Source: Flavobacteriales bacterium
GTDB taxonomy: Bacteria > Bacteroidota > Bacteroidia > Flavobacteriales > BACL11
Length of the DNA: 37,071 nucleotides
Assembly: GCA_014381465.1 (NCBI GenBank)
Contig: JACNLP010000023.1
Coordinates: 1 to 37,071, forward strand
Direction of reading: 5' to 3'
Positions 1 through 37,071 of the stretch are shown piece by piece. The notes under the pieces are model-generated. The model was not told the origin of the DNA and ran no database searches. It was given only the letters and a program-made list of their open reading frames with translations. How positions within the stretch are numbered: the stretch's first letter is position 1; every line of letters begins with the position of its first letter. Both the position numbers and the translations under genes were made by a program.

Positions 1-387
1 AAATTTCTTGAATTTAAATTATAGATTATATTAAAATTTTAATATTATGGAAAAAATTGCTTATAGGAAAATGGTTTTTTAATATTTTATTTAGAAAATT
101 TTTTTGGTAAATAAAAATTTAAAAATAGCCACTAGATAGGAGGTTTTTGAAATGTTGACTATTTTTTGAATCTTTTAGTACGACCAATTCTAATTTTTAG
201 TCGATTTTGAAAAAATTAGTTGTACTTTTTCACAAAACCTTATTCTAAAGAAATATAAGAATATAGTCTTAGGTAGTAAGCTGAATGCAAAGGCTTATGG
301 GGAAATTCTCCTTCTAAGCAAGATTACTCCCTAAAATAATTCTTTTAAGAAGTATAAACTTTATACACCTTTAAAAAATCATTAAAA

Positions 388-765
388 TTATTATACTTTA
401 TGTAGTATAAAAATAGTATAATTTACTAGAGATAGGTTTTGTAATTATTTTAGTTAAATAATTATACTCTGATTATACTTTGGAGTATAATTTTTTCTTT
501 TTTATTTAAAAGCATCATTAATATTATACTTTTTGTGAGTATAAAATAGGATAATCTACTAGAGGTAGGTTTTGCAATTATTTTCACCAAATAATTATAC
601 TATAATTATACTTTTTGAGTATAATTTCTTACTGCTTTTATTTTTTCTTAAAAAATAGCATTCAATTTTATACTTTTAGGAGTATAAAAAAAAGTATAAT
701 TTACTAGATAGTCTGGGAGTTCAATTTACAACTATATATTGCAGTATAATTTATACTAAATGAGT
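388..765. repeat. Three tandem diverged hairpin repeats
   Basis: Three related units begin near 391, 524 and 668, so the period is about 133-145 bp. Each opens with a short hairpin TTATACT..AGTATAA. A conserved core follows: ACTAGAGATAGG at 425, ACTAGAGGTAGG at 558, and a degraded ACTAGATAG at 703. The first two units close with AATTATACT and a second perfect hairpin of the type ATTATACT TTGG AGTATAAT. The TTATACT/AGTATAA words can also pair over long range within a unit. There is no open reading frame, so this may be a non-autonomous element or a set of protein-binding or RNA hairpins. No transposase is present to explain it. Confidence 0.75.
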
Positions 766-809
766 ACTGTAAACCAAAATGAAGATTCTATTGTAAGGGA
801 GTAGGTGTG

Positions 810-846
810 AAAAAAAAATAACCCCCACCATTGCTAGTGAGGGTTA
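810..846 (-). terminator. Rho-independent terminator of the first minus-strand operon
   Basis: TAACCC (819-824) pairs with GGGTTA (841-846), and CAC (826-828) with GTG (837-839), leaving one C/A mismatch. On the minus strand the hairpin is followed by a run of T (complement of the A-run at 810-818). It lies 25 bp after the stop of the gene ending at 871. Confidence 0.8.
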
Positions 847-870
847 ATATAATGTTATTTTAAAAGGTAA

Positions 871-1191
871 TTATTTTTTAAATTTAATTGCAACATCTTG
901 AGCTTGCCTACCATTTATCATAATAGCATCAAACTCTAGATTCTTTTTCTTTGATATTTTTAGAGCTTTTTTCATTATCATTGAAGCTACTTTATCTGGG
1001 GTGTTTAACTGCTTATTGCTCCAAACAAACTTGATGTCTACAAAAAATACTGTTTCATATTCTTCTATAGGCTCAGAATTCATAAAGACATATTTCCCTG
1101 ACACTTTCTCTGCTCTTGCTAAAGAAATATCTTGCGCACTTATTGTATTTGCAAATAAGAATACTACAAATATTAATATTATTTTTTTCAT
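871..1191 (-). CDS. Small secreted protein of unknown function
   Basis: A protein of 106 residues if translation starts at the internal Met whose ATG complement is 1189-1191. The upstream in-frame Met at 1218 lies inside the preceding gene and would put a non-signal extension before the signal peptide. The chosen start gives a textbook signal peptide: MKK, a hydrophobic stretch, then a cleavage-like NTISAQ. The mature part is about 86 residues, lysine-rich at its C-terminus, with no cysteines and no domain I recognise. It follows the EGF/C2-like lipoprotein gene by 16 bp and is almost certainly in its operon, ending at the terminator at 810-846. Function unknown; export to the periplasm or surface is inferred from the signal peptide only. 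Confidence 0.75.
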   Translation of the reverse strand: MKKIILIFVVFLFANTISAQDISLARAEKVSGKYVFMNSEPIEEYETVFFVDIKFVWSNKQLNTPDKVASMIMKKALKISKKKNLEFDAIMINGRQAQDVAIKFKK

Positions 1192-1207
1192 ATTTATTAT
1201 TTTAAAA

Positions 1208-1783
1208 TTACCAAACATAAGAATAGGTTACTTCAAATGCGACATCACCATCAGCATCCAAAGTTTTGGTAGTCGGAAATCCATTTGTTGAATAATAAGG
1301 TGTAAAATTAATTCCTCCCATCCAGTCATTAGCATCTAAATCGTCATAGTCGTATAATCTAATTGTATATTGTGATGTTACATTATTCAATTCTATGTAG
1401 GGGTTTATGGTAAAAGTATATTCTTGAGTATAGTCAGCATCATAATACAGTAATGATTCAAATATTCCTGTTCCGTTATATGAAATTTCTACAAAGATAT
1501 CAGGCGCACTAGATACATCCCATCCACCACCATTATCAGTAGCAGGAAACCTTGTTAATTTTATTCCTGTTATTTTAATTTTTGAGGGGGTGATTTGATT
1601 TGAGCAGTCTGAACCGCTCCATCCTTCATCACAATCACAAGTTCCGTTCACACAATCACCTTTTACACAAACTATAGTATCACATGGGTCAGCATCTTCC
1701 TCTTTCGCACAAGAAGTAAATAACATACTCATTGTACCAATTGCTAGTATAGCAAAACTTAGTTTCGTAAATCTTTTTTTCAT
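1208..1783 (-). CDS. Lipoprotein with EGF-like and C2-like domains
   Basis: A protein of 191 residues. An N-terminal signal ends in a lipobox-like LFTSC (Cys25), so it should be a lipid-anchored envelope protein. Residues about 34-61 carry six closely spaced cysteines (CDTIVCVKGDC.. CDCDEGWSGSDC), the pattern of an EGF-like module. The remaining ~125 residues look like a C2-type beta-sandwich: an acidic IRLYDYDDLDANDWMG segment resembles the calcium-binding loop of C2 domains. An adhesive or calcium-dependent surface role is inference. It is first in an operon with the small secreted protein downstream. A TACTTTTG -7 box lies at 1819-1812 and three 21-bp-phased elements lie farther upstream (1854-1903), matching those upstream of the sensor kinase gene, so LytTR control is likely. 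Confidence 0.8.
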   Translation of the reverse strand: MKKRFTKLSFAILAIGTMSMLFTSCAKEEDADPCDTIVCVKGDCVNGTCDCDEGWSGSDCSNQITPSKIKITGIKLTRFPATDNGGGWDVSSAPDIFVEISYNGTGIFESLLYYDADYTQEYTFTINPYIELNNVTSQYTIRLYDYDDLDANDWMGGINFTPYYSTNGFPTTKTLDADGDVAFEVTYSYVW

Positions 1784-1811
1784 TTTCTTTATTTTTTGGT
1801 TTATAATAGTC

Positions 1812-1819
1812 CAAAAGTA
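1812..1819 (-). promoter_or_regulatory. -7 promoter element of the EGF/C2 lipoprotein operon
   Basis: Minus-strand TACTTTTG fits the Bacteroidota -7 consensus TANNTTTG and ends 28 nt before the ATG at 1783. There is no good -33 TTTG at the expected distance, which would suit a promoter that needs an activator bound at the repeats upstream. Confidence 0.5.
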
Positions 1820-1853
1820 AAGACAATAAATGAGGTGATTTTAGCAATTTATT

Positions 1854-1903
1854 AAGCGTATCTTAAAAGTAAATAAGCGTATGCTTTTAGTTATTTTTCG
1901 TAA
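1854..1903 (-). promoter_or_regulatory. Triple 21-bp-phased operator, likely LytTR site
   Basis: On the plus strand the cores are CGTAT at 1857, CGTAT at 1878 and CGTAA at 1899, so the GTA triplets sit at 1858, 1879 and 1900, exactly 21 bp apart. The first two share TAAGCGTAT. The block is about 75-120 bp upstream of the lipoprotein start at 1783. The same arrangement, including GTATGCTTTT in the middle element, occurs at 6582-6629 upstream of the sensor kinase. Two or three short direct repeats one to two helical turns apart are typical of LytTR-domain operators; assignment to the LytTR regulator encoded at 2990-3742 is inference. Confidence 0.65.
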
Positions 1904-1916
1904 AAAAATAATTATG

Positions 1917-2642
1917 TTATTTAACAACTTGAATTAAGTCTCTGACTTTGGTCTTCCAAGAAGTTCTAGCAGATAGCCAGTTTTTGTTTCCTTCTAATAC
2001 TACAATTCTATCGTCAGAATGAGAAGGTCTGCTTAGATTTTCTGTTGATGCAATATCAAAAGATAATAATAGTTCAGGCTTAATATTTGGGTTTGTATTA
2101 TCTAAATCAAATATATTTTTATCTGATTCAGCATTATATTTCTCCTGCTTTTTGATTAAGCTTTTATATAATTCAATTAATGGAATTTCATCCGTTATAA
2201 AATCCAAATCATACACATCCTTGTTTGCTGAACGATTAGCAAGGCTAATTAATTTGAAAATTCCAATATCTTGTAGGGAACACATTCTTGTTCCATTTAT
2301 GAACTCTATTGGATATAATAATTTAAAATTCTGAAGTAGTTCTATTTTAATAGTTTCCCCTTCTGATAATATCAAACATCTTGCAAAGATAAATTGGTCG
2401 TTTTCATTACATGGGTATGTAAAAGCTAAAACAGATTTTCCAAAAAATTCTTTTAATTCCTTTTCAATATTTTCAAAACCCTTCCTACCAATAATTTCAG
2501 TGCAAAATAAATCAATATCAATTGATATTCTATGTTTGAACCTAAGTGCTAAATTTGTACCACCACCTAAAGCAAATTGTTTTAGTGAAGGTAAATTTTG
2601 TAGTTTTTTGAGGGTATTGAGTAAGGGTGCTGAAACTTCCAT
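1917..2642 (-). CDS. AbiEii/AbiGii-like nucleotidyltransferase (putative toxin)
   Basis: A protein of 241 residues with the signature of the AbiEii/AbiGii nucleotidyltransferase family near residues 22-48: FALGGGTNLALRF followed by KHRISIDIDLFC, that is GG..N/T-L plus HR.S.D.D, where the acidic pair binds metal. A second conserved area reads MCSLQDIGIFKLISLANR and KDVYDLDFI, with the lysine and D-x-YDL motif of the family. Members of this fold act as toxins of type IV abortive-infection/toxin-antitoxin systems by adding nucleotides to RNA or protein targets. The start overlaps the stop of the preceding DUF6922-like gene in a TAATG junction, so the two are translationally coupled. The C-terminal extension after residue ~190 is not recognised. 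A second pair of the same architecture lies at 7967-8814. Confidence 0.85.
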   Translation of the reverse strand: MEVSAPLLNTLKKLQNLPSLKQFALGGGTNLALRFKHRISIDIDLFCTEIIGRKGFENIEKELKEFFGKSVLAFTYPCNENDQFIFARCLILSEGETIKIELLQNFKLLYPIEFINGTRMCSLQDIGIFKLISLANRSANKDVYDLDFITDEIPLIELYKSLIKKQEKYNAESDKNIFDLDNTNPNIKPELLLSFDIASTENLSRPSHSDDRIVVLEGNKNWLSARTSWKTKVRDLIQVVK

Positions 2643-2935
2643 TACACATTGAAGCGTAAAAATGGCTTTGAATTGTAACGACTTGAAACTAGCTTACAAA
2701 TATCATTGCTAATTGTTTCCTTTGTAGCCTTTAAAGTATTGAGAATTTCAGATTTAGAAAAATAAATCTCTAAATTAGTAATATCCTTCTCAAATTCATT
2801 TTCAGAAGTAAAAAACAATGCTCTGGGTATAATTATGTCTTTATCCTGTTTTAATTGGAGCATATTTATATCCATATCCCAAAATAGGTGTTTTGGAAAT
2901 ATAGAATTTACAGATATGTTGTCTTTTGTTTTCAC
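2642..2935 (-). CDS. DUF6922-like small protein (putative antitoxin partner)
   Basis: A protein of 97 residues starting with GTG (minus strand 2935-2933). The N-terminal part contains IFPKHLFWDMDINMLQLKQD and a later helix-turn-helix-like stretch SEILNTLKATKETISNDICK. The F-W-D-x-(D/K)-x-x-x-L pattern is shared with the small protein at 7967, which sits in the same position before its own nucleotidyltransferase. I assign it to the DUF6922 type that accompanies AbiEii-like proteins in Bacteroidota; DNA binding and an antitoxin role are inferred. A TATATTTG -7 box ends 4 nt before the GTG, so the transcript probably begins at or next to the start codon. Confidence 0.7.
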   Translation of the reverse strand: MKTKDNISVNSIFPKHLFWDMDINMLQLKQDKDIIIPRALFFTSENEFEKDITNLEIYFSKSEILNTLKATKETISNDICKLVSSRYNSKPFLRFNV

Positions 2936-2939
2936 TTTG

Positions 2940-2947
2940 CAAATATA
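2940..2947 (-). promoter_or_regulatory. -7 element (TATATTTG) 4 nt before a GTG start
   Basis: Minus-strand TATATTTG matches TANNTTTG exactly. Only CAAA separates it from the GTG start at 2935, which predicts an mRNA with almost no leader. The nearby perfect inverted repeat TACGGAAAA/TTTTCCGTA (2963-2971 with 2994-3002) spans the region between this gene and the end of the response-regulator gene and could be an operator. Confidence 0.55.
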
Positions 2948-2989
2948 CGGATTTATCTTTAATACGGAAAAGTAAGTATTTTGTTTAAG

Positions 2990-3742
2990 CTATTTTCCGT
3001 AATTTTTAATTGTATTTAAAAAGGAATTTTTCAATCGGCTAGAAATTGGGATAGACACATTATTAGTTAAAACGACACAATCCTCTTCACGACAATAGCT
3101 ATCTATCAAGTTTAAGTTAATTAAAAAGGACTTATGAGTACGGAAAAAGGTTTCCTTTGGCAATAGGTCTTCAAACTCTTTTAAGGGCTTAGAAGCTGTT
3201 ATTTCTTTTCCCTCAAGCAAATGAACAACTGTGTAATTTATATTCGCTTGACAGTACAATATATTCCTAACTTGCACCAATTGATAGCCATCCACACTAG
3301 GTAAAGCTATTTTTTCAAAAGAATTAGGGTTGTTGTTTAAGTTGTCCAACAACAAATGTAACCTGTTTTGTGAAGAAGCAATTTCTTGTTTATTCTTAAA
3401 CCGACCGATCGCTTCAATCAATAATCTAAAATCAATAGGTTTTGTTAAATAATCCAAAGCAGCATAACGGAATGCTTTTAATGCATAATTGGAATAGGCA
3501 GTAGTAAAGATAATGTCAAAATTAACTTCTTTAAATTTTTCCAATAATTTAAACCCATTCTCTTTTGGCATTTCAATATCTAGGAAAACCAAGTTGGGCT
3601 GTAAACTTTGGATTTTCTCAAATGCTTCAATTGCATTTTCTGCTGTACCTACTACCATTACATCTGGGCAATATTTTGCAAGTAGTTTCCTTAGTGAATT
3701 TCTTGCTTTTAGTTCATCATCAACAATAAGTGCTTTTATCAT
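2990..3742 (-). CDS. LytTR-family response regulator
   Basis: A protein of 250 residues. Residues 1-120 form a receiver domain with the acidic pair D8/D9 (VDDE), the phosphoacceptor D55 (LVFLDIEMPKENG), a TTAYSNYALKAF switch segment and the conserved lysine of LTKPIDF near 102. Residues ~140-247 form a LytTR DNA-binding domain (LVQVRNILYCQANINYTVV; FFRTHKSFLINLNLID). It is the output partner of the sensor kinase encoded just upstream: its ATG overlaps the kinase stop as ATGA. LytTR proteins bind pairs of short direct repeats; two sets of 21-bp-phased repeats in this window (1854-1903 and 6582-6629) are candidate targets. Confidence 0.95.
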   Translation of the reverse strand: MIKALIVDDELKARNSLRKLLAKYCPDVMVVGTAENAIEAFEKIQSLQPNLVFLDIEMPKENGFKLLEKFKEVNFDIIFTTAYSNYALKAFRYAALDYLTKPIDFRLLIEAIGRFKNKQEIASSQNRLHLLLDNLNNNPNSFEKIALPSVDGYQLVQVRNILYCQANINYTVVHLLEGKEITASKPLKEFEDLLPKETFFRTHKSFLINLNLIDSYCREEDCVVLTNNVSIPISSRLKNSFLNTIKNYGK

Positions 3743-6534
3743 ATTTTACTTAGTTTAAGTATAACTTTAGTTCCCTTATCAAGGTTAATTATTTCTTGAC
3801 TATTTTTATTAGAATTAGCAAGCTGATTTAAAGAGTCTAATCTTTCTTGCATCAATTTTAACCCTTTAGACTCATGTAAGGGGTTCTCATTTTGAAAGCC
3901 TATTCCATCATCCTGAATGATGCAAGTAATCGTATTTTTATCTTCAAAAATCTCAATACTAATTTTCCCTTTTGTTTCTATTCCATGCTTAATTGCATTT
4001 TCAACATAAGGTTGTAAAATTAGAGGTGGCACATAATTTTCCTCCAGATTTGCTTTTATGTTCCACTCTATATTTAGCTCATTTCCAAATCTTAGTTTTT
4101 CTAGCTTTAGATATTTTTTTAATAGCTCTAATTCTTTTGCAAGTGTAATGCTATCTTTGGATGAATAATCCAGTACTAACCTCATGAGCTGTGAGCAATC
4201 CGATAAATAAATCCTAGCATTTTCTTCATCATTATCTAGTAACAAATCCTGAATTGAATTTAAAACATTAAATAAAAAGTGAGGATTAAGCTGTGCTCTG
4301 ACTGCTTTTAGTTCTAGTTCAGCTTGTTTTTTAAGGTAGCTCAAATTTCTTTGTTCTTGCTGCAAGCTATTTTTGATTTTCCTTTTCACAAGCCAAATGA
4401 TAGTAAAGGTAAATGCTATAATAATGAGTAATATGAACCACCAAGTTTTCCAAAAAGGAGGATGAATTGTAAATCTAGTTTCATTTACTGTTGACCACTC
4501 TTGATTAGGTAGTTTGGTTCTAATTTGAAAGTTGTATTTTCCAGTTGCTAGATTATGAAAATACACATTTCTTTGAGTTGTGCTTTCGCTCCATTTTTCA
4601 TTATTTAACCTCCATTGAAACTCAAAATATTTACCTCTCAACAAATGAACTGCTGTAAAATCAATACTTACATCATTCTCTTTATGATTAAGGTTCAATT
4701 CAGCTTTCAAGCGTTTGATATTATTCACACTTACACCAGTGATAATAACGCTAGGAATTTCAATATTTTCTTTTGTTTTCTCTCCCTTGTACCTGTGAAT
4801 ATAATCTTTTTCAGTGCCAATGATATTAAATGCTATGAGCAGTGAACTATCAGGTAATAATTCTAAAGATTTATTGTGACAAAAATCAATTGGATATCCG
4901 TTCATATCAGAGAAATGTTCAGTAGATATATAAGTACCCAAACTGTCAAAATATAACTTATTTAATCCTTCATTTGTTCCTGCCCAAAGACAATTTCTGT
5001 ACTTGTCCCATTGTAAAGATTTGATTTCAGGATTAGTAATTTCATAATAGTAATGTGTAAAATTGTTTCCATCAAACTTAATTAAACCATGTGAGCTTGT
5101 TCCTATCCAAATATTTCCAAAGCCATCTTCCTCCAATACTTTAAGAGAATGATTTGGCATTCCTTGTTTGTCGTTATAGAGTACCGTATCTTTTCCATTC
5201 CAAAAAATTAATCCTTTTGAGCTTGCAAGCCACAAGCCACTTTTCGTATTTAAAATATCATAATTAACACTACCAATTGGGTTGATTTTAAGCCTATAAA
5301 AATCATCTGCTTTTGAATAAAATAAATTGGTGCTAGCTGCATAGAAAGTAGCAGTATCATTTGCACAAATATCATAAATATACGATTCAGTTAAAACTTC
5401 AGGTAGATTTTTAATTTTAGTGAATTCTTCATTTTTAAACTTAAAAATTTCTCCACCAATACCTGTTGCACATATTTCATCTAACTCATTAGTTCCAATA
5501 CTTAATATAAATTTTTCTCTTGGATTTTCACTAATTGAATGCTTAATTATTGTTTCGTTTTTTAGAGTTGAAATTCCATTAGCCCCACCAAAGAATAGTT
5601 GGTTGTTTTCCCATAATATAGGAAAAATACCCTTAGTATTTTCTTTGTAATAAGGTTTGAAAGCTGATTTCTCTATGTGTGTTATTCCTGCATTTGAAGC
5701 AATCCAAAGTTCATTATCATGGGTTAGTATAACTTGCTGTATAGTTCTGTCAAAGTACTCTCCTTTACCAGTTATTTGAGTAATACCATCTTCATCAAGC
5801 AACCAAATTCCATCACCATAACTTCCTAGAACAATCTTCCCATTTTGGATAACTATATCCTTAATACTGGATTTAAAAGGTAAATTGATTTTGCTTTTAT
5901 CTTTCAAGTTTATCAAGTCATTATCTGCAAATAGAAATGTTGCTGTATCATTCTTTAGTACTTTGCAGTTTCCTAGATATTCAGGATAGAAATTAGTATC
6001 CGTATTTATTTCATAAAGTCCATCATGTGTTGCTACCCATAGTGTGCTATCAGTTATTGTAATTGACTGTACAGAGGTAGTTATATTCCCTTTTGTAAAC
6101 TCATCTTTACCCAGTGAATATAGTCCATCTTCAGTACCTAATATTATTTCCCCTCTAAACTGATTAATTGCTGTTACCTCATTAGAATATTCTGAGTTTT
6201 CCTGAATATGAATTTTCTCAATTAAGCCATTTTTAATTCTATTAACTCCTTTTAGTGTTCCGACCCATAAATTATTGTTTTTGTCAGAGAAAACATAGCT
6301 TATGTAATTGCTATTTAATCCGTCTGACTTGTTGTAATGAATAATAGAGTTTCCATCATATTTGTTTAACCCAAAAGTAGTTCCTATCCATAAATACCCT
6401 TGTTTGTCTTCACATAAGGTAAGTGCAGTATTAGAAGATAGCCCGTTAGCTTTATTAAGTAATTTGTAAGATAATTCTTGAGCAGAAACAAAAGTTGATA
6501 GCAAGAAAAATGAAAGTAGGAATAGTTTATTCAT
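3739..6534 (-). CDS. Propeller-sensor histidine kinase (LytS-type kinase core)
   Basis: A protein of 931 residues. A signal peptide (to about residue 18) is followed by a large periplasmic beta-propeller region with repeated W-(I/V)-G-T/A-x-x-G-L units (GYLWIGTTFGLNKYDG, NNLWVGTLKGVNRI, GNIWIGTSSHGLIKF and others), then a Y_Y_Y-type immunoglobulin-like domain (FEFQWRLNNEKW..), one membrane segment at about residues 695-714, a short coiled stretch, and a His_kinase domain. The phosphoacceptor is the His of LNPHFLFN (about 752), and the ATP lid shows DDGIGF. The likely ligand is an extracellular or periplasmic molecule, unknown here. Its TGA stop overlaps the response regulator ATG (ATGA). Three 21-bp-phased elements 50-95 bp upstream suggest autoregulation by its partner. 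Confidence 0.93.
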   Translation of the reverse strand: MNKLFLLSFFLLSTFVSAQELSYKLLNKANGLSSNTALTLCEDKQGYLWIGTTFGLNKYDGNSIIHYNKSDGLNSNYISYVFSDKNNNLWVGTLKGVNRIKNGLIEKIHIQENSEYSNEVTAINQFRGEIILGTEDGLYSLGKDEFTKGNITTSVQSITITDSTLWVATHDGLYEINTDTNFYPEYLGNCKVLKNDTATFLFADNDLINLKDKSKINLPFKSSIKDIVIQNGKIVLGSYGDGIWLLDEDGITQITGKGEYFDRTIQQVILTHDNELWIASNAGITHIEKSAFKPYYKENTKGIFPILWENNQLFFGGANGISTLKNETIIKHSISENPREKFILSIGTNELDEICATGIGGEIFKFKNEEFTKIKNLPEVLTESYIYDICANDTATFYAASTNLFYSKADDFYRLKINPIGSVNYDILNTKSGLWLASSKGLIFWNGKDTVLYNDKQGMPNHSLKVLEEDGFGNIWIGTSSHGLIKFDGNNFTHYYYEITNPEIKSLQWDKYRNCLWAGTNEGLNKLYFDSLGTYISTEHFSDMNGYPIDFCHNKSLELLPDSSLLIAFNIIGTEKDYIHRYKGEKTKENIEIPSVIITGVSVNNIKRLKAELNLNHKENDVSIDFTAVHLLRGKYFEFQWRLNNEKWSESTTQRNVYFHNLATGKYNFQIRTKLPNQEWSTVNETRFTIHPPFWKTWWFILLIIIAFTFTIIWLVKRKIKNSLQQEQRNLSYLKKQAELELKAVRAQLNPHFLFNVLNSIQDLLLDNDEENARIYLSDCSQLMRLVLDYSSKDSITLAKELELLKKYLKLEKLRFGNELNIEWNIKANLEENYVPPLILQPYVENAIKHGIETKGKISIEIFEDKNTITCIIQDDGIGFQNENPLHESKGLKLMQERLDSLNQLANSNKNSQEIINLDKGTKVILKLSKI

Positions 6535-6581
6535 GTTGTAAAACTATACATCTTTTTGTGAACCTCAAAATAATTGATTTA

Positions 6582-6629
6582 TCGTATTCAAATACTAAAC
6601 CAAAGTATGCTTTTGTTTATTTATCGTAA
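6582..6629 (-). promoter_or_regulatory. Triple 21-bp-phased operator upstream of the sensor kinase
   Basis: On the plus strand the cores are CGTAT at 6583, AGTATGCTTTT at 6604 and CGTAA at 6625, with GTA at 6584, 6605 and 6626, again exactly 21 bp apart and in the same order as at 1854-1903. It lies between the sirtuin stop and the kinase start. A near-consensus -7 (TATTTTG, minus strand 6572-6566) sits between the block and the kinase ATG. Binding by the adjacent LytTR regulator is inferred from the spacing and position. Confidence 0.65.
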
Positions 6630-6672
6630 TTTTTAGATGTATTCAACTTGATAAGAGGAAGAGCTATTGAGC

Positions 6673-7488
6673 TTATATTAATAAAAGAAACTCTTCTGCT
6701 TTTAGAGGAATAGAAATATGATTCGCTTGATTGCAGCTAAAATCCTTTGGGTTTAATCTGATGAGTGGATATTTATTTTTACTAAAGTTCTCAGCTGCCT
6801 TTCTAATTGTAGGGATTGTTTTTCCTGCTCCAATTTCTAAAGCTACAATATTATCATAATTTGGAAGTGTTTCTTTTTTCCAGTTAATATATCGTTCCTG
6901 TTGATGCTTAGCTTTTGTAGAAAGCCAAAACCAATCGCCAAATAGTGAAATGTTTGGTCTGCAATTAGAACCACACTCTGGGCATTTTGGAATAGCTTCA
7001 GCTTTGTTAGTTTTAATGTTTACATCTACTTTTGGTGTAATCCAAATCTCCTTGTGTTTTATATTTAAGCATTGCATATCATAGGCTGAACCATGACATT
7101 CTAAAATTTTATTTTCATCAAAACCTGCTTTCTGAAATTGTTCATCACAATTAGAGGTTATAATAAAATACTCTTTGTTGCTAAGAATATTAAGCAGCTT
7201 GCTATATCCTTTGTGAGGTGTAGTTGAAGTGTATTTTTTTATTAAGTTCCCAATAAGCCCCCATGCTAACTCAGGTTTTTCAATAAATGCATTATGTGTC
7301 ATTAGATTTGGGTAATCAACTTTCTCCCCATTAATAAGTATAGATTTAGTCCAAATACCATCATTACCTCTAAATTGTTCAATTCCTGAATCAACACTCA
7401 TTCCAGCTCCTGCAAAAACTACAATTACATCTGCCTTTTGGAGTAGGTCAAGTGAATCAGTAATTGTGCTTTTTGTATTAATTAACAT
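6673..7488 (-). CDS. Sir2-family NAD-dependent protein deacylase (sirtuin)
   Basis: A protein of 271 residues. The NAD-binding signature VFAGAGMSVDSGIEQFRG is near residues 25-42, followed by TSNCDEQFQKAGF in place of the usual TQNxDxLHxxAG, and a catalytic His in ECHGS. The zinc module is unusual: one isolated Cys (DMQCLN) stands where a CxxC pair is expected, and the second part is KCPECGSNCRPNISLFGD. A late EIGAGKTIPTIR segment corresponds to the second NAD-contact region. The gene stands alone on the minus strand with a TAACTTTG -7 box at 7524-7517. Its location between two AbiEii-like pairs raises a defence connection, but the protein looks like a single-domain sirtuin, with no fused effector or sensor. 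Confidence 0.88.
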   Translation of the reverse strand: MLINTKSTITDSLDLLQKADVIVVFAGAGMSVDSGIEQFRGNDGIWTKSILINGEKVDYPNLMTHNAFIEKPELAWGLIGNLIKKYTSTTPHKGYSKLLNILSNKEYFIITSNCDEQFQKAGFDENKILECHGSAYDMQCLNIKHKEIWITPKVDVNIKTNKAEAIPKCPECGSNCRPNISLFGDWFWLSTKAKHQQERYINWKKETLPNYDNIVALEIGAGKTIPTIRKAAENFSKNKYPLIRLNPKDFSCNQANHISIPLKAEEFLLLI

Positions 7489-7516
7489 CTTAAATATTAA
7501 GTGGAATAATTCTGTT

Positions 7517-7524
7517 CAAAGTTA
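7517..7524 (-). promoter_or_regulatory. -7 promoter element of the sirtuin gene
   Basis: Minus-strand TAACTTTG fits TANNTTTG and lies 28 nt before the ATG at 7488. No clear -33 TTTG is seen. Confidence 0.45.
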
Positions 7525-7762
7525 GTAAATAGTTTTTCTTATTTATGATAAACTATCCTTTCAGTTTTATGAATGGTCTAATTTTTTAGCAATTATAAAG
7601 CCAAAAAACAGTTTGTTGTAATTTTTTTGTAGTTTAGCTTAAGTTATTTTAGAAGGTAATTATTCCCAAAAATAATAGTTATTTTAAGCAATAATTTCAA
7701 TGAAATATACACAACTAAATACACTAAATTATCATATGAAATCATTTATTACTAGTGCATTA

Positions 7763-7784
7763 AGCAGCTTTCAAACAAGCTGCT
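7763..7784 (+). ncRNA. Hairpin of a possible small RNA
   Basis: AGCAGCTT (7763-7770) and AAGCTGCT (7777-7784) pair perfectly around a TCAAAC loop. A C-rich single-stranded stretch (ACCCCGACACA) follows, and the terminator begins 25 bp later. Hairpin, spacer and terminator together resemble the 3' part of a small RNA. The 5' end and promoter were not identified, and no tRNA fold or known RNA family was recognised. Confidence 0.35.
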
Positions 7785-7809
7785 ACCCCGACACATTTTT
7801 AAAGTGAGA

Positions 7810-7836
7810 AAGCAACCAATTTGGTTGCTTTTTTTG
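7810..7836 (+). terminator. Rho-independent terminator without an upstream gene
   Basis: AGCAACC (7811-7817) pairs with GGTTGCT (7823-7829) and is followed by a run of T on the plus strand. The nearest gene to the left is on the other strand, so this terminator must serve an unannotated plus-strand transcript or be a relic. Confidence 0.7.
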
Positions 7837-7933
7837 TATTAAGTTCTTCTATATATAATTTCTCTATAAGTTTTGTACTGCATAAAAAATCACCTGTCAA
7901 TAAGGTAAGTGCTACTATTATTTTACAGAGCTA

Positions 7934-7962
7934 TTTGGATGCAAAATAAAAATGTATCTTTG
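7934..7962 (+). promoter_or_regulatory. Promoter of the second DUF6922/AbiEii pair
   Basis: A -33 TTTG at 7934-7937, a 17-bp spacer, and a -7 TATCTTTG at 7955-7962, followed by 4 nt and the ATG at 7967. This is the best -33/-7 match seen directly before a start codon here and predicts a leaderless or nearly leaderless mRNA. Confidence 0.65.
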
Positions 7963-7966
7963 TATT

Positions 7967-8251
7967 ATGAATTTTAGCAAATCTGTATTTTGGGATGTAA
8001 AAGTTAGCGATTTAGATGAAAAAAATCATGCGCAATTTATTATTGCTAGAATAGTGCAAAGGGGCTTGATGCAAGATTGGATGCAATTACAGAAAACTTA
8101 TACTTCCAAAAAAATAAAATCGGAAATAGTAAAAATCCCATTTTTAGATAAAAAAACATTTAATTTTTTATCTGTTTTTTACAAAATACCAAAAGATAAT
8201 TTTAGATGTTACACAAAAGCACAGTTGCACAGCCAACACTGGTACTCTTAA
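7967..8251 (+). CDS. DUF6922-like small protein (putative antitoxin partner)
   Basis: A protein of 94 residues (MNFSKSVFWDVKVSDLDEKN..). I chose ATG 7967 over the in-frame ATG at 7952 because a TATCTTTG -7 box lies between them and because the F-W-D-x-K-x-x-D-L motif is then near the N-terminus, as in family members. The central part (QFIIARIVQRGLMQDWMQL) and IKSEIVKIPFLDKKTFNFLS look like a small helical DNA-binding domain ending at KDNFRCY. It overlaps the downstream AbiEii-like gene by 46 bp, so the two are co-expressed. An antitoxin or regulator role is inferred from this arrangement. Confidence 0.78.
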   Translation: MNFSKSVFWDVKVSDLDEKNHAQFIIARIVQRGLMQDWMQLQKTYTSKKIKSEIVKIPFLDKKTFNFLSVFYKIPKDNFRCYTKAQLHSQHWYS

Positions 8252-8814
8252 ATGAGTTAATGAATATGGAGGCGCTTTCCTCTTTTGTTTTGGTAGGAGG
8301 TACTGCACTCTCATTACAGATTGGTCATAGAATTTCATTTGATTTAGATTTGTTTACTCCAAGTAATTTTGATGAAAACCAATTATTAAGTGTATTGATT
8401 GAAAAATATCCAAAGACTATTGTTACTTTAAAAGATAAAAACACTTTAAACCTAGTAATAAACAGTATAAAAGTTGATTTTATGCGCCATAATTTTCCTA
8501 ATTTATCTACTGTAATAGAAGAAGAAAGCATCAGATTGATAAGCATGGAAGATATTGCTGCAATGAAAGTGAATGCAATTTGTAATAGGGGTTGTAAAAA
8601 AGATTTTTATGATATTTATTTTCTTCTCAAACTGTTTAGCATGCAAGAGATATTTCAATTTTTTGCTGAAAAATACAAAAATACGGATGTGTTTTTTGCC
8701 CAAAAAAGCCTGCTTTATTTTGAAGATGCAAATGCAGAACCAAACCCAAATACTATTGAAGCATTAAGTTGGGGGGAAGTGAAGAAAGAAATAGAAAATC
8801 AATTGAGAAAATAA
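8206..8814 (+). CDS. AbiEii/AbiGii-like nucleotidyltransferase (putative toxin)
   Basis: A protein of 202 residues. The start MLHKSTVAQPTLVLLNELM is typical of the family even though it lies inside the end of the preceding gene (46-bp overlap). The catalytic signature is FVLVGGTALSLQI and GHRISFDLDLF near residues 27-50, with the G-G-T, HR and D-x-D elements intact, and later ISMEDIAAMKVNAICNRGCKKDFYDIYFLLK supplies the conserved Lys and KDxYD motif. It is shorter than the paralogue at 1917-2642, lacking that protein's C-terminal extension. Presumed cytoplasmic effector of an abortive-infection-like or toxin-antitoxin pair; activity is inferred from family membership. Confidence 0.87.
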   Translation: MLHKSTVAQPTLVLLNELMNMEALSSFVLVGGTALSLQIGHRISFDLDLFTPSNFDENQLLSVLIEKYPKTIVTLKDKNTLNLVINSIKVDFMRHNFPNLSTVIEEESIRLISMEDIAAMKVNAICNRGCKKDFYDIYFLLKLFSMQEIFQFFAEKYKNTDVFFAQKSLLYFEDANAEPNPNTIEALSWGEVKKEIENQLRK

Positions 8815-8907
8815 CTTCTCCATTTATTTAGAAGCAATCCATTCTATTAACTTCTACCTTAAAAAGGGGAGAACCCAAGAATTGAGAGAGGGATATAAAT
8901 AAAAAAA

Positions 8908-8977
8908 TGTCATCCTGAACAAATGTGAAGGATCTCTCTTTTCTATTCTTTTCATTGCGAATAAAATGAAGCAATCT
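8908..8977 (+). repeat. REP-like intergenic repeat (TGTCAT..ATCTC plus CATTGCGA..GCAATCT)
   Basis: 8908-8936 reads TGTCATCC, then TGAACAAATGTGAAGGATCTC. The complement of 25603-25632 and 25715-25744 fits the same pattern TGTCAT-GAAC-TGTGA-ATCTC. At 8953-8977 CATTGCGA is followed by GAAGCAATCT, a word pair I know from dispersed intergenic repeats in many bacterial genomes. No coding potential. Confidence 0.6.
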
Positions 8978-9002
8978 ATGTTTACCTAACCCCTTACTTT
9001 AC

Positions 9003-9034
9003 ACACCCCCAACCCCTCTTAATTAGAGGGGAGT
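9003..9034. repeat. CCCCCAACCCC hairpin repeat, copy 1
   Basis: ACCCCCAACCCCTCT with AGAGGGGAGTT forms a strong hairpin (CCCCTCT 9013-9019 with AGAGGGG 9025-9031). A second copy lies about 97 bp downstream. Confidence 0.65.
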
Positions 9035-9099
9035 TGATAAAATGCTAATAATTTCTCCCAGGGGGGATGTCATTTATGACAGAGGGTATAAATACTACC

Positions 9100-9136
9100 A
9101 CCCCCAACCCCTTCTAAGAAAGGAGGGGAGTTTTTT
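9100..9136 (+). terminator. CCCCCAACCCC hairpin repeat, copy 2, terminator-like
   Basis: CCCCTTCT (9108-9117 region) pairs with AGGAGGGG (9121-9128), one wobble, followed by AGTTTTTT. It repeats copy 1 at 9003 and could end plus-strand transcription from the toxin-like gene. Whether it works as a terminator or is only a repeat cannot be told from sequence. Confidence 0.5.
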
Positions 9137-9308
9137 ATATTTTTTTCTCCTGAATATAGCTTAGCAGGAATGCTTTTCATAAAAACTAACAACTAATAAC
9201 TGCAACTAAAAACTATTTTATATATTAGCCAACCGAAATTAACAAAAAAGCGTGAAAAACTTTACATCAGACATAAGTAGTGGTATAGGGGAATGTTCAT
9301 TCTTCTTA

Positions 9309-9364
9309 AACACGCAACACGCAACACGCAACACGCAACACGCAACACGCAACACGCAACACGC
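9309..9364. repeat. Eight perfect tandem copies of AACACGC
   Basis: The 7-bp unit AACACGC is repeated eight times with no mismatch over 56 bp in non-coding DNA. A unit of 7 bp is not codon-compatible and there is no spacer structure, so it is a microsatellite, not a CRISPR array. Confidence 0.95.
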
Positions 9365-9400
9365 TTAGCGTAAATTTTACGAAAAATTTTATTGAAGAAA

Positions 9401-9428
9401 AGCAAGCACCACAAAGTGCTTGCTTTTT
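9401..9428 (+). terminator. Rho-independent terminator in the repeat spacer
   Basis: AGCAAGCAC (9401-9409) pairs perfectly with GTGCTTGCT (9416-9424), loop of six, then TTTTT. A T-rich run on the other side makes it potentially bidirectional. The nearest upstream plus-strand gene ends 590 bp away at 8814, so the transcript it ends is unclear. Confidence 0.75.
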
Positions 9429-9455
9429 GTATTTATTAACCAAATCCAATTAATT

Positions 9456-9995
9456 ATGAAAAGAATTACAATCTTATTTTTTACTCTAGTAACATTAGCA
9501 AATCTGCAAACTTATGCGAGTTTTCCAGTAACAGAAAACCAAGAAAATTTTATAACACAAGGAGAATGCGATAATATCATCTTAAAAGATGGTGAAGAGA
9601 TTTCTGCAAAGATTATTGAAATTACCCCAGATTTAATTAAATATAAAAGATGTAATAATTTAGATGGTCCTTTATTCTCTATTAATAAATCAGAAGTGAT
9701 GATGGTAAGATACTCTGATGGAACAAAAGATATTATGAAACAAAATAGTAGAAATAATGAAGATGATGACTATCAAAGATCGCAAACAGGAGTTAATGTT
9801 TTTGGAATTGTATCATTATCCTGTGCCTTTTTGTCATTATTATTTCTCAATTTATTATTTCCTATTTGTGCAATTATTTTTGGAGCTATTGGAATGAGCC
9901 GAAAATATAAAAAGAAAAAGCTAAAAGGATTGGCAATATCTGGTATGGTCTTAGGGATATTGGATGTTGTTTTATTACTTATATTTCTAGCATAA
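9456..9995 (+). CDS. Small membrane protein with DUF4190-like C-terminus
   Basis: A protein of 179 residues from ATG 9456; an upstream in-frame ATG at 9420 lies in the terminator hairpin and would bury the signal peptide. Order: signal peptide (MKRITILFFTLVTLANLQTYA), a ~75-residue extracytoplasmic segment with IILKDGEEISAKIIEITPDL and IKYKRCNNLDGP, a pattern common in Bacteroidota envelope proteins, then SQTGVNVFGIVSLSCAFLSL and a second hydrophobic helix near the C-terminus separated by MSRKYKKKKLKG, resembling DUF4190. Two C-terminal membrane helices anchor it, probably in the inner membrane. Function unknown. The broken outer-membrane protein gene follows 15 bp later and is probably co-transcribed. 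Confidence 0.78.
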   Translation: MKRITILFFTLVTLANLQTYASFPVTENQENFITQGECDNIILKDGEEISAKIIEITPDLIKYKRCNNLDGPLFSINKSEVMMVRYSDGTKDIMKQNSRNNEDDDYQRSQTGVNVFGIVSLSCAFLSLLFLNLLFPICAIIFGAIGMSRKYKKKKLKGLAISGMVLGILDVVLLLIFLA

Positions 9996-10010
9996 TTTAG
10001 GATTTGTGTA

Positions 10011-10622
10011 ATGAAAAGAATATTATTTACATTATTACTTTGCTTACCTATTCTTGTTATTGGACAGAGCTCAAAATACACTCATTCTTTGAAACTTGGT
10101 ATCAATGGGCTTATTCCAATAAATGAGAAAGACGCACCATATAAAACATCTGGTTTTGGAATAAATGCCGGCTATTCTTTTCAATTAGCTTTATCAGATA
10201 ATTTGTATTATACTCCATCCATATCATATAGTTATATTTCAGAAACATATGAAGATGATTTCTGATTTGAACCTTATATAAATCATTATCATTTTATAAA
10301 TATTGGGCAACAAATTGGATTTAAATTGAATGAGAAATTTATGCTCAATACAGGAATTTCATTTGATTTTGATATACCATTGGAACAAGAAAGTGAAAAA
10401 GTTAAAATAGGAGAATTTGAAGATTTTCATTATTATTTGTCTTATACAATTGGAGCGAAATACGATATTCATCCCAATTACTTTGTATTTACAGATTTAA
10501 GGATTCCCATTTACTTGTATCAAAAAAGTAACTTGCTAAACAACTCATTAGGAATATCTACAGAAAGATATTTGTTAAATTCTAATCAGTATTTAACCAT
10601 TGGAATTGGATTAAACTTATAG
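10011..10622 (+). pseudogene. Outer-membrane beta-barrel protein gene broken by one TGA codon
   Basis: Reading from ATG 10011 gives a signal peptide (MKRILFTLLLCLPILVIGQ) and amphipathic strand-like segments up to a TGA at 10263-10265. The same frame continues without a gap through FEPYINHYHFINIGQQIGF to a TAG at 10620, and the second half keeps the alternating pattern and ends YLTIGIGLNL, like the last strand of an outer-membrane barrel. The intact product would be about 203 residues. TGA is used as a normal stop elsewhere (end of the sensor kinase at 3739), so recoding is unlikely; this is a nonsense mutation or a sequencing error. The 3' end overlaps the convergent uvrA stop by 6 bp. Confidence 0.8.
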
Positions 10623-13394
10623 TTTCTTTTTCAAAAACTTTGCCGTAAGCGATTTCTTATTTTTTATTAGCATTTCAGGGGTGCCTTCAAAAACCACTTT
10701 TCCACCTTTATCACCACCTTCTGGACCAAGGTCAATCACCCAATCGGCACATTTTATAACATCCATATTATGCTCAATGCAAATAATGGAGTGCCCTTTT
10801 TCAATTAGTGCATAAAAAGAATTTAGCAGTTTGTTTATATCATGAAAATGCAAGCCAGTGGTTGGCTCATCAAAAATAAAAAGCACTTTTTCTGGGGTGT
10901 TTCCTTTTCCTAAAAAGGAGGCGAGTTTAATCCTTTGTGCCTCACCGCCACTTAGGGTATTTGAGGATTGCCCCAAAGCCACATAGCCCAAACCAACTTG
11001 CTGCAATGGGCTTAATTTTAAAGCGATTCTATCTGCACTTTGTTCAGTAAAAAAATCAATGGCTTCATCAATTGTCAATTTCAAAATGTCCGCAATATTT
11101 TTATCATGGAATTTTATTTCCAAAATTTCATCTTTATACCTTTCTCCTTTACAATCCTCACAAAGCAAATGCACATCTGCCATAAATTGCATTTCAACTG
11201 TTATTTCTCCCTCTCCATGGCAATGTTCACATCTGCCACCATCTACATTAAAGGAAAAGAATCCGCTTTTGTAATTTCTGCTTTTTGCTAGTGGTTGGTT
11301 TGCAAACAAATTCCGAATATCATCAAATGCTTTTATGTAAGTTACAGGATTAGAACGAGAAGATTTTCCTATTGGATTTTGATCGATAAATTCAATTTTT
11401 CTCAAACTTTCTGTATCCACAGAAATTTTATCGAAACTCCCCAATTTTTTACCGAAAATTCCTAAATAATTAGAAATAGCAGGATAAAGCACTTGCTTTA
11501 TTAGGGAAGTTTTCCCTGAACCACTAACCCCTGTAATTAAGGTAAGTCCGTTTAACGGAAAATCAATATTCAGATTTTGCAAATTATTCTGTCGAATTCC
11601 TTCCATCCGAATTTTATTATTCAATGTTCTTCTTTTTTCTGGAAGAGGAATCTCAAGTGTGCCTTTCAAATATTTTGCCGTTAAACTATCTTTACTTTTT
11701 GCAATATCTTTCAACTTTCCTTGATAAACTAACTTTCCTCCGTTTCTTCCAGCATCCGGTCCAAGATCAATTATTTGGTCGGCACTACCCATAATTTCCT
11801 CATCATGCTCCACCACAATAACCGTATTATTGATATCTCTTAACTGATGTAATACTGTAATTAATTTCTGAGTGTCATTAGGGTGCAAGCCAATACTTGG
11901 CTCATCCAAAATATACATAGAACCTACCAAACTACTACCCAATGAGGTTGCCAAATTTATTCTTTGCGATTCCCCACCGCTTAGGGTATTTGATGGTCGT
12001 GCAAGGGTAAGGTAAGAAAGTCCGACATTAGAAAGAAATGATAGGCGATTCTTGATTTCAATGACTAATCTGTCTGAAATCTTTTTATCATGCTCATTCA
12101 ATTTTAACTGATTGAAAAACTTAATGGCTTGTTCAATATTCATACTCACAATATCAGCAAACGATTTTTTACAAATCTTTACAAAATGCGCCTGTTTTCT
12201 AAGTCGTGAACCATTACATGCCGTACATTTTGTTTTCCCTCTATATCTAGCAACTATTACTCTGTTTTGTATTTTATATTTATCACTTTCCAATTTTGTA
12301 AAAAATTGATTGATGCCTTTGCATTTATTTCTTCCATTCCACAAAATATCTAACTCCTCTTTGCTCAACTCATTGTAAGGCCTGTGAATTGGAAAATGAA
12401 AATCACTTGCTTTTATGATAAACCTGTCTTTCCACTTTCCTAATTTTTCTCCTTTCCAGCAACTAATTGCCCCCTGATAAACCGAAAGCGTTTTGTTTGG
12501 TACAACCTTATTTTCATCCACACCTAGCATGCTTCCGAATCCTTCACATTCTTTACAAGCCCCATAAGGATTGTTAAAAGAAAACAAATGTATTGAGGGC
12601 TTTTCAAACTCTAATCCATCCATTTCAAAACGATTGGAAAAAGGATAATCCTTCCCTTCAATTTCTATTATACAATCCCCATTTCCTTCATAAAATGCAG
12701 TTTGGATAGAGTCAGAAATTCTATTCTTATTATCTTCACTGTTGTCAGTAATTATTCTATCAATTACCACCCAAACATCTTCTTGTTTTGCTTTTATTTT
12801 TTTATCCAACAATTGTTGAATTTTACTCATTTCTCCATTTATGCGAACCCTTGAAAAACCCTGTTGTTGCAATACGGATAAAATACCATTCCCATTGTTA
12901 CTACTTTTATAATTTGCGAGAATAATACATTTTGTACTTTTAGGAAAATTAAGAATGAAGTCACATACATCACTTACGCTATCTTTGGTTACTAGTTTCC
13001 CTGAAATAGGAGAGTAGGTTTTGCCAATTCGAGCAAATAAAAGGCGTAAATAATCATTAATCTCAGTAGTTGTTCCAACTGTCGATCTCGGATTTTTAGA
13101 AATGACTTTTTGTTCAATAGCAATGGCAGGGCAGATGCCTTTTATTTCCTCCACATCTGGTTTTTGTAGTTTCCCTAAAAACTGCCTTGCATAGGATGAA
13201 AGACTTTCAATGTACCTTCTTTGACCTTCTGCAAAAAGGGTGTCGAAAGCCAAAGTAGATTTTCCAGAACCAGAAACCCCAGAAATAACCACCATTTTAT
13301 TTTTAGGGATACTAAGAGAGATATTTTTTAGGTTGTGAAGTTTTGCTCCCTTTATAATGATGTTTTTTTGTGTATTTTCTTCTTCTTTTGGCAT
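10617..13394 (-). CDS. uvrA: Excinuclease ABC subunit A (UvrA)
   Basis: A protein of 925 residues from the ATG at 13394. UvrA finds DNA lesions with UvrB at the start of nucleotide excision repair. Seen: Walker A GVSGSGKSTLAFDTLF, the IEQK..NPRSTVGTTTEI segment, a zinc finger (CKECEGFG and CTACNGSRL), ABC signature NTLSGGESQRINLA with Walker B MYILDEPSIGLH; then the second ATPase half with GVSGSGKTSLIKQVL, a zinc module CEHCHGEGEI..CEDCKGERY, NTLSGGEAQRIKLA and IFDEPTTGLH. An in-frame ATG at 13427 adds 11 residues, but a TAAATTTG -7 box (13422-13415) lies just downstream of it, so 13394 is the better start. Length is usual for the family. Confidence 0.96.
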   Translation of the reverse strand: MPKEEENTQKNIIIKGAKLHNLKNISLSIPKNKMVVISGVSGSGKSTLAFDTLFAEGQRRYIESLSSYARQFLGKLQKPDVEEIKGICPAIAIEQKVISKNPRSTVGTTTEINDYLRLLFARIGKTYSPISGKLVTKDSVSDVCDFILNFPKSTKCIILANYKSSNNGNGILSVLQQQGFSRVRINGEMSKIQQLLDKKIKAKQEDVWVVIDRIITDNSEDNKNRISDSIQTAFYEGNGDCIIEIEGKDYPFSNRFEMDGLEFEKPSIHLFSFNNPYGACKECEGFGSMLGVDENKVVPNKTLSVYQGAISCWKGEKLGKWKDRFIIKASDFHFPIHRPYNELSKEELDILWNGRNKCKGINQFFTKLESDKYKIQNRVIVARYRGKTKCTACNGSRLRKQAHFVKICKKSFADIVSMNIEQAIKFFNQLKLNEHDKKISDRLVIEIKNRLSFLSNVGLSYLTLARPSNTLSGGESQRINLATSLGSSLVGSMYILDEPSIGLHPNDTQKLITVLHQLRDINNTVIVVEHDEEIMGSADQIIDLGPDAGRNGGKLVYQGKLKDIAKSKDSLTAKYLKGTLEIPLPEKRRTLNNKIRMEGIRQNNLQNLNIDFPLNGLTLITGVSGSGKTSLIKQVLYPAISNYLGIFGKKLGSFDKISVDTESLRKIEFIDQNPIGKSSRSNPVTYIKAFDDIRNLFANQPLAKSRNYKSGFFSFNVDGGRCEHCHGEGEITVEMQFMADVHLLCEDCKGERYKDEILEIKFHDKNIADILKLTIDEAIDFFTEQSADRIALKLSPLQQVGLGYVALGQSSNTLSGGEAQRIKLASFLGKGNTPEKVLFIFDEPTTGLHFHDINKLLNSFYALIEKGHSIICIEHNMDVIKCADWVIDLGPEGGDKGGKVVFEGTPEMLIKNKKSLTAKFLKKKL

Positions 13395-13414
13395 CTTATT
13401 TTTTACAGAATTTG

Positions 13415-13422
13415 CAAATTTA
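13415..13422 (-). promoter_or_regulatory. -7 element of uvrA, deciding the start codon
   Basis: Minus-strand TAAATTTG fits TANNTTTG. It overlaps the region just after the far-upstream ATG (13427-13425) and lies 20 nt before the ATG at 13394, so the mRNA should start between them and exclude the upstream ATG. Confidence 0.55.
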
Positions 13423-13432
13423 TACATTTGGA

Positions 13433-13464
13433 TTTGTTTATTTCAAAAAGAAGTACTATATTTG
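13433..13464 (+). promoter_or_regulatory. Promoter of the sigma factor gene
   Basis: A -33 TTTG (13433-13436), 20-bp spacer and -7 TATATTTG (13457-13464) fit the Bacteroidota housekeeping consensus. The transcript would carry a leader of about 80 nt before the ATG at 13551, longer than for most genes in this window. Confidence 0.6.
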
Positions 13465-13550
13465 AAATTTAATTCAAGCAAATTTTAACAAAAACCAGCA
13501 ATATAGAAGCATAACTACTTTATAAAATTTATTAATCAAAAAAAGTAATT

Positions 13551-14138
13551 ATGTTATTAAGTAAGCTGTCCGACAGAGAGTTAGTTGCTCTTTACCTTGA
13601 AGGAAATTCTAAAAGTTTTGAAACATTAATACAAAAGCACAAAAATAAAATTTATGCTTTTATATTATCTAAAATCAGAAATAGAGATCTTGCAGAAGAT
13701 ATCTTTCAAGATACTTTTATAAAGGTAATTAATTCTCTTTTAAAAGGAAAATACAATGAAGAAGGTAAATTTCTGCCTTGGGTAATGCGTATTGCTAACA
13801 ATTTAGTAATTGATCATTTCCGTAAAGCAAATAAAATGCGAACTATTACTCCAACCAATGAATTTGATATTTTTGATGTGCTTAAAGATGGAGAAAAAAA
13901 CATTGAAGATAATTTGATAAATGATCAGATTCATAAAGATTTAAGAAAATTAATTGAGCATTTACCAGAGGATCAAAAAGAAGTTTTAAAAATGCGTTAT
14001 TATTCTGAGTTGAGCTTTAAAGAAATTTCAGAAAGTACAGGCGTAAGTATCAATACTGCTCTTGGGAGAATGCGTTATGCACTTATTAATTTACGAAAAC
14101 TTATAGATTCGCATCAAGTAGATTTGCAAATAAGCTAA
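13551..14138 (+). CDS. ECF-type sigma-70 family RNA polymerase sigma factor
   Basis: A protein of 195 residues. Region 2 covers about residues 10-95 (LVALYLEGNSKSFETLIQKH, DLAEDIFQDTFIKVINSLL, FLPWVMRIANNLVIDHFRK), with the RNA polymerase contact and -10 recognition helices. Region 4 covers about 135-190 (LPEDQKEVLKMRYYSELSFK, EISESTGVSINTALGRMRYA). No anti-sigma factor gene with a membrane segment is next to it, so regulation is not of the usual membrane-anchored type. It has its own well-matched promoter. A 65-residue protein gene follows 71 bp downstream, before a terminator at 14428, so both are probably in one transcript. Confidence 0.93.
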   Translation: MLLSKLSDRELVALYLEGNSKSFETLIQKHKNKIYAFILSKIRNRDLAEDIFQDTFIKVINSLLKGKYNEEGKFLPWVMRIANNLVIDHFRKANKMRTITPTNEFDIFDVLKDGEKNIEDNLINDQIHKDLRKLIEHLPEDQKEVLKMRYYSELSFKEISESTGVSINTALGRMRYALINLRKLIDSHQVDLQIS

Positions 14139-14209
14139 AAAAGTAAATCCTATAAAATAATAAAAGTTGTTTTTCGTTAGCTAAGGTATGAAACCAATAC
14201 TTTATTTAT

Positions 14210-14407
14210 ATGAAAAACAACTTTACTCTTTTAAAAGTGTTAGACCAACTAGCTTTAAGTCAAGGGAATGACACTAAAAAACGAATGATAACTGAAAATA
14301 CGCAAGCCCCTAAAAAGGAAACAATCAGGAATATAATTGCGTATGCTAAATCAGTTAAATGCTATAAAACCAAATCAATCGATAAGGTTTTATTTGTGCT
14401 AAACTAA
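14210..14407 (+). CDS. Small basic protein downstream of the sigma factor
   Basis: A protein of 65 residues (MKNNFTLLKVLDQLALSQGN..), rich in Lys, without signal peptide, cysteines or membrane segment. The C-terminal part (ETIRNIIAYAKSVKCYKT) is probably helical. It lies between the sigma factor and a strong terminator, which supports a real gene. A role as a regulator or binding partner of the sigma factor is only a guess from position. Confidence 0.65.
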   Translation: MKNNFTLLKVLDQLALSQGNDTKKRMITENTQAPKKETIRNIIAYAKSVKCYKTKSIDKVLFVLN

Positions 14408-14427
14408 GTGGTTTTGGTTAGCAAAGA

Positions 14428-14457
14428 GAGTCGGACAATTGTTCGACTCTTTTTTTT
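14428..14457 (+). terminator. Rho-independent terminator of the sigma factor operon
   Basis: GAGTCGGAC (14428-14436) pairs with GTTCGACTC (14441-14449), one G-T wobble, loop AATT, followed by eight T. Confidence 0.93.
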
Positions 14458-14588
14458 AAGGGTCTGTTTAAAGATTTTCTAGACAAATAGAAATAAGATG
14501 AAATTAGTAAATAATTATGCATGTGATAGTTTGCAAGCTATTAAAGAAATGATGGAGCAATTTTGCGTTAGTTTGCCCACAAAAGAAT

Positions 14589-14596
14589 ACCTTTGA
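14589..14596 (+). promoter_or_regulatory. -7 element (TACCTTTG) 3 nt before the glucosaminidase start
   Basis: TACCTTTG fits TANNTTTG; AAC separates it from the ATG at 14600. Candidate -33 TTTG words occur at 14572 (spacer 13) and 14562 (spacer 23), neither ideal. Confidence 0.5.
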
Positions 14597-14599
14597 ACA

Positions 14600-15475
14600 A
14601 TGCTGAAACAATTATTTTTTTTAATATTTCTTTTCTCTTTTTCGTCTGTTTTTAGTCAAAACAAAACCGAGCAATATATTGCAAAATATAGTCAGATTGC
14701 TATTGATGAGATGAACATATACCATATTCCAGCATCCATTACTTTGGCACAAGGAATTTTAGAATCAGGAAATGGAGAAAGTAGATTGGCAACAGAAGGA
14801 AAAAATCATTTTGGGATAAAATGCCATGACAATTGGAATGGCAAAACCATAATTGAGGATGATGATGAAAAAGGGGAGTGCTTTAGGAAGTATAGTAAAG
14901 TATCAGAATCATACAGAGATCATTCTCTTTTTTTAACTGAAAGAGGGCGCTATTCTTTTTTGTTTGAGTACAAACAAACAGATTATAAAAAATGGGCAAA
15001 GGGACTGAAAAAAGCGGGTTATGCTACCAATCCTAAGTACCCTACATTACTGATTGATTTGATAGAAAAGTATGATTTGAGTAGATTTGATAAAGGTGCA
15101 AAAAGCAATAAGAATTTATACTTTGCACATTCTTACGGTTTGCCTTATTTAAGTGGAGTAGGAGCTTATTATTTTAATAGAAAATCACTTTATTATTTAG
15201 AAGCAAATACTTCCTTTGCATTTAGTGAAGCAAATTTTGGGTATAATTACCAACTACTTTCAAACTTCTATTCAGGAGCAAATGCAGGAATTATTTATTT
15301 GCCTACAAAAGAAAAAGCTATTGTGCCTCAATTATCAGCAGAATTGATGTATAAAAAAGCAACTAAAAATAAGCGTTTCAATTCAGTGTTAATAAGAGGA
15401 GGAGTACAATTGCCCTTAGCGGAAATGGATTATGAATTTGTTCCTTACCTAAGAGTGACTTATCTTTTAAGGTAA
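14600..15475 (+). CDS. Secreted glucosaminidase-domain peptidoglycan hydrolase
   Basis: A protein of 291 residues. Signal peptide (MLKQLFFLIFLFSFSSVFSQ), then a glucosaminidase domain at about 22-165: YSQIAIDEMNIYHIPASITL and AQGILESGNGESRLATEGKN, with the catalytic Glu in ILESGNG, and HFGIKCHDNWNGKTI. It would cleave glycan strands of the cell wall. The C-terminus is odd: family members in this phylum usually continue into LysM repeats, whereas here about 120 residues of alternating aromatic/hydrophobic strands (AYYFNRKSLYYLEANTSFAF, FVPYLRVTYLLR) resemble part of an outer-membrane barrel. Its TAA directly abuts the stop of the convergent gene at 15476. Confidence 0.87.
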   Translation: MLKQLFFLIFLFSFSSVFSQNKTEQYIAKYSQIAIDEMNIYHIPASITLAQGILESGNGESRLATEGKNHFGIKCHDNWNGKTIIEDDDEKGECFRKYSKVSESYRDHSLFLTERGRYSFLFEYKQTDYKKWAKGLKKAGYATNPKYPTLLIDLIEKYDLSRFDKGAKSNKNLYFAHSYGLPYLSGVGAYYFNRKSLYYLEANTSFAFSEANFGYNYQLLSNFYSGANAGIIYLPTKEKAIVPQLSAELMYKKATKNKRFNSVLIRGGVQLPLAEMDYEFVPYLRVTYLLR

Positions 15476-18127
15476 CTACTCAATCTCAAAATTGTAAAGG
15501 AAAGCATCACGACTAATTATCAAATTTAGTTTTCCATCTTTATCAATATCCCCAACCTTAGCAAAACCATCAGTAATAATTGGCGTACCTTCCTTAATTT
15601 CACCATCTTTCCACACATAAAGCTCTTTATCGGTTATCACAATAATATTTTCCTTAAAAGTAGATATTTCTTTAATGCTATTGGCTACTTCAAAAGAGTG
15701 GAGAAGTTTAAAATTCTCATCTACCACAAAAACAGTTTTATCATTAGTATAAATAAATTCTTTATCGATTTTTGTATCAATACTATTAATAATAAATAGG
15801 GAGTTTTTAGTCAAATTAGGTAGTGGAATTTCTGTAGCATTTCCATTAACATTTCCAATCCAGAGTTTTCCTTGGTTTGTAATACCGTAAAGCGTACCTT
15901 TTTTGCTAATTTGTAGAGGGTAATTTGTAAAATGAGCAATATCATTAAAAGCAACTCTTCTGCTTCCATTTCTGGCTAAAAGAACTAATTTTTTATTTTT
16001 ATCTGGATACAAAATATAGTCCTTTCCATTTTTTGTAAAATGCTGGGATTTTTCATTCACAATAGAGTTTGTTGCTTCAAATTTCCATCCTTTTACTTCT
16101 TTTCCTTTTTTGTCAAAATTGTAGAGTTTTCCGTCTTCTGCTGCAACAATAATTCTATAATTTCTGTTTTTGGAGTAATCGAAAATGGCATGCGGGCTTG
16201 TAGCATTTGAAGGTAAGGTTTTAGGGAAATCATCTACTGCTCTTCCCAATCTGTCAATAATATAAATCTTCTCTTTGGTATTAAAAAAGATTTGTAATTT
16301 CTTGTTCTTATAGAAATCAACTTGAGAAACTTCCCCCATTATTTTTCCTTCTATTTGTTCTTCCCATAGCTTTTCCCCACTAGTAGAAAACAGATAAATT
16401 TTATTGCTATTATCTTGCACAAACACTTGCTCTTTTCCTGTCCTGTAATCAGAAATTATCTGTGGTTTTATTGCAAAGCTAGAATCTAATTGCCCATACC
16501 ATTCTTGCTTTAAATCTTGTTTAAAATCTTTATCGTAAAACAAAATAATATTGTTTAAAAATAGTGGATTTCCAACATTTAATTGATAGGAAAATGCAGT
16601 GAATTTTTGCAAAGAATCCTCATTTATAGCATATAAATTCTTCCACTTTTTATTTAAAGCATTGTTTAGTTTCTCAGCTGATTTTCCAGGGTTTACATAA
16701 AAGAAAAGATTCGATTTTCCAGATATTTGCTGCTGAAATTTCTGAAAATGTTTACTCTGGCTTAAAGTGTTATTACTAGAATAATTATCAATTATATATT
16801 CAAGTGATGCAGGGCTATTCCCAAAAATAAGATAATCCTCAATAGCCACAAAATAGGCATTTTCTTTTACCAAAAATATATCTCCAAAAAGAAAAGCAAG
16901 CAAGTTAGATTGGGCAATATTATAAATACTAAATCCATCATGTTCAGATTTATTTTCTCCACTAATAAGTCCGCTTAAAAAGATAGTGGATTGCTGAATG
17001 TCTGTAACTTTGATAAAGGAAAAACTTTGTAGAAAATCATCTTTGCTTTTTGAGGAGAGATTAAATGTTCCTATCTCATCATCTACATATCCGAGAAATT
17101 TATTTATCTCAAAATTGTATTTTTTTAGCAAATATTTTTTTTGTTTTTCCCAATCGTAAAAAGCATTGTGTTTTTGTAAAAAGATGTTTTTCTTATCTGT
17201 AAAATCTCGAGCATTACTTATACAAATCTCAAAAAGAATAGAAGTGTTGTGTGGGAGAACCTTACAAATATCATGGCTTCCTGCTTTCTGGTTTTTTAGT
17301 GTACTTAAAAAATTGTCCTTATCGTTTGTGTGTAAAAGTCCATTGGCGAAAAAGGAGTTGTTTTTAATAAAAATATCGGTTGCAGCCCAATCCGAAAAAT
17401 GGTTCAAGAAAATGTTTTTCTTTTGCTTTTTAGTGCCATAAATTTCAGATAAGTCAATCAAATTATTAAAATTATAGTATAAGTTGGCAATGGCATTATT
17501 GCTTGTAGTTTCTTTTAATTTTTTAAAAGTGACATTATTTAGTAAATTGCTTTTCGAACTAAATTGCCTAATAGCGTCTTGTACTAAAACTTTTGATTTG
17601 CTTCCAAAAATTACTCCTTCTTTCTCTGCCATATAATAGGTTGTAGAAGGAAGTGTTAACTCAAAAATAGCTTCATTTTCATATGTGTGTGTAACAATTT
17701 TATTACTATTTATTTGCAAAAAAGTAAAAGCAAAATCTTTAATATTTACCTTTTTAGTTGTAGATATCGAAAACAAAACTGCAGCATCATTATAGCTTGA
17801 TTTATGGGTAGAGAAATAAATGGTTTTTATTTTTTTTTGTTCGGATTTGTTAAAGAGATTTATTATAGAATCTAAAGAATGAATATTGTTTTGCAAACTT
17901 TTCACATAATTTGCTTGATTGCACTTTTCCCAAATTTCTGAGTTATTTAATTTTTTACTAAAATCTTCTATATTATTTATTTTTAGAATAAGTGAAGCAT
18001 TTCTTGGGATTATTATAAAAGGAGAAGTGGTTTTATCAGATAGCTGCTTATAGTTTTTGTATCCGAAAAAGAAAATAAAACTTACTAAAAGTAGAAGAAT
18101 TAAGATTTTAAGATGTTGGCTTTTCAT
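15476..18127 (-). CDS. Large anchored protein with C-terminal PQQ-like propeller, DUF3352-like N-terminus
   Basis: A protein of 883 residues. One N-terminal membrane segment (about residues 8-23) anchors it, with the rest outside the cytoplasm. The first ~500 residues (FIIIPRNASLILKINNIEDF onward) resemble DUF3352-type proteins of Bacteroidota. From about 540 the sequence has propeller-like repeats, for example VQDNSNKIYLFSTSGEKLWE, AEDGKLYNFDKKGKEVKGWK and FVVDENFKLLHSF, and it ends with DIDKDGKLNLIISRD, an FG-GAP-like acidic loop. Function unknown; an envelope scaffold or sensor is possible. Its ATG overlaps the rnhB stop (TAATG), so it is last in a three-gene operon with rnhB and the glycosyltransferase. 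Confidence 0.7.
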   Translation of the reverse strand: MKSQHLKILILLLLVSFIFFFGYKNYKQLSDKTTSPFIIIPRNASLILKINNIEDFSKKLNNSEIWEKCNQANYVKSLQNNIHSLDSIINLFNKSEQKKIKTIYFSTHKSSYNDAAVLFSISTTKKVNIKDFAFTFLQINSNKIVTHTYENEAIFELTLPSTTYYMAEKEGVIFGSKSKVLVQDAIRQFSSKSNLLNNVTFKKLKETTSNNAIANLYYNFNNLIDLSEIYGTKKQKKNIFLNHFSDWAATDIFIKNNSFFANGLLHTNDKDNFLSTLKNQKAGSHDICKVLPHNTSILFEICISNARDFTDKKNIFLQKHNAFYDWEKQKKYLLKKYNFEINKFLGYVDDEIGTFNLSSKSKDDFLQSFSFIKVTDIQQSTIFLSGLISGENKSEHDGFSIYNIAQSNLLAFLFGDIFLVKENAYFVAIEDYLIFGNSPASLEYIIDNYSSNNTLSQSKHFQKFQQQISGKSNLFFYVNPGKSAEKLNNALNKKWKNLYAINEDSLQKFTAFSYQLNVGNPLFLNNIILFYDKDFKQDLKQEWYGQLDSSFAIKPQIISDYRTGKEQVFVQDNSNKIYLFSTSGEKLWEEQIEGKIMGEVSQVDFYKNKKLQIFFNTKEKIYIIDRLGRAVDDFPKTLPSNATSPHAIFDYSKNRNYRIIVAAEDGKLYNFDKKGKEVKGWKFEATNSIVNEKSQHFTKNGKDYILYPDKNKKLVLLARNGSRRVAFNDIAHFTNYPLQISKKGTLYGITNQGKLWIGNVNGNATEIPLPNLTKNSLFIINSIDTKIDKEFIYTNDKTVFVVDENFKLLHSFEVANSIKEISTFKENIIVITDKELYVWKDGEIKEGTPIITDGFAKVGDIDKDGKLNLIISRDAFLYNFEIE

Positions 18128-18723
18128 TAAAGGGTTAGTTTGAGCTGCAAAGGTAAAAGTTTAAAACTTTTTCTGTGGTATTTTGTGCTGCCGTAATTAA
18201 CAATAGATTGTCGGTGAATTTTTGTTGGATATCCTTTGTTATTTTTCCAGTCAAACAGAGGGAATTCTTGGTGCAATTCTTGCATCAATTTATCTCTGTA
18301 AGTTTTCGCCAATACGGATGCTGCTGCAATAGATGTGTATTTTGCATCTCCTTTTATAATGCATTTGTGGGCAATGTCTTTAAAAGCATGAAATCGGTTG
18401 CCATCTATAAGGAGTAATTCCGGCTTTGTTTTTAATTTATTTATGGCCAAATGCATGGCTTTTATGGATGCGTTTAAGATGTTTATTTTATCAATTTCTT
18501 CATTCCAAATTATGCCAATCCCCCAAGCAATAGCTTCTTTTTTTATTACTTTTTCTAATATATTTCTGTTTTTTTTACTCAATTGCTTGGAGTCATTCAA
18601 AAGAGGATGCTTAAAGCTTTTTGGTAAAATAACAGATGCCGCAACAACTGGGCCTGCCAAACAGCCCCTTCCTGCCTCATCACATCCGGCTTCTATTTTA
18701 TTGCTAAAACTATTTTTTAACAT
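18127..18723 (-). CDS. rnhB: Ribonuclease HII
   Basis: A protein of 198 residues from the ATG at 18723, which overlaps the glycosyltransferase stop by 7 bp; an upstream ATG at 18750 would extend it into that gene. RNase HII nicks RNA embedded in DNA, including single ribonucleotides. Seen: the family signature [18 protein letters not shown] with catalytic Asp and Glu, then [23 protein letters not shown] (catalytic Asp), [20 protein letters not shown] and a C-terminal [23 protein letters not shown]. All expected catalytic residues appear intact and the length is usual. Its product is unrelated to its operon neighbours. Confidence 0.96.
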
Positions 18724-19844
18724 GGAAGATTCTGCTCTAATATTTCCCAAACTTCATTTGCTGCTTTGTCCCAAGAAAATTCGTTTTTTCTAATTTTACA
18801 ATTTTCTATTAGTTCTTCCCTTTTTTCGTTATTTATGTACATTTCTTTCATGGTATTTGCAATACTATCTATGTCATTCGGATTGGCGTAAATGGCAGTA
18901 TTTCCTGCAATCTCAGGAAGGCAAGAAACATCAGAAGTAATAATTGGACTGTGGCAAAACATGGCCTCAGCAAGTGGTATGCCAAAGCCCTCAAAATGAG
19001 GCACAAAAGTAAGTGCAATGGCAGATGCTGCAATCTTACTTAATTCTTTTATATCTTTTCTGCCCAAAAAAAGTATGCGTTTTTTGTGTTCTAATTGCTC
19101 AAATACTTGCTTGGTGTTATCATTTTTCCACATGGGTTCGCCAATTACAAGCAGCTTAACATCCGATTTTGTTTGCTCGCAAAACTGATTAAACGCCTTC
19201 ATTAAATTAATGATATTTTTTCTAGGGTGCAAGGAGCCAACAAAATAGAAATAATCAGAGCCATTTGCATATTTATCTTTTACCTCTTTCTTTTTCGTTT
19301 CTTCAAGGGGTTTATACAGTTTATTAGCGCCATTATAAATTGCACTTATTTTTTCTTTCTCAATACCGTATTGCTCTATAATATCTTTTTTTGACTGCTT
19401 TGAAACCGTGATTATTGCATTTGCTTTTTTGGCAAATTTAGGTGTAAAATATTGGTAGTATTTTCTGGTTAAAAAAGGCAATTGTTCTGGGAAATATTCA
19501 AAGTTCAAATCGTGAATAGTGAGTACAGTGTTTACTTTTGCATTTAAAGAAAGGTAACCGTCAGGAGAAAAGAATAAATCGATATTGTTTTTGCTCAGAA
19601 ATTTTGCAACAGAAAACTCAAACCACCAATACCACAAAAAAGGATGTCGAGCAGCTGGTGATAGAACAATGGGTTTTACATTCTTTTCAAAAAGGAAATT
19701 AGCACTAAACGGCCTGTCAAACAGAAAATAAAAATCATGCTCAGGATGTTGCTTAACCATTCGTTTTACAATCTCGTAGGTATACCAGCCAATTCCTTCT
19801 AATTTATCTTTAAGAAGTAGGCGTGTGTTAATTGCGATTTTCAT
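18717..19844 (-). CDS. GT4-type glycosyltransferase
   Basis: A protein of 375 residues if translation starts at [20 protein letters not shown] (ATG at 19844); a far-upstream in-frame ATG (19904) would overlap the divergent flippase gene. GT-B fold of the GT4 type: an N-terminal acceptor-binding half with [10 protein letters not shown], a donor half with [20 protein letters not shown], and the C-terminal E-x7-E motif in [14 protein letters not shown], followed by SCLPEIAG. It should transfer a sugar from a nucleotide donor in the cytoplasm, presumably to an O-antigen or capsule intermediate, given the flippase, chain-length and ligase genes across the divergent junction. The exact sugar cannot be told. 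Confidence 0.9.
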
Positions 19845-19871
19845 AGGCAATAAAAATATATATTTTTCATT

Positions 19872-21224
19872 ATGATTGTTGTAGATTTGCAACTTACTTA
19901 TCAAAAACGAAATTTGAAAGAATATATATACAAATTATTATTACTAATTTCCAATTCTGAACTTTTAAGCAAAGGAAGTACTGCATTTGTTTTTAAGATT
20001 GGAGGAATGCTTTCCATCTACTTTTTTCATTTTTTTTTGGCAAAGTTTGCTGGGGCAGAAGCCAATGGAATTTTTTCTACTTTCTTCACACTACTTAGTA
20101 TAATTGCTGTTTTATCTATTTTGGGTTTGGATACTTATCTATTGAAAAAACTTGCCGACCTTAATTCCAAACAGCAGTGGGGAAGTTTAAAGAATACTTA
20201 TAAAAAAGCAATAGGTATTGTATTTACAATTAGTTTTACGCTATCCCTTTTGCTGTATCTTCTTTTTACAAATGGATTTCTCGATTTTTACAAGCAATCA
20301 GAAATTGTTTTTTATTTGATTTTTACCATTATTCCTTTTTCTGTTTTACACATAAATGCAGAGGCATTTAGGGCGATAAAGAATATCAAATTATTTTCCT
20401 TTTTCAAAAATTTTTCTATTTTCGGATTGGCAACCATTGCCTTATTGTTTACTACTAGTGCCAATCAAAATATAGGGGTGTTTGCATTTGCCATTAGCGT
20501 GATTATTTTAGCTATTATTAGCATTATTTTATGGCTAAGAACTACCGCTAAACTATCCTCTGCTTTACAAGAGTCTATTCCTATTTCTTCCATGCTTAAA
20601 GAGTCATTTCCTATGTTTTTGTCTGGCTCACTTTTTTTACTTATGAGCTGGGTAGATATCTTGATGTTAGGGTTTTTTAAGGGACAAACTGATGTTGGAA
20701 TTTATACCATTGCTTTAAAACTTGCAGGACTTACCACACTTATTTTATTTGCAACAAATACTATTTTGGGCCCTAAAATTTCAGAATTATACCACAATAA
20801 AAAAATGGATTCTCTTGCTAAAACGGTTCAAAATGCTGCTAAATTTACTTTTGTTTTGAGTATTCCAATTCTTTTAATCATTCTTTTATTTCCAGAATTT
20901 TTATTGCAACTTTTTGGTGATGAATTTAATACAATATCAGGGAAAGATACTCTAGTTGTTTTAGCTATTGGGCAGATGATAAATGTATTTTTCGGGGCTG
21001 TAATTTATATACTAGACATGACTGGAAAGCAAACCATATCTAGAAACATCTTACTATTTACCGCCTTTATCAATATAGCACTGAATTGGTGTTTAATTCC
21101 AATTTATGGGATACAAGGAGCGGCAATAGCAACTGCTATTTCTATATTATTCTGGACAGTTTTAGGAGCAGTATATGTGAAAAAGTATTTCAACTTTTAT
21201 GCTTTTCCTTTTTTTAAGAATTAA
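19872..21224 (+). CDS. Wzx-type polysaccharide flippase (MOP superfamily)
   Basis: A protein of up to 450 residues with about 12-14 membrane segments and the N-terminal pattern of oligosaccharide flippases (SKGSTAFVFKIGGMLSIYFF, LAKFAGAEANGIFSTFFTLL). It should move lipid-linked sugar units across the inner membrane. Start is uncertain: ATG 19872 has a near-consensus TATTTTTC 3 nt upstream, whereas a TAGATTTG -7 box at 19882-19889 would instead favour a TTG start at 19914 (then MKEYIYKLLLLISNSELLSKG). The downstream gene lies 34 bp beyond its stop. It heads a plus-strand group with the chain-length regulator and O-antigen-ligase-like protein, divergent from the glycosyltransferase. Confidence 0.9.
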   Translation: MIVVDLQLTYQKRNLKEYIYKLLLLISNSELLSKGSTAFVFKIGGMLSIYFFHFFLAKFAGAEANGIFSTFFTLLSIIAVLSILGLDTYLLKKLADLNSKQQWGSLKNTYKKAIGIVFTISFTLSLLLYLLFTNGFLDFYKQSEIVFYLIFTIIPFSVLHINAEAFRAIKNIKLFSFFKNFSIFGLATIALLFTTSANQNIGVFAFAISVIILAIISIILWLRTTAKLSSALQESIPISSMLKESFPMFLSGSLFLLMSWVDILMLGFFKGQTDVGIYTIALKLAGLTTLILFATNTILGPKISELYHNKKMDSLAKTVQNAAKFTFVLSIPILLIILLFPEFLLQLFGDEFNTISGKDTLVVLAIGQMINVFFGAVIYILDMTGKQTISRNILLFTAFINIALNWCLIPIYGIQGAAIATAISILFWTVLGAVYVKKYFNFYAFPFFKN

Positions 21225-21258
21225 AAGATGTATTTTCGCCAAAATAAATTTTTTTAAA

Positions 21259-22251
21259 ATGACAAATAATAACTTTTTAGATAACATTTCACTTTTTTCG
21301 ATTTTATACAAATGGAGAAAAAAGATAATTACAATTTCTTTTGCTGCCGCTATCATTGCAGCTGTTGTTTCCTTATTTATAACTAATAAATATAAATCGG
21401 AAGTAATCCTTTTCCCTACTATGAATCTTTCAAGCGGTAAGGCACTTCTAAATGAGTATAACGACTTTTTGGAAATAGGAGAGGAGGAAGAATTGGAGCA
21501 TATGATGCAAATCTTGCAATCAAATGATATTAAACAGAGAGTAGTTACAAAATTTGATTTAATCAATCATTATGAGATTGACGCAAGCAAAGAGAAACAC
21601 TATGCAGATTTGATGAAAAAATATGATGAACATGTAGAATTTGGAATCACAAAATATTCCTCCATCAGAATAGCGGTGCTTGACAAACAGCCACAAATGG
21701 CTGCCAATATTGCCAATGAAATAGCATCCCTTATCGATACTGTAATGAATAATTTACAAAAATCAATGGCTCAGCAAGGATATCAATCCTTAATTAGAGA
21801 TAGAGATTTTATAGTAGGGGAGATTAAAATTATGGAAGATTCCATAGCAAAAATTAGAGCTTTTGGGATCAATGACTATGAGTCCCAAGCAGAAGTATTG
21901 AATGAGCAATGGGCAAGGGCTAAAATTGTGAATAACCATTCGGCAGCACTAGTCATTGAAAAGATGTTAGCAACACTTTCTATTTATGGAGGGCTATATG
22001 TTAGCATTAGAGATCAGTTAATCTATATCCGTGGAAATTTAAACCATATAAATAAAAAGATAAACGAACATAAGTTAACGGCAGAAGAGCAATTGGAGCA
22101 TAAGTTTATTGTAAATGCTGCTGTGCCAGCCCTTAAAAAAAGCTACCCTATTCGTTGGCTAATAGTGCTAACAACTGCTTGTGCAAGCGCACTTATGATG
22201 ATTGTTTTAGTTGTTTTGAAAGAGCAAATAAAGCAAGTTCAGAATAGTTAA
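21259..22251 (+). CDS. Wzz/GumC-like polysaccharide chain-length regulator
   Basis: A protein of 330 residues from ATG 21259; the 60 bp upstream are in frame but not needed and lie against the flippase end. A first membrane helix at about residues 20-40 (KIITISFAAAIIAAVVSLFI), a long periplasmic part with coiled-coil tendency (about 60-290), and a second helix near the C-terminus after the proline-containing VPALKKSYPIRWLIVLTT, the topology of polysaccharide co-polymerases. There is no fused kinase domain. It should set O-antigen or exopolysaccharide length together with the adjacent genes. Its TAA is directly followed by the ATG of the ligase-like gene. Confidence 0.87.
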   Translation: MTNNNFLDNISLFSILYKWRKKIITISFAAAIIAAVVSLFITNKYKSEVILFPTMNLSSGKALLNEYNDFLEIGEEEELEHMMQILQSNDIKQRVVTKFDLINHYEIDASKEKHYADLMKKYDEHVEFGITKYSSIRIAVLDKQPQMAANIANEIASLIDTVMNNLQKSMAQQGYQSLIRDRDFIVGEIKIMEDSIAKIRAFGINDYESQAEVLNEQWARAKIVNNHSAALVIEKMLATLSIYGGLYVSIRDQLIYIRGNLNHINKKINEHKLTAEEQLEHKFIVNAAVPALKKSYPIRWLIVLTTACASALMMIVLVVLKEQIKQVQNS

Positions 22252-23664
22252 ATGCTAAGTAAAATACAATCATATTGGGTTGTATTTTTTACAGCAGTAT
22301 TTGTTGTTGCCAATAGCATACTTGTGGCTAATGAGTTTTATTGGCTCAATATTCTGCCTATCATTATTGCCATTGTTCTATTAGCATTTCTTTCCTTAGA
22401 ATATCTACTACTTATTATTGCTTTTTTCACTCCACTTTCTATAAGTTTGGAGGGCTTGGATTTGGGCGGTATTGGGATGTTTGTCCCTACCGAGCCACTT
22501 CTTTTTGGGTTATTGCTTCTGTTTATATTGAAATTACTTTCAGGAGAAAAATTGGACAAGAAGCTTTTAAGTTATCCGATTACTTATGCTATTTTTTTTT
22601 ATTTGATTTGGATGGGTTTTACAATTATCACCAGTGAGATTCCTTTGGTTTCTTTTAAGTTTTTGTTGTCGAGATTGTGGTTTATTGTTGCTTTTTATTT
22701 TTTAGGAACGCAACTTTTTAAGAAGCAGAAAAATATTAGAAATTTGCTTTGGCTTTACCTTCTTCCGCTTTGTTTTGTAATTTTAAATACAAGCTTTAAG
22801 CATGCTCAGTTTCATTTTGATTTGGAATCTTCTCATTTGGTAATGTACCCTTTTTTTAAAGATCATACTAGATATGGAGCTGTAATAGCCATGTTACTAC
22901 CCATGGCAATTTATTTGCTTTACACCAGAAAAAGAAGGGGAGTAGTTATTGGCTTAATCGCCATTTTGGTTTTAGGATTGGTATTGTCCTACACTAGGGC
23001 AGCATGGGTAAGTTTGCTTGGTGCTGTTGCTTTTGCATTTGTTCTCAAATTCAGGATTCGTTTTCGCACTTTTGTATCTATTGCAGTAGTTGGCGTTGGG
23101 GTTTTGCTTTTTTCTTGGAGTACTATCATCATGAGTTTAGAAAAAAACTCACAAGACTCTTCTTCCACATTGAGTAAACATGTAGAATCGGTTTCTAATA
23201 TATCGACAGATGCCTCTAATTTGGAGCGAATAAATAGGTGGAATTGCGCCATTAGAATGTTTCAGGAGCGACCGATTGTAGGTTGGGGTCCTGGAACTTA
23301 TGCTTTCCAGTATGCTCCTTTTCAAAGGGCTGGTGAGAAAACAATAATTAGTACGAACCAAGGTGATTTGGGCAATGCCCATTCTGAGTTTTTAGGACCA
23401 TTAGCAGAATCAGGGATTTTAGGGATGCTTAGTTTTTTAATTTTGATGTTGACTGTTTACTACAAAGGGATGCAGCTTTATTATCATCTTCCAAATGGCG
23501 ATTTGAAGAATTTGATATTCTTCACACTACTTTCCCTTACTACCTATTTTGTGCACGGATTTTTGAACAACTTTTTGGATACTGACAAATTAGCTGTTCC
23601 TTTTTGGGGATTTATAGCTATAATTGTTGCAGTAGATATTTATCACAAAAAAGAAGTTAGTTAG
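22252..23664 (+). CDS. O-antigen ligase/polymerase family membrane protein
   Basis: A protein of 470 residues with about 10-12 membrane helices and the Wzy_C region: LSYTRAAWVSLLGAVAFAFV, then an extracytoplasmic loop with NRWNCAIRMFQERPIVGWGP, GTYAFQYAPFQ and GNAHSEFLGPLAESGILGML. The R-P-I-x-G-x-G-P and N-x-H-x-x-F/Y elements are typical of O-antigen ligases such as WaaL. Ligase and polymerase members of the family are hard to separate by sequence. It starts right after the chain-length regulator stop, with no spacer. Its last 8 bp overlap the convergent gene at 23657. Confidence 0.87.
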   Translation: MLSKIQSYWVVFFTAVFVVANSILVANEFYWLNILPIIIAIVLLAFLSLEYLLLIIAFFTPLSISLEGLDLGGIGMFVPTEPLLFGLLLLFILKLLSGEKLDKKLLSYPITYAIFFYLIWMGFTIITSEIPLVSFKFLLSRLWFIVAFYFLGTQLFKKQKNIRNLLWLYLLPLCFVILNTSFKHAQFHFDLESSHLVMYPFFKDHTRYGAVIAMLLPMAIYLLYTRKRRGVVIGLIAILVLGLVLSYTRAAWVSLLGAVAFAFVLKFRIRFRTFVSIAVVGVGVLLFSWSTIIMSLEKNSQDSSSTLSKHVESVSNISTDASNLERINRWNCAIRMFQERPIVGWGPGTYAFQYAPFQRAGEKTIISTNQGDLGNAHSEFLGPLAESGILGMLSFLILMLTVYYKGMQLYYHLPNGDLKNLIFFTLLSLTTYFVHGFLNNFLDTDKLAVPFWGFIAIIVAVDIYHKKEVS

Positions 23665-24541
23665 GGATAATTCCCATTTTTGGTTTTGTTCTTGTTGGGC
23701 TTTTATTGTTAGGATTAGCCACTGCCACATCATTTTTTAATATCCATTTTCCATTACTGTATTGTAGAGCATTATAAGTGCCATCAGGAACATAATATTC
23801 ATGCAAACCCTCCAAATCTTTTTTCATGGGAATAAGATGATCAAATACGATTCTTTTTTCTTTTTCCTGATAACGAACGCTAATTGTAGAAGTTGAATTA
23901 TATTCAAGAATAAATCTTTTAGAGGTTGATTTACCATCTTTAAAAATGAATGCCCCAAATTTTACTTTCTCTCTCCCAGCGAAATACATTACATCAATAA
24001 TTTTTTTTGTGCTGACATCATTGTTGCCATCCCAACCAAGTAGCGTATAATATTTTCGTCCTTTCTTTTTGATGTAGATAATTTCGTAGTAAAGTGCTCC
24101 AAACCAATTTTCATTATCCAATTGCTTATTTTCTGGTCTTCTGATGTTTTCTGAATTATCATTTAACGGAATTATCTCATATCTTTTTTTTGATTTATTT
24201 TTGTAGTGTACAAAACCAAAATACTGATAAGTACCATTATCTTTTTTTAGAATCCAAGTGTAAATCCGCACTTTATTATCAGAAGAAGTTTTAATAGAAA
24301 TTGTTTTTAGCGAATCAAAAGGATAAATAAAAGAACGCTCAAATTGTAAAACTTCTTTTAGTGTAGAAATAAAAGCATTATTAGCATCTATTTTGATTAT
24401 TTCATTTTCACCATTCATGATGCTGTGTGCCATTACTTTGAGGGTATCCTCATATTCTGCAATCAGTTGTTTGGAAACCTTTTGCGAGAAAACATTATTT
24501 ACAATTAGTGTAAAAAAAAGCAGAAAAATAATTTTTTTCAT
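23657..24541 (-). CDS. Secreted protein of unknown function
   Basis: A protein of 294 residues from ATG 24541, giving a clean signal peptide (MKKIIFLLFFTLIVNNVFSQ); an upstream ATG at 24565 would add eight non-signal residues and overlap the promoter. The mature protein is rich in Lys, Tyr and Asn with a likely beta-rich fold (KVRIYTWILKKDNGTYQYFG, YYTLLGWDGNNDVSTKKIID). I do not recognise a family with certainty. The proline-ending tail PTRTKPKMGIIPN is unusual. It is monocistronic, with a TATCTTTG -7 box at 24569-24562, and its 3' end overlaps the O-antigen ligase gene by 8 bp. Confidence 0.75.
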   Translation of the reverse strand: MKKIIFLLFFTLIVNNVFSQKVSKQLIAEYEDTLKVMAHSIMNGENEIIKIDANNAFISTLKEVLQFERSFIYPFDSLKTISIKTSSDNKVRIYTWILKKDNGTYQYFGFVHYKNKSKKRYEIIPLNDNSENIRRPENKQLDNENWFGALYYEIIYIKKKGRKYYTLLGWDGNNDVSTKKIIDVMYFAGREKVKFGAFIFKDGKSTSKRFILEYNSTSTISVRYQEKEKRIVFDHLIPMKKDLEGLHEYYVPDGTYNALQYSNGKWILKNDVAVANPNNKSPTRTKPKMGIIPN

Positions 24542-24552
24542 TTGTGAAAATC

Positions 24553-24569
24553 TATTTTTGCACAAAGAT
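24553..24569. promoter_or_regulatory. Two opposed, nearly overlapping -7 elements
   Basis: Plus-strand TATTTTTG (24553-24560), facing the acyl-CoA reductase start at 24576, sits directly next to minus-strand TATCTTTG (24569-24562), facing the secreted-protein start at 24541. The two initiation complexes cannot bind at once, so the promoters should exclude each other. Confidence 0.55.
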
Positions 24570-24575
24570 AAATAA

Positions 24576-25586
24576 ATGATGAACTTTAAAGAAAGAATAA
24601 ATGCTTTTAGTGAGTTGGGGAATTACTTTTCCAATGGATTAGATGATGAGTTTACTGAAAAAATAAGAGAAGCAGAAATAAAGAATCCTTGGTTTACAAC
24701 AGAAAATCAAAAACAAGCTATTTATGTTTGGGGGGAGCAACTTACAAATGAAAACCTTGATGCTTGGCTTTCGCCTTATCATCTGTCAGAGAATAAAAAG
24801 CCAAAAAATGTGCTGATTATTATGGCTGGGAATATACCGCTTGTGGGGTTTCACGATTTTTTATCTGTTTTAATTAGCGGGGATAATGCAGTTATAAAAA
24901 TGTCTGTTAATGATAATATTTTGTTACCCTTTATAATTAAAAAACTAATAGAAATAAACCCTGAATTTGAGAAAAAGATACAATTTGTAGAAGAAATTAA
25001 AAACAAAAAGTTTGATGTAGTAATTGCAACTGGCTCTGATATGTCGGCTAAGTATTTTGATTATTATTTTAAAAATGCCAAGAAAATAATCAGAAAAAAT
25101 AGAAAGTCAGTTGCTATTTTAGATGGCACTGAAAGTAAAGAAGAACTTGGGCTTCTTGCAAAAGATGTTTTTTCTTACTTTGGCTTAGGCTGCAGAAATG
25201 TGTCTAAAATTTTCTTACCAAAGGGATATGATTTAGATCAATTATTTGAGGTGTTTTACCCGTATCAAGAAGTAATAGAACATAAAAAATATAGTAATAA
25301 TTACGATTATAATAAAGCTGTTTATCTGATGGGGAATTATGAGATTACTGAAAACGGATTCCTGCTTTTAAAGGAAGATTCTTCTCTGCAATCACCACTT
25401 GCTATGTTGCATTATGAGTTTTATTCCAATATAGAAAAAGTTGAAAGTTTTATTGCTAAAAATAAGCAGCAGCTACAATGTATTGTTTCCAAAGACCATA
25501 TTGCTTTTGGGCAAACGCAAAAGCCCAATCTTTGGGACTATGCTGATGGAGAGGATACTATTGAATTTTTGAGAGAGGAAGAATAA
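24576..25586 (+). CDS. LuxC-family acyl-CoA reductase
   Basis: A protein of 336 residues matching the LuxC/aldehyde-dehydrogenase-like fold: NVLIIMAGNIPLVGFHDFLS as the nucleotide-binding start, FDVVIATGSDMSAKYFDYYF, RKNRKSVAILDGTE and FGLGCRNVSKIFLP, where Cys206 is the expected catalytic thiol. LuxC enzymes reduce acyl-CoA or acyl thioesters to aldehydes using NADPH; the substrate here is unknown. There are no luciferase or other lux genes nearby, as is usual for the stand-alone members of Bacteroidota. The protein is shorter than Vibrio LuxC (about 480). It starts 15 nt after a TATTTTTG -7 box, and two ATG codons stand in tandem at the start. Confidence 0.85.
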   Translation: MMNFKERINAFSELGNYFSNGLDDEFTEKIREAEIKNPWFTTENQKQAIYVWGEQLTNENLDAWLSPYHLSENKKPKNVLIIMAGNIPLVGFHDFLSVLISGDNAVIKMSVNDNILLPFIIKKLIEINPEFEKKIQFVEEIKNKKFDVVIATGSDMSAKYFDYYFKNAKKIIRKNRKSVAILDGTESKEELGLLAKDVFSYFGLGCRNVSKIFLPKGYDLDQLFEVFYPYQEVIEHKKYSNNYDYNKAVYLMGNYEITENGFLLLKEDSSLQSPLAMLHYEFYSNIEKVESFIAKNKQQLQCIVSKDHIAFGQTQKPNLWDYADGEDTIEFLREEE

Positions 25587-25765
25587 AAAATATTCCAAAA
25601 ACGAGATATCTCACACAAGGTTCGATATGACAATATTTTTTAATTGCTACATTTTCTTCTTATTAGCACATCTTCAAGTTTATAGTTTTGGTTCATAAAA
25701 AATAGTCCAAAAACAAGATATCTCACACAAGGTTCGATATGACAACATTTTTTAATTGTTACATT
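25583..25765. repeat. 71-bp direct repeat after the reductase gene
   Basis: 25583-25653 and 25695-25765 are the same 71-bp sequence with about four mismatches, 112 bp apart. The first copy begins at the stop codon of the reductase gene. Each contains GAGATATCTC-like and GGTTCGATATGACA words; read on the minus strand they belong to the same TGTCAT..ATCTC family seen at 8908. No gene lies in this stretch. Confidence 0.85.
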
Positions 25766-25800
25766 ATTTTTCAATTTTTCCATTATCTCAATACTATTTA

Positions 25801-25808
25801 TATATTTG
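25801..25808 (+). promoter_or_regulatory. -7 element of the cobalamin-riboswitch transcript
   Basis: TATATTTG fits TANNTTTG and lies 13 nt before the first riboswitch stem (25821), which is where a transcript carrying the full aptamer should start. No clear -33 TTTG. Confidence 0.6.
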
Positions 25809-25820
25809 CCCCATATTAGT

Positions 25821-25970
25821 ACACCAAATAGGTGTAAAAGGGAATGAGGTGTGAATCCTCAACTTTACCAGAAGCTGTAAAGTCCACTAGATTTTAGAGA
25901 CCACATTGCCACTGTTTATCAAATGGGAAGGCCACTCTAAAAAGGACCAAGTCAGAAGACCTGCTAAGTA
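25821..25970 (+). ncRNA. Cobalamin (B12) riboswitch
   Basis: Opening stem ACACC..GGTGT (25821-25835), then GGGAATGAGGTGTGAATCCTC, a second arm AGCTGTAAAGTCC, the GCCACTGT element (25908-25915), ATGGGAAGGCCACT, and the B12 box AGTCAGAAGACCTGCT (25950-25965). This order and wording match class-I cobalamin riboswitches. It lies 44 bp before the ATG of a TonB receptor. B12 binding should lower expression of that gene. The box word CCTGC (25960-25964) is complementary to GCAGG (26001-26005) just before the ATG, a possible part of the switch. Confidence 0.93.
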
Positions 25971-26008
25971 AACAAAACCGAATCGTTTCTGGTTAAAACG
26001 GCAGGAAG

Positions 26009-27880
26009 ATGAAACATTTTTTAACAAACATATTACTCTATTTTGGACTATCAGTTAATCTGCTGGCGCAAACTACTTTGGATACCATTTACCTTCCGGA
26101 AGTAAAGCTAATTGAAAGCAAAATACAAACCCATTCTATTGGAAGTAAAACAGAAACTATTTCTACTATTTTATTAGGAGAAAGCAAGACCCAAACCCTT
26201 GCCGATTTCCTTACTAAAAATGGCAGTATTTTTATCAAACAATATGGCGCTTTGGCTACTCCTGCTTTTAGAGGAACGGCTGCCTCACACACCCTCTTTT
26301 TATGGAACGATATTCCTTTAAATTCCCTTTCCACAGGGATGATTGATATGGGCTTATTGCCTGCTAATTGCTTTGACCAATTGCAAGTTGCTTACGGAGG
26401 TAGTTCATCCATTTTTGGAAGTGGCGCCATTGGCGGAAGTATTCACCTTGATAACATTGTTGCTTTTCAAAAAAAACAGGAAATAAAACTTGCTTATGAA
26501 GTGGGTTCCTTTGGCTTAAAATCTAGAAATTTAGAATTGAAACACGCTAATAAGAGGAACTTTCTAAAAGTAATTTATAGTAAAGTAGAGGATGAAAACA
26601 ACTTTTCCTTTATCAATACCGTGAAAAGAGATAATCCTTTGGAATACAACAAGCACGCTATGGTAAAATCAGAAAACTTACAAGCTGTTTTCGGCTTTCA
26701 ATACAATACAAAAAATAGGGTAGAAACGCACTTTTGGAAAGTACAAACAGAAAGGGAAATTCCATCCAATATGACAGTGCCAAATTCTACTGCCATGCAG
26801 TATGATGATGCCAATCGTTTTTTGCTAAAATCTTCTCATTCCATAGGTGGAGGAACTCTTAAATTAAAACAAGCATTGATGAAGGAGGACTTTAATTATG
26901 TGGATAAACCAAAGAATATAGATAGTAAAATATTGGCAAAAAACTACATCTCCAATGCGGATTATAACTACTGTTTAAGGTACTTTACTTTTAATGTTGG
27001 GGCGGCTTTTACCAATAATAATATAGAAAGCAATAACTATAAAAATGGTAAAAGAGAGGAGAATGAAAAGGCAGTTTATTCATCTTTCCAAACTAATTTT
27101 AAAGGGTTTTCTTCTGCTATTTCTATAAGAAAGCAAATGCACAGCACTTATGTAATCCCTTTAATTCCATCTGTTGGAATCCATCAAAAACTTACTGACT
27201 TCCTTTCTGTTCGTGCCAAAACAAATAAGAATTTCCGTTCACCCACTTTTAACGAAAGGTTTTGGGCAGGACTTGGAAATGCTGATTTACTTACAGAAAA
27301 TGGATGGAGTCATGAGGCTGGTTTTGATGTAAAACTAAAAGGATTGACAATAAGTGCGACTGCTTTCTCATTAAAAGTGCAAGATTGGATTCAATGGATG
27401 CCAAATGCAGTTGGTATTTGGAATGCAGAAAATATCAAACAAGTGTGGAGTAGAGGGATTGAGGGAAATTGTAAAATAAAAGTTCCATTAAATAAAGCTG
27501 AAATTTTGTTGATTGGGAACTATCAGTACAACCAATCGACCAACGAAAAAGGGATAAGCGCATTGGATAACTCTATCAGTAAGCAATTGATTTATACGCC
27601 ATTTCATAAAGGCAATCTTATTTTTATACTGAAAGAAAACAATTTCCAATTGAGCATCAATCAATCTTATAATGGCTCGGTTTTTACTACTTCCGATAAT
27701 AAGGAAAGTTTAGAGGCTTATCTGCTTTGTGATGTAGCGCTTTTGTATCAATTTCAAGAAGCTCCACTTAGCTTTCAATTGACAATAAAAAATATCAGAA
27801 ACAAAACTTATCAGCCCTATAAAAATTATCCGGCTGCTGGCAGAGAATTATTATTAACCTTAAATTATATTATTAACTAA
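26009..27880 (+). CDS. btuB: TonB-dependent cobalamin receptor (BtuB-like)
   Basis: A protein of 623 residues. Signal peptide (to about residue 20, LSVNLLAQ), a plug domain (DFLTKNGSIFIKQYGALATP, AFRGTAASHTLFLWNDIPLN, LQVAYGGSSSIFGSGAIGGS) and a 22-strand-type barrel that ends GRELLLTLNYIIN. Length is close to BtuB of enterobacteria (about 600) and there is no N-terminal carboxypeptidase-like domain, unlike SusC-type receptors. It is the first gene after the cobalamin riboswitch and is followed 14 bp later by a BtuG-like lipoprotein, so vitamin B12 or another corrinoid is the most likely substrate. Energy comes from TonB-ExbBD encoded elsewhere. Confidence 0.9.
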   Translation: MKHFLTNILLYFGLSVNLLAQTTLDTIYLPEVKLIESKIQTHSIGSKTETISTILLGESKTQTLADFLTKNGSIFIKQYGALATPAFRGTAASHTLFLWNDIPLNSLSTGMIDMGLLPANCFDQLQVAYGGSSSIFGSGAIGGSIHLDNIVAFQKKQEIKLAYEVGSFGLKSRNLELKHANKRNFLKVIYSKVEDENNFSFINTVKRDNPLEYNKHAMVKSENLQAVFGFQYNTKNRVETHFWKVQTEREIPSNMTVPNSTAMQYDDANRFLLKSSHSIGGGTLKLKQALMKEDFNYVDKPKNIDSKILAKNYISNADYNYCLRYFTFNVGAAFTNNNIESNNYKNGKREENEKAVYSSFQTNFKGFSSAISIRKQMHSTYVIPLIPSVGIHQKLTDFLSVRAKTNKNFRSPTFNERFWAGLGNADLLTENGWSHEAGFDVKLKGLTISATAFSLKVQDWIQWMPNAVGIWNAENIKQVWSRGIEGNCKIKVPLNKAEILLIGNYQYNQSTNEKGISALDNSISKQLIYTPFHKGNLIFILKENNFQLSINQSYNGSVFTTSDNKESLEAYLLCDVALLYQFQEAPLSFQLTIKNIRNKTYQPYKNYPAAGRELLLTLNYIIN

Positions 27881-27894
27881 AAACAAAAACAATT

Positions 27895-28983
27895 ATGAAA
27901 AAACAGTTAAAACAATTAGGAATGATTGCAATGGCAATCTGCACCTTATCATCTTGTAAAAAAGATACACCAACAACATCTGTTACAGAGGGTAATTATG
28001 AGCATGGTTACTTTGTGACCAATGAAGGAGGCTTTGGAAGTGGAAATGGATCCATCTCTTTTATTAGCAATGATAACACAGTAGAAAATAATGTGTTTGC
28101 ATCCATAAACTCTTTCCTTTTAGGAGATGTGGTGCAATCTATGAATATCATTAATGATAAGGCTTATATTGTAGTGAATAATTCTTATAAAATTGAAGTT
28201 GCTAATATCGATTCCATGACGCATGTTGCAAGCATTGAAGGAGGGCATTTTCAAAGCCCAAGATATATTTTGCAAGTAGATGAAAACAAAGCCTATGTCT
28301 CAGATTGGGGAGGCGGTTTTGGTGGAGCTATTGTTATTATTGATTTAGACAGCAACATACAAACTGATCTTATTTATAATGGCGGTAGTCCTGAGGGTTT
28401 AGTAAAGTCGGGCGATAAAGTTTTTACTGCTGATGGTGGTTATGGTTGGTCTGGATCTGCTCCCAGAGTTTCGGTCATCAGTACCATTACAGACGAAATA
28501 GAAAGCACCATTGATGTTGGGGATGTGCCAAGGTCTATTCAAGTAGATGCAAATGGAGATGTTTGGGTACTTTGTGAGGGAAAAACAGAATATGATGCTG
28601 ATTGGAATATTGTTGGGCATACAGCAGGGCAGTTGGTCAAAATAAACGGTACTACTGCTCAAATTGAAGAAACATTTATTTTTGCAGATTCTACTCAGCA
28701 TCCAAGTAATTTAGTGATTAATGATGCAGGAACAACTTTGTATTTTAGTAACGGAGGTTGGGCAAAAGCCGTTTATGCTTTTGATATTGCTGATACACAA
28801 TTACCAACTACTGCACTCATAAATAAAAGTTTTTATGGATTAGGCTGTAATGGGGGCTATATTTACGGAACAGATGCTGTGGATTTTGTGCAAAATGGTT
28901 GGTCCTACCGATACACTACAAGTGGAGCTATTGTAGATTCAGTGCAAGTTGGTATTATTCCAGGAGGTTATAGTTTTAATTAA
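27895..28983 (+). CDS. BtuG-like beta-propeller surface lipoprotein (DUF5074/YncE-like)
   Basis: A protein of 362 residues. Signal ending in TLSSC (Cys21) marks a lipoprotein. The rest shows seven-bladed-propeller repeats of the YncE/DUF5074 type, for example YFVTNEGGFGSGNGSISFIS, KAYIVVNNSYKIEVANID, KAYVSDWGGGFGGAIVIIDL, RSIQVDANGDVWVLCEG and HPSNLVINDAGTTLYFSNGG. BtuG of Bacteroides is a surface propeller lipoprotein that captures corrinoids and hands them to BtuB. Position directly behind the riboswitch-controlled receptor, in one transcript ending at the terminator at 29011, makes the same role likely. Corrinoid binding itself is inferred. Confidence 0.83.
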   Translation: MKKQLKQLGMIAMAICTLSSCKKDTPTTSVTEGNYEHGYFVTNEGGFGSGNGSISFISNDNTVENNVFASINSFLLGDVVQSMNIINDKAYIVVNNSYKIEVANIDSMTHVASIEGGHFQSPRYILQVDENKAYVSDWGGGFGGAIVIIDLDSNIQTDLIYNGGSPEGLVKSGDKVFTADGGYGWSGSAPRVSVISTITDEIESTIDVGDVPRSIQVDANGDVWVLCEGKTEYDADWNIVGHTAGQLVKINGTTAQIEETFIFADSTQHPSNLVINDAGTTLYFSNGGWAKAVYAFDIADTQLPTTALINKSFYGLGCNGGYIYGTDAVDFVQNGWSYRYTTSGAIVDSVQVGIIPGGYSFN

Positions 28984-29010
28984 TCTTGAGTAAGTAAGAT
29001 TTAGATTTAA

Positions 29011-29038
29011 AGAGGGAGGCATTTGTCTCCCTTTTTTT
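29011..29038 (+). terminator. Rho-independent terminator after the BtuG-like gene
   Basis: AGGGAG (29013-29018) pairs with CTCCCT (29027-29032) around an 8-nt loop, followed by seven T. It separates the first propeller lipoprotein from the second. Confidence 0.88.
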
Positions 29039-29060
29039 ATCTTTACCAAAAATTTAAGTC

Positions 29061-30131
29061 ATGAAATTTCTAAAATACTTCCTTCTTTTATCCATAGTAA
29101 TATCCTCTTGTAAAACAGAAGAAGATGAGCCAACTCCAGAGTTTTCGAAAGATTATGGGAAAGGCATGTATATCCTTACTGATCAGGGAGTTTCTTTTTA
29201 TAATTTAGAAGATGTTGATTCGCTTAGAGTGATGAAAAATGGTATTTATAAATCGGTAAACAATACAAGTATTTCACAACCCAAAAGCATCACTATTAAA
29301 GGAAATCAAGCATTTATTATTGGTGATAAAGTTTATACAGTTGACATTGAAACATTTGGAAGTTTGGGTAGTATTACAGGCTTTTCCAATCCGATAAGTT
29401 GCGTAAGGGTGGATAATAATAGGTTGTATGTGGTAGATAAAGGAGATGCTACTGTAAAGGTAGTTGATTTAATCAAAAAAGAAATTCAAAGCCATATTGA
29501 AACTGGAGATGGGACTCAGCCAACTAAAATTGTGAATAATTGGTTCAGAACAGTAATTATGAATGGAGGCAGTAGCACAAAAGCAGAAAGAGATAGTTCT
29601 ATTGTGTCTATCGATTATTTTACAAAATACGATTTTGTTGTGGTAGATGATTTTTCAGGAAAATTAGATGTAGGTTACAATCCAAATAGTGCTGTTTTTG
29701 GTACAGATGATTTGTGGGTTTTATGTAAAGGAATTTATGACCCTAATAATCCTGTTGATAATACGCCAGGAACTATTTATCAAGTATGGCCCTATAGTGT
29801 TTTGTCCTCTTTTTTTAATAAAACACTTAGTGGCATTTATAATGCGGATAATTTGACAATAAATAAATCAAAAAGCAGACTGTTTTTTACTGCAGAAAAT
29901 GGAGTGTATATTACGGATTTAGGAATTAATCCTACAGTACATATTCCTGGTATTGATGCTAGTTTTATCGCTATTAACACCGAGTCAATTAATGATAGCA
30001 CAAATGTAGAATATCTTTATACAAATGATGCTAATCAAAGTGGATTGGTTTTAAAATATGAAGCTTGGACTGGTGACTTTGTAGAATCCATTGTGGTAAA
30101 TGGAACTGCATTAGAAGTCGCTTTTTACTAA
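29061..30131 (+). CDS. Second propeller lipoprotein of the cobalamin locus
   Basis: A protein of 356 residues. Short signal with lipobox VISSC (Cys17). Propeller-like repeats: KGMYILTDQGVSFYNLEDVD, QAFIIGDKVYTVDIETFGSL, RLYVVDKGDATVKVVDLIKK, TDDLWVLCKGIYDPNNP and RLFFTAENGVYITDLGI. It shares blade motifs with the preceding BtuG-like protein (WVLC and terminal blade layout) but is clearly diverged. A terminator stands between them and a near-consensus TATCTTTA (29038-29045) lies 15 nt upstream, so it may be transcribed separately or by read-through. A second corrinoid-capture protein or one for another ligand; unknown. Confidence 0.75.
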   Translation: MKFLKYFLLLSIVISSCKTEEDEPTPEFSKDYGKGMYILTDQGVSFYNLEDVDSLRVMKNGIYKSVNNTSISQPKSITIKGNQAFIIGDKVYTVDIETFGSLGSITGFSNPISCVRVDNNRLYVVDKGDATVKVVDLIKKEIQSHIETGDGTQPTKIVNNWFRTVIMNGGSSTKAERDSSIVSIDYFTKYDFVVVDDFSGKLDVGYNPNSAVFGTDDLWVLCKGIYDPNNPVDNTPGTIYQVWPYSVLSSFFNKTLSGIYNADNLTINKSKSRLFFTAENGVYITDLGINPTVHIPGIDASFIAINTESINDSTNVEYLYTNDANQSGLVLKYEAWTGDFVESIVVNGTALEVAFY

Positions 30132-30211
30132 TCTTTTCAGATAGTTTATTAGTTGCTATTTATTGGTTACTAGTTTTTTTACTTTTATCTATTCTCTAAA
30201 ATCCTAGCGGT

Positions 30212-30817
30212 CTAACATCTATTTTCTATTCTTATTTCATGGTTCTTTTTAAATGTTTCCAAAACCACTTCTGCTTTGCTTTTTGGGACTGCAAATATAA
30301 GTTTACATTCTATTTGAAAGTCAGTATTTACAACTTCTAAATCAAATTCTTTTACCAAGCGCATTACATCATTCATTTGAGGATATTTAAAGCTTACCTC
30401 ATATTGCTCTTTTATAGTTTTTGTAATGATTGTTGCTTCAGATATTGCCTGAGAAGCTGCTGTTTTATAGGAACGAATTAATCCTGGTACTCCTAGTTTT
30501 ACTCCTCCAAAATAACGAACAACTACAATTAGTATATTGGTTAAATCATTAGATAATATCTGTCCTAAAATTGGTTTCCCTGCAGTAGAGGAAGGTTCTC
30601 CATCATCATTTGCTCTTTGTGCAGATTTATCAGGATTTAAGATATAGGCATAACAGTGGTGCCGAGCTGCATATTCTAGTTTTTTTACTTCTTCTAGTTT
30701 TTCTTTTACTTCTTGCTCGGAATAAACAGGGTAGGAATAAGCAATAAACTTACTTCCTTTCTCTTTGTAAATTCCAGTAGTATGGGATTTTACTTCTTTG
30801 TATGTATCATCCATCAT
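30212..30817 (-). CDS. yigZ: YigZ/IMPACT family protein (UPF0029)
   Basis: A protein of 201 residues. The ATG at 30817 overlaps the transporter stop (TAATG); an extension to 30868 would run inside that gene. Family signatures: SKFIAYSYPVYSEQEVKEKL, ARHHCYAYIL, RANDDGEPSSTAGKPILGQI, and VVVRYFGGVKLGVPGLIRSY. YigZ and the eukaryotic IMPACT proteins share this N-terminal domain, linked to translation control, and a C-terminal UPF0029 domain; the bacterial role is not settled. Last gene of the ribD-transporter-yigZ operon. Confidence 0.92.
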   Translation of the reverse strand: MMDDTYKEVKSHTTGIYKEKGSKFIAYSYPVYSEQEVKEKLEEVKKLEYAARHHCYAYILNPDKSAQRANDDGEPSSTAGKPILGQILSNDLTNILIVVVRYFGGVKLGVPGLIRSYKTAASQAISEATIITKTIKEQYEVSFKYPQMNDVMRLVKEFDLEVVNTDFQIECKLIFAVPKSKAEVVLETFKKNHEIRIENRC

Positions 30818-31674
30818 TAGTAGGAAAAGATGTAAATTGCACAAACAGAAAGAATTATTCCAATCCAATTAGTTTTACTGAGTTTTTCCCTGAAAAGAAA
30901 CATTCCAATTAAACTTGAACTAACTACAACTCCAATACTTACTAGAGGAAAAACTATTGAACTATTTAGGTTTTCATCTCCCAGTGCTCTAAGAAAAAAT
31001 AAAAGAGAAAAGAAATTAGGAATACCAAAAATTACTCCCCAAAAAACACTTTTTAATTGCAAAGGATTCCTTGTTTTTATTGATTTTACCCCATGAATTA
31101 TTATTCCACTTAATGATGCCATGAAAAACAATACCATAAAAAATAAATACCCTCCTTCTTCAGGAAATTTCTGTGCAAAATCGTTAAAGATAGAATCAGA
31201 AACTCCTTGCCCAACAAAAACTAAAATAATAAGCCATAAGTATTTCTTGTCAAAACTTAATTTCCCTCCCTTAGTTGATGATAAGTAGATGCCTGAAAGT
31301 GCTAGAAAAAATGCTATTCCTTTAAGAAGTGTAAAGGTGTCCTCATATAGAAGAATTGCAGCACAAACAGGAATAATTAGAGACATTTTATTAGCAACTG
31401 TAGTAATTGCTATTCCTACTTTTTGAGTACCAAATGCGTAAAAGTTAAATACAATTATAAAAAGTGTTCCAATGATAATTGCATGATACAACCAATCAGA
31501 ATTCAGAATGTACTCTAGTGAAAAGTCTTGTTCCAAAAAGAAGTAAGCGCAAGTGCCTGCTGTAATGTAGTTAAAAATTAACCCTTGCAGATTATCAACT
31601 TTATACTTCTCAAACATTTTAAATACAATAATTAAAATGTTGAATAAGAGTATGGTGTAGATTATGTTATACAT
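30817..31674 (-). CDS. EamA/DMT-superfamily transporter
   Basis: A protein of 285 residues with about ten membrane helices in two homologous halves, typical of drug/metabolite exporters. Seen: the first-half YAFGTQKVGIAITTVANKMS and AFFLALSGIYLS, the second-half FFLRALGDENLNSSIVFPLV and NWIGIILSVCAIYIFSY. Substrate unknown; location between ribD and yigZ might suggest a riboflavin-pathway compound, but nothing in the sequence proves it. Its start overlaps the ribD stop by 8 bp and its stop overlaps the yigZ start. Confidence 0.85.
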   Translation of the reverse strand: MYNIIYTILLFNILIIVFKMFEKYKVDNLQGLIFNYITAGTCAYFFLEQDFSLEYILNSDWLYHAIIIGTLFIIVFNFYAFGTQKVGIAITTVANKMSLIIPVCAAILLYEDTFTLLKGIAFFLALSGIYLSSTKGGKLSFDKKYLWLIILVFVGQGVSDSIFNDFAQKFPEEGGYLFFMVLFFMASLSGIIIHGVKSIKTRNPLQLKSVFWGVIFGIPNFFSLLFFLRALGDENLNSSIVFPLVSIGVVVSSSLIGMFLFREKLSKTNWIGIILSVCAIYIFSY

Positions 31675-32695
31675 TAGTAATTGTCTTTAATTTATCACCT
31701 CCAATTTCTTCTTCAGAGGTAATCTCTCCTTCAATATTGGGTGACTTTACACCTTCATTTAAAGTTTTGTTTGTAGTAAAAACTCTTGCTTCATCCCATA
31801 AGTTATTATCAATAAAGGACTGTAAAGTTGTACTTCCTCCTTCAATAATTACTGATTGAATGTTTAGTTTATATAGTTCTTCTAATATGTTTTCAATCAA
31901 ATTGTTAAAGTCTATTTTAATAAACTTATTTTCCCTATTTTCTTCTGATTTAATTGAGTTGAAAATTAAAGTATTTGCTTCCGAATTAAAGAGATTTAAG
32001 TCTTTATCAAGTTTTAAATATTTATCAATTACTATTCGTGTTGGATTTTTTCCTTCAACCTCACGAACTGTTAAAGAGGGATTGTCTTTTTCAGCAGTAA
32101 TTCTACCTACTAAAATTGCATCTTCTTCAGCTCTCCATTTATGAACTATTTTTTTAGACTCACTAGAGGTCATCCAAAAAGGTTCTGTTTGATTTTTAGG
32201 AGCAATGTAACCGTCCTTACTTTCTGCCCATTTCAGGGTAATGTAGGGTCTTTTCTTTTCATGAAATGTAAAAAATCGTTTATTGAGTACTCTACTTTCT
32301 TCTTCTAAAACTCCAACAACAACTTCAATTCCTGCATCTTTCATTTTTTGAATTCCCTTTCCTGCAACTTCAGAAAATGTATCCACACAACCAATAACTA
32401 CTTTTGGTATTTTATGTTCAATTATCAGGTTAGAGCAAGGTGGAGTTTTGCCAAAATGGGCGCAAGGTTCTAGGTTTACATATAGGGTAGATTTAGATAA
32501 TAAACTCTTGTCCTTTACACTATTAATTGCATTTACTTCAGCATGCGCTTCTCCATACTTTTCATGATAGCCTTCCCCAATAATATCTCCATCATAAACT
32601 ATAACTGAGCCTACCATTGGGTTTGGGGATGTATAGCCAATTGCTTTGCTGGCTAATTCAATACATCTTTTCATAAAATTACCCTCATTTTGCAT
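31667..32695 (-). CDS. ribD: Bifunctional riboflavin biosynthesis deaminase/reductase
   Basis: A protein of 342 residues catalysing two steps of riboflavin synthesis: deamination of the pyrimidine ring, then reduction of the ribosyl side chain with NADPH. The N-terminal deaminase has the zinc ligands in GEAHAEVNAI and PCAHFGKTPPCSNLI; the C-terminal reductase starts near 150 with LKWAESKDGYIAPKN and ends with VIIEGGSTTLQSFI. The first Met gives MQNEGNFMKRCIELASKAIG, closely matching RibD N-termini. A TATTTTTG -7 box ends 4 nt before the ATG. Other rib genes are not in the window. Confidence 0.95.
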   Translation of the reverse strand: MQNEGNFMKRCIELASKAIGYTSPNPMVGSVIVYDGDIIGEGYHEKYGEAHAEVNAINSVKDKSLLSKSTLYVNLEPCAHFGKTPPCSNLIIEHKIPKVVIGCVDTFSEVAGKGIQKMKDAGIEVVVGVLEEESRVLNKRFFTFHEKKRPYITLKWAESKDGYIAPKNQTEPFWMTSSESKKIVHKWRAEEDAILVGRITAEKDNPSLTVREVEGKNPTRIVIDKYLKLDKDLNLFNSEANTLIFNSIKSEENRENKFIKIDFNNLIENILEELYKLNIQSVIIEGGSTTLQSFIDNNLWDEARVFTTNKTLNEGVKSPNIEGEITSEEEIGGDKLKTITNV

Positions 32696-32699
32696 GGCT

Positions 32700-32726
32700 C
32701 AAAAATAGCCAAATTATTACATTTGT
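32700..32726. promoter_or_regulatory. Back-to-back promoters of ribD and prmC in a 34-bp gap
   Basis: Minus-strand TATTTTTG (32707-32700) lies 4 nt before the ribD ATG; plus-strand TACATTTG (32719-32726) lies 3 nt before the prmC GTG at 32730. Both fit TANNTTTG. The -33 regions of each promoter would lie inside the other gene, so the two polymerases would collide or exclude each other. Confidence 0.6.
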
Positions 32727-32729
32727 CCT

Positions 32730-33563
32730 GTGGAAAAACTAAGCAATATTATTGGGTATTTTAAAGCTGAACTTTTTGATGTTGCTCAGGAAGGAGAAGT
32801 GCTTTCTTGGGCTTACATCACTATTGAGCATTTGTTGGGGTACAATCGTTCGGACTGTATCATTCAAGCAAACAAGGATATTGCAAGTGAAATATCAGAT
32901 AAAATAAAGCAGATTGTTTTTGATTTGAAAACCAAAAAACCACTACAATACATTCTAGGAGAAACTGAGTTTTATGGTTTAAAATTTAAAGTGAATGAAC
33001 ATACTTTAATTCCAAGACCAGAAACAGAAGAGTTGGTAGATTGGATTTTGCAAGAGGATTTTAAATCAGCTTTAGATATTGGTACAGGATCAGGTTGTAT
33101 TCCTATTAGTTTGGCTAAAAATTCAAAGGCAATACTTTCTGCTATTGATGTCTCAGAAAACGCATTAAAGGTTGCAAAAGAAAATGCTGAAATGAATGAT
33201 GTAAAAATCAATTTCATTCAGCAAGATATTTTAAAAGTGGATGCTCTTCCTAAGGTTGATTTAATAGTTAGCAACCCTCCTTATGTACTAGATACGGAAA
33301 AAAAATTAATGATGGCTAATGTGTTGGATCATGAACCTCATTTGGCTCTTTTTGTTCCCAATGATAATCCTTTATTATTTTATAAAAAAATAGCTGATTT
33401 AGCTGATAAATCATTAGTAAAAGGAGGGAAGTTGTTTTTTGAAATTAATGAGCAGTTTGGTCAGGAAACCATTGCTATATTAAGTGATTATGGTTTTGTT
33501 AATATCGAGTTAAAAAAAGATATAAACGATAAAGACAGAATGATAAAAGCTATGAAGAAATAG
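32730..33563 (+). CDS. prmC: Release factor glutamine methyltransferase
   Basis: A protein of 277 residues from a GTG start. PrmC methylates the Gln of the GGQ motif of release factors using S-adenosylmethionine. Seen: N-terminal helical domain (residues 1-80), the linker PLQYILGETEFYGLKFKVNE, TLIPRPETEELVDWIL, the SAM-binding ALDIGTGSGCIPISLA, and the substrate-binding NPPY motif in LIVSNPPYVL. Start: a TACATTTG box 3 nt upstream and the first coding residues MEKLSNIIGYFKAELF support the GTG. It leads into the TlpA-like gene 13 bp downstream, which has its own -7 box. Confidence 0.94.
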   Translation: MEKLSNIIGYFKAELFDVAQEGEVLSWAYITIEHLLGYNRSDCIIQANKDIASEISDKIKQIVFDLKTKKPLQYILGETEFYGLKFKVNEHTLIPRPETEELVDWILQEDFKSALDIGTGSGCIPISLAKNSKAILSAIDVSENALKVAKENAEMNDVKINFIQQDILKVDALPKVDLIVSNPPYVLDTEKKLMMANVLDHEPHLALFVPNDNPLLFYKKIADLADKSLVKGGKLFFEINEQFGQETIAILSDYGFVNIELKKDINDKDRMIKAMKK

Positions 33564-33564
33564 T

Positions 33565-33572
33565 TATTTTTG
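33565..33572 (+). promoter_or_regulatory. -7 element (TATTTTTG) 4 nt before the TlpA-like gene
   Basis: TATTTTTG fits TANNTTTG and leaves AATT before the ATG at 33577. It overlaps the stop region of prmC, so it would be an internal promoter for the downstream genes. Confidence 0.5.
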
Positions 33573-33576
33573 AATT

Positions 33577-34719
33577 ATGAAAAATATAATGTTATTTTGT
33601 CTTATTTTCTCTTCTTGTAAATCGGAGTTAAAAATCTCTGAAATTTTAAAAAAATCGGAATTAGCATATAGTAGTTTAGAAAGTTTGAGTGTAGAGTCTC
33701 AACTTGATTTTAAATGGCTCTCCAATACAGATACATCTCATTATTACAAAAGTATAAGTTGGGTTAGAAACCCTAAAGATACTTTACATGGCTTAGATAT
33801 TTTGTCAAAGGATTCTTTTTCAATACAATTATATCGCTATACCCCTGATAGTATTTATTCGTTTAATCTAAGAGATAAAGATAGCACTTATAATGAGGAT
33901 GTATATATTGGATGGCAGGAGGAGAGAATGAGTTTGTCTCAAGAAATTAGTGCTTATAAATCCATTGATAATGATACTATTATTAAAACAAGATTGGAAG
34001 ATGAAAAAGTAAATAATAAGAGTTGTTATGTAGTGCAGTTTGTTTATCCTGATGAAGAAAATGAAAAAGACCATTGGGTAAGGTTGTACATTGATAAAAA
34101 TTCTTTTTTACCTATAAGGGTGGAAAGGAGTATTTTTCTAGTTGATTTAAACGATTTTCAATATACCAATCTAGAAGTTGATGTTTTATCTTCTGATAAA
34201 AGTAATATAGCAGATGATATTGAAGGTTTTGAAATTCCGTCATATTTTAATTATAAAAAGAAAGAACCTTGGGTTAGGCCAGAATTATTAGAAATTGGAT
34301 CAGAACTTCCTGAATTTAGTGGTCTATTAATTGGGGAAGATAGTGTGAGTATTACTGATTATAAAGGTCAGTTTTTGATTTTAGATTTTTGGTATATAGG
34401 ATGTTATTACTGTGTTAAAGCTATGCCTTTTATGGAAAAGTTAAAAGAACATTATGGGGATAAAATCACTATTCTCGGAATAAATAACAATGATAAAAAC
34501 ATTGAAAAGTTAAAAGAATTTATTGAGTTTAAGGAAGTAACTTATTCAACAATTACAGTTGATCAATCTATACCAAGAGATTTATTTAATATCTATGGTT
34601 TTCCTACCATGTGTTTTGTAAATAAGGAAGGAGTTATTGTAGACTATAAATTTGGATATAGAGATTCATTAGATTATTATTTAAAACCAAAAATAGATAG
34701 TTTATTAAATTTAAAATAA
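33577..34719 (+). CDS. Lipoprotein thiol-disulfide oxidoreductase (TlpA/ResA-like)
   Basis: A protein of 380 residues. A short signal with lipobox IFSSC (Cys14) indicates a lipid anchor. The N-terminal ~220 residues (ISEILKKSELAYSSLESLSV onward) resemble LolA/outer-membrane lipoprotein-carrier-like folds, as often fused in Bacteroidota. The C-terminal thioredoxin fold begins near 240 with LPEFSGLLIGEDSVSITDYK, has LDFWYIGCYYCVKAMPFMEK with the redox pair C-Y-Y-C, and the cis-proline segment YGFPTMCFVNKEG. It should reduce or exchange disulfides in the periplasm. The active-site dipeptide YY is unusual compared with the EP or PH of common members. Confidence 0.88.
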   Translation: MKNIMLFCLIFSSCKSELKISEILKKSELAYSSLESLSVESQLDFKWLSNTDTSHYYKSISWVRNPKDTLHGLDILSKDSFSIQLYRYTPDSIYSFNLRDKDSTYNEDVYIGWQEERMSLSQEISAYKSIDNDTIIKTRLEDEKVNNKSCYVVQFVYPDEENEKDHWVRLYIDKNSFLPIRVERSIFLVDLNDFQYTNLEVDVLSSDKSNIADDIEGFEIPSYFNYKKKEPWVRPELLEIGSELPEFSGLLIGEDSVSITDYKGQFLILDFWYIGCYYCVKAMPFMEKLKEHYGDKITILGINNNDKNIEKLKEFIEFKEVTYSTITVDQSIPRDLFNIYGFPTMCFVNKEGVIVDYKFGYRDSLDYYLKPKIDSLLNLK

Positions 34720-34720
34720 A

Positions 34721-35179
34721 ATGATTACAAAAGAAGAAATATTAGCTTTTCAAAAGGAGTGGGGAAATGGTATAATAAGCATGAGCAATACCTTTAAGAA
34801 CGGTGGAGATTATACATCAGAAGCAAAAGAATTTATAAGTAAACTTTATGCTTATGAATCAGAAGGTGTACTTTTTAAACCAACTCTTGCTGTTGATGCT
34901 CAATTCAGACTGGATAAGGTAGCAGCACTTTCCTATTTTGTTGGAGGAAATTCTGATTTTGCAGAAGATGGTGGTTTTGCAATTAAAGGTTGGAATAGTG
35001 TCAGGTGGGAAAATGCTGGAATTAAAATTACAACTGATTGTGCAATTTGTATGGGTAATTACTACTTTGGAATGGAAAATGAAGAAGATTTAAAAGTTGA
35101 ATATTCAATTGTACTTAAAAAGATAGATGGTACTTTAAAAATGATTTTACACGATTCACACCTTCCTTATCAAAAATAG
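34721..35179 (+). CDS. Small NTF2/SnoaL-like protein of unknown function
   Basis: A protein of 152 residues, one base after the TlpA-like stop and immediately before ligA. No signal peptide. It resembles a family of about 150-residue NTF2-fold proteins (MITKEEILAFQKEWGNGIIS, VLFKPTLAVDAQFRLDKVAA, ALSYFVGGNSDFAEDGGFAI, YHDSHLPY-like ending DSHLPYQK), some of which are labelled phosphoribosyl-AMP cyclohydrolase in databases, an assignment I cannot support because the zinc and substrate motifs of HisI are absent. Function unknown; the central WENAGIKITTDCAICMGNYY would line a ligand cavity. Confidence 0.72.
   Translation: MITKEEILAFQKEWGNGIISMSNTFKNGGDYTSEAKEFISKLYAYESEGVLFKPTLAVDAQFRLDKVAALSYFVGGNSDFAEDGGFAIKGWNSVRWENAGIKITTDCAICMGNYYFGMENEEDLKVEYSIVLKKIDGTLKMILHDSHLPYQK

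Positions 35180-37071
<1,892 letters not shown>

Follow-up and report, generated by a model that had tools for sequence, protein, structure and literature searches.

The DNA analysed here, referred to as the window, is a stretch of 37,071 nucleotides from a Flavobacteriales bacterium (assembly GCA_014381465.1, contig JACNLP010000023.1) of the GTDB family BACL11, which is what "the family" means throughout. Its genome measures 1.98 Mb, is 97% complete, and contains a single detectable cobalamin riboswitch, whose aptamer (RF00174) lies on the + strand of the window at positions 25790–25982. The cmscan match covers the model at full length (positions 1–189) and scores 81.7 bits (E 8e-19) against a gathering threshold of 31.5 bits. 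A preliminary description of this DNA had started the riboswitch at 25801; the element is present, and it begins 11 bases earlier. Immediately 5′ of it, on the same strand, lie two 76-bp direct repeats (25583–25658 and 25695–25770) that are 92% identical; the 29-bp core they share has no third copy in the window, and no exact copy of it was found in the other fetched loci. Downstream, the ATG of a receptor gene follows the aptamer after 26 nt. Given this spacing, and since no + strand terminator was reported between the aptamer and that start codon, the riboswitch is likelier to act on translation of the receptor.

The receptor gene (26009–27880, + strand, 623 aa) encodes a TonB-dependent corrinoid receptor with plug and barrel domains. 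Its closest solved relatives are the Bacteroides BtuB proteins of the BtuB–BtuG complexes (8p97, 8p98 and 8bmx; phmmer E 2e-44), and its top NCBIfam model is TonB-B12. The protein scores 105.9 bits against the cut-off of 599.7 bits of the NCBIfam equivalog TIGR01779, so the gene is not filed under that equivalog; the name BtuB is used here on the strength of its closeness to Bacteroides BtuB, the riboswitch upstream and the adjacent BtuG. This last gene (27895–28983, + strand, 362 aa) starts after a gap of 14 bp and encodes a predicted surface lipoprotein (lipobox LSSC-KKD) with a seven-bladed propeller, by homology a corrinoid-capturing lid. It matches DUF5074 (PF16819, E 1e-24), its closest solved relatives are Bacteroides BtuG proteins (phmmer E 2e-37), and it has all 52 core columns, defined as those conserved in the BtuGs of both the BACL11 family and other Flavobacteriales. 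The order given in the preliminary description, a riboswitch, a BtuB-like receptor and a DUF5074 lipoprotein 14 bp on, is borne out by these scores. In Bacteroides thetaiotaomicron, BtuG has been shown to act at the surface as a lid, catching corrinoid and delivering it to BtuB (PMC10404256; PMC6143338). By homology, the BtuG of the window should do the same for its BtuB. Both are unremarkable relatives of the proteins in the solved Bacteroides complex, and the uptake pair as such is already known.

Behind BtuG, the riboswitch–BtuB–BtuG unit ends in an intrinsic terminator (29009–29036, + strand; a hairpin of 12 pairs plus a T run), and a third gene, P3 (29061–30131, + strand, 356 aa), follows. 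The preliminary description had read this part as a terminator followed by a second, diverged propeller lipoprotein; the covariation of the hairpin across 19 loci and the homology of P3 to BtuG agree with it on both counts. P3 has no significant match to any Pfam or NCBIfam family, DUF5074 included. Compared directly, it shares 23% identity with the neighbouring BtuG (E 9e-8). A profile of 27 P3 sequences, searched against solved structures, retrieves nine BtuG sequences (best E 8e-14) and, beyond them, one weak match only (E 0.0018). Structure prediction, which had been proposed as a check, points the same way: in the AlphaFold2 model (pLDDT 77.6, pTM 0.77, from a thin alignment of 11 rows) the 16 best Foldseek matches are all BtuG structures. 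The predicted surface lipoprotein signal of P3 (lipobox ISSC-KTEEDE) is conserved across the group, and its net charge is strongly negative (median -18), BtuG being likewise negative. In the tree, P3 forms a single clade on a long stem (1.4–1.6 changes per site) that arises within the BtuG radiation. The tree also joins P3 to another propeller, C16, a grouping that was flagged as possible long-branch attraction and left unused. Judged by these comparisons, P3 is a true, distant paralogue of BtuG; that it might be a chance ORF or an unrelated propeller is ruled out by the invariant columns described below, the Foldseek matches and the BtuG profile matches.

What P3 has kept of BtuG is its scaffold more than its pocket. 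The P3 group retains 22 of the 52 core columns (27 in the P3 of the window), many of them glycines, prolines and aliphatics. Lost or deleted are the TNEG loop (54–64, that is N54–T64, in BtuG2 numbering), NNS 107–109, PR 132–133, E180, W194, P273, Y316 and IIPG. Loop 54–64 of BtuG2 is described as one jaw of the "pliers" that grip the ligand (PMC10404256), and beyond this loop and the residues named in the available text of that report, core columns are assigned to the pocket lining by conservation, not by coordinates. Among the aromatics which that text names, P3 keeps Tyr239. Tyr239 and Trp272 are, however, both changed in the BtuG of the BACL11 family itself, a caution against reading much into any one residue. 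A set of conserved polar residues is retained in P3; binding of corrinoid in another pose may therefore persist. P3 also diverges faster than its neighbour, with a mean pairwise identity of 43% versus 60% for BtuG and a lower value in 200 of 210 locus pairs. Nonetheless, 30 columns are invariant across the 27 P3 sequences, which argues that the gene is under selection. It is very improbable that P3 survives by drift as the decaying remnant of a tandem BtuG duplication: its lower identity and its absence from some genomes would fit, but the reading frames are intact in 40 genomes, the lipobox, the promoter-like box and the 30 columns are conserved among diverse sequences, and the gene occurs in 14 of the 15 high-quality genomes, the fifteenth being cut by a contig end.

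The distribution of P3 is narrow. Strong matches occur in 40 of the 52 genomes of the family, the weakest scoring 322 bits with the profile. The idea that P3 occurs throughout Flavobacteriales was rejected, as genomes of the order outside BACL11 reach at most 110 bits, and in the fetched loci the order matches that were examined proved to be lone BtuG-type propellers, often with a BtuB immediately upstream. Matches in the class sample score 138 bits or less, and the three best (L146–L148) fall outside the P3 clade in the tree, beside BtuGs of the BACL11 family. Full-strength P3 is thus confined to the family and missing from the samples of the order and the class. A search of the genome collection with P3 alone as query gave no relatives; of the relatives found with the P3 alignment, almost all carry the title of a Flavobacteriales or Cryomorphaceae MAG. 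Among the 15 high-quality genomes, all have a match at E ≤ 0.001 and 14 a strong one, the match in the remaining genome (G012) being a BtuG cut by a contig end; BtuB is found in 12 of them. Many BACL11 genomes share the gene order PyrD, HMG-CoA lyase, riboswitch, BtuB, BtuG, P3, a peptidase-like gene and YigZ. Elsewhere in the order, PyrD, HMG-CoA lyase, BtuB and BtuG stand together without P3 (L116, L117, L120, L121 and L132, with a riboswitch in the four of these loci that were scanned for one), consistent with BtuG having been duplicated in tandem in the ancestor of BACL11.

Within the family, the surroundings of P3 are variable. By our own tally, 31 of the 40 P3 genes are at a B12-riboswitch locus, counting four in which the riboswitch is inferred from adjacency to BtuG at contig ends. 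P3 lies directly behind BtuG in 23 genomes (19 with the whole riboswitch–BtuB–BtuG unit on the contig and four cut by contig ends), directly behind BtuB with no BtuG found in two (G038 and G047), and behind a riboswitch and the propeller C16 in six. In these last six genomes no BtuB was detected at E 1e-20, and a wider BtuB profile gave weak TonB-receptor matches only. The other nine P3 genes have no riboswitch upstream, and in five of these nine a riboswitch unit is located elsewhere in the genome. P3 is also present where neither BtuB nor BtuG was found (for example, G026 and G027), although several genomes of the family are incomplete, so that the absence of a gene may be a gap. The neighbour survey, also proposed as a check in the preliminary description, therefore does not find P3 mostly away from B12 loci.

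The junction between BtuG and P3 is where the two genes appear to be separated in their expression. The alignment of 19 loci shows in this gap the hairpin, the T run and then TTTAT.TTT, the columns of which are invariant. The hairpin covaries in five of eight pairs; ten cells are changed on both sides versus one to five with the partners slid, and none of 500 shuffles reaches the observed count. Abutting the T run is TATCTTTAC (29038–29046, + strand), a putative promoter -7 box for P3 of the sigma-A TAnnTTTG type, which is the -7 box of flavobacteria (PMC9723704). Of 39 P3 genes, 38 have TAnnTTTR in the 60 bp before their start, usually between -20 and -25, with the qualification that in the g14 genomes P3 starts 0–3 bp behind HMG-CoA lyase and the box, which lies inside that gene, may be chance. 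In most loci it is at about -23, against the terminator. By comparison, the motif precedes 5 of 28 BtuG genes and occurs in 11% of random 60-bp windows. No -33 box is claimed for P3, as the spacing was at odds with that of such promoters. The covarying terminator and the abutting box suggest that P3 is probably transcribed from a promoter of its own and not subject to repression by B12, and they count against its co-transcription with BtuB behind the riboswitch. Since terminators leak, partial co-regulation of P3 with the riboswitch unit is possible.

Taking these features together, we favour, with reasonable confidence, a locus of two adjoining transcription units, riboswitch–BtuB–BtuG and P3, the latter being an independently expressed, BtuG-derived surface binder whose ligand or role has changed. 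The first unit would be a B12-repressed corrinoid uptake pair working, by homology, like the "pedal bin" of Bacteroides: the BtuG lipoprotein would catch corrinoid at the surface and pass it to BtuB, and TonB would drive transport inwards. The second unit would consist of P3, which would have arisen long ago as a tandem copy of BtuG and have its own promoter directly behind the terminator of the first; being transcribed from there, it is probably not repressed by B12. P3 would retain the propeller and the surface lipid anchor and lack the BtuG pocket, serving not as a second lid for BtuB but as a lipoprotein that binds at the surface and whose ligand or docking partner has changed. Homology, synteny, the terminator, the loss of pocket residues and the distribution can be read from the sequences; promoter activity, the lack of B12 repression, surface location and a changed ligand are predicted from them. 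A more specific version is offered tentatively, at somewhat less than even odds: P3 would represent a BtuG-derived family of receptor lids that occurs in just one family of marine Flavobacteriales with small genomes and has both quit the B12 riboswitch regulon and switched its ligand. If it is true, a single duplication has converted a lid for B12 into a protein that binds another molecule at the surface.

Besides the retained polar residues, the location of 31 of the 40 P3 genes at B12-riboswitch loci and the negative charge shared with BtuG count against a changed role. These last two speak for P3 being a second corrinoid-capturing lipoprotein, one that takes other corrinoids or serves a further stage of transfer to BtuB, as the preliminary description had proposed. 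The homology of P3 to BtuG and the common predicted fold would fit as well, together with its persistence behind BtuB where BtuG has been lost (L036 and L043) and its position behind another riboswitch-led propeller. B. thetaiotaomicron, moreover, has further B12-binding lipoproteins, such as BtuH and BtuJ, and B12 operons with internal promoters (PMC12751083). Nevertheless, this explanation is considered unlikely, although it is the strongest of the competing ones, because the residues of the pocket that are invariant in BtuG and the N54–T64 loop are missing in P3, the gene has a separate terminator and promoter-like box, and it occurs in genomes without detected BtuB or BtuG. From the proposal of two capture proteins, the descent of the second from BtuG stands; its role in capture or in a second stage is left unsupported by the insulation of the gene, the pocket loss and the genomes that have P3 without BtuG or BtuB. 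P3 could possibly bind corrinoid, but a role as just another catcher of B12 is improbable.

Rather less probable again is that P3 works with a different TonB receptor, as its lid or ligand-binding lipoprotein, and with a different small molecule, such as a siderophore, in the way that XusB serves XusA in Bacteroides. A precedent exists in XusB, a propeller lipoprotein lid of the DUF4374 family that binds xenosiderophores at the surface (PMC13142918). Generic TonB receptors are present in genomes that lack BtuB, and in several loci a further TonB receptor-like gene (cluster C14) is found several kb upstream. However, no TonB receptor other than BtuB adjoins P3 in the loci examined, and XusB belongs to a different family. 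The likeness between P3 and XusB is accordingly confined to possible function (a propeller lipoprotein at the surface that acts as a lid and binds something other than a corrinoid), as P3 has no DUF4374 match in Pfam and no partner receptor beside it. Preferring the reading of P3 as an independently expressed binder of BtuG descent, we regard it as a new kind of BtuG descendant, restricted to BACL11, probably self-expressed and with a different pocket.

The genomes of the family look like those of B12 scavengers. None of the 52 yielded the corrin synthesis gene CbiC, and all 52 have a B12-binding domain, which indicates organisms that use B12 and are apparently auxotrophic for it. The lack of CbiC and the MAGs among which relatives were found are consistent with the earlier assignment to a marine-type Bacteroidota BtuB–BtuG locus. 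Neither BtuCDF nor B12 synthesis genes are present among the neighbouring ORFs examined, as had been noted before. A FecCD/BtuC permease was not found in the source genome and exceeds the cut-off in just 2 of the 52 genomes; this general lack of a detectable BtuC-type permease sharpens the question of how corrinoid crosses the inner membrane.

BtuG has been studied in gut Bacteroides; in the literature searched, a single paper brings it together with flavobacteria and cobalamin, and that paper names BtuG just twice. The closest known system is the BtuB–BtuG pair of B. thetaiotaomicron (PMC6143338; PMC10404256; 8bmx and 8p97), with which the window shares the riboswitch, BtuB and an adjoining lipobox propeller BtuG. 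In contrast, the window comes from a marine-type flavobacterium, apparently auxotrophic for B12, lacks BtuCDF nearby and carries the insulated paralogue P3 behind the pair. From the BtuG family (DUF5074, PF16819), to which it is linked by sequence homology, predicted fold, lipoprotein signal and locus, P3 differs in having no DUF5074 match or pocket signature, in its own terminator–promoter junction and in persisting without BtuG or BtuB. BtuH and BtuJ of Bacteroides are also comparable, being additional surface proteins with genes at B12 loci (PMC8941943; PMC12751083), but BtuJ is a jelly-roll protein (PMC12751083), unlike P3, a propeller descended from BtuG. Having a single origin and a natural series of losses around it (of BtuG, of BtuB and BtuG together, or with the riboswitch elsewhere), P3 offers a paralogue in which the change of role of a capture lipoprotein can be studied.

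Besides BtuG and P3, the diverged BtuG paralogue of the window, there is a third type of propeller, which lies behind a cobalamin riboswitch. This secreted protein of about 398 aa, designated C16, differs from both BtuG and P3, and most of its sequences lack a lipobox. Among BtuG's characteristic residues it retains Y316 and P360 (Bacteroides BtuG2 numbering) together with the NEG motif. Its gene is headed by a cobalamin riboswitch at L035, L046, L047, L049, L050 and L058 (also at L099 and L100), and P3 adjoins such a riboswitch-led C16 gene in six genomes. No ortholog of BtuB or BtuG was found in the genomes bearing this arrangement.

The lipobox is also absent from BtuG variants at four loci (L033, L038, L059 and L112), whose C-terminus resembles a type IX secretion sorting tail; for L038 and L112 a PF18962 match confirms it. 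Judging from these sequences, secretion looks to replace lipidation as the route to surface display. A type IX sorting tail also ends the DUF4465 protein encoded between BtuB and BtuG at L127, a locus from a different family within the order; DUF4465 is the family of the B12-binding BtuJ/BtuH-type proteins of B. theta. Candidate genes of similar appearance are present at L130 and L134.

Regarding inner-membrane transport, no BtuC-type permease was detected in the BtuB-bearing genomes when the whole family was examined, and these genomes are apparently B12-auxotrophic. A strong FecCD match occurs in only two genomes (G030 and G033), in which neither riboswitch nor BtuB was found.

Directly upstream of the window riboswitch lie two 76-bp direct repeats, 92% identical (25583-25770), whereas PyrD and HMG-CoA lyase occupy the corresponding place in relatives; the repeats possibly represent a rearrangement junction. 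The record of L137, titled Chryseobacterium gleum, comes from a 1.5-Mb genome of the window's own marine-type family, and the title looks mistaken. In three genomes (L107, L108 and L109), genes for the small and large chains of ribonucleotide reductase, confirmed by Pfam at L108, closely follow a weak match to the cobalamin riboswitch; the scores are 26-35 bits, and two of the three exceed the 31.5 cut-off.
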